This document shows, piece by piece, positions 1 to 64,000 of a DNA stretch of 64,000 bases (its first letter is position 1; the number at the start of each line of letters is the position of its first letter). A model generated the notes under the pieces. It saw only the letters and a list, made by a program, of their open reading frames with translations, was not told the DNA's origin and did not search any database. Origin of the DNA: Mycobacterium decipiens (GTDB lineage: Bacteria; Actinomycetota; Actinomycetes; Mycobacteriales; Mycobacteriaceae); contig NZ_OY970459.1 in assembly GCF_963853665.1 (NCBI RefSeq), positions 4,712,001-4,776,000 of the forward strand, written 5' to 3'. The position numbers were made by a program, and so were the translations under genes.

Positions 1-1174
1 AGAGCAGGCCCGCCGGGCTGATCTGCGGTAGATCCTCGAAAATGCCGGCATTGATCTCGTTGAGCCCCGGCAGTACCTGCGCGGTCAGCCCCGTCAGGGC
101 TTCCAAATGCGCGGCGGTCTGCTGCGTCCTGATCAACTGCGATTCGAAGATCCCGGCGAAGGGGCCCTGCGGCGCGAGCGCGTTGGCGATGGCCTGCGCC
201 TGTTGCTGGCCCAGCGCGGTGAGTCCAGGGCCGGGCACCGCCGTGTCGATCAAGCCTGCAACGTTGCCCGGCGTCTGCCCGTGTCGCACGAAGTCGATGA
301 CGATCGACTGCCCATTGCCGCCGGTACCGATCGAGGCCGTGGCGCCGGTACCAATGAACCATCCGCCACGACCGACGGCCCCATCGACCCCGCCAATGCC
401 GCCGGGCCCACCCAGGCCGCCGTTGCCGAACAACAACGCCTGGCCGCCGGTGCCGCCGTTACCGCCGACATCGCCCGCGCCGCCCATCCCGCCGTTGCCC
501 ATCAACCAGCCGCCGGTGCCACCCATGCCGCCCGCCCCGCCGGCAAAACCAGCGCCACCGATGCCACCATTGCCGATCAACCCGGCACTCCCGCCGGTGC
601 CGCCCACCGCTGAGGAACCGCCGGTTGGCGTATAGCCGGCGCCGCCGTCACCGAGCAGGAATCCGCCGGCGCCGCCGGTGGGGGCGACGGCCGTTCCGGT
701 GACACCGTTGCCGATCAGATCGCGCCCGAACAGCACGTTTGTCGGCGCATTGATAATCGGGTTGAGCACCTCGCCGAACGGGCTCTCAAGCCATGCCTGA
801 CCGGCCGTGTGTATCGGGCCATAAACCGACGTTTGGAACCCGTGGGCAACCGACGCATTCACCGCGCCCAGCGACCCCTGTAGGGATGTGACGAAGGTCG
901 CCTCGGTACCCGCATACGATGCCGCCGCCGAGCTCAATCCGCGCACAAACTGCTCGTGATAGGTCGTCACCTGCGCCGCCGCCGCCTGATACTGCTGGGC
1001 ATGGGCGCCGAACAGCGCCGCAACGGCCCCCGACACCTCATCGGCGGCCGCCGCTGCCACCTCGGTCGTCGGAATGGCTGCGGCCACGTTGCTGGCATGC
1101 ACTGCCGAACCGATCCGCGCTACATCCGCCGCGGCCGCCTCCAACATGTCGCGCGCCACGAGCACAAATGACAT
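1..1174 (-). CDS. PE_PGRS protein with C-terminal histidine-phosphatase domain (partial)
   Basis: The gene starts at the ATG at 1174-1172 and runs off the left edge, so its C-terminus is missing. Residues 1 to about 95 form a PE domain (begins [15 protein letters not shown]). A linker to about residue 165 follows, then a short PGRS tract of GGxGG repeats to about 285. After this, [13 protein letters not shown] (about residue 290) is the RHG signature of the histidine phosphatase / phosphoglycerate mutase superfamily, and [11 protein letters not shown] is the usual second conserved block. PE proteins are exported by type VII secretion, so the phosphatase is probably surface-exposed or secreted. 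H37Rv PE_PGRS11 (Rv0754) has this architecture; I cannot say whether this is its ortholog because the neighbours differ. Confidence 0.85.
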
Positions 1175-1413
1175 CGCCTACCCCCCGGGTGTTGTCGCGT
1201 ACTAGCCATGATGGAACGCACCGCCAGAAACCGATGCCGGTATCGACAAATCCGCCCCAGAAAGGCATTGTGCGCCAACCGCGTCCACCGCAGCCTCTAT
1301 GCAGCACACCATCACACCCGGCACAATTTTGGGATCGGTAGCTACCCCCGCGGTCAGTACTGGATTGCATGGGCTACGCCAACGGGGCGGCACCTGGTGG
1401 AAGGGAAGCAACC

Positions 1414-1722
1414 ATGAACCGCGTTTCACGGTTCGCAACGACTGTGGTGGCTTCGGCCGGTTTGGGTCTAGCCGCTTTGGGGCTGGGCTCGGGTATCGCC
1501 CACGCCGACGATCCCCGGCACTGGTGCCCAGGGGACGACCCGCGCGGTGAACCCGGCGGCGCCTTTGTCACCAGTCCGCCAAATTGGGACTGGCATGTCT
1601 GCCACACCTACTACATCGTCCCGGCCGGGCAGGGCAACGTTTCTGCGGGCATCTGGGCGGATGCTCCGCCGCCGCCTCCGCCGGTGGTGTGCTGGTCCCT
1701 GTTTATCCCGAGGCCGTGTTGA
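1414..1722 (+). CDS. small secreted protein, Cys/Pro-containing
   Basis: A 102-residue protein. The ATG at 1414 is preceded by the purine-rich site aagggaag at a good spacing; upstream in-frame starts lack this. Residues 1-32 are a clear Sec signal peptide (basic start, Ala/Leu/Gly-rich core, cleavage near AHA-DD). The mature part of about 70 residues has four cysteines, suggesting two disulfides, and a proline run (PPPPPP) before the C-terminus. It resembles the many small exported mycobacterial proteins of unknown role. It lies 40 bp ahead of the hydrolase gene and may be co-transcribed. Function unknown. Confidence 0.75.
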   Translation: MNRVSRFATTVVASAGLGLAALGLGSGIAHADDPRHWCPGDDPRGEPGGAFVTSPPNWDWHVCHTYYIVPAGQGNVSAGIWADAPPPPPPVVCWSLFIPRPC

Positions 1723-1762
1723 CCGGTGGCGGCCGCGGGGCGGCCAGCCTCCATAGCGCAGG

Positions 1763-2524
1763 ATGAGCATGCGATCGGGGCTCCAGCTGCTGCCGGTGAC
1801 CGACCGCGTCTGGTGTTTCCGGCAGCGCAGCTACGTCTGCTGTTCGTATGCGGTCCTGGACGCCGCCGGCGTCGTGCTGGTCGATGCCGGCATGACGTCG
1901 GACGCGGCACCGGTGCTCAACGGGCTCGCGCTGCTGGATCGCGCGCCGGCGGACGTGCACACCATCCTGCTGACGCACTGGCACAACGACCATGCCGCGG
2001 GAGCGGCGCGGCTGAAGACGCTCTCGGGCGCATCGGTGCACTACCACGAACGCGAACGGCCCTACTTTACGAGACGGACCGCGCGCGGCGGCTTGCTCGG
2101 CTGGCTGTCCGGCCAAGTGCCAGAGCGCGGCCCGCTGGTGCTGTTCCGCGGGCTGCTGAGCGCCGCCACGTCGACGGCCATAGCGGCGGACGTGCTGGTG
2201 CGCGACGGCGACCTAGTGCTGGGGCAATTCCGGGTCGTGGCGACGCCGGGGCACACGCCGGGCCATGTGGCCTATTTCCACGAGCCCACTGGCGTGCTGT
2301 TCGCCGGGGACGCCCTCGCGGTCGTCGGCGGCAAGCTGCGCTTCATGGCGCGACCCGTCACCCTCGATCTCGAAACAGCGCGCGCTTCCATGGCCGCTCT
2401 CGTTGAGCTCCCCGTCCGGTATGTCTGCCCCGGCCACCGCAGGCCACTCACCGAGGGCGTCGACGAGCAGCTGCGGTCGCTTGAGAAGCGCATGCTCAAG
2501 ACGGCGTGGCCGCTGCTGGGTTAG
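1763..2524 (+). CDS. metallo-beta-lactamase-fold hydrolase
   Basis: A 253-residue protein of the glyoxalase II / metallo-beta-lactamase superfamily. THWHNDHAAG near residue 72 is the HxHxDH zinc motif, ATPGHTPGHV near residue 158 supplies another metal histidine, LFAGDAL near residue 178 the bridging aspartate, and CPGHRRP near residue 218 the last histidine. All metal ligands are therefore visible and the enzyme should be active. There is no signal peptide, so it is probably cytosolic; the substrate cannot be read from the sequence. Its stop overlaps the stop of the convergent HTH gene by 4 bp (ttag). Confidence 0.88.
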   Translation: MSMRSGLQLLPVTDRVWCFRQRSYVCCSYAVLDAAGVVLVDAGMTSDAAPVLNGLALLDRAPADVHTILLTHWHNDHAAGAARLKTLSGASVHYHERERPYFTRRTARGGLLGWLSGQVPERGPLVLFRGLLSAATSTAIAADVLVRDGDLVLGQFRVVATPGHTPGHVAYFHEPTGVLFAGDALAVVGGKLRFMARPVTLDLETARASMAALVELPVRYVCPGHRRPLTEGVDEQLRSLEKRMLKTAWPLLG

Positions 2525-2967
2525 CTCGACCCGCGCACCGTTTCCGCGGGCGAAGTGTCGTCGGACCTAAAACGTGGGTCCACCGCCGCCATCCTCAGAA
2601 CCGCCTTGGCCAAGGGGTAGTCGCCATCCGTGCGTTCTTCGATATACCGCCGGATCCGTTCGTTGGCGAACAACGCGACCCCAGCCTGCTCCATGTACTG
2701 GCGCATCTCCTCCACGTCGAGCAGGATCAGCTCGTCCTCTCCGCGCCAGCCGAACGCGATCTGCAACACCCGGGCGGAGAGACCAAAGTGCTCTCCGAGC
2801 GCGATCAGCTCGGCATAGTTGGGGAAGTCGTCAGCTTCCTTGCGCCGTGAGTACGTCGCCTTCGCCAGCCCGAGCGCAGCCGCGATTTCCCCGTCTGGAA
2901 CATCCCGGTTCAGCAGCCACTCAACCACGCGACCAAGATCCTTACCGGCCCGAGTTAGTCTCGGCAT
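2521..2967 (-). CDS. helix-turn-helix transcriptional regulator
   Basis: A 148-residue protein starting at ATG 2967. Residues 25-60 (VPDGEIAAALGLAKATYSRRK) read as a helix-turn-helix of Cro/C1 type. The C-terminal half is rich in charged helices, with EEMRQYMEQAGVALFANERIRRYIEE as a probable dimerisation or coiled segment. Similar small repressors occur in mycobacterial genomes and mycobacteriophages. It converges on the metallo-hydrolase gene, sharing 4 bp, and has about 190 bp of open promoter region upstream, shared with the divergent secreted-protein gene. Those two genes are the simplest candidate targets; this is inference. Confidence 0.75.
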   Translation of the reverse strand: MPRLTRAGKDLGRVVEWLLNRDVPDGEIAAALGLAKATYSRRKEADDFPNYAELIALGEHFGLSARVLQIAFGWRGEDELILLDVEEMRQYMEQAGVALFANERIRRYIEERTDGDYPLAKAVLRMAAVDPRFRSDDTSPAETVRGSS

Positions 2968-3161
2968 TCCGCAAATTTAGTCGTTGGCCCAGAAGCAGTC
3001 AAACAAGACTCACTGTTAGATCTACAGCCACCATTCCGCAACTGGTGATCCTACTTAGGATACAGATTTCATTTTTGGAACCGATGCGTTAGAGTACGTC
3101 CCACTGCCCCCGAATCGGCACGCAAGACCGCCAACGAACCCTCGGCTAACTCGGAGACGCC

Positions 3162-3545
3162 ATGACGCACCACCTGCCGACCGACAACCACCCGCAGCCG
3201 TCGCGACGGCGCGCCACCCCCGGGCTGCGGATTGCCGTCGCGATCGGCACCGCGATGGGAGCCACCGTTTTTGCAGCCGGAACCGCCCAGGCCGACCCCA
3301 CCGAGACCAGCGCGTCCTACCAGCTCGGCTACACCAGGGCCGTCAAGGACGGCCAGCTCACGGCCAGCCGAGCGCGCGCGGAGGGGCTTTCGCCGGAATT
3401 CATCGTCGTCTCCACCCGGATCCCCGCGCTGTGCGCCAAGGAGTCGGCATCCGTGCAGTCGTTTCCGGGCTTCAACGGCCCCGACTTCATGCGGGGCTGC
3501 GCCGACGGCATGAAAACCCTGGTGGAGTCCGGCGTCGTGCGCTGA
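3162..3545 (+). CDS. small exported protein
   Basis: A 127-residue protein starting at ATG 3162. It has a basic N-terminus with RRR near residue 15, then a hydrophobic segment (about residues 22-44) ending in AQADP, typical of a mycobacterial Sec signal peptide with cleavage after AQA. The mature domain of about 83 residues has two cysteines (CAKES and RGCADG), likely a single disulfide. Its size and overall plan recall the DUF732-like exported proteins, but I do not see enough signature residues to assign the family. Function unknown. Confidence 0.7.
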   Translation: MTHHLPTDNHPQPSRRRATPGLRIAVAIGTAMGATVFAAGTAQADPTETSASYQLGYTRAVKDGQLTASRARAEGLSPEFIVVSTRIPALCAKESASVQSFPGFNGPDFMRGCADGMKTLVESGVVR

Positions 3546-3643
3546 CACGCCGACCCTTTCGGGCACGGCGCGGAAACTACTCTGCCGCTAGCTGGGCCGA
3601 TGGGCATGCCGGCCTGAACTCGGCCGCAATCCCCGAGGCGATT

Positions 3644-3946
3644 GTGCCGCCCAACCGTCAAAAGAGCGCCTACGATGCCGAGGTGGCCACCCAAGAAGAT
3701 CTCGACGACGCTCTACAAAGTCTCAGCACCCGCATCGCGGCCCTAGAGTCATCACAGGGTGAGTTGAGCACGATGGCCGAGGCGATAAGGGCCTTCGGCG
3801 ACACCCAACGCATGCTTGCCGACGTGCTGCGGCACTACGGCACCGCAATGAGAGACACGGCCGAGGACACCAACCAACGCATCCGCGCACTCGAAGCATC
3901 CACCGCCGAGCTCAAGACGCTTCTTGCGCAGAAGCTCGGTAGCTGA
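3644..3946 (+). CDS. small coiled-coil protein
   Basis: I place the start at GTG 3644, which has a gagg site 5 bases upstream; GTG 3683 is an alternative giving 87 residues. The product (about 100 residues) is largely helical and charged. It shows heptad-like spacing in two stretches, LQSLSTRIAALESSQGEL and NQRIRALEASTAELKTLL, the pattern of a coiled coil. No signal peptide, membrane segment or enzyme motif is visible. It ends 5 bp before the stop of the convergent BpoA-like gene. Function unknown; the coding call rests on codon bias and the coiled-coil pattern. Confidence 0.6.
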   Translation: MPPNRQKSAYDAEVATQEDLDDALQSLSTRIAALESSQGELSTMAEAIRAFGDTQRMLADVLRHYGTAMRDTAEDTNQRIRALEASTAELKTLLAQKLGS

Positions 3947-3951
3947 CCCCG

Positions 3952-4821
3952 TCATCCGGCATCGACATGCCGCGCTAGAAAATCCAGCACAGCCGCGGCA
4001 AAAATGTCGTTGCGATCGCCGGCGACCATATGGCCGGCGCCGCCTACGTCGGTGAACTCAACCTGCGGAAACCGCAACAGAAACTGATCCGCGCTCTCCT
4101 GGCGGACCAGATCACTCATGCGCCCGCGAACGAGAAGCATCGGCACGCCGTCACGCAGGATCGCCGCGACGGCCGCGTGCATCCGGTCGGCATCGGTGAC
4201 CTCGATGGGGGGAAACGCCGCGGTACCACTGATGAACTGCGGATCCCAGTGCCAATACCAGCGATCACCGCGGCGGCGCAGGTTGGTGACCAAGCCATCC
4301 AGATCAGCGGGCCGGGGCCGATGCGGGTTGTACTCGGCGATCATGTCAGCGACCTCGTCCAGCGAGCCGAACCCCGATTCCACCCGTTCGGCCATGAACG
4401 CGTGGATCCTGGTCGCCCCGGATGGGTCCATGTTCGGCACGATGTCCACCAGAACCACCGCGCTGGCAACGCCCGGCGCCAGCTCCCCCGCCAGAAGCAT
4501 CGTGGTGAACCCACCCAGGGAGGCGCCCACCAACGCCGGCCGCGCAGGCAGGTTGCCCAGCACTTCTAGGACATCGCCGGCGAAGCTGGCCACCCGATAG
4601 TCGCCATCGCTCGACCAGTCGGATTCGCCATGACCGCGCAAGTCGATCGTGACCGCTTGCCAGCCACGCTCAGCGACGGCGGCAGCGGCCCGGCCCCATG
4701 AGCGTCGGGTCTGCCCACCGCCGTGCAAGAACACCACGGCGCGCGCTCGAGGATCTCCCAACCGGTCCGCGACGATACGGACGCCGCCCGGCCCGTGGAC
4801 CGAGAAGGATTCAGGTGCCAT
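3952..4821 (-). CDS. bpoA: alpha/beta hydrolase, BpoA-like (non-haem peroxidase family)
   Basis: An alpha/beta-hydrolase-fold protein of 289 residues from the ATG at 4821 (MAPESFSVHG); a TTG start at 4866 would add 15 residues. Visible elements: oxyanion-hole strand VVFLHGGGQTRRSW, nucleophile elbow GASLGG, and a late GGAGHMVAGD supplying the catalytic histidine. The set fits non-haem haloperoxidases and related esterases. In H37Rv the counterpart bpoA (Rv3473c) lies just left of kgtP (Rv3476c), separated by an IS6110 copy. Here no IS is present, and a regulator/transporter cluster occupies the interval. The natural substrate is unknown. Confidence 0.8.
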   Translation of the reverse strand: MAPESFSVHGPGGVRIVADRLGDPRARAVVFLHGGGQTRRSWGRAAAAVAERGWQAVTIDLRGHGESDWSSDGDYRVASFAGDVLEVLGNLPARPALVGASLGGFTTMLLAGELAPGVASAVVLVDIVPNMDPSGATRIHAFMAERVESGFGSLDEVADMIAEYNPHRPRPADLDGLVTNLRRRGDRWYWHWDPQFISGTAAFPPIEVTDADRMHAAVAAILRDGVPMLLVRGRMSDLVRQESADQFLLRFPQVEFTDVGGAGHMVAGDRNDIFAAAVLDFLARHVDAG

Positions 4822-4972
4822 GGATATCAGGCGCCATCGAGGTCCATCAGGAAATCCTAAAACCAACTGACGGCGGACCGGCGCCAGCTCGGGGGTGGCC
4901 GCCGCGATAGCCGCGCACTCCGAGTCGAACGTGGGCCGGTCGACGCTCGTCCAAACGCATGCAGAAGCTAGC

Positions 4973-5003
4973 GTTGCATCGCGACAGATATCGATATATC
5001 GTT
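4973..5003. promoter_or_regulatory. candidate PadR operator upstream of the 5139 gene
   Basis: A 31-bp stretch beginning gttgcatcgcga and ending cgatatatcgtt. It matches the stretch at 7498-7528, before the padR start, at 27 of 31 positions. The right part contains overlapping AT-rich dyads (atatcgatat; cgatatatcg), which is unusual in this GC-rich DNA. It lies about 135 bp before ATG 5139. Assignment to PadR is inference. Confidence 0.5.
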
Positions 5004-5138
5004 TTGCATCGCCGAGCTGTTCACCCGCGCTCCGCGGTCAAGACGAGAGGTGCAATCAAAATGGATCTCGACCGGATCCCCCATCCGCTGAGGTTGGCCA
5101 GAGGCTCCCATCAGCCAGGATCAGGCAAGGGGTGTGCA

Positions 5139-5807
5139 ATGAACGCCATCTCCTACATCAACGGCGACGCGCAGATCACCGACTTCCCCCGGTGCTCCGC
5201 CCGCCCGCTGGCCGCGTTGGTCCAATCGTGCAACGACCTGCTGGCCGGCCCCAGTGGGTACCTCTCGCCCGAGGACAGCGTGCTCGTCCTCGAACTCGGC
5301 TGGCAGACCGTGGGAACTGCAGACGTTTCGAACGCCGTGATCCACGCCTGGGTGGGCGAGTTGCTGACCAGCCCGACTTGGGGGCTTGTTCGATTCGCCA
5401 CACTCACGACGATCAAAGCGATCCTCGACATCGCCGAGTTGCACCGCAACGCCGCATCGAGCGACATGGCGCCCTGGGCGGCTTGGGGTGCCGCTGGCCA
5501 GGCCGCACACGCCGCCGCACGCACAATCAACCCGGCTTTGAACCCCTCCGGACTGCATGCCATCCAAACCGCATACCAGTCAACCGCCCTCGCGGATACC
5601 CATTACCGGGCAGCGCTTGACGCCGTGACCGCTAGCGCCCTGCGCGCCTACGCAATGGCAGCCAACGGTACCGCGGCCACTCGCGTCGTGGAACTGAGCC
5701 GCCACGCGATCCACTCATGGCGTCGCCTGGCCGGAGCTGACCGATCCAGCGACATCGGCCCGGCACTGGTCGACGACGGCCCACAACGCATACCCGTGCC
5801 GGCGTGA
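5139..5807 (+). CDS. hypothetical helical protein
   Basis: A 222-residue protein. ATG 5139 is chosen because aagggg lies about 8 bases upstream and the preceding in-frame stretch covers the putative operator at 4973-5003. The sequence is rich in Ala, Leu and His, with many predicted helices and conserved-looking Trp residues (GWQTVG, HAWVGELL, APWAAWGA). I see no signal peptide, catalytic motif or family I recognise. The operator-like element it shares with the downstream padR suggests it belongs to the same regulatory circuit, perhaps with the MFS gene that starts 150 bp downstream. Confidence 0.65.
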   Translation: MNAISYINGDAQITDFPRCSARPLAALVQSCNDLLAGPSGYLSPEDSVLVLELGWQTVGTADVSNAVIHAWVGELLTSPTWGLVRFATLTTIKAILDIAELHRNAASSDMAPWAAWGAAGQAAHAAARTINPALNPSGLHAIQTAYQSTALADTHYRAALDAVTASALRAYAMAANGTAATRVVELSRHAIHSWRRLAGADRSSDIGPALVDDGPQRIPVPA

Positions 5808-5956
5808 GGCGCACCCGTAAGCGCGACGCACTCGCAGCCACCGGCTGGCGCCGGGTTCTTCAGGTTCACTTCAACTTCGCTGGTTAGCGTCTCAACGTGC
5901 GCGGATGGATTGCAGACAGCGAATGAGCGACCCAACGTCCGTTGCGTTCTTTACGC

Positions 5957-8746
5957 ATGACGGCCTGGTCGTCGGCGGTTCCGGCCCCTACGGCAGGCGA
6001 CCCGGTCGGTAGCGCGGTGCACGCCCATGTCGAACGCCACGAGGTACTTCCGCGGCGAACGTCGCAAGCGCTGGACCTACTGAACTTCTCGTTGGGCGGT
6101 GTCCGTGAGGGGCTAGGCCCCTACCTCTCGATATACCTTCTGCTGACTCATCATTGGGACCAGGCCTCGATCGGGTTCGTCTTGATGGTGTTCACGGCCA
6201 CCGGAATCATCGCTCAAACCCCGATTGGCGCCTTGGTCGATAGAACACCCGCAAAGCGAGCGATGCTTGTCACCGGCGCAGTGGCAATCACCGTTGCCGC
6301 GGTGGCGATGCCGCTGGTGCCCGGCATCTACAAAACCTCGTTCCTGCAGGCGGTTACCGGAATCAGCTGCGCCATTTTCACCCCAACGTTAGCGGCGATC
6401 ACGCTGGGCGTCGTCGGCCCGCGGCTCTTCGCCAGGCGGATCGGGCGCAATGAGTCGTTCAACCACGCCGGTAATGCGTCGGCCGCCGTCGTTGCGGGCG
6501 GACTCGCCTACTTTCTTGGCCCCGTGGTGGTGTTCTGGCTATTGGCTGGGGTGGCCGCGACCGCGGTGGTTGCCACGCTGCGCATCCCGCGTGAAGCAAT
6601 CGATCACGAGGTTGCGCGCGGCTTGCCCACGGCACCCGAACAACAGCACAACCAGCCGTTCCGATTCACGGTGCTGCTGCACAACCGCAGGCTGACAATC
6701 TTCGCGGTGGCAATCGTGGTGTTTCACTTCGCCAACGCCGCCATGCTGCCGCTGGTTGGTCAGCAGCTTGGGTTGCACAACAAGCAGCTCGGCACCACGC
6801 TGATGGCAGCCTCCATCGTCGCGGCGCAAGCGGTCATGGTGCCGGTGGCCTATCTCACCGGGATCAAGGCCGACACCTGGGGACGCAAACCGATCTTCCT
6901 GGCCGCCTTCGCCGTGTTGACCTGCCGCGGATTCTTCGACTCGCTGTCAGACAACTCCTACTGGCTTGTCGGTATGCAGCTACTCGACGGTGTTGGAGCG
7001 GGCATCTTCGGGGCCTTGTTTCCACTGGTCGTCGCCGACGTCACCCGCGGAACCGGCCGCTACAACGTCAGCCTCGGAGCGATCATTACCGCGTGGGGCC
7101 TCGGGGCGTCACTATCGAACTTGGTCGCCGGCTGGATCGTCGTCGCCTTCGGCTACCACGCGGCGTTCATGTCGCTGGGCACCATTGCCGGCGCCGGCTT
7201 CGTGTTCTACCTCATCGCGATGCCGGAAACAGGTGGGCTCATCGAGACGCCCACCCGGCCGTTTTCGTCACCGGGGGCGTCGACGAAGGTCGACCAGCAC
7301 CATCGACACCAGATCGAAGCGCCCGTGTATGGCTCCTGCCGTGGTGACGAGGCTCTTGGCCCGCATAAACCAGCCACGGAACAGCCCGACACCGCCTGCC
7401 AGCTCGGCTGCACTGACTGCAGCCGCACGGCGCAGCTGGCCACGCGATCCTTGGCAGCCCCCTCAGGTGATTGCCAGGAAGAAGTCTGGACGAGATCGTT
7501 GCATCGCGATAGTAAACGATATATCGTTCCGAATGGAAAGAACGCTGACCCAGATCAGAATCGGAGAGACGACATGACCGAACCACAGGCACCCGGCGCG
7601 CGGGGGCGCGGGCGAGCGAAGCAAGAGCACACAGATGAGATCACCGACCCCCTGATGCCCGACGCCCCCGTCGGCGATGGTGGCGACGATCCAGTCGAAC
7701 TCGAAGCCGTTCCCCAGCACCGGCTTGCACGGCAACAAGCACGGTCGAAACACGACGTATCGGACTCTGACGACATCGGCCTTTACCCGGGCGATCGTCA
7801 ACTCGACTGGGACCACGACGACGAGGCTGAGCTACCCGCGTACGACGAGGAGTCCGAATTCGACGCCGACTACGACGACGAGTCCGATTTGGACTTTGGC
7901 TTTGGCCCCGGTGGAGGTCCTGGCCACCATCCGGGCCCCGGCCACGGGCCGGGCCCCAGACTCGCCCCCGGCCCCAAACACGGCCCCGGCCATCACCCAG
8001 GACCGCCCCACGAACATGGCCCCGGCGCAAAGAAAGCACCCGGCAAGAAAGCACCCGGCAAGAAAGCACCCGGCAAGAAGGCACCCGGGCCAAAGAAACA
8101 CCCCGGCCACCCGCCACCACCGCCCCACCTGCACGGCCCCGGGCACGGCCCCGGGCACGGCCCCGCGCACGGCCCGGGCGAATTTGGACCCGACCCGGAT
8201 TTTGGCCTCGGGCCCGGGACTGATTTCGGTTTCGGGCCCGGCCCCGACTTTGGCTTCGGCCCGGGCCCCGCGCGCGGCCGCCGGGGTGGGCCTGGCCCCG
8301 GCCGCCGCAGCCGCCGCGGTGACGTTCGCGCGGCAATCCTGACCTTGCTCACCGACCGCCCCATGCATGGCTACGAAATGATCCAGGAGATCGCCGAACG
8401 CAGTCAGGGTATGTGGCGGCCCAGCCCCGGCTCGGTGTATCCGACACTGCAGCTCCTTGACGACGAAGGACTGATCGTCGGCTCCGAAAGTGAGGGCAGT
8501 AAAAAGCTTTTCGAGCTGACTGACGAAGGGCGTACTACGGCCGACAAGATCAAGACCCCTCCCTGGGCGCAGATGGCCAAGGGCGTCGACTCGAGTCAGG
8601 TCAACCTGCGTACGGCCGTGAATCAATTGCTCGGCGCGGTGGCGCAGTCCGCTTACGTGGGCACCGCCGAACAGAAGCAGCGCATCCTCGCCATCCTGAA
8701 GAACGCCCGTCGCGAGATCTACACGCTGCTCGCCGAAGCCGACTAG
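5957..8746 (+). CDS. MFS transporter reading frame continuous with a PadR regulator
   Basis: One uninterrupted frame. I take ATG 5957 as start; TTG 5942 is possible, and neither has a strong ribosome site. Residues about 40-430 form a 12-segment major facilitator (SLGGVREGLGPYLSIYLL early; DTWGRKPIF as the loop motif; C-terminal end near AMPETGGLIE, nucleotide about 7240). From about 7250 to 7573 the frame stays open through about 110 residues with no resemblance to a domain, including the operator-like palindrome at 7515-7528, and then enters the PadR protein at 7574. Either the MFS stop has been lost, giving a real fusion of about 929 residues, or the MFS tail is a degraded read-through. 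The transported substrate is unknown. Confidence 0.6.
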   Translation: MTAWSSAVPAPTAGDPVGSAVHAHVERHEVLPRRTSQALDLLNFSLGGVREGLGPYLSIYLLLTHHWDQASIGFVLMVFTATGIIAQTPIGALVDRTPAKRAMLVTGAVAITVAAVAMPLVPGIYKTSFLQAVTGISCAIFTPTLAAITLGVVGPRLFARRIGRNESFNHAGNASAAVVAGGLAYFLGPVVVFWLLAGVAATAVVATLRIPREAIDHEVARGLPTAPEQQHNQPFRFTVLLHNRRLTIFAVAIVVFHFANAAMLPLVGQQLGLHNKQLGTTLMAASIVAAQAVMVPVAYLTGIKADTWGRKPIFLAAFAVLTCRGFFDSLSDNSYWLVGMQLLDGVGAGIFGALFPLVVADVTRGTGRYNVSLGAIITAWGLGASLSNLVAGWIVVAFGYHAAFMSLGTIAGAGFVFYLIAMPETGGLIETPTRPFSSPGASTKVDQHHRHQIEAPVYGSCRGDEALGPHKPATEQPDTACQLGCTDCSRTAQLATRSLAAPSGDCQEEVWTRSLHRDSKRYIVPNGKNADPDQNRRDDMTEPQAPGARGRGRAKQEHTDEITDPLMPDAPVGDGGDDPVELEAVPQHRLARQQARSKHDVSDSDDIGLYPGDRQLDWDHDDEAELPAYDEESEFDADYDDESDLDFGFGPGGGPGHHPGPGHGPGPRLAPGPKHGPGHHPGPPHEHGPGAKKAPGKKAPGKKAPGKKAPGPKKHPGHPPPPPHLHGPGHGPGHGPAHGPGEFGPDPDFGLGPGTDFGFGPGPDFGFGPGPARGRRGGPGPGRRSRRGDVRAAILTLLTDRPMHGYEMIQEIAERSQGMWRPSPGSVYPTLQLLDDEGLIVGSESEGSKKLFELTDEGRTTADKIKTPPWAQMAKGVDSSQVNLRTAVNQLLGAVAQSAYVGTAEQKQRILAILKNARREIYTLLAEAD
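7498..7528. promoter_or_regulatory. candidate PadR autoregulatory operator
   Basis: It contains the perfect palindrome AACGATATATCGTT (7515-7528), 46 bp before the padR ATG, preceded by gttgcatcgcgat. The whole 31-bp element recurs at 4973-5003 with four differences. PadR regulators usually bind inverted repeats in their own promoter, so autoregulation is a reasonable reading. It also lies inside the open frame extending the MFS gene. Confidence 0.55.
7574..8746 (+). CDS. PadR-family regulator with Gly/Pro/His-rich N-terminal half (YqjI-like)
   Basis: ATG 7574 has the site ggagag 6 bases upstream, so it is probably translated on its own even though the MFS frame reads into it (390 residues). 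Residues 1-100 are acidic. Residues about 110-250 are low complexity: GPGHGPG runs rich in histidine, four copies of KKAPG, then DFGFGPGP repeats. Residues about 255-390 are the PadR winged helix (RAAILTLLTDRPMHGYEM, PSPGSVYPTLQLLDDEGLI) with a C-terminal dimerisation helix. E. coli YqjI has the same plan, with a His-rich front that binds nickel or iron, so a metal-sensing role is plausible here. A 13-bp hairpin follows the stop. Confidence 0.85.
   Translation: MTEPQAPGARGRGRAKQEHTDEITDPLMPDAPVGDGGDDPVELEAVPQHRLARQQARSKHDVSDSDDIGLYPGDRQLDWDHDDEAELPAYDEESEFDADYDDESDLDFGFGPGGGPGHHPGPGHGPGPRLAPGPKHGPGHHPGPPHEHGPGAKKAPGKKAPGKKAPGKKAPGPKKHPGHPPPPPHLHGPGHGPGHGPAHGPGEFGPDPDFGLGPGTDFGFGPGPDFGFGPGPARGRRGGPGPGRRSRRGDVRAAILTLLTDRPMHGYEMIQEIAERSQGMWRPSPGSVYPTLQLLDDEGLIVGSESEGSKKLFELTDEGRTTADKIKTPPWAQMAKGVDSSQVNLRTAVNQLLGAVAQSAYVGTAEQKQRILAILKNARREIYTLLAEAD
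8030..8089 (+). repeat. four tandem 15-bp units inside padR
   Basis: The unit aagaaagcacccggc occurs four times in a row (8030, 8045, 8060, 8075). The first three copies are identical and the last has two substitutions. It encodes KKAPG repeats. The 15-bp period keeps the frame, so copy number could vary between strains without breaking the gene. Irregular GGCCCCGGGCAC-type repeats follow at about 8140-8180. Confidence 0.9.
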
Positions 8747-8775
8747 CCGCGACGGCGCCTGTACAGCGGGGCCGC

Positions 8776-8810
8776 CTGGGGGACGCGCACCGGCCACGCG
8801 CGTCCCCCAG
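8776..8810 (+). terminator. strong hairpin after padR
   Basis: Arms CTGGGGGACGCGC (8776-8788) and GCGCGTCCCCCAG (8798-8810) are perfect complements over 13 bp, with a 9-base loop. It starts 30 bp past the padR stop. No U-tract follows, as is common for mycobacterial terminators. It separates padR from the next small gene. Confidence 0.7.
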
Positions 8811-8887
8811 CCCGTGGTCGGGGATTTGTGTCCTCCACCCCGCCCCGTATCCCATTCGCGACACCCCGAAACCGAGGAGTAGTCATC

Positions 8888-9109
8888 ATGCAGCAGCGCG
8901 TGCTAGCCGCGACCGCAATCGTGTGCGGAGCGCTCGTAGTGGCGACCGGTGTCGGCCACGGCCTCGCCCACGCCGATCCACCTCCGCCCTGCCCGGGGGG
9001 CGCGCCGGGCGGCCCCCCACCGCCGGATTGGGGGGCACCACCCCCGCCACCACCGGGCTTGGGACCGCCACCGCCGGGCTGGGGACCGCCGCCACCACCA
9101 CCGGGCTGA
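8888..9109 (+). CDS. small secreted proline-rich protein
   Basis: A 73-residue protein from ATG 8888, with gaggag about 8 bases upstream. Residues 1-29 form a signal peptide (MQQRVLAATAIV, cleavage near AHADP). The mature 44 residues are almost only Pro and Gly with a few Trp (PPPDWGAPPPPPPG type), so it is unlikely to fold as an enzyme; a cell-wall or surface role is a guess. The same plan, signal peptide plus proline run, appears in the protein at 1414-1722. Confidence 0.7.
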   Translation: MQQRVLAATAIVCGALVVATGVGHGLAHADPPPPCPGGAPGGPPPPDWGAPPPPPPGLGPPPPGWGPPPPPPG

Positions 9110-9271
9110 CCGACATCCGGACTGGGCGAAACCCGTTGTGGCACTGCCCCTCCCCCGACCTGGACCCCGATCCGGATCCCTCACCCCGGTGGGCTCCCAT
9201 CGGACCGGCTCAAGGCATAGAGCATGCAGCCTTTCCAAAGCCTCACGGTTAAAGGTGCGAGGCGCGGCCAG

Positions 9272-10612
9272 TCAGCGGAACGCAGATCCCTGCTCGCGAT
9301 CGAGGTAGGTATCGGCCTTGTTCTTGATGAAGAACGTGTAGACGATCAGCGACACCGCGATACACGCGGTCACATAGCCGATGAACATCGGCACCTGATC
9401 GCGTGCCTTAAGAGCCTGGTAGATCAGCGGCGCGGTACCGCCGAAGATCGAGTTCGCCAACGCATAGCCAACCCCGACGCCAAGTGCGCGCACGTGCGCG
9501 GGGAACAGTTCGGACTTGACCAGCGCATTGATCGAGGAGTATCCGGTCAGAATCACGTAGCCGACGGCGACCAATAGAAACGACGCTGCCGGGGAACGCG
9601 TTTCGGGCAGATAGGTAATGAGGACGTAGGTGTAGCTGAGCCCGCCGACACCGAACCACAGCAGCAAAGGCTTACGGCCGACCTTGTCGCTGATCATCCC
9701 GCCGACGGGCTGCAGCATCATCAAGAAGATCAGGCCGAATAGGTTGAGCCAGGTGGCGGTCATCGGTTGCGAACCATAGACGCTCTTGACGATCGCAGGT
9801 GCGTTGACGCTGTACGTATAGAAGGCGACAGTGCCACCCAGGGTGATCAGGAAACACAGCAGTAGGGGCTTCCCATAGTGGGCGACCAGTTCCCGGATCG
9901 AGCCGGAGTCGCGGTCCCGACCGGCCTTGATCGCGGTTAGGCGTTCCTGGCTGAGCGATTCGTCCATGGTGCGCCGCAACCAGAACACCACGATCGCTGC
10001 GACACCGCCTACGGCGAAACCGATGCGCCAGCCGAACTGGTGAACCTGTTCGGGGCGCAGCACCGCCAGGATGACCAGCAGGGTGAACTGGGCGAGCACA
10101 TGCCCACCCACCAGCGTCACATACTGAAACGACGAAAAGTAGCCGCGCCGCTCCCGCGTCGCCGCCTCGGACATATATGTCGCCGACGTGCCGTACTCTC
10201 CGCCGGTCGCGAATCCTTGGATGAGCCGGCACAAGATGAGCAGGATCGGCGCACCGACACCGATGCTCGAGCGAGATGGCACCAACGCGACGATCAGCGA
10301 ACAGGCCGCCATCAGCGACACGCTGAACGTAAGCGCGGCTCGGCGGCCACGGCGATCGGCGAATCGCCCGAAGAACCACGAACCGATGGGCCGGGTCACG
10401 AAGGTGACGGCGAAAACCGCGTAGACATACACCATCGAGTTGCGATCGGCCTTATCGAAGAACTGGTCCTCGAAATACGTGGCGAACACGGTGTAGACGT
10501 AGACGTCGTACCACTCGACGAGATTGCCCGACGATCCGCGGATCGTGTTCCAGATGGCCCTGCGGGTCTCGGTCCGGCTCGAATGCGTTGGGGGCGCGAT
10601 CGAAGCGGTCAT
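9272..10612 (-). CDS. kgtP: KgtP-like dicarboxylic acid MFS transporter
   Basis: A 446-residue metabolite:H+ symporter of the major facilitator superfamily. ATG 10612 has GGAGGA 5 bases upstream, so the longer upstream frame is rejected. Family signatures are visible: GNLVEWYDVYVYTVFATYF in the first segment, GSWFFGRFADRRGRR as the loop 2-3 motif, RLIQGFATGGEYG in the fourth segment, and DKVGRKPLL in loop 8-9. These mark the KgtP/ProP branch (alpha-ketoglutarate or similar proton symport, inner membrane). It is the counterpart of Rv3476c (449 aa as I recall), with conserved PE31/PPE60 on the other side of a 460-bp divergent region. Confidence 0.88.
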   Translation of the reverse strand: MTASIAPPTHSSRTETRRAIWNTIRGSSGNLVEWYDVYVYTVFATYFEDQFFDKADRNSMVYVYAVFAVTFVTRPIGSWFFGRFADRRGRRAALTFSVSLMAACSLIVALVPSRSSIGVGAPILLILCRLIQGFATGGEYGTSATYMSEAATRERRGYFSSFQYVTLVGGHVLAQFTLLVILAVLRPEQVHQFGWRIGFAVGGVAAIVVFWLRRTMDESLSQERLTAIKAGRDRDSGSIRELVAHYGKPLLLCFLITLGGTVAFYTYSVNAPAIVKSVYGSQPMTATWLNLFGLIFLMMLQPVGGMISDKVGRKPLLLWFGVGGLSYTYVLITYLPETRSPAASFLLVAVGYVILTGYSSINALVKSELFPAHVRALGVGVGYALANSIFGGTAPLIYQALKARDQVPMFIGYVTACIAVSLIVYTFFIKNKADTYLDREQGSAFR

Positions 10613-11072
10613 GTTGTCCTCCGCGCGATTCGCATCGTCGGGTCGGTCGACGGTCACCATGGTGGCCGACGCTATCGCCCTCGGCGCGGTCCGCCGAACC
10701 GGGCACAGTCGAGCGCCGCTCACGGGCCCCAGCCTGGCCGATCTCACCCGACTTACCCCACCGGCCGCTCATTAGTGCAACTAATTTCGTTGAAGTCCCT
10801 GTGAGCCATAGGACTCCGCGATCGGTTAATGTAGCGTTCAGCTCGTGTTCAGGTGGATGGGACCTCTGACCGAGCCGTGGATGCATTTGCCCGCACAGTT
10901 TGGTTGTCCAAGTGGACCTAAGCCATTTCGCGGTCCGTTGTGCACTCGCATTCATTGGACCAGACGCCAGCAACGCCTGTGATGCGCAGGAGGTAGGCGA
11001 TCAGATCGCTTGACTACCAATCAATCTTGATCTCCCGAGTCGATGCTCGGGCTAATGGGGAGGAATACGCGC
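10613..11072. other. divergent intergenic region between kgtP and PE31
   Basis: 460 bp with no credible gene; frames in it are shadows. It must hold both promoters. The only structured element I see is the inverted repeat at 10773-10785. Confidence 0.7.
10773..10785. promoter_or_regulatory. inverted repeat upstream of kgtP
   Basis: TTAGTGCAACTAA is a perfect dyad (TTAGT, 3-base spacer, ACTAA), 161 bp upstream of the kgtP start. Such dyads are bound by MarR/HxlR-type regulators in other bacteria. No regulator gene lies next to it, so the assignment is tentative. Confidence 0.35.
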
Positions 11073-11369
11073 GTGGGTTTGACGGCACAACCAGAAATGT
11101 TGGCGGCGGCGGCTGAGAGACTCGGTTCCCTGGGTGCAACGCTAAACGCCAGCAATATCGCTGCAGCCGGCCCGACATTGGGTGTGCTGCCCCCAGCCGC
11201 CGATGAGGTGTCGTTGCTGCTTGCCACCCAGTTCCGTGCGCATGCGGCGATCTATCAGCAGGTCAGCGCCAAGGCCGCGGTGATCCACGAGCGGTTTGTG
11301 ACCACGCTGGCCACCTGTGCTAGTTCGTATGCTTCCACCGAGGAAGCCAACAAGATGGCCGCGAGCTAG
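11073..11369 (+). CDS. PE31: PE family protein PE31
   Basis: 98 residues from GTG 11073, with ggggagg about 9 bases upstream; the length equals H37Rv PE31. It is a pure PE domain: TAQPEMLAAAAERLGSLGATL at the start, then LPPAADEVSLLLATQFRAHAA, two antiparallel helices, with YASTE close to the end as the YxxxD/E-type secretion signal. PE proteins pair with a PPE partner and are exported through an ESX system. The partner gene PPE60 begins 44 bp downstream, so the pair is probably one transcript. Confidence 0.92.
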   Translation: MGLTAQPEMLAAAAERLGSLGATLNASNIAAAGPTLGVLPPAADEVSLLLATQFRAHAAIYQQVSAKAAVIHERFVTTLATCASSYASTEEANKMAAS

Positions 11370-11413
11370 CTTGATCTGACCAAATCCGGGCAGCGCTAAG
11401 CGAAGGAAGAACA

Positions 11414-12598
11414 GTGGGCGATTTCGAGCTACTACCACCGGAGATCAACTCCACGAATATGTATTCCGGTTCCGGTGCGGAGTCGCTGCTGATCGCGGCC
11501 GGGATGTGGGACCAACTGGCTGCCGACCTGTATTCCGCCGCGGAGACGATTCAATCGGTGGTTTGGGGAGTCACCACGGGATCGTGGATGGGTGCGTCGT
11601 CGGGCTTGATGGCGGTGGCGGTCGCACCGTACGTGGCGTGGATGAACATCGCCGCGGCGCAGGCCGAGCTGACCGCCGACCAGCTCCGGGCTGCTGCGGC
11701 GGCCTACGAGGCGGCATATGAAATGACAGTGCCCCCGGAGCTGGTTGCCCAAAACCGGATCCGGTTGGCGATGCTGACCGCGACCAACATCTTCGGGCAA
11801 AACACTACGGCGATGGCGGCCGCCGAGACCGAATACTGCGAGATGTGGGCCCAGGACACGGCCGCGATGTACGGCTATGCGGCCGCAGCTGCGATCGCTA
11901 CCGATACGTTGACGCCATTCGAGGAAGCCCCGGAGATCACCAACGTCGGTGGGCTCGCCTTGCAGGCCGCCGCAGTGAACGAGGCCTTCGACTCGGCGAC
12001 GGCCAACCAGCTGATGAACAATGTGCCCGAGGCCCTGTACCAGCTGGCCCTGCCCGCACAAAGCTCCGGGCCGCTTGGCAAGCTGGGTGACGTGTGGAAG
12101 GCCATCACACCGCACCTGGGCCCGGTCAGCAACATCGTGTCGATCCTCAACAACCACGTGGGAATGGCCGGTTGCGGTGTGTCGATGCTCAGCACCTTGA
12201 GCTCGCTGTTCAAGGGGATGGTTCCCGCGGCGGCCGAGGCCCTGGAGGCCGTGGCAGAAACCGCGGCAGAAACCGGGGTCAGCGCGCTGAGTTCGCTGGG
12301 CAGCGGGCTGGGTTTGCAAGGCGTGGGCAGTGGTGTGGCCGCGGGCTTGGGCAAGGCGGTGACGGTCGGCTCGTTCTCGGCGCCGCCGGCCTGGAATGCG
12401 GCCACCGAGGCGGTCACACCCGCGGCGCGGGCGTTGCCGCTGGCCAACCTGGTCAGCGACACCCAACCAGCACCCGGACACATGCTGGGCGGGTTGCCGG
12501 TGGGGCAGATGGCCAGCGGTGCTGGCGGCGGGGTTAGCAACACGCTGCGGGTGCCGGCGCGGGCCTATGTGATACCCCGCATACCGGCCGCCGGCTAA
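11414..12598 (+). CDS. PPE60: PPE family protein PPE60 (SVP subfamily)
   Basis: 394 residues from GTG 11414 with gaaggaag upstream (H37Rv PPE60: 393 as I remember). Residues 1-180 are the PPE domain: ELLPPEINSTNMYSGSGAES, SWMGASSGLM with the WxG-like turn, and EYCEMWAQDTAAMYGYA near its end. The SVP subfamily signature GxxSVPxxW near residue 318 appears here as VGSFSAPPAWN, with V replaced by A and an extra Pro. The protein ends RIPAAG like its homologs. It forms a heterodimer with PE31 and should be exported by ESX-5-type machinery. Confidence 0.92.
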   Translation: MGDFELLPPEINSTNMYSGSGAESLLIAAGMWDQLAADLYSAAETIQSVVWGVTTGSWMGASSGLMAVAVAPYVAWMNIAAAQAELTADQLRAAAAAYEAAYEMTVPPELVAQNRIRLAMLTATNIFGQNTTAMAAAETEYCEMWAQDTAAMYGYAAAAAIATDTLTPFEEAPEITNVGGLALQAAAVNEAFDSATANQLMNNVPEALYQLALPAQSSGPLGKLGDVWKAITPHLGPVSNIVSILNNHVGMAGCGVSMLSTLSSLFKGMVPAAAEALEAVAETAAETGVSALSSLGSGLGLQGVGSGVAAGLGKAVTVGSFSAPPAWNAATEAVTPAARALPLANLVSDTQPAPGHMLGGLPVGQMASGAGGGVSNTLRVPARAYVIPRIPAAG

Positions 12599-12755
12599 CA
12601 ACTCCTGGTTTGCAGCCGCGACGGTCGCGCGTTTCCCGGCGGTGTCGGCGTTGTTCCCCGTAGTTGTTGGCGCGCCCTGGCACTCTTAGGCCAAGGGATC
12701 CGACTCCCATATCCCTCTCTCGTTGGGGCGGACCCCGCGACATCGAGGGGGCGCA

Positions 12756-15700
12756 ATGGCATTCGAAAAGCCAGCACCGGTGACGGAGTTGACGCAGGAA
12801 GTCCGATTCGCGACAACCATGACGGGCGGCGTCAGCCTCGCGATCTGGATGGCCGGTGTCACGCGGGAGATCAACTTGCTCACGCAGGCGTCACAGTGGC
12901 GCAGGCTCGGCGGAACGTTCCCGACCAGCAGCCAACTCACCAACGAGTCGGCCGCTTCGCTGCGCCGCTACGCGCAACTCATCGACCTCCTCGACCTGGT
13001 TGTCGACGTCGACATCTTGTCCGGGACAAGTGCAGGCGGCATCAACGCGGCGTTGCTCGCGTCATCGCGGGTCACCGGGTCTGATCTAGGTGGGCTCCGC
13101 GACCTGTGGCTCGATCTCGGCGCCCTGACCGATCTCCTGCGAGATCCGCGCGACAAGAACACACCGTCCCTCTTGTACGGCGACGAACGCATGTTCGCCG
13201 CGCTGGCCAAGCAGCTTCCCAAACTGGCGACCGGGCCGTTCCCGCCGACGGCCTTCCCGGCGGGTGCGCGCACCCCCTCCACCACCCTGTACATCACCAC
13301 GACGCTATTGACCGGTGAGATAGGCAGATTCACCGACTCGTTTGGCACTCTCGTCCAAGACGTCGATCGCCGCGGTCTGTTCACCTTCACCGAGACCGAC
13401 CTGGCGCAGCATGACACGGTTCCGGCACTGGCGCTGGCCGCTCGCAGCTCCGCGTCGTTCCCGGTTGCGTTCGAACCCTCCTTCCTCCCGTTTACCAAGG
13501 GAACCCCCAAGAAGGGGACCAAGAATGCGGAGGTGCCGGCTCGACCAGCGATGGCGCGCTTCACCAACCTCACCCGGCCGCACTGGGTTACCGATGGCGG
13601 CCTGCTCGACAACCGGCCAATCGGCGTGCTGTTCAAGCGCATCTTCGACCGTCCCGCCCGGCGGCCGGTTCGCCGGGTGCTTCTGTTCGTCGTGCCGTCT
13701 TCCGGACCCGCACCCGACCCGATGCATGAGCCACCACCGGACAACGTCGACGAGCCACTCGGGCTCATCGACGGGCTCCTCAAGGGTTTGGCCGCGATCA
13801 CCACCCAGTCGATCGCGGCCGACCTGCGCGCGATCCGCGCCCATCAGGACTGCATGGAGGCGCGCACAGATGCCAAACTGCGGCTTGCAGAGCTGGCGGC
13901 GACGCTTCCCGACGGCACCCGCCTGCTCACCCCGTCCCTGCTGACGGACTACCGGACCCGTGAGGCAACCAAGCAGGCTCACGTGCTCACCGACGCGCTG
14001 TTGCGCCAGCTCAGCACCTGTCCGCCGGACGCTGGCCGGGCCGCCGAAGGACTGCCCAAGAACTGGGAATCCGAGCTCACCGTCGGCGGTGACGCCGAGA
14101 AGGTGTGCCGGCGTCGGATCACCGAGACGATCCTGCTGCGTTGGTCGCAGCCGAGGAACCAGCCGCTCCCGCAGACTCCAGCAGACCTGGCCCGGTTCGG
14201 CCAGTCGGCCTACGACCTCGCAAAAGGATGTGCGCTCACCCTCGTCCAGTCGGCGTTCCAGCTGGCACGCGCCGATGCCGATGTCGCTGCCTTGGCGGAA
14301 CTCACCGAAGCGGTCCACCGGGCATGGCGACCGCCCGCGCCGCTCGATCTGGGTGCGCTGGTCCGGACGGTGTGTAGGAGACCGGCAGTCCGACAAGGGA
14401 CGCTCGAGAACGCCGCCGACCTGCTCGCCGCGGACTATCTCGAACAATCCACGGTGAACGAGGAAGCCTGGGACCGGCTCGGCGCGGTCTTGGTGAACGC
14501 CTACCCGGGCTTGACGCAACTTGCCGCCGGAGCTGCAGCGGACACGGGTGCCCAGGCAGACTCTCCAGTCGCGCGGGACCACGTCGCAGCCGGTCAGCTG
14601 ACCACGTACCTGACCTATCTGGGGACCTACCAGGGGCGTGCCGACGACCCGCGCAACTCGCGGACCATGGCATGGAAGCTATTCGACCTGGCCACGACGC
14701 AGCGGGCGATGCTTCCGGCCGACGCGGACATCGAGCAAGCCCTGGAGCTTGTGCAGGTCAGCGCCGACACCCGCAGCCTGCTCGCCCCGGACTGGCAGAC
14801 AGCCCAGCAGAAGCTCACCGGCATGCAATTGCATCATTTCGGTGCGTTCTACAAGAGGTCGTGGCGTGCCAATGACTGGATGTGGGGCCGACTCGACGGA
14901 GCCGGATGGCTCGTGCACGTGCTACTGGATCCGCGCCGGGTACGCTGGATCGTCAAGGAGCGTGCCGATACCACCGCGCCAGAGAGCCGGGCACAGTGGT
15001 TCCTGCGTCAACTCAAAGAACTTGGGGCACCTGACTTTCCGAGTTCGGGATATCCGCTGCCAGCCGTCGGCGGCGGGCCGAGCCAAAACTTGACCGAGGA
15101 CATGCTGCTCGACGAGCTTGGCTTCCTGGACGACCCCACAAAGCCAATACCCGCCAGCATTCCCCGGACATCGCTGTGGCTGTCGCAAGCGTGGCAGCAC
15201 CGGATACTCGACGAGGAATTGGACGGGCTGGCCAACACGGTGCTCGACCCGCAGCCGGGCAAAATCGGGGACTGGAGCCCGGCGAGTTCACGAACCTGGG
15301 CAACGAAGGTATTGGCCGCGAACCCGGGGGACGCCAAATACGCTCTGCTGAACGAAGATCCGATCGCCCGGGAAACGTTCGCCAGCGACAAGGGCTCACC
15401 GCTCATGGCGCACACTGTCGCGAAGGTCGCCGCGACTGCCTCCGGAGCGGCCGGCTCGGTCCGACAGTTGCCCAGCGTTTTGAAGCCACCGCTGATCACG
15501 TTGCGAACACTGACCCTCAGTGGATATCGAGTGGTGTCGTTGACCAAAGGCATTGCCAGGTCGATCATCATGGCTGGCGCCGTGCTGCTCGTGCTCGGCA
15601 TCGCGGCCGCGATCCAGTCCGTAACCGCGTTCGGAGTCACCGGCCTGATCATGGCCGGCACCGGTGGCTATCTCATCGTGATGGGCACCTGGCAGTTCTC

Positions 15701-15926
15701 CAGCAGGCTACTTTTTGCTCTGTTGTCTTTCTCCGTTGTCGGCGCGGTGCTTGCGCTGGCGACACCCGTGGTGCGCGAATGGCTGTTCGGCACCCAGCAG
15801 CAGCCCGGCCTGGTGGGCACTCACGCGTATTGGCTGGGCGCCCAATGGTGGCACCCGCTGATCGTCGTCGCAATCATCGCTTTGGCGGTTGCCGTGATCG
15901 CAGCGGCCAGGCCAGGACGAAGGTGA
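12756..15926 (+). CDS. large patatin-like phospholipase domain protein, Rv3479-like
   Basis: 1056 residues from ATG 12756, with gaggggg about 8 bases upstream. The N-terminal 340 residues carry patatin motifs: VSLAIWMAGVTREINLL (oxyanion region), DILSGTSAGGINAALL (GxSxG nucleophile at about residue 92) and WVTDGGLLDN (Asp of the Ser-Asp dyad). A helical region of about 500 residues without a known fold follows. The last 120 residues hold about four membrane segments, so the enzyme is probably anchored with the acyl hydrolase domain cytosolic. The H37Rv counterpart Rv3479 (1028 aa as I recall) also follows PPE60. A role in lipid remodelling is inferred. Confidence 0.85.
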   Translation: MAFEKPAPVTELTQEVRFATTMTGGVSLAIWMAGVTREINLLTQASQWRRLGGTFPTSSQLTNESAASLRRYAQLIDLLDLVVDVDILSGTSAGGINAALLASSRVTGSDLGGLRDLWLDLGALTDLLRDPRDKNTPSLLYGDERMFAALAKQLPKLATGPFPPTAFPAGARTPSTTLYITTTLLTGEIGRFTDSFGTLVQDVDRRGLFTFTETDLAQHDTVPALALAARSSASFPVAFEPSFLPFTKGTPKKGTKNAEVPARPAMARFTNLTRPHWVTDGGLLDNRPIGVLFKRIFDRPARRPVRRVLLFVVPSSGPAPDPMHEPPPDNVDEPLGLIDGLLKGLAAITTQSIAADLRAIRAHQDCMEARTDAKLRLAELAATLPDGTRLLTPSLLTDYRTREATKQAHVLTDALLRQLSTCPPDAGRAAEGLPKNWESELTVGGDAEKVCRRRITETILLRWSQPRNQPLPQTPADLARFGQSAYDLAKGCALTLVQSAFQLARADADVAALAELTEAVHRAWRPPAPLDLGALVRTVCRRPAVRQGTLENAADLLAADYLEQSTVNEEAWDRLGAVLVNAYPGLTQLAAGAAADTGAQADSPVARDHVAAGQLTTYLTYLGTYQGRADDPRNSRTMAWKLFDLATTQRAMLPADADIEQALELVQVSADTRSLLAPDWQTAQQKLTGMQLHHFGAFYKRSWRANDWMWGRLDGAGWLVHVLLDPRRVRWIVKERADTTAPESRAQWFLRQLKELGAPDFPSSGYPLPAVGGGPSQNLTEDMLLDELGFLDDPTKPIPASIPRTSLWLSQAWQHRILDEELDGLANTVLDPQPGKIGDWSPASSRTWATKVLAANPGDAKYALLNEDPIARETFASDKGSPLMAHTVAKVAATASGAAGSVRQLPSVLKPPLITLRTLTLSGYRVVSLTKGIARSIIMAGAVLLVLGIAAAIQSVTAFGVTGLIMAGTGGYLIVMGTWQFSSRLLFALLSFSVVGAVLALATPVVREWLFGTQQQPGLVGTHAYWLGAQWWHPLIVVAIIALAVAVIAAARPGRR

Positions 15927-15946
15927 CGGCGAGCCACACACGCTGG

Positions 15947-16636
15947 TTACATCGCATGAAGTCCGTTGTAGAGGACCAGCAAACCGATCACGACCAAGAT
16001 GACGGCGAGCATCCCCGCATGGTTTTTTTCCATCCAGTCTTTGAGTCGTTCCAGCGAATCGTCGAGCCGGTCACCGGCAGCCAGGTACGCCAGTATTGGG
16101 ATGGCGACGGTGGATGCGGCCAGCGCGACAAAGAATGCCGTGTAAACCCAGGAGCCCGCGGCGCCGTGCCCGCCGCTGCCGATGGCCAATCCGGCCGCCG
16201 CGCAGATGATCAGCACCTCGGGTCTTACCACCACCAGCACCGCACCTACCACCCCCGCGCGGGTCGGGGTGAAGCTGGTGAAGGTGCGCATCCAGCCGGG
16301 CATTTCGGTGCTGCGATGCCGGGTCAGCCATCGGACGACGCCGAACACGATCAACGCCGACCCGAGGACCACTCGCAGCCAGGATGCCCAGGCCGGCGGT
16401 GTTTTACGCAACCCACCGAGTACGCCGGAGGCCGCAACGAAGACGGCGGTCACCGCGGCCAAGCCGAACAGCCAGCCGACCAGGAAGGCCAGGCTGCTCG
16501 GCCGCGGCCGCGGCGTGTGTAAGACCAATACGGCCGGGATGACCGACAACGGCGAGAGCGCAACGACCAACGCCAGCGGCACCAGCCCGGTTAGCACGGA
16601 AAACCAATGACCTGTCACGGGCAGCAATTTTCGCAT
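15947..16636 (-). CDS. GAP-family membrane protein, Rv3481c-like
   Basis: 229 residues from ATG 16636 (MRKLLPVTGHW), the length I remember for Rv3481c; a GTG at 16642 would add two. Six hydrophobic segments are visible, for example FSVLTGLVPLALVVALSPLSVIPAV and SLAFLVGWLFGLAAVTAVFVAA. The layout of the GAP/Sap family (LysE-like fold) fits. Family members were linked to glycopeptidolipid export in M. smegmatis. It converges on the patatin gene with a 20-bp gap and is divergent from the amidohydrolase. The exported substrate is unknown. Confidence 0.8.
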   Translation of the reverse strand: MRKLLPVTGHWFSVLTGLVPLALVVALSPLSVIPAVLVLHTPRPRPSSLAFLVGWLFGLAAVTAVFVAASGVLGGLRKTPPAWASWLRVVLGSALIVFGVVRWLTRHRSTEMPGWMRTFTSFTPTRAGVVGAVLVVVRPEVLIICAAAGLAIGSGGHGAAGSWVYTAFFVALAASTVAIPILAYLAAGDRLDDSLERLKDWMEKNHAGMLAVILVVIGLLVLYNGLHAM

Positions 16637-16770
16637 TGACACCGCCCGGTGACCACCGAGCGCGCCGCATACTCAGGGGACTAGCGGCAAGCCTCGATAG
16701 TCTGGGCGTCGCGTGCGATGATCCGGCGTGGTGGTCGCAAGATCCGTCGAACACCAGGGGGAAGGATCAA

Positions 16771-18171
16771 GTGGCAAGTCGGATTCATCTTGGGCACATC
16801 TTTCACCTCGCCGACGCTCCACTGGTGACGCATGCCGCCAAGGCGCTGGTGTCGATTTCCGAAGGCGCTCTGATAGTTGGTGATGACGGCCTTATCCAAT
16901 TCTGCGGAGAAGCGGCGGACGTCCCGTGGCGTTTCCAATCCGCGACCGTGTCGGATCACCGGCCCGGCTTTTTGCTTCCAGGCTTCGTCGACACCCACGT
17001 GCACTTCCCACAGACGTACGCGGGCGCCGCATACGGTGGGGGGCAGCTGCCGGAGTGGCTGACCCGGTGCGTGTACCCTGCGGAAGCCCGTTTCGCCGAT
17101 CCGGCGTTCGCTCAGCCGGCGGCGGTCGAGTTCTGTGACCGACGCATCGCGACCGGAACCACCGCCGCCATGGTCTTCGGATCCGCGTTTCCCCATGCTC
17201 AAGATGCCTTGTTCACCGAAACGCAGCGCCGCGGACTACGCCTGGTCAGCGGGCGCGGCATCCAGACCGCAGGCCCAACGGCGGCCGCACCGTTGATGAC
17301 GTCGGAGCAGGACGCCATCCGGCTGGCCCGCGAGGAAATCGACAAATGGCATGCGGCTGACACCGGCCGAGTGAGCACCGCACTACTGCACGTCGCGGTC
17401 GCCCCGCGATATTCGCTAGCGGTGACCCCATCGACCTTGAAAAGGCTTGGCGATCTGTATGACTCAGTGCGAGATCGCGGTGTTTACTTCCACAGCCACC
17501 TCAACGAGAACAATCGGCCGGGCACCGGCGAGGTGGCTGCAACCAAACAGGCATACCAAGTCGACTCATATCTGGACACCTACGACGGCAAGTTCCTGCC
17601 CGGGTCGGCGGTCGGCGGTTCAAGCATGCTCGGCCGGCGCAGCATATTGGCGCATGCGGTGCACTGTCAGGACTCCGAACTCGAGCGAATGGCCGAGACC
17701 GGCACCTCCATCTCGCACTGCCCGATCTCCCAGCAGTTCCTGGGCTCGGGCACCATGCCGTGGCTGCGGACGGTGGAGTCCGGTGTAAACATCGCCGCCG
17801 GAACGGATTTCGGTGGCGGAGATGAGTGGCTTATCCCGCAGGTCGTCGCCGCTGCGTACAAGGTGCACATCTCGGAACCGGGCACCGCCGGTGTTTGTAT
17901 GCATCCGGCCGAAATGCTGTTTATCGCGACACTCGGCGGCGCGCGCGCACTCGACATGGAGGATCGGTTCGGCAACTTCGATGTTGGCAAGGAGGCGGAC
18001 TTCGTCGTAGTTGACCCGAGACGCACCCCGGCACTCAACGCCGCGCTGAACCACGGCGTGCGCTCAGACGATGCCGAAATTGCCCGTGACCAGACGCTGT
18101 TCGGGTTGTTGATGGGAATCCGCGAGACGTCCATCGCCGAAACGTATGTGCAAGGGCGCCGGCTTGGGTGA
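16771..18171 (+). CDS. guanine deaminase-like amidohydrolase
   Basis: 466 residues from GTG 16771, with gggggaagga upstream. Metal-dependent amidohydrolase motifs are in order: FLLPGFVDTHVHFPQT (HxH metal pair), YFHSHLNEN (third His), ILAHAVHCQD (fourth His), SHCPISQQFLGSG, and AAGTDFGGGD (metal Asp). The DTHVHFPQT string and GGQLPEWL are typical of guanine deaminase (guanine to xanthine plus ammonia, a purine-salvage step in the cytosol). I do not recall a guanine deaminase at this position in H37Rv, which has a wax ester synthase-like gene (Rv3480c) here, so this may be a lineage difference. Confidence 0.85.
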   Translation: MASRIHLGHIFHLADAPLVTHAAKALVSISEGALIVGDDGLIQFCGEAADVPWRFQSATVSDHRPGFLLPGFVDTHVHFPQTYAGAAYGGGQLPEWLTRCVYPAEARFADPAFAQPAAVEFCDRRIATGTTAAMVFGSAFPHAQDALFTETQRRGLRLVSGRGIQTAGPTAAAPLMTSEQDAIRLAREEIDKWHAADTGRVSTALLHVAVAPRYSLAVTPSTLKRLGDLYDSVRDRGVYFHSHLNENNRPGTGEVAATKQAYQVDSYLDTYDGKFLPGSAVGGSSMLGRRSILAHAVHCQDSELERMAETGTSISHCPISQQFLGSGTMPWLRTVESGVNIAAGTDFGGGDEWLIPQVVAAAYKVHISEPGTAGVCMHPAEMLFIATLGGARALDMEDRFGNFDVGKEADFVVVDPRRTPALNAALNHGVRSDDAEIARDQTLFGLLMGIRETSIAETYVQGRRLG

Positions 18172-18225
18172 GCCACCAACGACGTGATCTGATGGTTTCG
18201 ACGTCCGAGTGCCCCGGGAGAGAAG

Positions 18226-18630
18226 ATGCGCAGGTACATCAGCGGAAGTGCCGGCGCTGCTGCGGCCGGACTGGTCGCGGCGGTGCAGATATGGGGCGCC
18301 GCACCGAACTCACCGGTGAGCGAAGTCTCGCTCACCGACGCGAGCAAAAGCATGTGCGGTGCAAATGTCGTGTGCCCTGGCGCTCCGGCCCCCGACGGCG
18401 GTGACCAAGCCAGCGCGGAGCAGCGGATCATCGACGGCTACATCGCCAAGCAGGTCGGCTGCACACCCGACTTGTCACCCAACCCACAGTCGATCACCTG
18501 GGATCCCCCCGGCTTCACACCGAATGCCGGCGGCTCAGGAGAAGTCAACGACGCCGACCCGCGACTGGGTGGCCACTTCCTCGCCGACTACGTCAACGGC
18601 CGCTGGCACATCGACTACATGTACTGCTGA
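18226..18630 (+). CDS. exported hypothetical protein
   Basis: 134 residues from ATG 18226, with gggagag 5 bases upstream. The N-terminal 25 residues (MRRYISGSAGAAAAGLVAAVQ) look like a signal peptide. The mature part has four cysteines (MCGANVVC; GCTPD; YMYC at the very end) and the motif GGHFLADYVNGRWHIDYMYC-type tail, suggesting a compact disulfide-bonded domain. It ends 2 bp before the stop of the convergent gene, with a 12-bp palindrome (GCTGAGCTCAGC) across the junction. Function unknown. Confidence 0.7.
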   Translation: MRRYISGSAGAAAAGLVAAVQIWGAAPNSPVSEVSLTDASKSMCGANVVCPGAPAPDGGDQASAEQRIIDGYIAKQVGCTPDLSPNPQSITWDPPGFTPNAGGSGEVNDADPRLGGHFLADYVNGRWHIDYMYC

Positions 18631-18632
18631 GC

Positions 18633-19406
18633 TCAGCCCGGCACAGGCTCGCCCTGACAGAACTGCGACGCGAAATCCACCGTCACGGTCGACGGCGTGC
18701 TGAACCGAGCTGCGAGGGTGAGCTGCGGATCCACCGGTGGTTGATCGAGCCCCAGTCGCTTTACCGCGAGGTTGATCTCCACGGTGTCGGGCGCAGTTCT
18801 GCGAGCATTGGTGTCCCGGTCCGGCCGCATGTTCGGCTCGGCGTTGTTGCTCGCGGCGGGCTTTCTGATCGCAAGGTCGTCGGTATCCTCTTGCGGGCCC
18901 AGCTCGACGAACTCTGCCCCGTTGTTGGCGATGGTGTACGTCAAGAGGTAACCGGCAAAGCCAGACCCGAGCGAACCCGATGGCGACGGCGGCAGCGGCT
19001 CGGCGAATCGAACTACCAGCCGTAGGACATCGCCCCGGGGATGCGAGACGTCCACGGCGGCCACGGAAATGGTCGCGGGCGGTTTCGGCCCGAGCCGCAA
19101 CTGGCAGCTCAGTCGCTTCGGCAGCTGCGACCAGTCGTCCCGCGCCGGCCTGACCCACGCGTAGACCGCGACACCGACCATGATCAACACCAGCACGGCG
19201 GGAAGTGTCAACCGCAGGCCGACCGGCATCCTTAGCCACCAGCGCCGGAGACGATCGGCGAACACGCCCAGCGGCAATCGTGGTGCACAGGGATCGGGCC
19301 GACGATGTCTGGTCCAGTCGTCACCGTCCCAATATCGTTGCCCCGCGCAACCGTCGGGATCGGAATACCATCCTGCCGGCGGCGAAGTGGCCACGTGGTG
19401 CTCCAT
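18633..19406 (-). CDS. DUF2510-containing membrane protein, Rv3482c-like
   Basis: 257 residues; the start is 19406 or the GTG four codons in (VATSPPAGWYSDP). The N-terminal PPAGWYSDPDGCAGQRYWDGDDWT is the DUF2510 motif, common on mycobacterial membrane proteins. One membrane segment (LTLPAVLVLIMVGVAVYAWV) is near residue 75, leaving a C-terminal domain of about 165 residues outside the membrane. It pairs with the similar gene immediately upstream (19450-20118), as Rv3482c and Rv3483c do in H37Rv. Function unknown; a cell-envelope role is inferred from topology. Confidence 0.8.
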   Translation of the reverse strand: MEHHVATSPPAGWYSDPDGCAGQRYWDGDDWTRHRRPDPCAPRLPLGVFADRLRRWWLRMPVGLRLTLPAVLVLIMVGVAVYAWVRPARDDWSQLPKRLSCQLRLGPKPPATISVAAVDVSHPRGDVLRLVVRFAEPLPPSPSGSLGSGFAGYLLTYTIANNGAEFVELGPQEDTDDLAIRKPAASNNAEPNMRPDRDTNARRTAPDTVEINLAVKRLGLDQPPVDPQLTLAARFSTPSTVTVDFASQFCQGEPVPG

Positions 19407-19449
19407 TCAACGGTCGGGAAGGGGTCGGATGCGGCGCCGCCCTCACGGA

Positions 19450-20118
19450 CTACGGCGGCGAGTCGAACACCTCCGGCAGCGGGTCCAGGATCTGCACGTG
19501 GTCGCCCTGCCAAGCAAACCCCACGATCGTCAAGATGCCGTCTTGGCAGCCGTCACAGCTCTGCAGCGTCCGATAGCTCAGGACCACGATGTCGTTCGTG
19601 GAGGCCGGACCGATCAAGCTGGTGAATGGGTAGGCGCTCGGCGTTGCGGTTCCGACGAACTTTCCCCGATGAAACATCAGCGCCTGGTCGGGGGAACTGT
19701 TGGTGGCGTCTTGCACCGTCACCAGCACCGCGGACAGGTCGACGCACGGGTCGTAATTGCTGTCCTCCGGTGTGCTATTCCAGGACCTGCCGGTTTTGGA
19801 ATCGGGCGGAAGCTGGGCGAGCGCAGCGCGTACGGCCGCTGCTTCATCCGGGCCACACGGCGCCGCTGGTGCGTCGGCTGCCGGGGAAGTGGGGCGCGGC
19901 GAGACGGCGGTCGTTGGCGGGGGCGTTGGGACCGCGCGTGGCCGGGCCCGGTGCATGCCCGCGTATGCAATGACCGCGGCAGCGACGCAGGCCAGAACCA
20001 GCGACGCCACCAGCCACACGGTGCGCCGAGACCGGCGTTGGGCAGGAGGCGTCGTATCGACGTCGTCGGACGGCTGGTATGCCGGCGGAGGCCAGTCGGG
20101 ATCAATCTCGTGAGACAC
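19450..20118 (-). CDS. single-pass membrane protein, Rv3483c-like (LppP/LprE-type domain)
   Basis: 222 residues from ATG 20118. A cytosolic proline-rich start of about 35 residues is followed by one membrane helix (VWLVASLVLACVAAAVIAYA), a Pro/Thr-rich linker, and an extracytoplasmic domain. That domain holds cysteines in CGPDEAAAV, DPCVDL and SCDGCQDG and resembles the LppP/LprE lipoprotein domain. It is transcribed together with the gene at 18633-19406 and divergently from cpsA across 257 bp. The pairing with cpsA suggests a cell-wall function, which is inference. Confidence 0.8.
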   Translation of the reverse strand: MSHEIDPDWPPPAYQPSDDVDTTPPAQRRSRRTVWLVASLVLACVAAAVIAYAGMHRARPRAVPTPPPTTAVSPRPTSPAADAPAAPCGPDEAAAVRAALAQLPPDSKTGRSWNSTPEDSNYDPCVDLSAVLVTVQDATNSSPDQALMFHRGKFVGTATPSAYPFTSLIGPASTNDIVVLSYRTLQSCDGCQDGILTIVGFAWQGDHVQILDPLPEVFDSPP

Positions 20119-20375
20119 CTGATGCTCCCGGTCCCCTCCCGCTGGCTCCCGATACTTCCCGAGCTTGGCGAATTGTAGCCAGAACGTGCTGGTAGCGGAA
20201 ATAAGCGGGCCGTCTCGGTCGTGCCGCCGGGCCGGGTGAGCCTGACCACATCCAGCATTCTGATAGCTGGCTTCACAGCAATCTGTCCCATACTAGACGT
20301 CATGCAGCAAGCGACGGCACCGCAAACCGCTGGCAACGCGCCGGTGGGTTCGATGGTGCCTGGTCGAGGCATGTG

Positions 20376-21908
20376 ATGGCACGTTCCCGGGGCAATCGCC
20401 CGCGCCATCGTGCTGTGCGCCAACCGTCGCGGATCCGCCGGCCGCTGGCGCGGGGCCTGATGACGCTGGTGTCGCTGGTTGCGGTGGTGATGACCGGGGC
20501 GGGGTATTGGGTAGCCCACGGCGCGCTGAGCGGCATCACCATTTCGCAGGCCCTTACCGCCGAAGATCCCCGTTCCAGCGACAACAACATGAACATCTTG
20601 CTCATCGGGCTGGACTCCCGCAAAGACCAGGAAGGCAACGACCTGCCCTGGTCGATCTTGAAGCAGCTGCACGCGGGTGACTCCGATGACGGCGGCTACA
20701 ACACCAACACGCTGATCCTCGTGCACGTCGGTGCCGACGGCAAAGTGGTCGCCTTTTCGATCCCCCGCGACGACTGGGTGCCCTTCACCGGCGTTCCGGG
20801 ATACAACCACATCAAGATCAAAGAGGCGTACGGGCTTACCAAGCAATACGTTGCACAGCAGCTGGCCAACCAGGGTGTGGGCGACCGGAAAGAACTCGAG
20901 ACCCGGGGCCGTGAGGCCGGCCGGGCCGCGACCTTGCGCGCGGTGCGCAGCCTGACCGGCGTTCCGATCGACTACTTCGCCGAGATCAATTTGGCCGGTT
21001 TCTACGATTTGGCCCAGACTCTGGGCGGCGTTGAGGTGTGCCTGAACCACGCCGTCTACGACTCGTACTCCGGGGCGGACTTCCCCGCCGGGCGCCAGCG
21101 ATTGAATGCGTCACAGGCGCTCGCCTTTGTCCGGCAGCGTCATGGCCTGGACAACGGGGACCTGGATCGCACCCACCGCCAGCAGGCCTTCCTGTCGTCG
21201 GTCATGCGGGACCTGCAGGATTCGGGCAGCTTCACCAACCTGGACAGGCTCGACAGCCTGATGGCCGTGGCACGCAAGGATGTCGTGCTGTCCGCCGGCT
21301 GGGACGAGCACCTTTTCCGCCGAATGGGCGACCTGGCGGGCGGTAACGTCGAATTCCGGACGCTGCCCGTAGTGCGCTACGACAACATCGACGGCCAGGA
21401 CGTCAACATCATCGACCCGACCGCGATCCGGGCTGAGGTCGCGGCCGCATTCGGCAACGCGTCAGCAACCAAAGCCACCGTCGCCAAGCCCGACCCGGCC
21501 ACCGTCGTCGATGTGGTCAATGCCGGCAGCATCAGTGGACTGGCCAGCCAGGTGTCCAGTGCGCTGCGTAAGCGCGGCTACACCGCGGGTCAGGTGCGCG
21601 ACCGCGAATCCGGCGATCCATTCGCCACCACGATCGAGTACGGCGCCGGCGCGAAAGCCGACGCCGAGAACCTAGCGGACCTGCTCGGTATCGACGCCCC
21701 CTACCAACCGGATTCCGCCCTGGCGCCCGGCCACATCCGCGTGACCGTGGATACCAACTTCTCGCTGCCGGCGCCCGACGAGGCCGCGTCCACCGCGACG
21801 TCCACCAAGACCGGCACATATCCGATGTACAGCGATGACACCGCCAGCTACCCGACGCCCGACCAAGGGGCACCCATCGACGGCGGCGGCGTTCCCTGCG
21901 TGAACTAG
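20376..21908 (+). CDS. cpsA: LytR-CpsA-Psr family cell-wall ligase CpsA
   Basis: 510 residues from ATG 20376, with gagg 6 bases upstream (a GTG directly before would add one). One membrane anchor is near residues 28-50. The LCP domain spans about 70-330: NILLIGLDSR, NTNTLILVHV, FSIPRDDWV (Arg/Asp pyrophosphate contacts) and HIKIKEAYG. A LytR_C domain follows at about 375-470, with VVDVVNAG. LCP proteins attach polyprenyl-linked polymers, in mycobacteria arabinogalactan, to peptidoglycan; CpsA of M. tuberculosis (Rv3484, 512 aa as I recall) also supports survival in macrophages. It acts outside the membrane. Confidence 0.93.
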   Translation: MARSRGNRPRHRAVRQPSRIRRPLARGLMTLVSLVAVVMTGAGYWVAHGALSGITISQALTAEDPRSSDNNMNILLIGLDSRKDQEGNDLPWSILKQLHAGDSDDGGYNTNTLILVHVGADGKVVAFSIPRDDWVPFTGVPGYNHIKIKEAYGLTKQYVAQQLANQGVGDRKELETRGREAGRAATLRAVRSLTGVPIDYFAEINLAGFYDLAQTLGGVEVCLNHAVYDSYSGADFPAGRQRLNASQALAFVRQRHGLDNGDLDRTHRQQAFLSSVMRDLQDSGSFTNLDRLDSLMAVARKDVVLSAGWDEHLFRRMGDLAGGNVEFRTLPVVRYDNIDGQDVNIIDPTAIRAEVAAAFGNASATKATVAKPDPATVVDVVNAGSISGLASQVSSALRKRGYTAGQVRDRESGDPFATTIEYGAGAKADAENLADLLGIDAPYQPDSALAPGHIRVTVDTNFSLPAPDEAASTATSTKTGTYPMYSDDTASYPTPDQGAPIDGGGVPCVN

Positions 21909-21915
21909 GCCCCCA

Positions 21916-22707
21916 TTAAGCGTGCGTACCGCCATCGATGCGGATTTCGGTGCCGGTGATGAACGCGCCATCCTCGGACACCAGCATGGCGATCACGCCG
22001 GCGACGGCGGACGGATCGGCCATTCCGGCGCCGCTGGACTGCTCCGTGGTGGGCAGGATCGGCAGCAGCCTGGCAAACAACTTCCAGTTGGCGTCCTGCG
22101 GAATGTATCCCCCGGTGGCGTCGGTGATCCCGGACTTGATGCTGCCCGGCGCCACACAGACGGCACGTAGCCCGTCACTTGCGTACTCGAGCGCCAAGGC
22201 ATGGGTGAACGCCGCAACGCCGCCTTTGCTGGCGGAGTAGGCGGCCATGTACGGGTGCGCGAAGGAAGCCGACGTCGAGCTGAAGTTCACGATCGTGCTG
22301 CGCGGGTTCTTCAGCAACGCCGGCAGCGCTTCGCGGACCACCAGAAAGGTGCCGGTCAAGTTGACAGCGATGATCTGATTCCACTGCTCGGTGCTGGTCT
22401 GGTGGGTGTGTGCGGCACGCAAGATGCCGGCCGCGTTGACCAACGAATCCAGGCCGCCGAGCGTGTCGACGGCGCGGCGCACGCCTTCGGCCACCGACTT
22501 CTCCTCGGCGACGTTCATCTCGAACGTGGTGAGCCGATCGGCTGATCCGGCCTCCTGCGCCCGGTCCCGCGTCGTGCCCAGGCCGTGCGCGGCAATGTCG
22601 GCGCCGACCACCGCGGCACCCTCGTCCAACAGCCGCAGCGCGCTGGCCGCGCCGATCCCCGACCCCGCGCCGGTCACCAGGATCCGCTGGCCTTCGAGTC
22701 GCTTCAT
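21916..22707 (-). CDS. short-chain dehydrogenase/reductase (first of a pair)
   Basis: 263 residues from ATG 22707, which lies 4 bp past the stop of the upstream SDR; the frame upstream of it is only a shadow of that gene. Classical SDR motifs: ILVTGAGSGIGAA (Rossmann TGxxxGxG), NAAGIL (NNAG-like), STIVNFSSTSASF (catalytic Ser) and YSASKGG (YxxxK). The C-terminal FITGTEIRIDGG is typical. It is an NAD(P)-dependent oxidoreductase in the cytosol, position-equivalent to Rv3485c. Its promoter appears to be the KstR-like site before the upstream partner, so a steroid or acyl-CoA substrate is likely but inferred. Confidence 0.85.
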   Translation of the reverse strand: MKRLEGQRILVTGAGSGIGAASALRLLDEGAAVVGADIAAHGLGTTRDRAQEAGSADRLTTFEMNVAEEKSVAEGVRRAVDTLGGLDSLVNAAGILRAAHTHQTSTEQWNQIIAVNLTGTFLVVREALPALLKNPRSTIVNFSSTSASFAHPYMAAYSASKGGVAAFTHALALEYASDGLRAVCVAPGSIKSGITDATGGYIPQDANWKLFARLLPILPTTEQSSGAGMADPSAVAGVIAMLVSEDGAFITGTEIRIDGGTHA

Positions 22708-22711
22708 GGCC

Positions 22712-23539
22712 TCAGACCACTCCGCGCAACCCGTCGGGACCGAACACCGGTTCCAGCATCGGGGAGAAATCCGGGCCCCGGCGCAAGATGTGGCCGCCGT
22801 CGACGTTGATGATCTGTCCGGTGATCCAACTGGCCGCATCGCTGAGCAAGAACATTGCCAGGTTCGCGACGTCTTCGACCTCACCAATCCGCGGCAGCGG
22901 CGTGCAGAGCCGGTAGTCCGCGCTCAGCTCCGGCGACTGGGTCACGGGCACCACCAGATCAGTGCGGATCAGGCCCGGACGGATGCCGTTGACCCGAACC
23001 CAGGACGGGCCGAGTTCGTCAGCGGCCAGCTTCATCATGTGGTCGACGGCCGACTTGGTGACCCCGTAGGCCCCAAACCAGCGATGGGTGTTGCTGGCCG
23101 CGATCGACGAGATACCGACGAACGAACCGCCGCCGCCGCGCACCAGCTCACGGGCGGCGTGCTTGAGCACGTACATGGTGCCGTTGACGTTGAGGTCCAC
23201 CGTGCGCCGCCAGGCCTGCGAGTCGATCTGGGTGATCGGCCCAATGGTCTGAGACCCGCCCGCACAATGCACCACACCGTGGAGCCGGCCATGCCATGCC
23301 GTTACCGCGTCCACCACGCGGAGGGTCTCGTCCTCGTCGGTGATGTCGGCCGGCTCATAGCAGATCGTTCCTGCCTTGAGCGCCGCGATGTCTTTGACGG
23401 CGGCCGCCAGCTTGTCCGGATTGCGTCCGACGATCATGACGGCGGCTCCGGCCGCGACCAGGCCGGCGGCCACCCCCTTGCCGATACCGCTGCCGCCCCC
23501 GGTGACCAAGTACGTCCGGTCTTGGAAAGAAAGCTGCAC
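22712..23539 (-). CDS. short-chain dehydrogenase/reductase (second of a pair)
   Basis: 275 residues from ATG 23539. Motifs: YLVTGGGSGIGKGVAAGL, HCAGGSQTIG (NNAG position), GISSIAAS (catalytic Ser) and YGVTKSAVD (YxxxK). The end ITGQIINVDGGHILRRGPDF gives a longer tail than the minimal SDR. Its relatives include 2,4-dienoyl-CoA reductase-like and steroid-dehydrogenase-like SDRs. It is co-transcribed with the SDR at 21916-22707 (4-bp spacing). A perfect KstR consensus lies 22 bp before the start codon, which points to sterol catabolism. Confidence 0.85.
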   Translation of the reverse strand: MQLSFQDRTYLVTGGGSGIGKGVAAGLVAAGAAVMIVGRNPDKLAAAVKDIAALKAGTICYEPADITDEDETLRVVDAVTAWHGRLHGVVHCAGGSQTIGPITQIDSQAWRRTVDLNVNGTMYVLKHAARELVRGGGGSFVGISSIAASNTHRWFGAYGVTKSAVDHMMKLAADELGPSWVRVNGIRPGLIRTDLVVPVTQSPELSADYRLCTPLPRIGEVEDVANLAMFLLSDAASWITGQIINVDGGHILRRGPDFSPMLEPVFGPDGLRGVV

Positions 23540-23560
23540 TTGAGCCCCTCACGCCGAAAC

Positions 23561-23574
23561 TGAAACAGGTTCTA
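23561..23574. promoter_or_regulatory. KstR-type operator before the SDR pair
   Basis: TGAAACAGGTTCTA fits the mycobacterial KstR consensus TNNAACNNGTTNNA at every fixed position. It sits 22 bp upstream of the SDR start at 23539, between that gene and the stop of the upstream enoyl-CoA hydratase. KstR is the TetR-type repressor of cholesterol genes. Confidence 0.65.
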
Positions 23575-23656
23575 GCCATCGAACCATGCGCGGGTCGGCG
23601 CGGACACCACCTCCCCCGCCCCCAACTGGTCGGTCACCTATGCGGTATCTACCGGG

Positions 23657-24592
23657 CTACGGCGTGTCGCGGCGAGCCAGCTTGGTCGGCTTCGCCGTGC
23701 GCCAGTCCTCGACATCGGGCGGTAGGCCGACCGGGTATCTGTTCTCGTTATGAGCCGCCCAGTGGGCGTGTCCCAACTCGTGAACATGGAACGCGTGTCG
23801 CAGCGCCTCAGTGAATCCCATTGCGTCCGAAGCGGCGTTTACCGAGTCCTTGATCAACAGTGCTGCCATCGTGGGACGCTCGGCGATACGCCGCGCGAAC
23901 TCGAACGTCTTTTCCTCCAGCTCGTCGACCGGGAAAACCTTGGACACCATGCCCAGCCGATAGGCCTCATCCGCGTCCAGCGAATCTCCGGTCAAAAGTA
24001 GCTCTTTGGCCTTACGCGGACCGAATTCCCAAGGGTGCGCATAGTATTCGACGCCCGGCATACCCAGCCGTACCGCCACCACGTCGCTGAACCGAGCGTT
24101 GTCGGCGGCGACGATCAGATCGCACGCCCAGATCAGCATCAGGCCCGCGGAGATCGCGTTACCCTGCACCTGCGCGATGGTGATCTTGCGCAGGTCGCGC
24201 CAGCGGCAGGTGTTTTGGAAGAAGAAGTGCCACTCCTGCAGATACGTCTTCTCCATGATCGCGTCCCGGGTGCCGCCGTGCGACCGAAAGGTTGGATGCT
24301 GCGCGGGCCCGGGTTTACGCTCCAGCAGCGCTGCGTCCGAGCCGAGGTCGTGACCGGCGGAAAAGTTCTTGCCGCGCGCTGCCAGGATCACCACGCGGAC
24401 GGTGTCGTCGGCCTCGGCGCGGCAGAACGCCTCGTCGAGCTGAACGAGCAGGGTGCGATTCTGGGCGTTCTGGGCCTCGGGCCGGTTGAGCCAGATTCGG
24501 GCGATACGCCCCTCGTCGAGGGTTTCATAGGCCACCAGCTGATCAGCGGCAGCGCCGTCCGCCTTGACGCCGGCTTGGTCGGAGACTGTCAT
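23657..24592 (-). CDS. enoyl-CoA hydratase/isomerase family protein (EchA-like)
   Basis: 311 residues from ATG 24592, which has gagg 8 bases upstream; a GTG at 24601 is too close to that site. Crotonase motifs: IARIWLNRPEAQNAQN, ARGKNFSAGHDLG (first oxyanion strand), QVQGNAISAGLMLIWACDLIVAADNARFSD (second oxyanion region) and LGMPGVEYYAHPWEFG, which is less usual where many hydratases carry the catalytic Glu. The length is above the common 260-280, with an insert near residues 95-125 (ERKPGPAQHPTF). It is likely a cytosolic acyl-CoA hydratase or isomerase in lipid or sterol breakdown; the exact substrate is not readable. Confidence 0.85.
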   Translation of the reverse strand: MTVSDQAGVKADGAAADQLVAYETLDEGRIARIWLNRPEAQNAQNRTLLVQLDEAFCRAEADDTVRVVILAARGKNFSAGHDLGSDAALLERKPGPAQHPTFRSHGGTRDAIMEKTYLQEWHFFFQNTCRWRDLRKITIAQVQGNAISAGLMLIWACDLIVAADNARFSDVVAVRLGMPGVEYYAHPWEFGPRKAKELLLTGDSLDADEAYRLGMVSKVFPVDELEEKTFEFARRIAERPTMAALLIKDSVNAASDAMGFTEALRHAFHVHELGHAHWAAHNENRYPVGLPPDVEDWRTAKPTKLARRDTP

Positions 24593-24629
24593 TCCGCCCA
24601 CCTCAGTTAGTCGTCAGATCCCACCTTAT

Positions 24630-24653
24630 TTACACATTACGGCCAGGGTGTAA
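24630..24653. promoter_or_regulatory. inverted repeat between echA-like and doxX-like genes
   Basis: TTACAC (24630-24635) and GTGTAA (24648-24653) form a dyad with a 12-base spacer in the divergent promoter region. It could be an operator for either gene. Evidence is the symmetry alone. Confidence 0.3.
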
Positions 24654-24751
24654 GTGGATGCCCGCTGGGTTGGTCGCCGCGCTGGGCTGGCAACGGCGCC
24701 ATCGGTAGGCTCGACCCAAGAATTCATCGGAACAAGAAATCGGGGACCGAG

Positions 24752-25237
24752 TTGGCGAGAACTGATTCGGCTCGAGTGTCATGGCAGCGACTACAACGCG
24801 CCGATGGTCCGCCCGCCGTGATTTGCATACGGCTGTTGGTGGGGTTGGTGTTCCTCAGCGAGGGAATTCAGAAATTTCTGTACCCGCATCAACTCGGTCC
24901 GGGTCGCTTCGAGCGGATCGGCATCCCCGCCGCCACGTTTTTCGCCAATCTGGACGGGGTGGTCGAGATCGTCTGCGGCATACTGGTCCTCCTGGGTCTG
25001 CTGACCCGGGTCGCGGCAGTTCCACTTCTCATCGACATCGTAGGTGCGATAGCGCTGACCAAACTCCGAGAACTGCAGCCCGGCGGGTTTTTGGGGGTGG
25101 AAGGCTTCTGGGGCATGGCCCACGATGCCCGGACCGATCTGTCGATGTTGCTCGGATTGATCTTCCTGCTGTGGGCGGGCCCCGGCCGTTGGTCATTAGA
25201 TGCGCTACTCACCAAACGCGCCACGGCAGCGGGTTAG
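24752..25237 (+). CDS. DoxX-family membrane protein, Rv3486-like
   Basis: 161 residues if started at TTG 24752; GTG 24776 would give 153, close to the 150 I recall for Rv3486. Four membrane segments are visible, the first VICIRLLVGLVFLSEGIQKFLY carrying the DoxX hallmark (G-x-x-F-x-x-x-G-x-x-K), then VVEIVCGILVLLGLLTRVAA and a last segment near SMLLGLIFLLWAG. DoxX proteins are inner-membrane proteins; in M. tuberculosis a relative works with SodA and SseA against oxidative stress. It is the last syntenic gene before the accessory block. Confidence 0.85.
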   Translation: MARTDSARVSWQRLQRADGPPAVICIRLLVGLVFLSEGIQKFLYPHQLGPGRFERIGIPAATFFANLDGVVEIVCGILVLLGLLTRVAAVPLLIDIVGAIALTKLRELQPGGFLGVEGFWGMAHDARTDLSMLLGLIFLLWAGPGRWSLDALLTKRATAAG

Positions 25238-25254
25238 CGCGCGGGATAACCCGC
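25229..25254. terminator. hairpin between convergent doxX-like and eccE3-like genes
   Basis: GCGGGTTA (25229-25236) and TAACCCGC (25247-25254) pair perfectly over 8 bp around a 10-base loop. The left arm covers the doxX-like stop codon. Placed between two convergent genes, it can serve both. Confidence 0.5.
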
Positions 25255-25275
25255 GCCGGGTCGCGCACCTCCCCC

Positions 25276-26292
25276 TCAGAACGCCGTCTCGTGCGCGGAC
25301 TCGCGCACCGCGGTGGGCCAGCGCAGCCGCACCAGCAAGTCACCGGGCAGATCTGTGTGCCCGTCCAGTCGCTGTATTGACAAGGGATTCAGTGCCAGCA
25401 GCGCCGCGCGGTGGTTGCCATGCTGGGGAACCAGGCCTGGCGGCGGGGCGCCCCGCGGCTCCGCGCTGGTCCGGAAGGCACACGCGGCCGCCAGGGTGCG
25501 ACCGGTTCCGTTGCCGGCGATTTCCAGCGCTGTCCAGGTCTCGCGCGCCGGATGGCACCGGATCGCGGCCAGGGTTTCGGGCAGCGCGTCATCGACGCTG
25601 ATCCGGTAGGCCGCTACACAATCCCTCTTGCCAGTTGCCGTCTCGCGCACGACCCCGCGCCAGCTCTCGCGCGCCGATCGCGCGACCAACGGCGGGACGT
25701 CGCCGGGCTCAGCCGTGCTGGCCGCCCATCCGACTTCGCGGAGCTGCTCGGCGAGCCGGCGAGCCGCGACCTGAGTGGTCTGGTGCAACGGGATGCGCGA
25801 CGAGCGGGCCTGCAGCGCCGCCAGGTTGTCGACGGCTGACACCGTCAGCCCGATCCAGGTCTCCCAAATTTCAGTTTCGATGTCATGGTTGGTAATTCGG
25901 ATCCGCTCAGCGCGGATGCCGTAACGATTTAGATACCCGGCGATCAGCGGCAACGGAAGCGCGTCCGGATTGGCCGTCAGCGGTCGGATGCGTATCAGTG
26001 CGGTCGTCTGAACGTCGATTCCCGCTATCCGCCCGGACCGTCGGTGGCCGAATCGTCGCCGGCGGCGGGACATCGCCAGCCGGCGGCCCAGGATCGTGGT
26101 TAGGTGCACGCCGCGCCACCACGCCAACACCACGATCACAACGACGACAGCGACGCCGAGCACCCATTGCTCGCGTGTCGACCGCCAGGGACAAGCCAAT
26201 GTCGCAGGCACCGCGACCAGCAGTGCCAGTGTCATCCGGCCGGTGCCCGGCCAGACACTGGGAAACCGCCTTGCGGCTGCGTCGAACCTCAC
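25276..26292 (-). CDS. EccE3-like type VII secretion membrane component
   Basis: 338 residues from ATG 26292. Two membrane segments lie at the start (MTLALLVAVPATLACPW and WVLGVAVVVVIVVLAWWRG), followed by RRRRRFGHRR and a cytosolic domain. The blocks IAGYLNRYGIRAERIRIT, WIGLTVSAVDNLAALQARSSRIPL, QVAARRLAEQLREVGW and LVPQHGNHRAALLALNPLS match EccE3 (Rv0292, 331 aa) as I remember it. EccE sits at the outside of the ESX core complex and stabilises it. Here it follows esxG/esxH-like genes but no espG, eccD or mycP, so it is a partial second copy of the ESX-3 locus. It looks intact; whether it exchanges into the main ESX-3 complex is open. Confidence 0.85.
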   Translation of the reverse strand: MRFDAAARRFPSVWPGTGRMTLALLVAVPATLACPWRSTREQWVLGVAVVVVIVVLAWWRGVHLTTILGRRLAMSRRRRRFGHRRSGRIAGIDVQTTALIRIRPLTANPDALPLPLIAGYLNRYGIRAERIRITNHDIETEIWETWIGLTVSAVDNLAALQARSSRIPLHQTTQVAARRLAEQLREVGWAASTAEPGDVPPLVARSARESWRGVVRETATGKRDCVAAYRISVDDALPETLAAIRCHPARETWTALEIAGNGTGRTLAAACAFRTSAEPRGAPPPGLVPQHGNHRAALLALNPLSIQRLDGHTDLPGDLLVRLRWPTAVRESAHETAF

Positions 26293-26381
26293 AAAGGCGG
26301 TGTCCCCTCATCGCTCATCGAGTGGCGGCCGCGATGCCGATATCACGACGTACGCCACCGCCCGGGAGGCCTCGTCGCCGG

Positions 26382-26672
26382 TTAACCGCCCCATTTGGCG
26401 GCTTCGGCCCCGTCGCGGGCCAGCATGGCCACGGTGTTGGATTCATGGCTGCTGGCCATCGAGTGGTAGGCGCGTATCAGGTCCTCCACGGCAAAGTTCC
26501 ATCGCGTTTGCCAGCCCTGATAGGTCGACCCGGTATCCCCCTGCCAGGCACGCGACAGTACCGCCTGCTCGCTGGCGATATCGGCCCCCAAGCTCTGCAG
26601 CGTGCCCGCATAACCCGACATGTCCCCGGCGTGCGCCATCATCGCCGGGTAGTTGTACATGATCTGCGACAT
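26382..26672 (-). CDS. EsxH (TB10.4)-like secreted protein
   Basis: 96 residues from ATG 26672 (aaaggg 6 bases upstream), the same length as EsxH. The start [20 protein letters not shown] is the EsxH/EsxR signature; [13 protein letters not shown] holds the WxG turn; [10 protein letters not shown] ends it as in EsxH. Residue [10 protein letters not shown] replaces the usual SSTHEANT. EsxH pairs with EsxG, is exported by ESX-3, and takes part in siderophore-linked iron uptake and host ESCRT interference. It starts 11 bp after the esxG-like stop. This is a paralog beyond the usual Rv0288 and Rv3019c copies, judged by its neighbours. Confidence 0.88.
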
Positions 26673-26683
26673 CACAAACCCTT

Positions 26684-26965
26684 TCAGAAACCCGTGTAAC
26701 TGGACGCCGCGGCCGCATCGGCGGCCACATAGGTGCCCGCGGCCTCACCCATGTTGGCCTGCGCGATATCCAACAGCATGTTGCCCCTCGAGGCGGCCGC
26801 CACGAACCGGGCATGGGCGGCTTGAAACGCCCCTTGATGAAACGCTTGCGCCGACATCGCCGACTCCTCGGCCTGACTAATCGTGTGCCGCATCAACCCC
26901 GCCTTGGCGGCAAACGCCGACTGCGACGCCACCAACTGCGGAATATGGGCATCCAACAAACTCAT
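26684..26965 (-). CDS. EsxG-like secreted protein with a four-residue deletion
   Basis: 93 residues from ATG 26965 (aggag upstream; a second ATG at 26968 is too close to it). [24 protein letters not shown] and [12 protein letters not shown] identify EsxG/EsxS. EsxG and EsxS have 97 residues, reading HQGESSAAFQ or HQGESAAAFQ at the bend between the helices. Here the text is [12 protein letters not shown], so four residues are missing in frame. The lost part is in the turn of the helical hairpin, so pairing with the EsxH-like partner may be changed. The general secretion signal cannot be judged. Confidence 0.85.
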
Positions 26966-27080
26966 CATGCTCCTCTCGTTTTAGGTTGCCAATTGCTCGC
27001 TATCACGTTGCGAAGCCGACCTAACCCTCCTCAACTCGCCACCCGCGGTCCAGCAGGGAACTCATCGCTAGCCAACGTGG

Positions 27081-27581
27081 TCAGCCCGGCGGGCTGGGTG
27101 AGCGTCTGCTTCCGCCACCCCGATCCGAAGGCGCCACCGATTCCGGTGCACCCGCCGGAGCGGCAGCAGCGGCGAACGGCGCCCCAGCCAAGTTCATCTG
27201 GGACGCAACGAGCGCAACTAGCGGGTTTGGCAACGCAGCGGCCAATCCGGTGGTGGTGCCTGTGCTCCCCGAAGGCGTTGACCATCGCGATGATGTTGCC
27301 GATCGGGTCCTGTCGGAAAGGGCGTCTTCCTTCAGCACCGGCAAGTTGGAGTCAAGGTAGATTTCCGCCAGAAGCTTGCCGAATTCCCGGATCAGGTCCC
27401 AGGGGGACTCCTCGGTGCTCATCGCAGTCGCGGCCGGGATCCGCATCCGCAGACGGTCGGCCTCGTTGGGCGCGATCGGGATGACATTGATCCATGTGGA
27501 GACGTACTCGACACTCAGCGACGTCCACACCGCTGCGACCGGCACCTCCGGCGGCGGAGCTTCCCAGGCCGGTGCGGTCAT
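27081..27581 (-). pseudogene. PPE4-like ORF with large internal deletions
   Basis: An open frame of 166 residues whose ATG 27581 overlaps the PE stop (ATGA), the normal PE-PPE arrangement. It begins [13 protein letters not shown] as an ESX-3 PPE would, then skips to VWTSLSVEYVS (missing about 18 residues) and jumps again to INVIPIAPNEADRLRMRIP, which equals the GINTIPIALNESDYARMWIQ region of PPE4 near residue 130. Roughly 85 residues in between are gone, and the tail has only short PPE-like pieces. The PPE helical core needed to pair with PE is therefore broken. The frame is still open, so a short protein could be made. Confidence 0.7.
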
Positions 27582-27889
27582 AAGCCACCCTGGATCAGGT
27601 ACGTCGACGCAGCCGCGGCGTCACCGGCCGCATAGCTGGCACCGGTTTCACCCAGCCCAACCCCGGAACGCCAAAGCTCCTCGGCCCCTTCAGCCGCCAC
27701 CGCGACATACTCATTACCTATCGCGCTGAACCCAACCGCGCTCCGCAACGACACCGGATCCGCGGCCGGCGGCACCACCGACGTGAGCAGCGGCGCCGCA
27801 GCGGCCTCCGCGGCCGCCAACCGAGCGGTCAACGCTTCCACCGCAGCGCTCGCAGCCGCCAAACCTTCAGGAATCACCCGGAGCACCAC
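27578..27889 (-). CDS. PE5-like PE protein
   Basis: 103 residues from GTG 27889, 7 bases after an agggag site; the ATG at 27895 would touch that site. [26 protein letters not shown] and [13 protein letters not shown] match PE5 of the ESX-3 locus (Rv0285), and [19 protein letters not shown] is the usual PE5 end. It heads the minus-strand series PE5-like, PPE4-like remnant, esxG-like, esxH-like, eccE3-like. Its natural PPE partner here is damaged, so it may pair with another ESX-3 PPE or be non-functional. Confidence 0.8.
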
Positions 27890-28769
27890 GCGCATCTCCC
27901 TACGAGTAGGGGCTATCGCCGGGCGGTGATGCAGGCAGCGACTGCCCGGGAAACCCAAGTTGTCAGGTATCACGTCCGCGACGCTGGGTGACGCTTCAGC
28001 CGTAATGCTCACCAGCCGCATGCGAAGCCACCAGGGTTAAATCATCCCAACCTGTGCGACGGGCTGAAGCAAATCGCCCTGCCTATCGTCCGCATTTCCG
28101 TATGACGTGTACAAAATGTCCCAACGCGAGCCAAACTTTGTGGCAAATTCGCCATGCCAAAGCGTTATGCGCCCTGTCGCCCGGGAGGTCGTAAACCCAG
28201 ATTGTTGCCGGTGCCAGGCCGACGCCGGTGCGTCCGCAACGAATGGCCGGTATCACCGAGATTGCGCACCTAGGTTACCCTCCTGAAATGGCCAGACAGT
28301 GACAAATTCCCCTTTGTCGAATTATTTTACAACAAGCATACAGCAAATTCTCAGCGATTCGCCCGTACGCTTCAAGGGTTGCGTGATTCCATAAACATGG
28401 ACAGCCCCAAGCACTGGCCCCGCGCTCCCCGGGCGCGGGACGAACGGCTATCTGAAGACGTTGTCACGTTGCAGTGCAAGCAGATCGCCGCAGCGACCAG
28501 CACGCTCGAGGACATTCCGTGCCCCGCCGAACGGACACAGGTTGACTCTAGAGAAGGATGAACAGAATTCATTGCTGCGCCGCTTCGATTTATGTCAGCG
28601 CGAACTTCGAAGGTGCGATGCGCCTCACATTGCAACGGGGCGTGAGATATTGGACATGAGCGCAATGAGCTATAAATTGGGTAGAGCTGGATTGCCTATT
28701 CGCACGCGTGCTGCGGCTACCGCACTTGGGGCGTGCAGATTTCGCGGATTTCCAGACGGGGATAGACAA
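27890..28769. other. non-coding stretch upstream of the PE5-like gene
   Basis: About 880 bp without a convincing gene and clearly richer in A/T than the flanks (for example around 28300-28350, aattattttacaacaagc). It includes the presumed promoter of the ESX-3-like series on the minus strand. Short frames in it lack coding bias. Confidence 0.6.
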
Positions 28770-28960
28770 ACACCTATTCACGTTCCGGTCGCCGAGGTCC
28801 TGCACGATGCGCAGCTGGGCGCCGGCAAGCTGGCGAGTTACCTCTTCGCCGCGAAACGTGGCGTCACGGAAATCGGCGAGGCAATGGTGGTAGCAGCGTT
28901 GGTAGTCCCGAGTCGCGCACTGCATAAGTTGGGCGCCAACTACCCCGCGGCGCAACGCTA
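28770..28960 (+). pseudogene. decayed C-terminal piece of a LipF/LipY-type lipase
   Basis: The plus strand reads IHVPVAEVLHDAQLGAGKLA, and about 20 codons later AALVVPSRALHKLGANY. These line up with IHVSGAEVLLHDAQLGAGKLA and AAPVVPEATRSLRQIGQY near the end of the two intact lipase copies at 30.4 and 42.1 kb. The region in between is scrambled, and no GxSxG core is present upstream. This is a remnant of a third lipase copy in the opposite orientation. Confidence 0.6.
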
Positions 28961-29070
28961 CCGCGCCCCCGATGGCCTGCGGCAGGCCAACCTCGATTTC
29001 ACCAGTAGTCAACCGCTTGAACACGGAGCGAGCGCTGCCTTCGGCTCCACAAAGGCAACAGGAGCGAGCT

Positions 29071-30339
29071 ATGTCCCAGACCACACGATTCCCCAGCGAG
29101 GCTGAACCGGTTGCTTGGGAGCAGCCGTCCGAGCGTACCCGCGAATTGATCCGGGCAGGAGCCCGCATCGCGCTCAATCCTCGGCAAGAGTGGCTCGACC
29201 GCCTCGACTGCGCCACCGTGGGGAACAACGCGGCAATCGCCAAGGATCCGGTCCTGGCAGCGGCCGTTCGCCGCGCTAGCCGCGCCAACGTGTTGCACTG
29301 GGCGGCGGCCAACGTGCACGAACCCGGTGCCCCGGTGCCAGCCAACCTCGGCCCCGCGCCGCTTGCCTTGGCTAGGGATCTGGCGCGCCGCGGCCTGGAC
29401 TCGGCGGCCGCTGAGATCTACCGCGTCGGGCAGGACGTGGCCTGGCGGCACTGGATCGAAATCGCGTTCGGGCTCGGGGCCCAACCGGAGGAGCTGCGGG
29501 ACTTCCTGGTCGTGTCCTTCTTGTCCATCAGCCAGTTCGTCAGCGCCACGCTCGCCGCAATCGCCGCTCAGGTTAAGTTGGAGCACCATCACCTGGCCCT
29601 GGGCACCGATGCCGAACGTCGCGAGATCGTCGAGGCGATTCTGGATTGCGCCCCTATCGGCCACCAATGCCCCAATGCGAAATTGGGCTATTCCTTGGAT
29701 CGATCCCATACCGCCGCGATCCTGTGGAATGACGAGTTCATTGGCGACTACATCTACCTGGACCGAGCCTGCGATGCCTTCGGCCTCGCCGTCGGAGCGC
29801 CGCGGCCGCTGACCGTCGCCGCTACCGCGGCCACCCGCTGGTTGTGGGTCGCCGACGCCGCCAGCCTCGACGTCGTAGCAATTGAGCAGGCGCTCGACTG
29901 CGCACCCGGGGCACGCATCGCCATCGGCCCTACCGCGTCCGGAATCGAAGGCTTTCGGCGCAGCCACCATGATGCGCGAGCCACTCAGCGCATGGTGACA
30001 CGCCTGCAATCGGACCAGCGGGTGGTGTTCTTCGCCGACACACAATTGGTCGATTTGATCACCCAAAACACAGCAGCCGCAAACGAATTCATCAAAAGCA
30101 CCCTCGGGGAATTCGAGTCAGCCAGCCCCGACCTCCACGCAAGTCTGTTGACATACATCTACCAACAATGCAACGGCTCCCGGTCCGCCAAGCTCCTGCA
30201 CACGCACCGCAACACGTTGCTGCGCCGGCTCGAATCGGCCGAGCGGATGCTGCCCCGTCCCCTGTCCGAAACCTACATTCACGTCGCCGTCGCCCTAGAG
30301 GCTTTGCAGTGGCGGGGCAACAACACGAGTCAGGCATAG
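29071..30339 (+). CDS. PucR-family transcriptional regulator (Rv1453-like)
   Basis: 422 residues from ATG 29071 with aggagcg upstream. The N-terminal half is a helical sensor-like domain (WLDRLDCATVGNNAAIA; WRHWIEIAFGLGAQPEELRDFL). The middle resembles the GGDEF-like CdaR/PucR domain (RIAIGPTASGIEGFRRSHHDARATQRM). The C-terminus is the PucR helix-turn-helix (LLTYIYQQCNGSRSAKLLHTHRNTLLRRL). M. tuberculosis Rv1453 and Rv1186c are of this kind. It converges on lipase copy 1, 60 bp away. Regulation of the neighbouring lipases is possible but not shown. Confidence 0.8.
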   Translation: MSQTTRFPSEAEPVAWEQPSERTRELIRAGARIALNPRQEWLDRLDCATVGNNAAIAKDPVLAAAVRRASRANVLHWAAANVHEPGAPVPANLGPAPLALARDLARRGLDSAAAEIYRVGQDVAWRHWIEIAFGLGAQPEELRDFLVVSFLSISQFVSATLAAIAAQVKLEHHHLALGTDAERREIVEAILDCAPIGHQCPNAKLGYSLDRSHTAAILWNDEFIGDYIYLDRACDAFGLAVGAPRPLTVAATAATRWLWVADAASLDVVAIEQALDCAPGARIAIGPTASGIEGFRRSHHDARATQRMVTRLQSDQRVVFFADTQLVDLITQNTAAANEFIKSTLGEFESASPDLHASLLTYIYQQCNGSRSAKLLHTHRNTLLRRLESAERMLPRPLSETYIHVAVALEALQWRGNNTSQA

Positions 30340-30366
30340 CAGCCTCGGCCGCCACCGGCTACCGAG

Positions 30367-31417
30367 CTTGCCCGTTGGGCGACTCGGCGCCCAACGCAGC
30401 TACCGGCGTCGCCTGGACGATTGTCGTGGCGTCAAAGTCCGCGAAGAACGCACGGCCGAACCAGCGGTGGCCTCACGAATGTACTGCCCGATCTGCCGCA
30501 ACGACCGGGTCGCTTCGGGCACCACCGGCGCGGCAAGTTGGAAAAGATGAGCCTGACCGGGCCAAACCCGTACCTCGGCGGACACCCCGGCCGCCGCTAA
30601 CTTGCCAGCACCCAACTGCGCGTCATGCAGCAAAACCTCAGCACCCGAAACATGAATAAGCATCCGCGGCAGATCGGAATCGATATGGTCCAACGGCTCA
30701 TAGAGCTCTTCGGGCTTGCCGTCCACCGGATTACGGGCAGCCGCCGCCCCGATCCAGGCCGCCAAGCCATCGAACGCCCGCGCCGAAAACATCGCATCGG
30801 TCCCAATATTGGGATGGGCCAGCTTGGGCCCCTTGGCCAACTGCAGCAACGGGGACATCGCCACCAACGCCGCCGGCCTCTCACCATCCACCCGCAGCCG
30901 CTGCGCCAGCGCCAACGCCAGATAACCACCCGCGGAGTCACCGGCCACCACAATCTGATCCGGCTCATACCCCCGAGCCCGCAACCACCGGTAGCCATCA
31001 TGACAATCATCAAGAGCCATCCCCAGCGAATGCTTAGGAATCAACCGGTAATTGACCACCAACACCGGCGCATCAGCGAACTCCGACAACGCGGCGACGA
31101 TCCTGCTATGCGAATTCGCCCCACACATCACGAACGCACCGCCATGCAAATACAGCACCACCCGCCCGCGACCATCCGCACGGCGCACACCCGGCGCACG
31201 CACCAACTGCGCACCGACCTCCGGCAACTCAACGGCCTCCCGGACCGTACCCGGCCCCGGTCGCACAACCCGGCACACGAAATCGACGAACCCCAACGGC
31301 AACGGCAGCGGCGACAAACAACTGCCCACCGTCATCACCGGCTTAAGCGTCATTCGCGACGCCAACGCCGCCAACCGACCCGCAACACTAGGACCGGACT
31401 CAGTAATCTCGACGGGA
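30367..31417. repeat. 1051-bp direct repeat, copy 1 (lipase)
   Basis: The sequence from cttgcccgttggg to atctcgacggga is the same as 42113-43163 (offset 11746). I found only two differences: g30429 against c42175, and c30781 against a42527. Both copies have the same orientation. Sequence on both sides diverges at once. Confidence 0.95.
30400..31353 (-). CDS. hormone-sensitive-lipase-type esterase, LipF/LipY-like, copy 1
   Basis: 317 residues from ATG 31353; the frame is open further upstream, to 31569. Motifs of the HSL family: YLHGGAFVMCG (HGG oxyanion motif), VAGDSAGGYLALAL (nucleophile, about Ser140), a catalytic Asp/Glu near the HVSGAEVLLHD block, and PGQAHLF (catalytic His). The coding similarity to the LipY lipase domain seems to extend upstream of the ATG (PVEITESGPSVAGRLAAL), so the gene may have lost an N-terminal part such as a PE domain. 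Such enzymes cut short- to long-chain acyl esters. Synteny (right of the Rv3486-like gene) suggests lipF, but two copies are equally eligible. Confidence 0.8.
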   Translation of the reverse strand: MTLKPVMTVGSCLSPLPLPLGFVDFVCRVVRPGPGTVREAVELPEVGAQLVRAPGVRRADGRGRVVLYLHGGAFVMCGANSHSRIVAALSEFADAPVLVVNYRLIPKHSLGMALDDCHDGYRWLRARGYEPDQIVVAGDSAGGYLALALAQRLRVDGERPAALVAMSPLLQLAKGPKLAHPNIGTDAMFSARAFDGLAAWIGAAAARNPVDGKPEELYEPLDHIDSDLPRMLIHVSGAEVLLHDAQLGAGKLAAAGVSAEVRVWPGQAHLFQLAAPVVPEATRSLRQIGQYIREATAGSAVRSSRTLTPRQSSRRRR

Positions 31418-32168
31418 GAGTGAAGAAGCGATTGATCTACCGCAAATCTCGCAGCTCTCGACAAACGCTTTCCTTTACGTCGCGACTCACGCGAGACGCA
31501 GCTCACTTTCCGCGCCTCGCCTCTATCAGCCATTCGGTGGCGCGAACTGCAACAGCCTAACGGCGCCACGCAGAATGAGAACGAGCCGGGGACGCTGGGC
31601 GCCCTGGCTCGAACTGTCTATAGATAGACAATCAAGCCCACCTTGAAGTGGGCAGATGTGTAGCTGAGAGTTGGCTGTACGTCGTTTTTGCAGGCAATTT
31701 TGGCTGATGAGCCGCGCCAATTCGGCCGCTGCTGGTGGTGACCACGCGGCACGGGGTGTTCGCCCTCCCAGCACACTGCCGGTCATCGGCAGCACTCGCC
31801 TGCGCCGGAACCGCCGAAACCACGATCCGAACCGTTCGGCACTACCGCACCATCAGCATTCCAAGCCCCCCGGGGCCCTTCGGTCAACGGCTACCTTGAC
31901 GCACCCGCAGGATGCCCGGGAGGTTGCTGTGCGCATTTTTGTTAAAACATTTTTGACATGCCGTGCCATATTCTGCGACGCGTCGCGGTGCCCATAGCCT
32001 GGGGCCAAATCGCCCAACGATGGCCATGCAATGAGACAAGCTGCCCGCGGCACCGAGCCGCCCGCGACGCGGATTGTGCAAAATGTCCAGTGCGACGCGA
32101 AAGACGCAACAATATTGCTTCTTTTGGTGGGTTATCAATTTGATATTCACCTGGTACCTTGCTGCGAT
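31354..32168. other. divergent regulatory region of lipase copy 1 and the secreted lipase
   Basis: About 815 bp without a gene. 31561-31681 is recognisably homologous to 43447-43569 ahead of lipase copy 2. It also holds a hairpin GCCCAC-cttgaa-GTGGGC at about 31638-31655. A very AT-rich patch (tttttgttaaaacattttt) lies near 31940. Confidence 0.6.
31615..31630. promoter_or_regulatory. palindrome upstream of lipase copy 1
   Basis: TGTCTATAGATAGACA is a dyad with 7-bp arms around a 2-base centre (AG), about 262 bp upstream of ATG 31353, within the block shared with copy 2. At the equivalent place copy 2 has TGTAGCTACA. Conservation of symmetry rather than sequence suggests a protein-binding site. 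Confidence 0.4.
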
Positions 32169-33482
32169 GTGCGCTGGACTCAGTCATCGGTGGCGATCGT
32201 CGCTGCGACGCTATTGTTATGCGGCAGTGCGAGTTTCGCGGGGGCGGCGCATGCCGACGGCGACTTCGACTCGGAGGGCGACCAAAGCCAGTACGAGGAG
32301 TTTTACCACCCGCCTGACCCGCTGCCGCCTGGCCGTCCCGGGGACCTGATACGCACCGAGCCGTCCCGGTTGGTGCTTGAGCCGTCCGGGCAGCTGGGCG
32401 CGATCATGGCAACGGGCACTCGAATCATGTACCGCAGCACCGATTCCCGCGGAAATCCGATCGCGGTAACTGGCACGTACTTTGAGCCTGACAATCCCTG
32501 GCCGGGAAACGGACCGCGGCCGCTGGTCAGCTATGCAGCCGGCACCCAGGGCCAGGGTGATCAGTGTGCACCGTCTCGAATGTTCAACCAGGGCATCCAT
32601 TGGTCGCCATGGCTCGACTTCATGGCGAATTACGAGGAGACCTTCATCGCGACGATGGTGGCCCGCGGTTTCGCCGTCGTCATGACCGACTATGAGGGAC
32701 TGGGCACACCCGGCGTGCACACCTACGTGAACCGGCTGGCCGAGGGCCAAGCTGTGCTCGATGCCGCGCGCGCCGCCCAGCGGCTACCCGGGACGTCGCT
32801 GGACCCGGCCGGCCCCGTCGCGTTCTGGGGCTATTCGCAAGGCGGTGGCGCGACCGCCTCGGCGGCCGAACTCGCCCCCACCTACGCCCCGGAACTGAAT
32901 GTGGTGGGCACCTATGCGGGCGCACCCCCAGCGAACCTGGCTGAAATGCTGCCGTACTTGGACGGCAACGCGATGGTGGGCGTGGTCGGCTATGTGATCA
33001 ACGGCTTTATCTATGCCTACCCGGAGTGGGCGGAGGCGATTCACGACCGGATGACCCCGCGCGGTGAGGATGTACTGGCCAAAACGCGGCACCAGTGTGC
33101 TGGCGAAACCGGCCTCAAGTTCATGTTTCGGCATCTTCGCGGCTACTTCACCGAAGACGTGGGCCAGCTGGCCGCCGAGCAGCCGTTCAAGACCTTGTTT
33201 GACATGCAGCGGATCGGTCGCCTCAAACCGAATGCACCGGTATTGATCGACATCAATCGGTATGACCCCTTGGTGCCGTGGACGCAGGCCAATCAGCTCG
33301 GCCGCGATTGGTGCGATCAGGGCGCCAACGTCGAGTTCTGGACAAACGAGCAGCCACCCTTCCTCAACAAGACTTCGGCCAACCATGTGCTGACGATGTG
33401 GGTCGAGGGCGAGCGCGGAATGCAGTGGATGGCCGACCGATTCAACGGGGTTCCCGCCATATCCACTTGCGGCCATTTCTAA
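32169..33482 (+). CDS. secreted lipase (LIP family)
   Basis: 437 residues from GTG 32169 (VRWTQSSVAIVAA); no strong ribosome site is visible, so the start is uncertain, and the longer frame back to 32031 lacks a signal peptide shape. The N-terminus is a signal peptide cleaved near AHADG. The body matches the secretory lipase family typified by Candida LIP1 and M. tuberculosis Rv1592c: ATGTRIMYRSTDSRGNPIAVTGT, FWGYSQGGGA (GxSxG nucleophile), IDINRYDPLVPW (catalytic Asp) and NHVLTMW (catalytic His). It likely splits triacylglycerols or other esters outside the cell. It is divergent from lipase copy 1 and may share control with it. Confidence 0.85.
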   Translation: MRWTQSSVAIVAATLLLCGSASFAGAAHADGDFDSEGDQSQYEEFYHPPDPLPPGRPGDLIRTEPSRLVLEPSGQLGAIMATGTRIMYRSTDSRGNPIAVTGTYFEPDNPWPGNGPRPLVSYAAGTQGQGDQCAPSRMFNQGIHWSPWLDFMANYEETFIATMVARGFAVVMTDYEGLGTPGVHTYVNRLAEGQAVLDAARAAQRLPGTSLDPAGPVAFWGYSQGGGATASAAELAPTYAPELNVVGTYAGAPPANLAEMLPYLDGNAMVGVVGYVINGFIYAYPEWAEAIHDRMTPRGEDVLAKTRHQCAGETGLKFMFRHLRGYFTEDVGQLAAEQPFKTLFDMQRIGRLKPNAPVLIDINRYDPLVPWTQANQLGRDWCDQGANVEFWTNEQPPFLNKTSANHVLTMWVEGERGMQWMADRFNGVPAISTCGHF

Positions 33483-33877
33483 GCCAGCGGCCCACCAACT
33501 GCAGATGGCGACGCATCTCGTCATCGTCGATGGCCAAACCGGCGCGGCGTCGGTGCGCACACCTCGGGGCCGGCATCGTCGCATCGCGCCACCCAGAGCC
33601 GGCCACGACGGCCCGCTCGTGCAGCGTCCCTACAAACGCGCGCAAGCTATAGATGGACCGCCGACGTGTTTGAGTGCGTGAATATTTCACCGAATTCGGC
33701 GAGCAGGCAACGTCGATCGTCCCGGCCGAGCAGCGCGTGAATCCCAGCGCGATCGCGAGAAGCGAGAGCCGGTGACCACGTGACCGTCCGCGTTGAGTGC
33801 CACCCCGGCGGGCGCCGCACGAGCGACCAGCTGAAGTGCCGCGGCTGCTGCCGTCCGTTGGTTGGCCGGAAGCAGGC
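33483..33877. other. intergenic stretch between the secreted lipase and the GlxA-type gene
   Basis: About 395 bp between converging genes. Small minus-strand frames exist (for example 33687-33881) but have no recognisable family or ribosome site. I see no hairpin of note. Confidence 0.5.
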
Positions 33878-34843
33878 TCAAGGGCTGCGTGCCGTTCGGG
33901 TACTCGAAGCTTTGGACCTGGGGCGCTGCAGAGCTCGCAGGGATTCGGCGTTGGCATAGCCCACACGCGTGGCGATCTGGTCGATCGTGAGATCTGTGGT
34001 GCGACGAAGGTATTCGGCTCGTTCGACCCTCAGTCCGCGAACGACGTCGAGGGGGCTCAGTCCTAGCACCTTGCGGGTGCGTCGTTCCAGGGATCGCCGG
34101 CTGGTTCCGATGGCACGCACAGCGCGTGCGATTTCCATGGGCTGGTCAAGGTTTTGCCGGACGTAACGCTCGAACGCCAGCACGATTGGGTCGCTGTGGT
34201 CTAGGTGGTCGCACATGACGGACGCTACCTGGGATGGACGTTCATCGATGAGAAGTAGCCGGGCGACGTGGTGGGCTAGGTTGACCGAAACGCCACGCAG
34301 GATGGACAGGGCTAGGTCGATGTGTGCGAATGCCGCCCCAGCGGTTATGAAGGGACCATCCGCGACGACCATGGCGTCGAAGTCGATAGCCACGGCTGGA
34401 AAGCGCGTCCGGAACGGTTGAGCGAGAAACCATGTGGTGGTAGCACGCCGTCCGTCCAGCATCCCCGTTTCTGCCAGGGTGAACACACCGGTGCAGGCCG
34501 CGGCCAAGCGGGCGCGGCCTGGGTCCACGGTTCGAAGCGCGCCAACGATACGCTGCCCGGCTTTACTGGCAAGGGCCGATTCGGTGGTTGGCCCTGTGAT
34601 CGTGCCCAGAGCAGGCACAATCACGATGTCGAGATCGGCCAACTCCGACAAGGTCCGCGTCGCGTTGATCGTCATCCCGGCCGTGCCCGTAACACTGCGC
34701 CGTGACGCCGCCACTTCTACCGTTATGGCCACGATTGACGAATCGATCTGCGATCGGATGGCCTCGGCGGTCTCGAAGATGTCAATCATCGATGCGACCG
34801 CCGAGGCGAAGCATCCCTCCTGCGCCACGATTCCGATCTTCAT
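33878..34843 (-). CDS. GlxA-type AraC regulator (DJ-1/PfpI-like plus HTH)
   Basis: 321 residues from ATG 34843. Residues 1-165 form a class I glutamine-amidotransferase-like (DJ-1/PfpI) domain, with AAACTGVFTLAETGMLDGRRATTTW around the nucleophile-elbow cysteine. Residues about 215-305 are the AraC double helix-turn-helix (IGTSRRSLERRTRKVLGLSPLDVVRGLRVERAEYLRRTTDLTIDQIATRVGYAN in pieces). The end after RVGYANAESLRAL becomes RPRSKASSTRTARSP, unlike the usual FRR-x-G-x-SP-x-x-YR finish, so the last helix may have been replaced by a frameshift. It is divergent from a small monooxygenase gene 110 bp away, its probable target. Confidence 0.83.
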   Translation of the reverse strand: MKIGIVAQEGCFASAVASMIDIFETAEAIRSQIDSSIVAITVEVAASRRSVTGTAGMTINATRTLSELADLDIVIVPALGTITGPTTESALASKAGQRIVGALRTVDPGRARLAAACTGVFTLAETGMLDGRRATTTWFLAQPFRTRFPAVAIDFDAMVVADGPFITAGAAFAHIDLALSILRGVSVNLAHHVARLLLIDERPSQVASVMCDHLDHSDPIVLAFERYVRQNLDQPMEIARAVRAIGTSRRSLERRTRKVLGLSPLDVVRGLRVERAEYLRRTTDLTIDQIATRVGYANAESLRALQRPRSKASSTRTARSP

Positions 34844-34953
34844 GGCGCAAACAGTAGTAAAAGAGCCGCATAAGCCGGTGTTTAGCCGCGTTCACCGCTC
34901 CTACTGTTGCTAGGGCGCCGCCTGGTGCGGCACGAAACCCGATAGGAGCAGCC

Positions 34954-35274
34954 ATGCTAGCCGAACAAATCACACCCACCGTGTCCCTCGTCGTCCAGCT
35001 CGTGGCTAAGCCCGAGACCGCTGATGAAGTCCACACCTTCCTCGCCGAGGCCGTCGAGCTTGCCAACCAGGAACGGGGCACCATTGTCTGGTTCGCGCTG
35101 CGAACCGACCAAACGACCTTTTGGATCGTTGACGCCTTTTGCTCCGACCGTGACCGGCAGGCCCATCTGGACGGCCCGATCGCGGCGGCCCTGCTGGCCA
35201 ACGCCGCACGCCTACTAGACGCGCCACCGGCCATTCTTCCCGCCGAAGTCCTCGCCGCCAAGCTGCCTCGTTGA
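34954..35274 (+). CDS. antibiotic biosynthesis monooxygenase (ABM) domain protein
   Basis: 106 residues from ATG 34954 with taggag 6 bases upstream. A ferredoxin-like ABM fold: VSLVVQLVAKPETADEVHTFLAEAV, GTIVWFALRTDQTTFWIVDAF and DRQAHLDGPIAAALLANAA are the usual strands and helix. Members include quinol monooxygenases and the haem-degrading MhuD; the haem ligands of MhuD are not evident. It works as a cytosolic dimer. The divergent GlxA-type regulator suggests induction by a small reactive compound; this is inference. Confidence 0.8.
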   Translation: MLAEQITPTVSLVVQLVAKPETADEVHTFLAEAVELANQERGTIVWFALRTDQTTFWIVDAFCSDRDRQAHLDGPIAAALLANAARLLDAPPAILPAEVLAAKLPR

Positions 35275-35659
35275 CCCAGGTCGCTGCATAGTCGCGGAGC
35301 GGGCCGGTGTTGGGTAGGCCCGCTCCGAGCACACGAATGGTCACCCTTAGGATTGCGGACAGATGCAGTTTGTCGGATGATCGGTGCTACGACCTACTCG
35401 ATAAAGCGTTGCGGCGCACTGAAATCAGACGACATCGTCGCAGGCTCACAACCCTGTGGCCGATGAACCTCCCCAGCATGACCGCCTATGCGATCCACCC
35501 CAAAATGCCTCAGAACGCGCACTTTTCCTTCGGAAACACCCGCAACGCGGTCTGGGTGCTTAGATGCGGCCGCCCGCACTCAACGGAGTCACGCCCGGTT
35601 CGAGCTCTGGCCTGCTTGCATCGACGCGATCCATTTTGCGCATGGCCGTCCTGGTTGTG
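35275..35659. other. gap between the converging ABM and PPE genes
   Basis: About 385 bp. Frames on both strands run through it but lack a ribosome site and family motifs. Nothing else stands out. Confidence 0.5.
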
Positions 35660-36901
35660 CTATCCGGCGGCCGGCGGGCGTGGCATCACGAAACGCCGTG
35701 CCGCGACCCGGAACACACTGGAGATCGCATTGCCGTCAGCCGGACGCGACGCCGCCCCCATCGGCAACCCACCCAACAACTGTCCCGTCCCGATCGCGCC
35801 ACTGCCGCCGGTTGGCGGCAAGGCGCGGACCGCCGGTGCGCCTGCCTGATTCTCCGCTTCCCAGGCCTGGGGCACCGATAGCTTGCCGACCAAGGCCGCC
35901 TCGCCCAAGCTCCCAGCCACCCCCGAAACGCCAAGGCCAGATGCGCCCAGCCCACCGCTCAGGGCTGACCCCAGCGCGGCAGCCTCGCTTTGGACCGCAC
36001 TTTCGACAGCGCCGGCCGCCGCGGGCGCCATCCCCTTCAGTAATGAGCTCATCGTGTTGGTCATCGAAACACCGGAGTTGAGCATCGAAACATGGTTGCT
36101 GAGCATCGACACCACGCTGCTCAGCGGCGAAAAGTGCGGCGAGATGGTAGTCCACGCACTCGCCAAACTCGATAGCATTCCCCCCGGCGCGGGAGCCACC
36201 GCCCCCGCCGCCCCGGCCGCCCCGGGAACTGGCGGGGGCGGCGGGGCTTGCGGGGTTGGCACGGGCTGGGCAAGTTCCTCCAGCGCCACCGAAACCCGAG
36301 ACATAATCTGCTGTGCCGCAGCGACGTCGACGGCTTCTTCGACCGAGGCGATCTCGCCGAGCCAGCCCGCCGGGTTAGTGGTCTCGGGCGCCTCCTCGAA
36401 CGGCGTCAGCACCGACGCCGCCGCTGCCGAACCCGCATAGTCATACATCGCGGTGGCGCATTGAAGCCACATCTCGATGTACTCCACCTCCGTCTCGGCG
36501 ATCGCCTCGAGGTTTTGCCCGAAGAAATTTGTAACGATCAGCACCTGCAACTGCGCGCGGTTCGCGGCAATCACCGGCGGGGGCACCATTAGCCCGAACG
36601 CCGTCTCGTAGGCGGCCGCCCCGGCGCTCAACTGGATCCCGGCCACTTCAACGTTCGCCGCAGTGACGTTGAGCCACACCAAATACCGCGCGGCCGCGCT
36701 CGCCATCAACGCCGACGACGGACCCATCCACGGCCCAGCGACTAGTCCCGCGATCACCGCCTGATACTGCGCCGCCGCGGCGTACAGATCGGCGGCCAGC
36801 CTGCTCCAGACCGCCGCAACAGCGCGCAGCGTGCTCGCGCCAGGACCGCAATACATTAGGCCGGAATTGGTTTCCGGTGGTCGCGCCCCAAAATCCGGCA
36901 T
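35660..36901 (-). CDS. PPE family protein (SVP subfamily)
   Basis: 413 residues from ATG 36901. The PPE domain (1-180) begins MPDFGARPPETNSGLMYCGPG, with GPWMGPSSALM at the turn and EYIEMWLQCATAMYDYAG near its end. A proline run follows (TPQAPPPPPVPG, about residue 215), then HFSPLSSVVSMLSNH and the SVP signature GKLSVPQAW near residue 345. It ends MPRPPAAG as other SVP proteins do. It appears intact. The PE gene that should precede it survives only as a fragment at 36916-37107, so this PPE must use a PE partner from elsewhere or not be exported. Confidence 0.88.
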   Translation of the reverse strand: MPDFGARPPETNSGLMYCGPGASTLRAVAAVWSRLAADLYAAAAQYQAVIAGLVAGPWMGPSSALMASAAARYLVWLNVTAANVEVAGIQLSAGAAAYETAFGLMVPPPVIAANRAQLQVLIVTNFFGQNLEAIAETEVEYIEMWLQCATAMYDYAGSAAAASVLTPFEEAPETTNPAGWLGEIASVEEAVDVAAAQQIMSRVSVALEELAQPVPTPQAPPPPPVPGAAGAAGAVAPAPGGMLSSLASAWTTISPHFSPLSSVVSMLSNHVSMLNSGVSMTNTMSSLLKGMAPAAAGAVESAVQSEAAALGSALSGGLGASGLGVSGVAGSLGEAALVGKLSVPQAWEAENQAGAPAVRALPPTGGSGAIGTGQLLGGLPMGAASRPADGNAISSVFRVAARRFVMPRPPAAG

Positions 36902-36915
36902 CTCGCATCACCCCG

Positions 36916-37107
36916 TCATCGACTTGTGGCAGTGCGCTTCGGCCCCCGGCTACTTGTCCTGCCGTCAAGACCGGGATCGGCGGCACGCCGAACCACACCG
37001 GTGGTGCACACGACCGCCGCGTCGCGGTCGCTCGCCGTCCAGCCCACGCCCGCAGCTTTGGCGGCTGCTGCCGTCAGTGCTTTCAGGTGCGTCTTCACAA
37101 CGAACCC
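36916..37107 (-). pseudogene. PE remnant upstream of the PPE gene
   Basis: The minus strand reads GFVVKTHLKALTAAAAKAAGVG, then DRDAAVVCTTGVVRRAADP. This is the start of a PE domain (FVV...PEALTAAAAKLAGVGS; AAAVPTTGVVPPAADEV). After AADP the likeness stops and the frame closes, so the second PE helix is missing. It lies directly ahead of the PPE start at 36901 on the same strand. Confidence 0.6.
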
Positions 37108-37429
37108 ACGCGCTTCCTCCTTGAGCGGCAACCATTGGGCCTTTGACAGGCGACATCGATCTACGCCCCGTTGGCCGGGCCATACAGCAGTAATACTGAA
37201 CGGTTTGCGTGTGCGTTGCCTGCGTCAGAACACCCCACAAATTTGATTCGATAGAGCAAAGTGTGCGATACCGAGCCGGTTCAGCCGGCGAGTGTGCAAA
37301 AGGTCCCACTAACGGCCAAGGATGGGGCAAAGTGACTACATTCAGCCGGCGGAATCGGCTGGCGGACAATGGGCAACGACGACGCGACTACCCGGGCACG
37401 CCGCACCACGACCGAACTCACCACCACCT

Positions 37430-38353
37430 TTACCGACAACCCGCAGGCTGCCCGACAAACTCCGTAGCAACAGCCCCCACGAGCCCGACCGCAGAACTAC
37501 CGGATCGCGGCGCGGCCGGAGCACTTACCAATACAGGAGCCACCGTCCTTCGATGGGCGTCGAAAGACTCGGCACCGACTTCAGCCAAGGAGTCGACGTA
37601 ACCAACACCCCCACCGATAGAAACCGGCAACACGATCGGCGGCGCGATTGCAGCGATGACAGGAGAACTCCCTAGAACGGGCAGAAAAAGAATGGTTCGG
37701 TTGTCGTCAGGAAAAGGAACATCATCGCCAACGTATAGAAAACGTTGTAGGGCAGGAAGTCCAGCACGCCAAGTAGAACCCACCACAGAAACGCCAGTAG
37801 GTCCTCGAACCCGTACACCAGGGCTGCGATACGTTCCGTGATCCAGTCCCAGATGCCGCCGATTGCCGCGGCACCGGTGGTGGCGGGGCGGGACGGGACT
37901 GTGCGCCGGGTCTTAAGAGTATTGGTGCTGGCGTGGTGCGTGGCGCCGAGGCCAATGCCGTGTCTGAGATCTGTTGGTAGATGCGCAGGTGGGAACCTCA
38001 TAGCTTTCAGCACTTCGGCCCTGCCAAGCGCCGACCTGCACTGCGCCCAGCGTGGCAGTGAGTTCGGCTGCCACCAAGGCGTATTCAGAGCTCAGCGATC
38101 TCCACGCTGCGGCTGCGACCAACAGGGATGTTTGCCCCGGACCGTTGCCGAGCAGGGCCGAATGCACCTCCGGCGGAACCGCCGCCCAAACGGGTGCCGT
38201 CATCACGAACCGGCCGAAACAGGTATGCCGTCCCGGCTGCGCATCACGTGCCGGATGACCAACGCCGGACTCACCAACACTGATACCGGAACGACCAAGC
38301 TCCGCGATCCCATCAGCGGCCACCCACAACATCACATGTCTTCCTCTACCCAT
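37430..38353 (-). pseudogene. decayed ESX-3-type PE/PPE pair
   Basis: From 38353: [22 protein letters not shown] is the tail of a PE5-like protein. An ATG at 38203 then starts [21 protein letters not shown], continuing through [37 protein letters not shown], the first 70 residues of an ESX-3-type PPE. The frame is then lost. In a second frame IWDWITERIAALVYGFEDLLAFLWW and following hydrophobic residues (37857-37680), and in a third frame PVIAAIAPPIVLPVSIGGGVGYVDSL (about 37620), look like later PPE parts. Deletions and frameshifts are therefore clear. It is related to, but not a copy of, the remnant at 27.1 kb, which has lost different parts. Confidence 0.65.
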
Positions 38354-38502
38354 TCACGGAAACAGCCGAGAGTTGCTGTCAAGCTGAGCTATTCGCTGCG
38401 CGACGTCATGCCGCGTATTCATCTCGGCCACTCACGACATGCCGTGGTTCAACGAAATCTGTTCCAAAAAATCGACATTCGAGATCAAGCTCTACTGCAG
38501 AG

Positions 38503-39384
38503 CTACTTTTCCAGAGTGAATTGGTTGCAGTCGATATAGCCCACCCGGAACGCTTTGGCGCAACCGGTCAAGAACTTCATGTATCGCTCGTAGACCTCGT
38601 CGGACTGGATCGCGATGGCCTCGTCCTTGCGCGCCTCTAGACCTTCGGCCCACAGGTCTAGGGTCTTGGCGAAGTCGGACTGTAGTGACTGGATGCGGGT
38701 CACGCTGAAACCTGCCGTGGCCGAATGTTCCTCGATGGTTTCGATCATCGGCAACCGGCCGCCTGGGAAGATGTCGGTCACGATGAACCTGATGAATTTG
38801 GCCATCTCCATCGTCAAAGGTATGCCGCGCTCGATGACCTGCCTTGGGTGCAAACCGGTGATCACGTGCAGCAGCATCACACCGTCATCCGGCATGGCGT
38901 CATAGGCGAACTTGAAGAAGTCGCCGTATCGTTCGAAGCCGAAGTGCTCCAACGCTTCGACGGTGACGATCCGGTCGACCGGCTCACTGAACTCTGCCCA
39001 ATCACACAAGAGGACCCGGCGGGAACGGTTGGTGTCGAGTCCGTCCAACACCTCTTGGCAACGAGCATGCTGGTTCTTCGACAGCGTCAGCCCCACGACG
39101 TTGACGTCGTACTTCTCGATGGCGCGCTTCATCGTCGAGCCCCAGCCACAGCCGACGTCCAGCAGCGTCATTCCCGGCTGTAGCCCCAGCTTGCCCAGCG
39201 TCAGGTCCAGCTTTGCCAGCTGGGCTTCCTGCAATGTCATGTCATCGCGTTCGAAGTAGGCACAGCTGTAGGTGCGCGTTGGGTCTTGGAACAGCGCAAA
39301 AAACTCGTCCGAAAGATCGTAATGCGCCCGAACATTGTCTACATTGGCCTGCGCGACAATTGAGCCCGTGGAACTGCCAGACAT
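38503..39384 (-). CDS. mmaA3: mycolic acid cyclopropane/methoxy-type methyltransferase, MmaA3-like
   Basis: 293 residues from ATG 39384 with AGGAGGA upstream, equal to the length of H37Rv MmaA3. S-adenosylmethionine-dependent CMAS family: AHYDLSDEFFALFQDPTRTYSCAYFE, LLDVGCGWGSTMKRAIEKY (SAM motif), LSKNQHARC, VEALEHFGFERY and IVTDIFPGGRLP. MmaA3 O-methylates hydroxymycolate to give methoxymycolic acid in the cell envelope. The text is closest in my memory to MmaA3 among the paralogs, but in H37Rv mmaA1-4 lie together elsewhere. This may therefore be an extra paralog with another position on the acyl chain as target. Confidence 0.75.
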   Translation of the reverse strand: MSGSSTGSIVAQANVDNVRAHYDLSDEFFALFQDPTRTYSCAYFERDDMTLQEAQLAKLDLTLGKLGLQPGMTLLDVGCGWGSTMKRAIEKYDVNVVGLTLSKNQHARCQEVLDGLDTNRSRRVLLCDWAEFSEPVDRIVTVEALEHFGFERYGDFFKFAYDAMPDDGVMLLHVITGLHPRQVIERGIPLTMEMAKFIRFIVTDIFPGGRLPMIETIEEHSATAGFSVTRIQSLQSDFAKTLDLWAEGLEARKDEAIAIQSDEVYERYMKFLTGCAKAFRVGYIDCNQFTLEK

Positions 39385-39497
39385 GGATCCTCCTATAGGG
39401 GTAGTACTTCGGGCAAAGCCCAGATTTGGGCCGGTAGCCGCGCCAACACCACCCCGGCACCCATACAGGAGCGGGCGTATGGCCAACTGATGATTCG

Positions 39498-39773
39498 TTA
39501 AAAGTGGATCGAATTGTAGCGAAATCGCTGCCGTGACGACGAAACGGCTAGTTCTCGCTCAATGCACTTCAGAAGCTCCAGAGTTTTCAATAGTTCTTCT
39601 TCGATGTACTTTAGAAGTTCCAGAGCTTTGACCGAGTTGAAGCAAGGAAAGGCGATTCCATGTTCAGGGCCAATCGGTTCATCGGACGTCACCCAACATA
39701 GCGTATCCGCGATGAATTTGACCATATTCACTGGCCCATTGCCCTTCCCAAATACAGCACTCATCGCAGTCAC
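39498..39773 (-). CDS. small hypothetical protein with 14-residue leucine-rich repeat
   Basis: 91 residues from GTG 39773 (ATG at 39764 also possible). The C-terminal part has two copies of a 14-residue unit (KALELLKYIEEELL, KTLELLKCIERELA), forming an amphipathic helix. At DNA level this is a 42-bp repeat (39562-39603 and following). The base composition is lower in G/C than the surroundings. It lies upstream of the methyltransferase on the same strand, 114 bp away. The in-frame repeat supports coding, but no homolog is recognised. Confidence 0.35.
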   Translation of the reverse strand: MTAMSAVFGKGNGPVNMVKFIADTLCWVTSDEPIGPEHGIAFPCFNSVKALELLKYIEEELLKTLELLKCIERELAVSSSRQRFRYNSIHF

Positions 39774-40141
39774 TTCAATCGATGGAACAGGAAGCCGGAC
39801 GACCCCTCTTTAGGCCTCCGACGTGGAACAACTAATGTATCACTCATACACAGTGCGGAGAGGAAAGTCCAGCTTGTGCGCGATAGGTTACACAGATCAC
39901 AGTCTCGCATGGCTGTTTCTGTAAAGAATGTTGACATGACACGTGCAACTTACGAACACTGCTTCCGATAAGAAGAATCTATCGGCGACAGCGCAGTTTG
40001 TTGCATTTGTAGCACCGGGTCGAAGCGAATTGTGCACATTGACACAGTGCCCGCCCGGGGTGAGGACAATTTGTCTCGTCGTACCCCGCTTGATGGGGCA
40101 CATTTTCCAGCCGATGCTGGGCGTATACGCACCCGCTACGT
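39774..40141. other. non-coding stretch
   Basis: About 370 bp of relatively AT-rich sequence between the small ORF and the 3' end of the cyclase gene. No credible frame, RNA gene or strong hairpin was found. Confidence 0.5.
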
Positions 40142-41788
40142 TTACCGGTTCTTGCTGCCGCGCAGTATTCCGTGCGCGTCTGTGGCCGACCTCGGGCTGG
40201 CCAGTCGCGTCGGCCTCTCGAGACCGCGCAACGGCGTTTGCTTGCCCAACTCCCACCACAGCTGTTCATCGGCATCGCTGGCCCGCACCGCGTCGGCCGA
40301 AGCCACGATCCGGCATGGGTAGGACTTGGCCAGTTCGCACAACCGGGCGGCCGTGTTGACCGGCTCACCGACGACGGTGTACTCGAATCGTTCAGCGGCA
40401 CCCACGTTGCCGGCCAGCACCGTTCCAGCCGAGACCCCGATCGCGGCCAGGCATTCGGGGACCTCCTCGGCGAGCCGTTCGGCGACGGCACGAGCAGTGG
40501 CCAGCGCATCGGTTTCCGGAGAATCAGACCACACCGGGGCGCCGAAGACCACCAACGTCCCGTCGCCCTGGAACTTGTTTATCAGGCCGTTGCGGCGGTC
40601 GACCTCCGCGACGATGGCCGCAAAGAACCGGTTGAGCAGCCCGACAACCTCGGCGGGAGGTCGAGTCGTCACCAAACCCGTGGAGCCGATGATGTCGACG
40701 AAAAGCACTGCCACATGGCGTTCTTCACCGCCAAGTTCGATTTGTTGTTCCTCGGCCGCAGCGGCGACCTCGCGCCCGACGTGGCGGCCGAACAGATCCC
40801 GGATGCGTTCTCGCTGCCGCAACCCCTCCACCATTGCGTTGAACCCACGTTGCAGCTCGCCAAGCTCGGTGCCGTCGAATACCGCCAACTGGCATTCCAA
40901 ATCACCGGCTTCCACTTGTCGTAGGCCCGCATGCACCAAGCGAACCGACGTCGCGGTCAGCCAACCAGCGAGCAGGTTCGACGCGAACCCGAACCCGAAC
41001 GCCGCCAACGTCAGCAGGATCACCGCAAGCCCGAGTTCAGTGATCGTCATGTCCCGTCGAGACAGGGCGTACGCAACAGCCATAATGATGGCGATCAACG
41101 GCACACCCGAACCCAACAACCACGACACGGTGGCACGGCCCATAACGCCGGGTATAAGACGTCGGCCCGGTCGCCCGGCCCCTAGCGCTACGGCGGCCGC
41201 CGGCCGCAGCATCAACTCGGCGAAGAAGTAGCAACTCGCCGACAACAGAATGCCGCTGAAACTGATCCCGAAGACGAACTTCGGCACGTAGCGATAACTC
41301 ACACTGCCGTACAGCACCGCGAACAGGACGGTGCCGATCGCCCACATCGCCCCCGGAACCAGCGTCAAACGCCACGGTGCACGGAAGGCATTGCGTTGAT
41401 CCCTAACAGTCAGCGGCTGATCGTCAGTCTGCCAACGCAATTCGTCAAGGATGCGTTTCGTCATCCAGGTCCAACCCACCACGATGGCGGCTGCGATGTA
41501 TACGGGGGCGACCTCCTCGGAAATCCATGCCACGCTCGGGTCGAACACATCGGGCTCCGGAATCGCCACGGTGACTAAGAGCAGCACCACGCCGACCCCA
41601 ATCAGGTTCGAGACCGTCACGAAGCCGAACAACACCGGGCGGGTGATGGGCTTGTTGTCACGCGGCACCACCGCGCTACGGACAATCCGCCGAATGTTCA
41701 TGATCAGTGCACAGCCCGGCCCGGCCAACCGGCCGATGCCAACACAGGCTGAACGGCCTGCCCGGCCGGCGGAATATTCGAAAGCCAC
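40142..41788 (-). CDS. membrane-bound class III adenylate cyclase (Rv1318c-Rv1320c type)
   Basis: 548 residues if GTG 41788 is used (ggacggaaag upstream); ATG 41701 would give 519 but lacks a ribosome site. There are six membrane segments in the first 270 residues. A HAMP domain (ASNLLAGWLTATSVRLVHAGLRQVEAGDLECQLAV) follows, then the cyclase domain from about residue 350: VAVLFVDIIGSTGLV (metal Asp), NKFQGDGTLVVFGAP (second metal Asp), and EYTVVGEPVNTAARL with the Asn/Arg transition-state region. It makes cyclic AMP at the inner face of the membrane. The plan equals the HAMP-cyclases Rv1318c, Rv1319c and Rv1320c. It sits just upstream of lipase copy 2 on the same strand. Confidence 0.88.
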   Translation of the reverse strand: MAFEYSAGRAGRSACVGIGRLAGPGCALIMNIRRIVRSAVVPRDNKPITRPVLFGFVTVSNLIGVGVVLLLVTVAIPEPDVFDPSVAWISEEVAPVYIAAAIVVGWTWMTKRILDELRWQTDDQPLTVRDQRNAFRAPWRLTLVPGAMWAIGTVLFAVLYGSVSYRYVPKFVFGISFSGILLSASCYFFAELMLRPAAAVALGAGRPGRRLIPGVMGRATVSWLLGSGVPLIAIIMAVAYALSRRDMTITELGLAVILLTLAAFGFGFASNLLAGWLTATSVRLVHAGLRQVEAGDLECQLAVFDGTELGELQRGFNAMVEGLRQRERIRDLFGRHVGREVAAAAEEQQIELGGEERHVAVLFVDIIGSTGLVTTRPPAEVVGLLNRFFAAIVAEVDRRNGLINKFQGDGTLVVFGAPVWSDSPETDALATARAVAERLAEEVPECLAAIGVSAGTVLAGNVGAAERFEYTVVGEPVNTAARLCELAKSYPCRIVASADAVRASDADEQLWWELGKQTPLRGLERPTRLASPRSATDAHGILRGSKNR

Positions 41789-42112
41789 GCTGGGCGTCTT
41801 TCCGTCCCTAAAATGGTGGTGCTCCTATCGCTACATCGTCCACTAATCCGCACAGCCCGCAATTGGGCGGCAACGAATTTCGGGGGAATCTGCTGCGAGT
41901 GCGTCGTCGCCAGGCGCCGAAGATCCTGCATTAGAAAGTGGCCCGCCAACCACCGGTCCCGTCCATACTACGGCTCCTCGTAGACCCTACCGTGGCATGG
42001 GGCGGCCCCGTGGAAAGCACCGCTCACGATCCACCAATGCGAAATTGGCGGCAACCTTGACCATCTCGTTCGCAGAGCGATTATCGGCTCGGCGCCGCTG
42101 CCAACCGGCATC
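41789..42112. other. upstream region of the cyclase, up to the repeat
   Basis: About 325 bp between the cyclase start and the left end of lipase repeat copy 2. It should hold the cyclase promoter. No gene or dyad was noticed. Confidence 0.5.
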
Positions 42113-43163
42113 CTTGCCCGTTGGGCGACTCGGCGCCCAACGCAGCTACCGGCGTCGCCTGGACGATTGTCGTGCCGTCAAAGTCCGCGAAGAACGCACG
42201 GCCGAACCAGCGGTGGCCTCACGAATGTACTGCCCGATCTGCCGCAACGACCGGGTCGCTTCGGGCACCACCGGCGCGGCAAGTTGGAAAAGATGAGCCT
42301 GACCGGGCCAAACCCGTACCTCGGCGGACACCCCGGCCGCCGCTAACTTGCCAGCACCCAACTGCGCGTCATGCAGCAAAACCTCAGCACCCGAAACATG
42401 AATAAGCATCCGCGGCAGATCGGAATCGATATGGTCCAACGGCTCATAGAGCTCTTCGGGCTTGCCGTCCACCGGATTACGGGCAGCCGCCGCCCCGATC
42501 CAGGCCGCCAAGCCATCGAACGCCCGAGCCGAAAACATCGCATCGGTCCCAATATTGGGATGGGCCAGCTTGGGCCCCTTGGCCAACTGCAGCAACGGGG
42601 ACATCGCCACCAACGCCGCCGGCCTCTCACCATCCACCCGCAGCCGCTGCGCCAGCGCCAACGCCAGATAACCACCCGCGGAGTCACCGGCCACCACAAT
42701 CTGATCCGGCTCATACCCCCGAGCCCGCAACCACCGGTAGCCATCATGACAATCATCAAGAGCCATCCCCAGCGAATGCTTAGGAATCAACCGGTAATTG
42801 ACCACCAACACCGGCGCATCAGCGAACTCCGACAACGCGGCGACGATCCTGCTATGCGAATTCGCCCCACACATCACGAACGCACCGCCATGCAAATACA
42901 GCACCACCCGCCCGCGACCATCCGCACGGCGCACACCCGGCGCACGCACCAACTGCGCACCGACCTCCGGCAACTCAACGGCCTCCCGGACCGTACCCGG
43001 CCCCGGTCGCACAACCCGGCACACGAAATCGACGAACCCCAACGGCAACGGCAGCGGCGACAAACAACTGCCCACCGTCATCACCGGCTTAAGCGTCATT
43101 CGCGACGCCAACGCCGCCAACCGACCCGCAACACTAGGACCGGACTCAGTAATCTCGACGGGA
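42113..43163. repeat. 1051-bp direct repeat, copy 2 (lipase)
   Basis: Partner of 30367-31417, same orientation, two differences seen. The left boundary is a g/c change just before cttgcccgttggg; the right boundary follows cgacggga. Confidence 0.95.
42146..43099 (-). CDS. hormone-sensitive-lipase-type esterase, LipF/LipY-like, copy 2
   Basis: 317 residues from ATG 43099. It is identical to copy 1 except for one codon near the C-terminus (TLTARQ here, TLTPRQ in copy 1). The same catalytic parts are present: HGG oxyanion motif, GDSAGG and PGQAH. The upstream extension differs from copy 1 beyond PVEITES, reading STPYQHEV here, which shows that the repeat begins inside the former coding region. 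It is the copy nearest to the Rv3489-like gene, where H37Rv has lipF (Rv3487c). A conserved but diverged promoter block lies at 43447-43569. Whether both copies are expressed is unknown. Confidence 0.8.
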   Translation of the reverse strand: MTLKPVMTVGSCLSPLPLPLGFVDFVCRVVRPGPGTVREAVELPEVGAQLVRAPGVRRADGRGRVVLYLHGGAFVMCGANSHSRIVAALSEFADAPVLVVNYRLIPKHSLGMALDDCHDGYRWLRARGYEPDQIVVAGDSAGGYLALALAQRLRVDGERPAALVAMSPLLQLAKGPKLAHPNIGTDAMFSARAFDGLAAWIGAAAARNPVDGKPEELYEPLDHIDSDLPRMLIHVSGAEVLLHDAQLGAGKLAAAGVSAEVRVWPGQAHLFQLAAPVVPEATRSLRQIGQYIREATAGSAVRSSRTLTARQSSRRRR

Positions 43164-43942
43164 ACTTCATGTTGGTACGGAGTGGATCTCGAGCATCCTG
43201 ACGGTTGCACCGGCCCGCTAGCTCCGCCATCCGATGAGATCTTGGGCGGACGCCGGCGCACTGACCGCGCGAGCGAAATTCGAGAGGATTTTCGCGCAAC
43301 TGCTATGGCGCCCGACACGCACTTTTCGTCGACTTAGCCATTTACACGAGGCAGACCGCGCTTCATGTACCTTGCTCCTATTGACCATGCGCCTTCCAGG
43401 GTTCAGTTCTTGAGTTCATCCCGGTGGTCCGAACTTCAATAAGCCAACGATGCCGCACAGAATTGAAACGAGCTGGGTACGCCAGATGCGCGTTCCCGAA
43501 CTGCCTGTAGCTACACAATCACGGCACAACTTGAAAGCGCACAGGCATATCACTGAGAGTCTGCTGTACGCGCATTGTAAAGTTTCTTGACAACTCGGGT
43601 TCGCCCCGGTGGCGCAGCGCGCCGCCGCCACTGCGATGCGGCGTGCGGCCTCAAGCGATCATCACGACCGAGCGACCAGCCCACACCACCCCTGCGACGC
43701 GAGTGATCCCGATCCGAAGATGGCATTACCCCTATCGCTTTCTCAATATTTGAGCCCACCGCGCGGGTTATACGGCAAATGATCTGAACAAATTCGCGGC
43801 GGGCGCCGCCTGACGCTAATATGCCTGGCAAAATAGCGGCCCTCACAGTGCCTGGTTCCTGCCGGACTGCGTCACTTTATATGCCCAGTCGTGGCACAAC
43901 TCACAATCGCGAAAGTACCCCGTTACGGTATTTTTACATGAC
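43100..43942. other. divergent region between lipase copy 2 and mmpL
   Basis: About 840 bp without a credible gene. 43447-43569 is homologous to 31561-31681, about two thirds identical by eye, although the coding copies are nearly identical. The remainder is AT-richer than average. Confidence 0.6.
43506..43515. promoter_or_regulatory. palindrome upstream of lipase copy 2
   Basis: TGTAGCTACA, a perfect 10-bp palindrome, lies at the position that in copy 1 has TGTCTATAGATAGACA. It is a candidate operator for the lipase gene. Confidence 0.35.
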
Positions 43943-46942
43943 GTGTGGGAGCGAATCACAAAAATCACCAACCGGCATGCCGTGCTTATCGTGGGGCTCT
44001 GGGTCATTGCCGCCGCGGTGGGCAACCTGTTTGTGCCACAGGTGGAAAGCACCGCGCGTTCCCATGAACGAGGGTTTCTTCCCGCAGACGCGCCGGTGTC
44101 CATTGCGGGCGCCCGCATGGGCGCGCAGTTCCAAGACGGGAACGCCGGAAACATCAACTATCTCGTTCTGGAGAGCGATCATCGGCTCGGTCCGCCAGAA
44201 CGCGCCTACTACAATCAGCTGCTGGCCAAGCTCCGCGCCGATCCCACGAGTCTGGCATCGGCCACGGACCTGTGGTCGGACCCGCTTACCGCTAAGGCGG
44301 CACTGAGCAACGACGGCAAGGCCGAGTACACAATGCTGCGACTAGCCGGGGATCTCGGTTCAGCACAAGCCAACTCGGCACTGGACACGGTGCGGCGGAT
44401 CGTCGCGAGCCAACCAACCCCGCTGGGACTACACGCCTATGTCACCGGTCCGGGGGCCACCGTTGCCGACGAACTCAGCGCGATCGACAAGCAGATGCTG
44501 CTGCTGACCGGCGTGACGGTCGTGCTCATCGCGCTACTGCTGCTCGGTGTGTACCGGTCGGTGATCACCGCCGCGATCCCACTGCTAGCAGTGGGACTCG
44601 GCCTGGCGGTTGGTCGTTCGATAGTTTCCCTACTCGGGGAACACAATCTTGTCGAGGTCTCCATCTTCTCGGTCGCGTTGCTGGGCGCAATGGTGCTGGG
44701 CGGGGCCACCGACTATGCGATCTTCCTGATCGGGCGCTATCACGAGGCACGCCGCGACGGCGCCGGGCATGAACAGGCACTCCTGGCCGCCAACCGGAAC
44801 GTCATGCCGGTGATCTTGGCCTCCGCGCTCACCCTCGCCGCGGCCCTGTCCTGTCTGACTTTTGCCGACGTCGGCATGTTGCGCAGCGCCGGACTGCCCT
44901 GTGCCATAGGCATTCTCACTGGCATGTTGGCCTCGCTTACCTTGTTGCCCGCGCTGCTTGGCCTGGCGGGGCGGCACGGATTGGCACAGCCACGCGACGT
45001 GAACCGCCAGGCCCGCCGCCGCTGGCGGCGAATCGGAACGATGGTGGCCCGGTGGCCCGGCCCCGTGCTGGTTGCCGCGGCCCTGGTGTTGCTGATCTGC
45101 ACGCTGCCCATCGCCGGACTGAGGCTCGGGTTCGACGAGCCTGCCGCGCAACCCGATTCCACGCGCGCCAATCGGGGATACCAAGCCGCCGACCGCCACT
45201 TCCCGCCAAATCAGCTGCTCCCAGAGATCGTGTCCATCGAGTCGGATCGCGATCTACGTAACCCCGCCGGCGTCATCGCGATCGAGCGAGTGACGCGCAA
45301 GCTCATGGAAACACCAGGGATCAGGATGGTGCAATCCGCGTCCCGCCCAGCGGGTTCCATTCCCGAAGAGGCCACCTTCACCAATCAGGCGGGCGCGATC
45401 GGCGATCAGCTCGACGTGCAGATCGACCAACTGGATCAGCGCCTCGCCGCGGTCGACCAGATCGCGCCGACGCTCGCCCGGTTCTCCGCGGCAATATCGC
45501 GGCTACAGGATGGGCTTTCGGGCAGCGTGAACGGACTCGGCCGGGTCAATTCCAATGTTGACGTCATGGGCTCCGGATTGGCGCAGCTCCATGACACCGC
45601 GGCGCAGGTGTCCGGCTATCTGGACCCGCTACGGGACTACACCAACAGCAATCCCAATTGCTCGAATGATCCAATCTGCTCGCTGGTGCTCAAGGTTGTC
45701 GCACCGACGAATTCAATTGTAGCGGAAACTAATTCGCTTACGCTGGGTGCATCGCAACTTGGCGCCGGCATCTCGGATGCGGCGAAGGCACTCGCCACGG
45801 CCGACCAGTCGGCCGGATCCATGCGCGCTGACATGGCACAGCTCAGCGCGACGACGGAGCAACTCGCCGGCGCTGTCGGCGACACCCACACCGCGTTTTC
45901 CAGCCTCATTGAATATCTCCGCGGCGTGCGGCAGGACTTCCAGGGCAGCGGTGAGGGAACGTTCTACCTGCCGCAACGGGCGTGGAATGACCCCCGGTTC
46001 CAGCGAGCGGCCAACCTGTACTTCTCCCCTGGAGGTCAGGTCACGCGGTTGCTGATCTACGGCAACGGAGCGGTCTTCGGTGCCGACGGTGCCAACAGGT
46101 CCCCGCAGATCGTCACGGCGGTCAAAGAGGCAACCAAAGACGGCGTGCTCGCGGGAAGCACGGTAGACATCACCGGCTTTGGCACCGCGACGGCCCAGTT
46201 GCGCGGGTACGTCCACCACGACTTCGTGTTGCTGGCCGCGGCGGCGCTCGCGTTGGTGTTTCTTATCGTGCTGGTAATGCTGCGAAGCCCAGTCGCGGCG
46301 GCGGTAGTTATTGGAGCGGTCATCGTGTCGTATCTGTCCGCACTGGGTATCAGCACGCTCATCTGGCATGACCTATTGGGCAAGGATTTGCATTGGGCGG
46401 TGCAATCCATGGCCCTCATTTCACTGGTGGCGGTGGGTGCCGACTACAACCTCTTGCTGACCATGCGGGTGCGCGAAGAGGTATTCACCGGTTCCGAACA
46501 AGGGGCCCGGCTACGCACCGCGATGATCCGCGCCTTCGGCGGCGCCGGCGGGGTGGTAACCACCGCGGGAATCGTCTTTGGGATCACGATGTTTGCGATG
46601 GCGTCCAGCGACGTGCTGAGCATCGAGCAGGTCGGCACCACCATCGGGGTCGGCCTCGTCATCGACACGCTCGTGGTGCGCATCTTCGCGGTACCCGCAA
46701 TCGTTGGGCTGTTGGGCCGGTGGTTCTGGTGGTCGCCGCCCGCGTTCCTGTTGAGGCCGCTGTTGAACAGATGGCGGGGCGTGCCTTGGCCCCGAACGCG
46801 GTTCGTTGCGGCCAGGTCTCGGCTGTCCCAGGCGGCGGCCCAGCTCGCGGTCACACACCAGCGGCTTCGTTACCGGGTCAGCCCCGGCACCTCGTATCCC
46901 ATCCTGCACCGGCTCACAGCGCGGCCGGTCGAGCGGCACTGA
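43943..46942 (+). CDS. MmpL-family lipid transporter
   Basis: 999 residues from GTG 43943. RND superfamily: a first membrane helix (AVLIVGLWVIAAAVGNLF), a periplasmic loop, five helices (LLLTGVTVVLIALLLLGVY onward, with GGATDYAIFLIGRYHEARRDG as the MmpL motif), a second large loop with coiled-coil-like stretches (QLDVQIDQLDQRLAAVDQI), and a second helix set with LVAVGADYNLLLTMRVREE, the matching GxDYNLLL motif. MmpL proteins flip or export envelope lipids and siderophores. No mmpS partner is next to it. It follows divergently from lipase copy 2; the lipid cargo is unknown. Confidence 0.9.
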   Translation: MWERITKITNRHAVLIVGLWVIAAAVGNLFVPQVESTARSHERGFLPADAPVSIAGARMGAQFQDGNAGNINYLVLESDHRLGPPERAYYNQLLAKLRADPTSLASATDLWSDPLTAKAALSNDGKAEYTMLRLAGDLGSAQANSALDTVRRIVASQPTPLGLHAYVTGPGATVADELSAIDKQMLLLTGVTVVLIALLLLGVYRSVITAAIPLLAVGLGLAVGRSIVSLLGEHNLVEVSIFSVALLGAMVLGGATDYAIFLIGRYHEARRDGAGHEQALLAANRNVMPVILASALTLAAALSCLTFADVGMLRSAGLPCAIGILTGMLASLTLLPALLGLAGRHGLAQPRDVNRQARRRWRRIGTMVARWPGPVLVAAALVLLICTLPIAGLRLGFDEPAAQPDSTRANRGYQAADRHFPPNQLLPEIVSIESDRDLRNPAGVIAIERVTRKLMETPGIRMVQSASRPAGSIPEEATFTNQAGAIGDQLDVQIDQLDQRLAAVDQIAPTLARFSAAISRLQDGLSGSVNGLGRVNSNVDVMGSGLAQLHDTAAQVSGYLDPLRDYTNSNPNCSNDPICSLVLKVVAPTNSIVAETNSLTLGASQLGAGISDAAKALATADQSAGSMRADMAQLSATTEQLAGAVGDTHTAFSSLIEYLRGVRQDFQGSGEGTFYLPQRAWNDPRFQRAANLYFSPGGQVTRLLIYGNGAVFGADGANRSPQIVTAVKEATKDGVLAGSTVDITGFGTATAQLRGYVHHDFVLLAAAALALVFLIVLVMLRSPVAAAVVIGAVIVSYLSALGISTLIWHDLLGKDLHWAVQSMALISLVAVGADYNLLLTMRVREEVFTGSEQGARLRTAMIRAFGGAGGVVTTAGIVFGITMFAMASSDVLSIEQVGTTIGVGLVIDTLVVRIFAVPAIVGLLGRWFWWSPPAFLLRPLLNRWRGVPWPRTRFVAARSRLSQAAAQLAVTHQRLRYRVSPGTSYPILHRLTARPVERH

Positions 46943-47056
46943 CCGAGCATCGATGGCGGGCCGAATACGCGTTCTGCCTGCACCGACGGTACCCATCACC
47001 GGGGTCAAACCGAGACGACGCCTGCGACGCGTTGTGGCTTGGCTTACAGTTATGTA

Positions 47057-47221
47057 ATGCCTACCAAATCTGACCACGGCGAAATCGGCGACGTTGAACC
47101 GCTGGCCGACAGTACCGCGAGCCAGGCCAGGCGTGTCGTCGCCGCATATGCGAACGACGCTGATGAGTGCCGGATTTTCTTGTCCATGCTCGGTATTGGA
47201 CCGGCCAAACTCGAGAGCTAA
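47057..47221 (+). CDS. small conserved protein, Rv3489-like
   Basis: 54 residues from ATG 47057, the length I recall for Rv3489. It begins [16 protein letters not shown] and ends GIGPAKLES; two short helices ([22 protein letters not shown]) are likely. Its stop overlaps the otsA start (TAATG), so translation of the two is coupled. No known family; the coupling suggests a link to trehalose synthesis. The H37Rv padR-like Rv3488, which would precede it, is absent. Confidence 0.75.
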
Positions 47222-48723
47222 TGGCTTCCGCGGGAGGCCAGGAGGCGCAGGCTTGCGATTCGGAGACCTTCGGGGACTCCGACTTCGTGGTGGTTGCCAA
47301 TCGACTGCCCGTCGATTTGGAACGGCTTCCCGACGGCAGCACAACCTGGAAACGCAGCCCCGGGGGTTTGGTCACGGCCTTGGAGCCGCTACTGCGGCGC
47401 CGGCGCGGGGCGTGGGTCGGCTGGCCCGGGCTTAGCTACGACGGGCCCCAGCGCGAAGTCGATGTGCAGGATGCGCCCATCGTCCAGGACGAGCTGGAAC
47501 TTCATCCGGTACCGCTGAGCACCGAGGACGTGGCGCAATACTACGAGGGATTCTCCAACGCCACGCTGTGGCCGCTCTACCACGACGTCATCGTCAAGCC
47601 GCTCTACCATCGCGAATGGTGGGACCGCTATGTCGACGTCAACCGCCGCTTCGCCGAAGCCACGTCACGCGCCGCCGCTCGCGGCTCAACCGTGTGGGTA
47701 CAGGACTACCAGCTGCAGCTGGTGCCGAAGATGCTGCGCACGCTGCGGCCCGATCTGACCATCGGTTTCTTCTTACACATCCCGTTCCCGCCGGTGGAGC
47801 TGTTCATGCAGATGCCGTGGCGCACCGAGATCATCCAGGGCCTGCTGGGTGCCGACCTGGTGGGCTTCCATCTTTCGGGCGGTGCCCAGAATTTCCTGAT
47901 CCTGTCCCGGCGGCTGGTCGGCGCCGACGCCTCCCGCGGAACCGTCGGTGTGCGGTCGCGGTTCGGTGAGGTGGTGCTCGGATCCCGCACCATCCGGGTC
48001 GGCGCCTTTCCTATCTCGATCGACTCCGGCGCGCTCGACCACGCCGCCCGCGACCGCAACATCAGACGCCGGGCCCGCGAGATTCGCGCCGAACTGGGCA
48101 ATCCGCGCAGGATCCTGCTGGGTGTCGATCGGCTCGACTACACCAAGGGCATCGACGTCCGGCTGAAGGCCTTTTCCGAGCTGCTCGCCGAGGGCCGAGT
48201 CAAACGCGACGACACCGTGCTGGTCCAGCTGGCGACACCGAGCCGCGAGCGGGTGGAGAGCTACCAGACGCTGCGCAACGACATCGAACGCCAGGTCGGC
48301 CACATCAACGGTGAGTACGCCGAGGTCGGCCATCCGGTGGTGCACTACCTGCATCGACCCGTGCCACGCGACGAGCTCATCGCTTTCTTCGTGGCCAGCG
48401 ACGTCATGTTGGTCACCCCGCTGCGCGACGGGATGAACCTGGTGGCCAAGGAGTACGTCGCGTGCCGCAGCGATCTTGGCGGCGCCCTGGTCCTTAGCGA
48501 ATTCACCGGTGCCGCAGCCGAACTCCGGCACGCATACCTGGTCAACCCGCACGACCTGGAAGGCGTCAAGGACGGGATAGAGGAAGCGCTCAACCAGACG
48601 GTGGAGGCCGGCCGGCGCCGGATGCGCTCGCTGCGACGCCAAGTGCTCGCTCACGACGTGGACCGCTGGGCACAGTCGTTTCTCGACGCTCTCGCCGAAG
48701 CACATCCGGAGGGTTCAGGGTAG
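47221..48723 (+). CDS. otsA: trehalose-6-phosphate synthase OtsA
   Basis: 500 residues from ATG 47221, equal to H37Rv OtsA (Rv3490). A GT20 glycosyltransferase: VVANRLPVD at the N-terminus, then [30 protein letters not shown] (glucose-6-phosphate side), [10 protein letters not shown] (sugar-nucleotide binding), and [18 protein letters not shown]. It joins glucose from a nucleotide sugar to glucose-6-phosphate, giving trehalose-6-phosphate in the cytosol, the first step of the OtsA-OtsB2 route essential to mycobacteria. It is coupled to the small gene before it. The first 15 residues ([15 protein letters not shown]) are an unconserved lead. Confidence 0.95.
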
Positions 48724-48788
48724 CCGCAAACCATGGTGCTGCCACCCAAACGCTGTGATACTCGATGCAGCGGTAAGGGAGGAACGAT

Positions 48789-49367
48789 ATGAACGTTCGT
48801 CGCGGGTTGGCCGCGGGCGCCGGCGTTGTCTCGGTCGTCGCGCTGGGAATCGCGTTCGAGTCGGGCGACCCAGCGCGCGCGCTCGGACCACCGCCGGACG
48901 GCGCATACGCCTTCCACCAGGCGGGCGTGTCCGGAGTGACCTGGACAATCACCGCACTGTGCGATCAGCCATCCGGAACCCGCAACATGAATGACTATTC
49001 CGACCCAATCGTGTGGGCGTTCCAGTGTGCTCTCAACGTGGTGAGTACGACGCCCCAGCAGATCACCCGTGCGGACGGCCTGCAGAACTTCAGCGGCCGG
49101 GCGCGGATGAGCAGCATGCTGTGGACCTTCCAGATAGATCGGGCGGACGGGGTGTTGTGTCCGGGCGGTGGTACCGCGCCGTCTACCGAAACCTACGCGT
49201 TCAGCGACGAGACGCTCACCGGGACCCACACCACGTTGCACGGTGCCGTCTGTGGCCTGCAGCCGGAGATGAGCAAGCAACCGTTTTCACTGCAGCTGAC
49301 CGGGCCCCCGCCCAGCCCGATCGAGCGTTACCCGTTGTACTGCAACAACATTGCGATGTGCTACTAG
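48789..49367 (+). CDS. exported conserved protein, Rv3491-like
   Basis: 192 residues from ATG 48789 with gggaggaa 6 bases upstream. The N-terminal 35 residues form a signal peptide (VRRGLAAGAGVVSVVALGIAFESGDPARA type). The mature part has cysteines in ALCDQPSG, FQCALNV, LCPGGG, VCGLQPE and at the end YCNNIAMCY, consistent with disulfides. It ends overlapping by 4 bp with the convergent mce4-linked gene. Function unknown. Confidence 0.8.
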   Translation: MNVRRGLAAGAGVVSVVALGIAFESGDPARALGPPPDGAYAFHQAGVSGVTWTITALCDQPSGTRNMNDYSDPIVWAFQCALNVVSTTPQQITRADGLQNFSGRARMSSMLWTFQIDRADGVLCPGGGTAPSTETYAFSDETLTGTHTTLHGAVCGLQPEMSKQPFSLQLTGPPPSPIERYPLYCNNIAMCY

Positions 49368-49846
49368 ATGGGCGTGATGTAGGCGATCAGCCATTTGCCG
49401 TCAATCCGCTGGAAATCCACCCGCAGCCGGCTGCCGTCGTAGAGCGGCTGCCGGGTCTTGTCGGTCACGGTGCGGTTCATGTAGACCATCACCGATGCCG
49501 AATCCCGTTTGGCGTCCAGCACTCCCACGCCGACGACATTGGCCTGAACGACCACCTCGCGCTTCTTCGCCTCCGGGATGATCTGCGCATTGGCGCTCTT
49601 CTGGAACTCGTGGCGGTAGGCGGGCGTCAGCAGCGGGTACGCCGCGGTGAGGCTGCGCTCGACGGTCTGGTAGTCATAGCCGAAAACCTGCGGGATTTCG
49701 TCCTTGGCCAGCTTCGGTAGTAGTGCCCGCGCGGACGCCTCGCCCCGAGCCTGCACCCGCTCCCAATAGAACCAGCCACCGGCGGCGGACAGACCCACGA
49801 TGACGGCGACCATCAGCGGGTAGCCGACGAAAGCCAGCCGTCGCAT
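49364..49846 (-). CDS. Mce-associated membrane protein, Rv3492c-like
   Basis: 160 residues from ATG 49846, as in Rv3492c. One membrane helix at residues 8-28 is followed by an extracytoplasmic domain (DEIPQVFGYDYQTVERSLTAAYPLLTPAYRHEFQKS) shared by Mce-associated (Mam) proteins. It is the last gene of the mce4 operon, with TGATG coupling to the gene before. Mam proteins help stabilise the Mce complex in the cell envelope. Confidence 0.87.
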   Translation of the reverse strand: MRRLAFVGYPLMVAVIVGLSAAGGWFYWERVQARGEASARALLPKLAKDEIPQVFGYDYQTVERSLTAAYPLLTPAYRHEFQKSANAQIIPEAKKREVVVQANVVGVGVLDAKRDSASVMVYMNRTVTDKTRQPLYDGSRLRVDFQRIDGKWLIAYITPI

Positions 49847-50571
49847 CAGTTACCCCCATCCGGGTACTTCAAGTCGTAGCCGGTCATTCGGCCATTCTCG
49901 TCCTCGTGCACGATGACCCGAAGACGGTAGGGCATCGACGGCTTGTTGACGCCGTCGATGTCGGCGACCGTCACCCGCACCGACACCAGCACCGATGCGT
50001 TGTCGCTGACTTCGTCGACGCCTTCCAAGGCAGCACCGTTGATGACGGCCTCCGATGTCGCGTTGGTGGCCCGAAACAGGCCCTTGAGATTGTCCACGTT
50101 GTTGTTGGCGCTGAGCATGCCGCGAAGCGGCCCACTGGTGCCGCTGACGAAGCGGTCCACGCTCTCATCGATGGTGTCCGGTGTGTAGCTGAACATGTTG
50201 ACCACGGTTTGAGTGGCGGTGTCGACAAAGCGCTGATCGCGGGCCTGCGCCGCTTCCGCATGCCGATGCTGGAGGACCAGCACGGTCAGGCAGCCGGCCA
50301 GCGCGGCAACCAGCAACAACCCGGCGGCCACCGAGATCCATCCGACCAAGGCCCGGTGAGCGGGCCGCCGCGGCGGCGGTCGGACGGATTTGAGGGGCTT
50401 GACCGGCCGCTTCGGGGCCGCTTTGGCGACCTCCACCTCGACCGCGCCGTTATCTGTCCCGAGGTTGGTGGACGCGCTTCTCGCGGGACCCGCCGCGCGG
50501 GATGCCCGCCGACGAACGCGTTGCGTTGGCGATTGCTGCCTCGTTGCTGGGGAAGCCGCTGCATCGGCCAC
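49846..50571 (-). CDS. Mce-associated membrane protein, Rv3493c-like
   Basis: 241 residues from GTG 50571, which overlaps the mce4F stop by one base (TAGTG). A basic, proline-rich cytosolic lead of about 75 residues (RRASRAAGPARS; RPPPRRPAHR) is followed by one membrane helix (LVGWISVAAGLLLVAALAGCLTVLVL) and a Mam domain (ATQTVVNMFSYTPDTIDESVDRFVSGTSGPL). It is paired with the Rv3492c-like gene, and both probably brace the Mce4 transporter. Confidence 0.87.
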   Translation of the reverse strand: MADAAASPATRQQSPTQRVRRRASRAAGPARSASTNLGTDNGAVEVEVAKAAPKRPVKPLKSVRPPPRRPAHRALVGWISVAAGLLLVAALAGCLTVLVLQHRHAEAAQARDQRFVDTATQTVVNMFSYTPDTIDESVDRFVSGTSGPLRGMLSANNNVDNLKGLFRATNATSEAVINGAALEGVDEVSDNASVLVSVRVTVADIDGVNKPSMPYRLRVIVHEDENGRMTGYDLKYPDGGN

Positions 50572-52265
50572 TACATCGGCCTCGGATCACGCATCAGGTC
50601 CACCCAATTCTCGGCGCTAGATATACCGCTGACTCCGGGCGCGAAAATACCAGTGCCGCCCAGCGGGTCCTGGAAGACTCCCGTGGTTTGGTCGTAAACG
50701 CTGTAGGCCGCGCCGCTTGCCTGCGGTTCTGGACCAGGCGCCGGGCCGGGCGCCGGGCCGGTGCCCAACGGCGGAGGCGGGGGCGGCAGCGTCTTCGGAT
50801 ACGGAAGCAGTGGCGGCTGCGGCGGATAGTCCGGCGGCATCCACGACGTGAACGGTGGCGGCGGCCCGTTGTCGTTGGGCGGCGGCGCGGGCTGCGCCGG
50901 CTGGTGCGGCGCCGGGCCCGGGCCGGGTACCACACCGGGCGGGGGCGGGCCCACAATGGGAACACCCGGGTCCGGTTCGGCGTCCGGTGGAATGAACGGG
51001 AACTTGTTGGGCGGCAATACGTTCAGCCCGTCCGTTATCGGTGTGCCGTACGGGATAGGCGGACCGCGCCACGGGTTGGTACCGGTCGGAATGTAGCCCT
51101 TCGGGTCGCGGCAAAGCTGCACCGTGGGGGCGCGCTTGCCGGGGTACTCCTGGCACGGGTAGTTGCGGGCGCCGCGCACGGCGCTGGGATCGTTCTGCGC
51201 CGTCTTGCAGTACATATCCGTTGGGAGTTCGCGCACCGACTCGTCGGCGGGCGACCTGATCAATGGCGGAGGCAGGAAGCCGGTCATGCACGGCGGCGGG
51301 TCGTTCAGGTCGATCTTGAAGTCCAGCTTGGCGCCCTCGTCTTGGGGTACGCCGCCGGCGGCCGTCGTGATCGCGGCGAACAGCGCCGGAAAGACCACCA
51401 GCAGCTGTTCGATCGACTTGTGATAGATCACGCCCACCCGGCCCAAGTTAGCCAGGCTAGCCGCCAGTGCCGGGAAGGAAGGGCGGATCCCGGAGAACGC
51501 GGTGTTGGCTTCGTCGATCGCATCGGGGGCGGTGGCCAACGTGTCGCGCAGCCGCGGATCGGCCGCACGCAGCTCCGAGGTGAACCTGGCCAGCCCGTCC
51601 GCGAGGGACTTGATGTCACCGCCCGCGCGGATCTGGGCTTGCAGGAACGGGCCGGCCTGGTCGATCAACTGCGAGACCTGCGGATAGTTGTCGTTGGCCG
51701 CGTCCACCAGCAGCCGGGCCGATTCGATCAGCCGGGCCAGCTCGGGACCGGACCCGTTGGTGGCGGCGAACGTCTCGCGCAGCACCTCTTGGAGCCGGGT
51801 GTCACCGAGGCTGTCGACCAGCTTCTCGGCCTGACGCAGCAACGCAGCGACATCTTGGCCGATGCGGGTGTTCTTGCGCTCGATCCGGGACCCGTTGCGT
51901 AATTTGGTCGAGGCCGGCGGGTCGGGCGGCACCAGATCGACGTACTGCTCACCGACGGCCGACACACTCTTCACGGTGGCGATGACGTTCGACGGGATGG
52001 ACGTGCCGCTGTTCAGCCGCATTTCGGCAGTGACTCCAGCTGGGTTCAGCCCCACCGAATCGACCCGTCCGACCGCGACACCCCGATAGGTGACGTTGGC
52101 GTTCTTGTACAGACCGCCGCCGGCGACGAAGTCGGCAGTCACGATGAAGGTGCCGACGCCAAATGTGGCAGGCAAACGTAGATAGAAGATCCCCATCACG
52201 GTCAGCGTGATGACGGTGACCACCGCAAATATTGCCAGCTGGATCCTGGTCAGTCTGTCGATCAT
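50571..52265 (-). CDS. mce4F: Mce4F, sterol-import complex subunit
   Basis: 564 residues, the H37Rv length. An N-terminal membrane helix (IQLAIFAVVTVITLTVMGIFYL) is followed by the MlaD/Mce domain (GGLYKNANVTYRGVAVGRVDSVGL), a long helical region rich in heptads, and a proline-rich C-terminal 150 residues (PPPPGVVPGPGPAP; GTGPAPGPAPGPEPQ). Mce4 subunits A-F assemble into a hexameric tube that carries cholesterol across the envelope to the YrbE permeases. It lies 11 bp after the mce4E stop. Confidence 0.95.
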   Translation of the reverse strand: MIDRLTRIQLAIFAVVTVITLTVMGIFYLRLPATFGVGTFIVTADFVAGGGLYKNANVTYRGVAVGRVDSVGLNPAGVTAEMRLNSGTSIPSNVIATVKSVSAVGEQYVDLVPPDPPASTKLRNGSRIERKNTRIGQDVAALLRQAEKLVDSLGDTRLQEVLRETFAATNGSGPELARLIESARLLVDAANDNYPQVSQLIDQAGPFLQAQIRAGGDIKSLADGLARFTSELRAADPRLRDTLATAPDAIDEANTAFSGIRPSFPALAASLANLGRVGVIYHKSIEQLLVVFPALFAAITTAAGGVPQDEGAKLDFKIDLNDPPPCMTGFLPPPLIRSPADESVRELPTDMYCKTAQNDPSAVRGARNYPCQEYPGKRAPTVQLCRDPKGYIPTGTNPWRGPPIPYGTPITDGLNVLPPNKFPFIPPDAEPDPGVPIVGPPPPGVVPGPGPAPHQPAQPAPPPNDNGPPPPFTSWMPPDYPPQPPLLPYPKTLPPPPPPLGTGPAPGPAPGPEPQASGAAYSVYDQTTGVFQDPLGGTGIFAPGVSGISSAENWVDLMRDPRPM

Positions 52266-52276
52266 CTGCGCCGCCC

Positions 52277-53425
52277 CTACTGTCCGGACCCGGCCGGAAT
52301 GGTGAATGGATCGGCCGCTTGTCCGGACAGGTTGGCCAGTTCGCCGACCAGGAAGTCGGGCGGGTTGACGATCTCGGCCATGTGCGCCATGTTCGGGTCG
52401 AAATAGGAGGTGGTGAAGAACGTCTCACCGATCCGGCGCAGGGTGAGATCGAACGTGGTGAACACGTTGAGGTAGTCGCCGCGCACCGCTTGCTTGATGC
52501 CGAAATTGGGGAACGGGAACGTCAGCAATATCTGCTGCGCCGTGACGAAATCACTGCGGTTGTCGCTGAGCGCCTTTACGACCGGGTACAGGGATCTGAG
52601 GTCCTCGGCGAAGTCCACCTTGGTCTTGGCGAGCACGTGCGACGTGACCGTCGCCAACCTCTTGAGTGCGGCAAAGGCGTCGACGATGTGCTCGCGATTC
52701 TTGTTGAGCACCCGAACCGCCTCCGGCAGGGTGTCCAACGCCCGGCCCAAGTTGTCCTTATCGCGCGCCAGGATCGCCGAGAATCGGTTCAATCCCTCTA
52801 CCGCGTCGATGATGTCGTTGACTTGCCGGTTGAGTCCCGCGGTCAACTCCGCCAGCCGTGGCACCAGATCGACGAACTGACCCTGGCGGCCCGCCACGGC
52901 TTGGTAGGCCTCGTCGGTGATCTCTTCCAGCGCACCGAAATTGCCCTTGTTGACCACCACACCGAGGGCCGAGAACACCTCCTCGGTGGTGGGGAAACGG
53001 CCCGTGCGGGACTCCGGGATTCTCGACCCGTCGACCAGCCTGCCGATGGCCGGCTTGTCCACCGGGCGCGCCAGCTCGACATGCATCGAGCCCAGCAACG
53101 ACGTCTGGGAGACCTTTGCGATCGCGTTGGCCGGCAGCACCACGTTCTGGTCCAGCGACAGTTGCACTGCGGCATAAAAGGATCCGTCCGACCGCTGCTC
53201 GGCGGTAATACCGGAGACGCTGCCGACGGTGACGTCATCGACCATGACCGGTGAGTTCTGCGGCAGCGTCGCCACGTCCGGCATTTCCACGATGATCTCG
53301 TAGGCACCCGGACCGTGACCGGCGGTGCCGGGCAGCGGCAGTGAATTCAGCCCGCCGAACTGACACCCGGCCAGCAGCGCGCTGCCTGCCGCCAAGACGC
53401 TGCCGCGCAACCAGATTCGCTTCAT
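52277..53425 (-). CDS. lprN: Mce4E lipoprotein (LprN)
   Basis: 382 residues from ATG 53425, with an ATGA overlap with mce4D. The signal peptide ends in the lipobox LLAGC-QFGG (Cys about 21), as in all MceE proteins, so it is lipid-anchored. The Mce domain has NSPVMVDDVTVGSVSGI, followed by helical repeats (VNDIIDAVEGLNRF; LGRALDTLPEAVRVLNKNREHIVDAF) that form the tube. Essential part of the cholesterol importer. Confidence 0.95.
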   Translation of the reverse strand: MKRIWLRGSVLAAGSALLAGCQFGGLNSLPLPGTAGHGPGAYEIIVEMPDVATLPQNSPVMVDDVTVGSVSGITAEQRSDGSFYAAVQLSLDQNVVLPANAIAKVSQTSLLGSMHVELARPVDKPAIGRLVDGSRIPESRTGRFPTTEEVFSALGVVVNKGNFGALEEITDEAYQAVAGRQGQFVDLVPRLAELTAGLNRQVNDIIDAVEGLNRFSAILARDKDNLGRALDTLPEAVRVLNKNREHIVDAFAALKRLATVTSHVLAKTKVDFAEDLRSLYPVVKALSDNRSDFVTAQQILLTFPFPNFGIKQAVRGDYLNVFTTFDLTLRRIGETFFTTSYFDPNMAHMAEIVNPPDFLVGELANLSGQAADPFTIPAGSGQ

Positions 53426-54852
53426 CCGCCGGCCCCCTGCTCGGCCGGCAATGGCCCCCCAGGCGCCGCGCTCGGCGGGGGTCCGGGCGCGGGATCACGG
53501 GTCTGCCCGGCTGGCGCGGCCGCGTCCGGCGCCGGGCCAGCAGCGGGACCCGGACCGGGCGCCGGCCCCGGGACGGGGGGAACCAGCAGGCTCTGCAGAT
53601 CGGTCGGCTGTGGGGCCGGCGCGTGTCCGTTGGCGGGTATCCACGTCAGCTCCGGAACCGGGGTCTCCGCCTTGGCCTGGGTGGCCGGGGTGTCGTAGAT
53701 GATCTGCCCCTTGTACGCCGTGATCGTATTGAGCGGGTGGAACATGAGCGGGGGGAAGTTCACGGTGAGCCGCCGCAGCACCGGCCCAAGCCGCTCACGG
53801 CAGAGCTCGGCCCGCCTGAAGTAGTCGGGTGCGGATGTGCCGGCGGCGGTGTCGAAGGAACCGCCGCAGATGAATTGCACGGGGTTGGCGAAGTTGGGTA
53901 TCGACAGCAGACCGTTCAACGTGCCCTGCGCTGGGTCATAGATGTTGTAGAAGTTGGTGATAGCTGGGCCCGCCACGTGCAGCACCTGCTCGAGGTTCTC
54001 GCTCTGGTCACTCAACGTCTTGGCAAGATCGTTGAGCTGATTGACCGTTTCGATCAGCGTCGAGTTGTTTTCGTGCAGGAACCCTCTGATGTCCGACAAC
54101 GCCTGGTTGAGAGTGCCCAGGGTGTGGTCCAGATTCCGCGAGCTGTCGGCAAGCACCTGCGACACCGACGCCACGTGTCCGGCGAACTGCACGATCTGTT
54201 CGTTGCTCTCCGATAGCGCGTCAACCAGTATCTGCAGGCTCTTGACTGTGCCGAAGATGTCGTTGCGCGAATCCCCCAGGCGCCCAGCAACTTGCGATAG
54301 CTCCCGCAACGCGTTGTGGAACGAGTCGCCGTTGCCGTTGAGGGTATCCGCGGCCTGGTTGATCGCCAACCCCAGCGGCCCTTGCAGCTCTCCCGCCGTC
54401 GGGCTGAGCTCAACAGCCAGTTGGGTCAGCGCTTCCTTGACTTCGTCCCACTCCACCGGGACCCCGGTGCGCGACAGATTGATGCTTGCGCCATCGGGCA
54501 ACACCGCTCCGCTGGCATATACCGGGGTCAGTTGAATGAACCGAGCCGCCACCAGGTTTGGCGAGATGATAATGGCCTGGACGTCCGCTGGCACCTTGAC
54601 GTCCTTGGCCACCGACATGGTGATCTTGACGTCGGATGGGCGCGGTTCAATCGCGTCGATCTTGCCCACCGGAACACCGAGGACCCGGACCTCGTCCCCG
54701 GGATAGATCCCGACAGCGGAGGTGAAGTAGCCCACAATGGTTCGGTCGTTGCCCGCGGACGAGAGCACGTACACGCCGCCGACCAGCGCCGCGACCAGCG
54801 CGATCACGGTGGCGTAGCGCAGCCCCCGGCTACCGAGAATCCGTTTCATCAT
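53422..54852 (-). CDS. mce4D: Mce4D, sterol-import complex subunit
   Basis: 476 residues from ATG 54852, which overlaps the mce4C stop (ATGA); the upstream frame to 54876 is only overlap. It has a membrane helix (YATVIALVAALVGGVYVL), an Mce domain (YPGDEVRVLGVPVGKIDAIEP), helical repeats, and a Pro/Ala-rich end (PVPGPAPGPGPAAGPAPD). H37Rv Mce4D is somewhat shorter (451 as I recall); the difference lies in the Pro-rich tail or the start. Confidence 0.93.
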   Translation of the reverse strand: MMKRILGSRGLRYATVIALVAALVGGVYVLSSAGNDRTIVGYFTSAVGIYPGDEVRVLGVPVGKIDAIEPRPSDVKITMSVAKDVKVPADVQAIIISPNLVAARFIQLTPVYASGAVLPDGASINLSRTGVPVEWDEVKEALTQLAVELSPTAGELQGPLGLAINQAADTLNGNGDSFHNALRELSQVAGRLGDSRNDIFGTVKSLQILVDALSESNEQIVQFAGHVASVSQVLADSSRNLDHTLGTLNQALSDIRGFLHENNSTLIETVNQLNDLAKTLSDQSENLEQVLHVAGPAITNFYNIYDPAQGTLNGLLSIPNFANPVQFICGGSFDTAAGTSAPDYFRRAELCRERLGPVLRRLTVNFPPLMFHPLNTITAYKGQIIYDTPATQAKAETPVPELTWIPANGHAPAPQPTDLQSLLVPPVPGPAPGPGPAAGPAPDAAAPAGQTRDPAPGPPPSAAPGGPLPAEQGAGG

Positions 54853-55913
54853 GGCGACTTCGGCCTGATGATCCACCGCTCCTGGATGAAGCCCCGCAAG
54901 TAGTCCGCGAGGCTGTCCGGGAGCTTGCCCGGCTGGAAGACGAGGTCGAACATGGTGGCCACCAGCGGCGCCGGCAGCACGCTGTAGACGTTGACGTTGA
55001 ATCCGGGTCCCGAGCCAACCACCTCGCCCAACGAGGTGGCGTACGGGGGCAGCCGTTTGAGCGCTTCGGTGATGTAGTCGCGGCGTTCGTTGAGATTGGC
55101 CAACACCAGGTTGAGCTTGCTCAGAGCCGGCCCGAACTCCTTGCGGTTGTCGGCGACAAAGCCGGAAATCTGGGCTGCGAGATCGTCTATCCCGGAGATC
55201 AGCGCACTGAGCGCCCCACGTCGCTCGTCGAGCACGGCAAACAACCGGTTACCGTCGTTGACCAGCTTGTTGACCTGCTGGGCTCGTTCCGACAACACCG
55301 ACGTGACCGACTTTGCCCGCGAGAGCAGACCTTGGAGGGCTTCGTCACGGCGGTTCAGCGTGCGGGACAGCGACGTCACCCCGTCCAAAGCGCCACGCAG
55401 CTGCGGGGTGGCGTCGTGCAACGATTCGGTAAGTACCGTCAGCGCCTGCTCTAGCCGGGGCTTATCGATGTCGTTCGCGCTTTGCCCCAGATCCTGCAGG
55501 GCGCCGGCGAGCGTGTAGGGCGTGGTGGTGCGGCTCAACGGGATGGTGGTCGCCTTGCCGGTGCCGGCCGGAGTGACCGCGACGGAACGCTCGCCGAGGA
55601 TGGTGTCGGTCCGGATCGCGGCAAGTGACTGGTCGCCGACGGCGACCTTACGGTCCACGTTGAAGGTGATCTTGGCGCTGTCCCCGGCCAGACCCACACC
55701 CGTCACGTTGCCCACCTTGATACCCGACACGTACACGGAGTTACCGGGCGTGATACCAGCGGCGTCGGCGAAATAAGCGGTGTACGTCTTGCCCTGCGGG
55801 AAGAACGGAATGCTGCTGTAGCCGAACGCGATCAACACGACGCAGACCACCAGCACGACGCCGAAGACGCCGGTGCGAAGCGGGTCGCGCTCACGCTTGG
55901 GATTAGTGGTCAA
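54849..55913 (-). CDS. mce4C: Mce4C, sterol-import complex subunit
   Basis: 354 residues from ATG 55913, overlapping the mce4B end by 11 bp. Membrane helix (TGVFGVVLVVCVVLIAFGYSSI), Mce domain (ITPGNSVYVSGIKVGNVTGVGL), helical region (RRDEALQGLLSRAKSVTSVLSERAQQ in part) and a short C-terminus. Same role in the Mce4 tube; no proline-rich tail. Confidence 0.94.
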   Translation of the reverse strand: MTTNPKRERDPLRTGVFGVVLVVCVVLIAFGYSSIPFFPQGKTYTAYFADAAGITPGNSVYVSGIKVGNVTGVGLAGDSAKITFNVDRKVAVGDQSLAAIRTDTILGERSVAVTPAGTGKATTIPLSRTTTPYTLAGALQDLGQSANDIDKPRLEQALTVLTESLHDATPQLRGALDGVTSLSRTLNRRDEALQGLLSRAKSVTSVLSERAQQVNKLVNDGNRLFAVLDERRGALSALISGIDDLAAQISGFVADNRKEFGPALSKLNLVLANLNERRDYITEALKRLPPYATSLGEVVGSGPGFNVNVYSVLPAPLVATMFDLVFQPGKLPDSLADYLRGFIQERWIIRPKSP

Positions 55914-56955
55914 AAGCGCACCTCCCCTTGCTGGGATCCGGCTGGCCGCCGATCGGCAGCAGGATGTCGCTGCCGGCCGGTCCGTTAATCTTGATCGTCA
56001 CCGTGCAGAAGTAAATGTTGAAGAACGCTCCGTAGCTGCCCAGCGCGGCCAGCCGCACATAGTCCTCGCCCAATTGCTCGACGTCGTTGTTGATCTCGGC
56101 CTTACGGTCATCCAGTTCGGTGGCCAGCGGCCGGACGTTTTGCAAGATGCCCTGCAGCGGGCGGCGGGAGTTCCGCAGCAGTTGCGTCAGGTCGGTCGTC
56201 GTCGACGCCAGCGGCGGAATCGCACCCGCGATCGCGTCCCGGTTGTCCGCCAGCCCGGTGATCAGCTGCTGCAGCTGGTCCACGCTGGCCGAAAATTGGG
56301 CGCTCTTCTGGTCGACGGTGCCAAGCACCGTGTTGAGGTTGTTGATCACGTCGCCGATCAACTGGTCGCGCCTGGCCAGCGCCGACGAGAAGGCACTGGT
56401 GTCGGCGAGCACGCCCGACAGCGCTCCGCCCTGGCCCTGCAGCAATTCGATTACGGCGCTGGTGATCGTGTTGACCTTGTCTGCGTCCAGGCCCCTGGTC
56501 ACCGGCCGCAGGCCACCCAGCAGCGCATCGAGATCCAACGCCGGCTGGGTGTGGCGGGCGTCGATCGTCCCGCCCGGCGGCAGCTTCCGCAACTCCCCGG
56601 GACCCGACGTGATCTCCAGGTACCGGTCCCCGACCAGGTTTTCGTACCGAACCACCGCCCGTGTGGACGAGTACAGGGTGTAGCGCTTGTCGACGCCGAA
56701 GGTCACGTCCACGCTGTTGTCGCGGTTGAGCTTGACGCCCTTCACCGAGCCGACCGGCACCCCCGCGATGCGGACCTTCTGGCCGGCCTTCAACCGCGAC
56801 GCGTCCAGAAATGTCGCGTGGTAGGAGCTTGCCGGACCGAACCGGAAGTCACCGAACACCACCACCAAAGCCGCGGCCACGACCAACATGACCACCGCGA
56901 AGATGCTGACCTTGATCATCATCGACCGGTGCGACGGCACACCCGCGCCCGCCAT
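55903..56955 (-). CDS. mce4B: Mce4B, sterol-import complex subunit
   Basis: 350 residues, the H37Rv length. Membrane helix (MIKVSIFAVVMLVVAAALVVVFG), Mce domain (KAGQKVRIAGVPVGSVKGVKL), helical repeats (SSALARRDQLIGDVINNLNTVLG) and an end CAFDH. Its start overlaps the mce4A stop by one base. Confidence 0.95.
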   Translation of the reverse strand: MAGAGVPSHRSMMIKVSIFAVVMLVVAAALVVVFGDFRFGPASSYHATFLDASRLKAGQKVRIAGVPVGSVKGVKLNRDNSVDVTFGVDKRYTLYSSTRAVVRYENLVGDRYLEITSGPGELRKLPPGGTIDARHTQPALDLDALLGGLRPVTRGLDADKVNTITSAVIELLQGQGGALSGVLADTSAFSSALARRDQLIGDVINNLNTVLGTVDQKSAQFSASVDQLQQLITGLADNRDAIAGAIPPLASTTTDLTQLLRNSRRPLQGILQNVRPLATELDDRKAEINNDVEQLGEDYVRLAALGSYGAFFNIYFCTVTIKINGPAGSDILLPIGGQPDPSKGRCAFDH

Positions 56956-58157
56956 CAGAAGTCGTCCCGTTCCGCGAAAGCGCCGTGGAACAAGAACTGC
57001 AACGTCGAGGGCGCGTCGACCTGCACTTCAGTGAACGGCTCGTAGGGGATGTAGGCGTTGTCCGTGACCAAGAAGGGCGCCCGGTAGAACGAGCCGCCGG
57101 TCTGCTTGGTCGGAATGTCGGGCAACCCGCGGCAGTTCGGACCACCAGAGGCATTGACGATCGGCAGGCTCTCCGGATAGGTGTAGGAGGGCGCGCCCAA
57201 GACGAAGCTCGACGAGGTGAACAGACCCGCTTTGCGGCCACCGATCAGCGGGCCGAATTCCTTGACGCCTCGCGTGATTCCCTTGAATAGGCAACCGAAT
57301 TCCGGCGAGTAGTCGCCGGCAACCTTGAGCGGGGCCCGCAGCCTGTTGATGGCGTCGATGAAATTCTGCTCGGCCGGCTCCAACGTCTCGTAGGCAGTGT
57401 TGGACAAGCCGATCGTGGCCAACAGCGTGTCGTTCAGGTTGTTCTGTTGGTCCACGACGGTCTTGTTGATCGTTGGCAGGTTGTCGAAAACGGTGTTGAG
57501 GTTGGGGGCCGCGTCGGCGTAGATGCCGGTGACGATCCCTGCCTTACGGAAATCCTCCTGCAAGGCGGGCAGCTTCGGGTTCGCCTGGCGGGTCAGGGTA
57601 TTCAGCCCCGACAGCAGGGCACCCAAGTCGTCGCCGTGCCCGCGCAGGCCCTCGGACAGCGCGCTCAGGGTCCCGTTCAATTCGACCGGGTCGACCTTGT
57701 GCAGCAGGTCGATTAGCGACTGGAACAGGGTGTTGACTTCCAGTTGTACCGCAGAGGCTTGCACATGCGCATTCGGCGCCAATGATTTCGCGGCCGGCGT
57801 CTCGGGCGGAATGAATTCCACCGATTTGGCGCCGAAGATGGTGTTACCCGCGATGCGAACCGTCGCGTTGGCGGGGATGAAGCGCATGTCACCGCTGTAG
57901 ATCGCCAGCTTCAGCCGCGCCTGGTCGCCGCTGTAGCTGATGTCTTCGACCTTGCCGACCTGAATGCCGCGGTACTTGACTTTGGCGCCCCTCTCCATCA
58001 CCAGCCCGGCCCGCGGCGCGCCAAGGGTCACGGTGTCGGTCGAGGTGAACGCCGCGGTGTAGGAAAGGTAAGTCAGGACCGCGAAACCCACAATCAAGCC
58101 CGCCAGCACCGCCGCCGCCAGTCTGACGGAAGTGCGTCGCGATCCGGTCTTTGCCAT
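56955..58157 (-). CDS. mce4A: Mce4A, sterol-import complex subunit
   Basis: 400 residues, equal to H37Rv Mce4A, starting 6 bp after the yrbE4B stop. Membrane helix (AAAVLAGLIVGFAVLTYLSYTAAF), Mce domain (ERGAKVKYRGIQVGKVEDISY), and C-terminal part with FGCLFKGITRGVKEFG and the paired cysteines usual in MceA. Key sterol-binding subunit of the importer. Confidence 0.95.
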   Translation of the reverse strand: MAKTGSRRTSVRLAAAVLAGLIVGFAVLTYLSYTAAFTSTDTVTLGAPRAGLVMERGAKVKYRGIQVGKVEDISYSGDQARLKLAIYSGDMRFIPANATVRIAGNTIFGAKSVEFIPPETPAAKSLAPNAHVQASAVQLEVNTLFQSLIDLLHKVDPVELNGTLSALSEGLRGHGDDLGALLSGLNTLTRQANPKLPALQEDFRKAGIVTGIYADAAPNLNTVFDNLPTINKTVVDQQNNLNDTLLATIGLSNTAYETLEPAEQNFIDAINRLRAPLKVAGDYSPEFGCLFKGITRGVKEFGPLIGGRKAGLFTSSSFVLGAPSYTYPESLPIVNASGGPNCRGLPDIPTKQTGGSFYRAPFLVTDNAYIPYEPFTEVQVDAPSTLQFLFHGAFAERDDF

Positions 58158-58163
58158 AGTCGT

Positions 58164-59006
58164 TTACCCAGAGAGATTGAAGTTACCGGAAGCGCCGTAA
58201 ACCGCCAGCGAGATGAACAAAGTAATAACGACGACAACGATCAGCGAGGTCCGCACCGCCTGCCCGACCGCGATGCCGACACCGACCGACCCGCCGCTGG
58301 CGTTATAGCCGTAATAGGTATGCACCAGCATCACCGCGATAGCCATCACGATGGCCTGCAGGAACGACCACAACAGATCGGCTGGGATGAGGAAGGTGTT
58401 GAAGTAATGGTCGTACAGGCCCGCGGACTGGCCGTTGACGAACACCGTGGTGAAGCGGGCCGCGAAGAACGCGGCGAGCACCGACAGCGAATACAGCGGA
58501 ATGATCGCGACCAGGCCGGCGATCAGCCGGGTTGACACCAAATACGAAACCGAGTGCACCGCCATGCATTCGACCGCGTCGATCTCCTCGGAGACCCGCA
58601 TGGCGCCCAGTTGCGCGGTGGCGCCAGCGCCGATGGTGGCCGCCAGTGCGATACCCGCAATCACCGGGGCGACGACACGGACGTTCAGGAAGGCGGAGAG
58701 GAACCCGGTCAGCGCCTCGATGCCGATGTCGCCCAGCGACGAGTACCCCTGCACGGCGATAACCCCACCGGAAGCCAGGGTCAGGAAGGCCGCGACCCCG
58801 ACCGTGCCACCGATCATGACGAGTGCCCCTGCGCCCAGCGTCATCTCGGCAACCAGCCGGATCGTCTCCTTGCGGTAGCGGGTGATGGCGTTGGGGATGT
58901 AGCGCATGGTTTCGCCGTAGAACAACGCCTGCTCGCCAAGGTTGTCGGCCGGCCGCTGGAGCCGGGAAAAGAAGCGGCGAAATCGGATAGTGACGTCGTA
59001 GCTCAT
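58164..59006 (-). CDS. yrbE4B: YrbE4B, MlaE-type permease
   Basis: 280 residues as in H37Rv. An integral membrane protein of the MlaE family with about five helices and the conserved loop QLGAMRVSEEIDAVECMAVHSVSYLVSTR, which contacts the MceG ATPase. It forms the inner-membrane channel of Mce4 with YrbE4A. The ATPase gene is elsewhere, as in other mycobacteria. Confidence 0.95.
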   Translation of the reverse strand: MSYDVTIRFRRFFSRLQRPADNLGEQALFYGETMRYIPNAITRYRKETIRLVAEMTLGAGALVMIGGTVGVAAFLTLASGGVIAVQGYSSLGDIGIEALTGFLSAFLNVRVVAPVIAGIALAATIGAGATAQLGAMRVSEEIDAVECMAVHSVSYLVSTRLIAGLVAIIPLYSLSVLAAFFAARFTTVFVNGQSAGLYDHYFNTFLIPADLLWSFLQAIVMAIAVMLVHTYYGYNASGGSVGVGIAVGQAVRTSLIVVVVITLFISLAVYGASGNFNLSG

Positions 59007-59040
59007 CGCTTCATCACCATCGCTTTTTCACCATAGTTTG

Positions 59041-59805
59041 TTACCGCGCCGAGATTCGCACACCGATTGCGGTCATGACTACGTTGATGACGAAAAGACA
59101 GATGAACGCGTAGACGACGGTCTCGTTGACGGCATTGCCCACGCCCTTGGGCCCACCCTTGACCGTCAGACCGCGGTAACACCCGACCAGCCCGGCCATG
59201 ACTCCGAATAGCAATGCCTTGATCTCCGCCAGTATCAACTCGCGCAGTCCGGTGAGCACGGTCAGCCCGTTGATGAACGCACCCGGGTTGACACCTTGAA
59301 GGAAGACGGAGAACACGTAGCCGCCGGATAAGCCGATGGCGCACACCAATCCGTTTAGCAGGAGCGCAACCAACGTGGACGCCAGGACCCTGGGCACCAC
59401 CAGCCGCTGGATCGGGTCGATGCCCAGCACCCGCATCGCATCGATTTCCTCACGGATGGTGCGAGCGCCCAGGTCGGCGCAGATCGCCGTGGCACCGGCA
59501 CCGGCCACCACCAACACCGTCACAACCGGGCCCAACTGGGTGATGGTGCCGAACGCCGTTCCGGCGCCGGACAGGTCGGCGGCGCCGATTTCACGCAGCA
59601 GGATGTTGAGGGTGAACGCCACCAGGACCGTGAACGGTATGGACACCAGCAGCGTCGGGACTAACGAGACGCGGGCCACCATCCAGGTTTGGTCCAAAAA
59701 CTCGCGGAACTGGAACGGCCGACGGAAAGCGGCACGCGCGGTGTCTATTGACATTTCGAAAAACCCGCCGACTGCCCGGGCCGGAACCGCAAGTTGTTGA
59801 ATCAA
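59041..59805 (-). CDS. yrbE4A: YrbE4A, MlaE-type permease
   Basis: 254 residues from TTG 59805, as in H37Rv; the text agrees nearly residue for residue with what I remember. MlaE family: ADLGARTIREEIDAMRVLGIDPIQRLVVPR is the coupling loop. First gene of the mce4 operon. A near-consensus KstR site lies about 185 bp upstream. Confidence 0.95.
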   Translation of the reverse strand: MIQQLAVPARAVGGFFEMSIDTARAAFRRPFQFREFLDQTWMVARVSLVPTLLVSIPFTVLVAFTLNILLREIGAADLSGAGTAFGTITQLGPVVTVLVVAGAGATAICADLGARTIREEIDAMRVLGIDPIQRLVVPRVLASTLVALLLNGLVCAIGLSGGYVFSVFLQGVNPGAFINGLTVLTGLRELILAEIKALLFGVMAGLVGCYRGLTVKGGPKGVGNAVNETVVYAFICLFVINVVMTAIGVRISAR

Positions 59806-59989
59806 CTGGGTTCCCCCGATCTACTGCTTGCGGCGAAGCCTGTGAGTCTCCTGAACGCACCCAGGGCCGCAGGTTGCTCGGTGTGAGCCGGCCCATCGTA
59901 ACCCAGAACAAGTTTCCATTGTCAATGAAGAGCGTTGCCGATCGACCACGTCAATTTCGCTGGTTAGGCCCGTTGTTGCGGCGGTGATC

Positions 59990-60003
59990 TGACACAGGTT
60001 CTA
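59990..60003. promoter_or_regulatory. KstR-like site upstream of mce4
   Basis: On the minus strand TAGAACCTGTGTCA fits TNNAACNNGTTNNA with one change (GTT is GTG). It lies between the hsd4A stop (60042) and yrbE4A start (59805). mce4 is a known KstR target. Confidence 0.5.
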
Positions 60004-60041
60004 CCTGTCGGGCGGGCCGCACGAAAGGGCGGCAAATCCCC

Positions 60042-61010
60042 TCACTCGCGCATCAGACCGGTCGCAGCAAAGTTGTGTTCCGGATCCCGACCGGCAAAAT
60101 ACTCGCGCAACGTCACGTTGAGCTGGGCGGGCTCCCAAGCCGAACCGTCCGCGGTGAAGCGGCGCTCAATCTGCGGCGCCGACACCAACGTCACCTGCGG
60201 ACCGTAGACGATGAACACCTGACCGTTGACTTCCGCGGCAGCCGGGGACACCAGAAACCGGACCAGGCTCACCACATGCTCCGGTGACAACGGGTCGATC
60301 TGGCCCTGTTCGTTTTCGGGAGCGGCACCGAACACATCGGCCGTCATGGCGGTGCGGGCCCGCGGACAGATCACGTTCGCGCAAACCCGGTACCGCCCCA
60401 GTGCCCGCGCGGCCGACAGGGTCAGCGCGGTGATGCCCGCCTTGGCGGCGGCGTAGTTCGCCTGCCCCACCGGGCCCACCAAACCCGCCTCCGACGAGGT
60501 GTTGACGAGCCGGCCGTAGACCGGTCCCCCGCTGGCCTGCTTCGCTTTGCCCCGCCAGTAGGCGGCGGCGTTGCGGGTGAGCAGAAAATGACCGCGCAGG
60601 TGCACCGCGATCACGGCGTCCCATTCCTCATCGGACATGTTGAACAGCATCCGGTCGCGGGTGATGCCGGCGTTGTTCACCACGATGTGCAATCCGCCCA
60701 GCCCGTCCGCGCAGCTGACCAGCTCGTCGGCGGTGGCGCCTTGGCTGATATCGCCGGTCACCGCGACCGCCTTAGCGCCGGTCTTCGTGATCTCGTCGAC
60801 GACATCGGAGCCATCCAGGGCGGAGGCGAGATCGTTGACGACGACGGTGGCGCCCAGCCGAGCCAGGCCAAGCGCCTCGGCCCGACCCAATCCCGCGGCC
60901 GCGCCGGTGACCACCGCGACCTTTCCGGACAGATCAGTCTCGTTGGTGCCCCAGCCCGGCGACGATGCCGACCCGGTAGCGGTCTGCGCAGGGGGCGGGC
61001 AGTTGGACAT
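60042..61010 (-). CDS. hsd4A: short-chain dehydrogenase Hsd4A (steroid/hydroxyacyl-CoA)
   Basis: 322 residues from ATG 61010. SDR motifs: VAVVTGAAAGLGRAEALGL, NNAGITRDRMLFNMSDEEWD, NTSSEAGLVG (Ser) and YAAAKAGITAL (YxxxK). The DRMLFNMSDEEWD block is typical of the peroxisomal multifunctional enzyme type 2 / 17beta-hydroxysteroid dehydrogenase 4 branch. In actinobacteria Hsd4A oxidises 17-hydroxysteroids and side-chain hydroxyacyl-CoA intermediates. It follows fdxD by 41 bp and precedes mce4, as Rv3502c does. Confidence 0.88.
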   Translation of the reverse strand: MSNCPPPAQTATGSASSPGWGTNETDLSGKVAVVTGAAAGLGRAEALGLARLGATVVVNDLASALDGSDVVDEITKTGAKAVAVTGDISQGATADELVSCADGLGGLHIVVNNAGITRDRMLFNMSDEEWDAVIAVHLRGHFLLTRNAAAYWRGKAKQASGGPVYGRLVNTSSEAGLVGPVGQANYAAAKAGITALTLSAARALGRYRVCANVICPRARTAMTADVFGAAPENEQGQIDPLSPEHVVSLVRFLVSPAAAEVNGQVFIVYGPQVTLVSAPQIERRFTADGSAWEPAQLNVTLREYFAGRDPEHNFAATGLMRE

Positions 61011-61051
61011 AGTCAATTTATGAATACCTCTAGTTCCGGGCTACGCCCTGC

Positions 61052-61243
61052 TCAGTTTTCACGCAGCAACGCCGCGCGCGGGCATTCGGCGATAGCCTGC
61101 TCGGCCAGATCCTCCTGATCAGCGGGAATCGGATCGGTCTTCACGACGGCATAGTCCTCGTCGTCCAGGTCGAAGATGTCCGGCGCGATTCCCAAGCACA
61201 CCGCGTTCCCTTCACACCGGTCTCGGTCCACGATCACCCGCAC
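61052..61243 (-). CDS. fdxD: ferredoxin FdxD
   Basis: 63 residues from GTG 61243, with GGAGG 5 bases upstream; the longer frame is rejected. DRDRCEGNAVCLGIAPDIF and ECPRAALL give the CxxxxxC...C pattern of a [3Fe-4S] ferredoxin of the type that feeds cytochromes P450. A role in steroid hydroxylation (for example with Cyp125 or Cyp142) is inferred from the neighbours. Confidence 0.92.
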   Translation of the reverse strand: MRVIVDRDRCEGNAVCLGIAPDIFDLDDEDYAVVKTDPIPADQEDLAEQAIAECPRAALLREN

Positions 61244-61360
61244 GGCAACCTCCTTACACTGGCCATCCATCCCTTACCTGGCCCTATTCCGGCCCGGGAC
61301 TCTTAGCTCCACCATAGGGCCCTGGTACGCCCGAGGAAACGGTCGCTGGATTCCCAGACT

Positions 61361-61374
61361 AGAACGTGTTACAA
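61361..61374. promoter_or_regulatory. KstR operator between fdxD and fadE26
   Basis: TAGAACGTGTTACA fits TNNAACNNGTTNNA at all fixed positions and lies in the divergent region, 118 bp from fdxD and 117 bp from fadE26. Both flanking operons are cholesterol genes, so it probably controls both. Confidence 0.75.
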
Positions 61375-61490
61375 CCGGGGAGACGGACAGGTAGCCGTTG
61401 GCATTGGTTGTTGACGGTTTGTTGGCGGTTTGTTGACGGCACGCAATTGCTGTCGATAGTGGCGCGAGCATTCGATCGGAGGCGGCTGGA

Positions 61491-62672
61491 ATGCGCATCA
61501 GTTACACCCCTGAACAGGAGGAGCTGCGTCGCGAGCTGCGCTCGTACTTCAGCACGCTGATGACCCCGGAACGCCGAGAGGCGTTGAGTTCGGTCCAGGG
61601 CGAGTACGGCGTCGGCAACGTGTACCGGGAGACGGTCGCACAGATGGGCAAGGACGGATGGCTCGCCCTGGGCTGGCCCAAGGAGTACGGGGGTCAGGAC
61701 CGCTCGGCGATGGACCAGCTGATCTTCACCGACGAAGCCGCCATCGCCGGTGCACCGGTGCCGTTCCTGACGATCAACAGCGTGGCGCCGACGATCATGG
61801 CCTACGGAACCGACGAGCAGAAGAAGTCCTTCCTGCCCAAGATCGCCGCCGGGGACTTGCACTTCTCGATCGGCTACTCCGAGCCCGGCGCCGGCACCGA
61901 CCTGGCCAACCTGCGCACCACCGCGGTCCGCGACGGCGACGACTACGTGGTCAACGGCCAGAAGATGTGGACCAGCCTGATCGCGTACGCGGACTACGTG
62001 TGGCTGGCGGTGCGCACCAACACGGAGGTCAAAAAGCATCGCGGCATCTCGGTGCTGATTGTGCCCACGACCGCCGACGGTTTCTCCTGGACGCCGGTGC
62101 ACACCATGGCCGGCCCGGACACCAGCGCCACCTACTTCTCCGACGTGCGGGTGCCGGTGACCAACCGGGTCGGCGAGGAGAACGCCGGCTGGCGGCTGGT
62201 GACCAACCAGCTCAACCACGAGCGGGTCGCCCTGGTGTCGCCGGCGCCGATCTTCCTGTGCCTGCGCGAGGTTCGCGAATGGGCGCAGAACACCAAGGAC
62301 GCCAGCGGAGCCCGACTCATCGACTCGGAGTGGGTGCAGCTCAATCTGGCCCGGGTGCATGCCAAGGTCGAGGTCCTGAAGTTGATCAACTGGGAGCTGG
62401 CGTCGGCGAAGGACGCCACCCCATCACCGGCCGACGCGTCGGCGGCCAAGGTTTTCGGAACCGAGCTGGCCACCGAGGCCTACCGGTTGTTGATGGAGGT
62501 GCTGGGCACCGCGGCAACCCTGCGTCAGGATTCACCGGGCGCGTTGCTGCGCGGCCGGGTCGAGCGGATGCACCGGGCGTGCCTGATCCTGACCTTCGGC
62601 GGCGGCACCAACGAAGTCCAGCGCGACATCATCGGGATGGTCGCGTTGGGCCTGCCCAGGGCCAACCGCTGA
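61491..62672 (+). CDS. fadE26: acyl-CoA dehydrogenase FadE26 (ChsE4)
   Basis: 393 residues from ATG 61491. Acyl-CoA dehydrogenase fold: SIGYSEPGAGTDLANLRTTA (FAD/substrate loop), KMWTSLIAYADYVWLAVRT, and LRGRVERMHRACLILTFGGGTNEVQRDIIGMVALGLPR, the C-terminal FAD-binding helix region. With FadE27 it forms the ChsE4-ChsE5 heterotetramer that dehydrogenates the sterol side-chain CoA ester in the first oxidation cycle. fadE27 starts 21 bp downstream. Confidence 0.93.
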   Translation: MRISYTPEQEELRRELRSYFSTLMTPERREALSSVQGEYGVGNVYRETVAQMGKDGWLALGWPKEYGGQDRSAMDQLIFTDEAAIAGAPVPFLTINSVAPTIMAYGTDEQKKSFLPKIAAGDLHFSIGYSEPGAGTDLANLRTTAVRDGDDYVVNGQKMWTSLIAYADYVWLAVRTNTEVKKHRGISVLIVPTTADGFSWTPVHTMAGPDTSATYFSDVRVPVTNRVGEENAGWRLVTNQLNHERVALVSPAPIFLCLREVREWAQNTKDASGARLIDSEWVQLNLARVHAKVEVLKLINWELASAKDATPSPADASAAKVFGTELATEAYRLLMEVLGTAATLRQDSPGALLRGRVERMHRACLILTFGGGTNEVQRDIIGMVALGLPRANR

Positions 62673-62693
62673 CGTTATCTGGGAGGACTATTC

Positions 62694-63791
62694 ATGGATT
62701 TCTCGACAACCGAAGCGGCACGGGACCTCGGTGGCCTGGTCGACACCATCGTGGACGCGGTGTGCACACCCGAGCATCAACGGGCGCTGGACAAGCTCGA
62801 GCCACGGTTCGACCGCGATCTGTGGCGCAAGCTCGTCGACGCCGACATCCTGTCCAGTGCGGCGGCTTCGTCGTTGGGCGGCGAGGGTTTTGGCGTGCTC
62901 GAGCAGGTGGCGGTGCTGGTTGCGATGGGGCATCAGCTGGCGGCGGTACCGTACCTGGAGTCGGTGGTACTCGCCGCCGGCGCGTTGGCCCGGTTCGGCT
63001 CCGGGGAACTGCAGCAGCGCTGGGGGGTGCCGGCGGTTTCCGGCGAAAAGATCCTCACCGTCGCCCTCGACGGCGAGATGGGCGAGGGTCCGGTGCAGGC
63101 CACCCGTGCCGGTGCTGGCCATCGTCTCACCGGCACTCGCACCCAGGTGGGGTATGCCCCGGCGGCCGACGCATTTCTGGTACCCGCCGAAACGGATTCC
63201 GGCACAGCCGTTTTCCTGGTTGCCGTCGACGACCCAGGGGTTGCGGTGACGCCGCTGCGGACCACCGGCCTGGGCAGCGTCGGACACCTGGCGCTGGATG
63301 GGACCGAGGTCGACGCCGGGCGCCGGGTCGGTGGGGGTGATATCGCGGTTTGGCTGAGTACTCTTGGGACTCTGGGCCGCACCGCATTTCAGCTTGGTGT
63401 GCTCGAGCGCGGATTGCAGTTGACCGCCGAGTATGCGCGCACCCGTGAGCAGTTCGACCGCCCGATCGGCAGCTTCCAGGCGGTGGGGCAACGGCTGGCC
63501 GACGGCTACATCGATGTCAAGGGATTGCGGCTGACGCTCACTCAGGCGGCCTGGCGGGTGGCCGAGGATCTTCCCGCCGACATCGACGTCGCCACCGCGG
63601 CGTTCTGGGCCGCCGAGGCCGGGCATCGGGTGGCGCACACCATCGTGCACGTGCACGGCGGCGTCGGCGTCGACACCGATCACCCGGTGCACCGCTATTT
63701 CCTGGCCGCCAAGCAGACCGAGTTCGCGTTGGGCGGCGCTACCGGGCAGCTCCGCCGAATCGGCCATGAACTGGCGGAAACCCCTGCCTAA
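62694..63791 (+). CDS. fadE27: acyl-CoA dehydrogenase FadE27 (ChsE5)
   Basis: 365 residues from ATG 62694 with gggagga upstream. The partner subunit: N-terminal helical domain (VDTIVDAVCTPEHQRALDKLEPRFDRDLW), a middle beta domain, and ARTREQFDRPIGSFQAVGQRLADGYI in the C-terminal helices. In heteromeric steroid acyl-CoA dehydrogenases only one subunit type carries the catalytic base, so the shorter active-site text fits. Co-transcribed with fadE26. The next gene, fadD17 in H37Rv, would begin beyond the window. Confidence 0.92.
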   Translation: MDFSTTEAARDLGGLVDTIVDAVCTPEHQRALDKLEPRFDRDLWRKLVDADILSSAAASSLGGEGFGVLEQVAVLVAMGHQLAAVPYLESVVLAAGALARFGSGELQQRWGVPAVSGEKILTVALDGEMGEGPVQATRAGAGHRLTGTRTQVGYAPAADAFLVPAETDSGTAVFLVAVDDPGVAVTPLRTTGLGSVGHLALDGTEVDAGRRVGGGDIAVWLSTLGTLGRTAFQLGVLERGLQLTAEYARTREQFDRPIGSFQAVGQRLADGYIDVKGLRLTLTQAAWRVAEDLPADIDVATAAFWAAEAGHRVAHTIVHVHGGVGVDTDHPVHRYFLAAKQTEFALGGATGQLRRIGHELAETPA

Positions 63792-63840
63792 CCCCGTCGC
63801 CGTGACGAGCGTGACACCAGCGTGACGCTCGCGACGACGG

Positions 63841-64000
63841 GAGCGGACGAGTTGAGCACCCGCCCGACGACGATGCGATCCGCACAGCGGATCGCTGAGG
63901 AGCGGACGAGTTGAGCACCCGCCCGACGACGATGCGATCCGCACAGCGGATCGCTGAGGAGCGGACGAGTTGAGCACCCGCCCGACGACGATGCGATCCG
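63841..64000 (+). repeat. 59-bp tandem repeat of MIRU type
   Basis: Units start at 63841, 63900 and 63959 (the last cut by the window end) and are identical. Each unit encodes, from a TTG, a 20-residue peptide beginning MSTRPTTMRS whose TGA overlaps the TTG of the next unit (TTGA), with gaggag before it. This stop/start chaining is the property of mycobacterial interspersed repetitive units. Confidence 0.85.

Follow-up and report, generated by a model that had tools for sequence, protein, structure and literature searches.

Mycobacterium decipiens very probably carries an ancient accessory ESX-3 cassette in which a second, diverged EccE3 is maintained by selection. The cassette lies in the window, the whole stretch of 64,000 nucleotides analysed here, where it occupies positions 25276-27895 of the minus strand and consists of PE5, a decayed PPE4, esxG, esxH and an eccE referred to below as eccE3b. 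The sequence-only reading had described this set as the ESX-3 gene order with its middle absent, and both the open reading frames and the family matches agree with that description. The PE5 copy (27578-27895, minus strand, start codon read from the sequence) matches PF00934 at 73.9 bits, is 72% identical to main PE5 and overlaps the PPE4 remnant (27081-27581, minus strand). Alignment of the remnant to PPE4 reveals internal deletions and a frame change, with pieces corresponding to aa 1-44, 131-155, 234-249, 294-355 and 469-493 spread over two frames. These are followed by an esxG copy of 94 aa (26684-26968, minus strand), 90% identical to main EsxG by tblastn but four residues shorter at the inter-helix turn, and by a whole esxH copy of 97 aa (26382-26675, minus strand) with a WXG100 match (PF06013, 64.9 bits) and 88% identity to main EsxH. 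Neither the window EsxG nor the PPE4 remnant gave a Pfam or NCBIfam match. An 89-bp gap (26293-26381, minus strand) replaces the espG3, eccD3 and mycP3 genes of the main operon, and eccE3b (25276-26292, minus strand) completes the cassette. The reported absence of espG, eccD and mycP was upheld: with thresholds of E 1e-4 and 1e-3 the window yielded no match to espG3, eccD3, mycP3, eccA3, eccB3 or eccC3, and no espG3 stub was detected in the 89-bp gap, unlike in the related locus L066. A complete ESX-3 set, with eccA to eccE, mycP, espG, pe/ppe and an esx pair in one cluster, is accordingly not what the window cassette represents. PE5/PPE4-like pieces (71% and 63% identity) are also encountered at 38000-38323 of the window, and a more distant PE-PPE pair at 11043-12598.

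The eccE3 paralog had been judged apparently intact, and it is indeed an open frame of 338 aa that passes the EccE family models, TIGR03923 over its full length (198.5 bits against a cut-off of 108) and PF11203 (45.6 bits against 23.7). The only PDB chains matched at E ≤ 1e-3 were EccE3 (6lar, 6sgw, 6sgz), with full-length similarity and an E value of 4e-73 to 6lar, and a Foldseek search with the EccE3b model returned EccE3 6umm first at 48% identity, with an ESX-5 EccE at 18%. Compared in these two ways with the other ESX types, EccE3b is an EccE of the ESX-3 type, as the sequence-only reading had supposed, and the tree described below, made up of EccE3 rows, places it within EccE3. The AlphaFold model, built from 16 sequences, has a mean pLDDT of 77, falling below 50 at residues 1-19, 63-66, 77-91 and 330-338, and consists of a cytosolic domain preceded by two transmembrane helices predicted at the N terminus. 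Against 6umm it reaches a TM-score of 0.59 (by query length) with an rmsd of 9.8, so that the placement of helices is unreliable and the model supports only the predicted fold of EccE3b. That fold and the two N-terminal membrane helices are shared with main EccE3 (6umm, 6sgw, 6sgz, 6lar); EccE3b differs in that its gene has no eccB, eccC, eccD or mycP beside it, and in that its docking helices are under no extra constraint.

The genome of M. decipiens is a single contig of 5,303,299 bp and includes a complete ESX-3 at 456.5-471.4 kb, running from eccA3 to eccE3, as is needed if the window cassette is to be an additional copy. A whole-genome search with the window EccE yielded three EccE3 matches in total and no fourth. 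Beyond what the sequence-only reading had noticed, the window cassette is one of two eccE3-bearing cassettes in this genome, and its esxG is altered as well as its PPE4. The second cassette eccE3 (locus L036) is located at 5,074,033-5,074,989 and is 69% identical to the window copy, compared with 59% for the main eccE3. It is preceded by remnants of PE5, esxH and espG3 (aa 8-44) and followed by PE5, PPE4, esxG and esxH. Between the window and the main locus, DNA identity is 88% for esxGH and 69% for eccE. Two esxGH pairs, at 1.530 and 1.535 Mb, have no eccE neighbour, and there is also an esxH-type gene at 2.116 Mb. The two pairs score identically and belong to tandem PE/PPE/esxGH units (L034, 1530480-1535637) that we take to resemble the esxR/esxS locus of M. 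tuberculosis. Like the window cassette, these esxR/esxS-type copies are PE/PPE/esxGH units of ESX-3 descent; unlike it, they have no eccE at that place.

The distribution of such cassettes was assessed by searching the window EccE against 396 genomes drawn from the larger genus group. A match at E ≤ 1e-60 was obtained in 281 of the 396, and at least 17 held two or more; with this threshold and five candidates scored per genome, the numbers of second copies are minimum values. The 17 multi-copy genomes include six with the cassette type, namely M. decipiens (G000, twice), G029, M. gastri (G219), M. simulans (G023), M. riyadhense (G064) and G222, which together provide seven EccE copies, all of them open. 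Eight others have a second ESX-3 with eccD3 and mycP3, from which espG3 is absent where the region is visible, three of the eight being partial at contig ends (L081, L083, L084). The five whole loci (L078, L080, L082, L085, L086) also contain eccA-B-C, with PE/PPE/esxGH preceding eccA3. The remaining three have a second complete ESX-3 with espG3 and without a PPE4 match (L088 from M. komossense, L089, L091). ESX-3 substrates are situated beside eccE3b in six of the seven cassette copies, M. gastri showing only the end of esxH at a contig edge; in M. riyadhense the neighbours are PE5-PPE4, with no esxGH match in the cassette. Among named genomes, the window EccE used by itself brought up no relatives; an alignment of six cassette EccE sequences brought up 63 loci. 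Four of these have no match to eccD3, to mycP3 or to both: L102 (M. gastri), L158 (M. simulans), L159 (M. attenuatum) and L128 (M. bohemicum). The M. bohemicum locus still has eccA3, eccB3 and eccC3 together with espG3 and a portion of eccD3, and was set aside because it resembles a gapped main locus.

In a tree of 55 EccE3 rows, restricted to EccE3 and including 37 main copies, the seven cassette EccE form one clade (100/99), and its sister group is a clade (100/98) of 26 of the 37 main rows. This arrangement implies one split, which preceded the divergence of those 26 main copies. The two kinds of second full ESX-3 fall into EccE clades of their own, those without espG3 at 99/97 and those with espG3 at 100/96. 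Within the cassette clade the two M. decipiens copies have different nearest kin, the window EccE grouping with the copies of G029 and G222 (83/85, 86/73) and the 5.07-Mb EccE with those of M. simulans and M. riyadhense (97/91). Cassettes of the same origin in related species point to an old and maintained spare part.

The 5.07-Mb copy occupies a genomic site common to seven loci: L036, L066, L067, L069, L071, L159 (M. attenuatum) and L182 (G222). Each has close by some or all of four genes, an AraC-type regulator, a WS/DGAT-type acyltransferase, a flavin monooxygenase and an HpcH-type gene, each named by likeness, the flank being visible on one side only in L067 and L159. Four further genomes have the same site free of a cassette, with the AraC gene adjoining either the acyltransferase (G105 and M. 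spongiae, G026) or the monooxygenase (G006, G188). Five of the seven shared-site loci have an intact eccE3b (M. decipiens, G029, M. gastri, M. simulans, M. riyadhense); in M. attenuatum the gene is interrupted, and in G222 it is cut to 43 aa. The interruption in M. attenuatum (L159:870-4248) is about 3.4 kb long and contains two ORFs of similar start, of 284 and 285 aa. The window copy and the second copy of G222 (L075) lie off the shared site and have no flanking genes in common. Their PPE4 matches both restart at aa 131 after a deletion that the two may have in common.

Codon models show that eccE3b is under purifying selection, as a gene and on the window branch. With IQ-TREE, whose codon-run topologies were slightly unlike the protein tree, the log-likelihood for six cassette eccE was -4466.47 with ω free and -4610.25 with ω fixed at 1, the corresponding values for six main eccE3 being -3750.70 and -3887.73. 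A purpose-written script was used for branch and block models, and L075 was excluded from the selection tests (long branch, 0.82). The branch model gave an overall ω of 0.267, with 0.261 for the window tip (2ΔlnL 26.4 against ω of 1) and 0.265 for the L036 branch (21.8). The other tips tested also reject an ω of 1 (2ΔlnL 18.9-46.8); those of M. simulans and M. riyadhense are looser, at 0.398. By ω a gene freed just very recently is indistinguishable from a selected one.

Selection on EccE3b is distributed differently from that on main EccE3. According to the accessible part of PMC6986878, the contact of EccE3 with EccD3 involves transmembrane helix 1 and a pair of helices at M. smegmatis aa 133-163. 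By alignment, the pair corresponds to aa 158-188 of the window EccE. For six main EccE3 the ω of this docking block is 0.076 versus 0.231 elsewhere (2ΔlnL 18.3); for six cassette copies it is 0.232 versus 0.250 (2ΔlnL 0.18). When 56 blocks were scanned along the protein, neighbouring blocks overlapping and hence not being independent tests, the top difference between cassette and main copies was at 159-189 (2ΔlnL 10.9), and the next outside the docking block was at 59-89 (2ΔlnL 7.5), a second independent relaxed region. Block-to-rest ratios were 0.33-0.45 in four sets of main copies and 0.75, 0.66 and 1.21 in three cassette subsets. A subset of the window, L066 and L036 copies gave 0.140 versus 0.225 (ratio 0.62), a result that is significant in neither direction. 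The extra constraint on the docking helices has been lost in the cassette line as a whole; taken by subgroup, these tests put the loss most strongly in L036, M. simulans and M. riyadhense, and leave it weak or undecided in the subgroup of the window. Transmembrane helix 1 is likewise better conserved in main copies than in the cassette line. Several features of the contact are nonetheless retained. The window EccE is 77% identical to main copies in the docking helices and 59% in the remainder. In M. smegmatis an EccE3 arginine pairs with E110 of the EccD3 linker, as stated in the accessible part of PMC11370616. The linker-facing arginine is kept in six of the seven cassette EccE, with histidine in L075, and the equivalent of R99 in all seven, with cysteine in the main copies L072, L073 and L074. 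EccD3 of M. decipiens has the linker motif EDIADA.

Control by iron through IdeR, raised by the sequence-only reading, found no backing in a comparison with an IdeR consensus. The best IdeR-like box before the cassette scores 11/19, a level of chance given that 44 places in the window score at least 11 (two of them 13). An IdeR-like palindrome about 30 bp before the main eccA3 frame scores 14/19 and is kept in L072 and L073 at 13/19. With a palindrome at the main operon and none above chance at the cassette, the upstream sequences suggest that the cassette is likely controlled separately from main ESX-3. Shared-site cassettes have an inverted-repeat element, CTACGNAACCGTAG, upstream of PE5 (L066:13523, L069:13516, L071:5773, and L036:9884 and 11625, one of the latter before the PE5 remnant). 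It is absent before PE5 of the window, L075 and the main locus. The element occurs at six places in the genome, versus two for the pattern read backwards, and among the neighbours of the other places no regulator was identified.

In the most likely history, the ESX-3 operon was duplicated long ago and the duplicate shed eccABC along with the espG3-eccD3-mycP3 stretch. The espG3 stubs immediately before eccE in the sister loci L066 and L036 are as expected if espG3-eccD3-mycP3 had been excised, and to that extent the origin fits the suggestion of the sequence-only reading that the cassette is a fossil of a full duplicated system; its age, its presence in several species and the purifying selection on eccE3b speak against a mere fossil. 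What was left would have become an accessory cassette of substrates (PE5, PPE4, EsxG, EsxH) and a diverged EccE3. EccE3b would sit in the inner membrane and, as is suggested tentatively, dock on EccD3 of the sole complete ESX-3, more loosely than main EccE3 does. Some ESX-3 complexes would then carry the second EccE, and ESX-3 might be tuned by it, perhaps to the adjacent cargo, as ESX-5a serves ESX-5. That EccE3b is an alternative component of the ESX-3 core, as had been proposed, is on sequence grounds possible. The reading as a whole, an accessory ESX-3 cassette with a loosely docking alternative EccE, is our first choice and the most likely explanation, held at a little below even chances; it is favoured by the single clade, the low ω, the kept fold, the retained arginine and EDIADA motif, the likeness of the docking helices, the substrate neighbours and the precedent of ESX-5a. 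Against loose docking count the unconstrained docking block, the histidine in L075, the broken relatives, the damaged PPE4 and EsxG, and the lack of eccD, mycP and espG in the cassette.

The unconstrained block could also be read as a sign that EccE3b has been repurposed as a membrane protein off the EccD3 site, where it would act by itself, compete with ESX-3 or work with some other partner. Purifying selection persists while the block shows no extra constraint, the block is the largest cassette-main difference among the overlapping ones scanned, main sets keep a constraint there that three cassette subsets do not, and the cassette is without the partner core genes. This second choice is nevertheless rather unlikely, as cassette subsets that include the window copy tend to retain some constraint (0.62-0.75, not significant), the linker-facing arginine is nearly always kept and no candidate partner is known. 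Slow decay, with the cassette a relic of a duplicated ESX-3 under loss and eccE3b its last frame standing, ranks third and is less probable again. It would account for the fragmented PPE4 and partly deleted EsxG of the window, for the interrupted eccE3b of M. attenuatum and the shrunken one of G222 at the shared site, for the looser tips of M. simulans and M. riyadhense, and for an intact cassette copy in at least six of the 281 genomes with an EccE3 match at E ≤ 1e-60, which we count as few, yet the window tip and every other tested tip reject neutrality and seven of seven copies are open. It is very improbable that eccE3b is a passenger in a cassette kept for esxGH/PE5 cargo that exchanges with other copies by putative gene conversion: the greater likeness of esxGH than of eccE within the genome and the existence of esxGH pairs without eccE would fit, but an ω of 0.26 is unexpected of a passenger and M. 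riyadhense retains eccE where esxGH has no match.

Partial ESX duplicates are already known. As described in the accessible part of PMC4852179, ESX-5a, ESX-5b and ESX-5c of M. tuberculosis are duplicated four-gene regions with a pe, a ppe and an esx pair, and ESX-5a has been proposed to serve the secretion of some ESX-5 substrates. Going by that part, these regions are like the window cassette in lying far from the parent system without a secretion apparatus of their own, and differ in having no membrane-core genes, the window cassette deriving from ESX-3 and keeping an intact, diverged EccE. Measured against the ESX-5a type, it has the duplicated pe/ppe/esx pair off the parent system, with PPE4 decayed, and departs from it by an apparatus gene, the intact eccE. 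ESX-6 of M. marinum, according to the accessible part of PMC6089878, is also a partial duplicate of an ESX locus, in this case ESX-1, with extra esx genes and present in strains of that species; the copies of esxA/esxB are stressed there, whereas the window cassette type spans several species and traces to one EccE3 split. What distinguishes the window cassette from these is the retained and selected second EccE3. No ESX-3 cassette with a second eccE was found in the open-access titles and abstracts searched, and the accessible part of PMC11237670, which compares ESX loci of M. decipiens, does not mention the window cassette.

Accessory ESX cassettes can thus hold machinery besides cargo. In our view, EccE is among the least understood core parts of ESX systems, and a selected, diverged EccE3 with a freed EccD3-docking surface and the rest constrained is a natural experiment on its role. 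It is conceivable, though doubtful, that selection maintains EccE3b as an orphan core subunit. It could be an exchangeable EccE through which ESX-3 gains a second assembly state and separate cargo, or it could have been recruited to work outside the ESX core; if true, either would contradict the common view that each ESX system has a single set of core parts. In cassette-bearing species, a uniform composition of ESX-3 should not be presumed.
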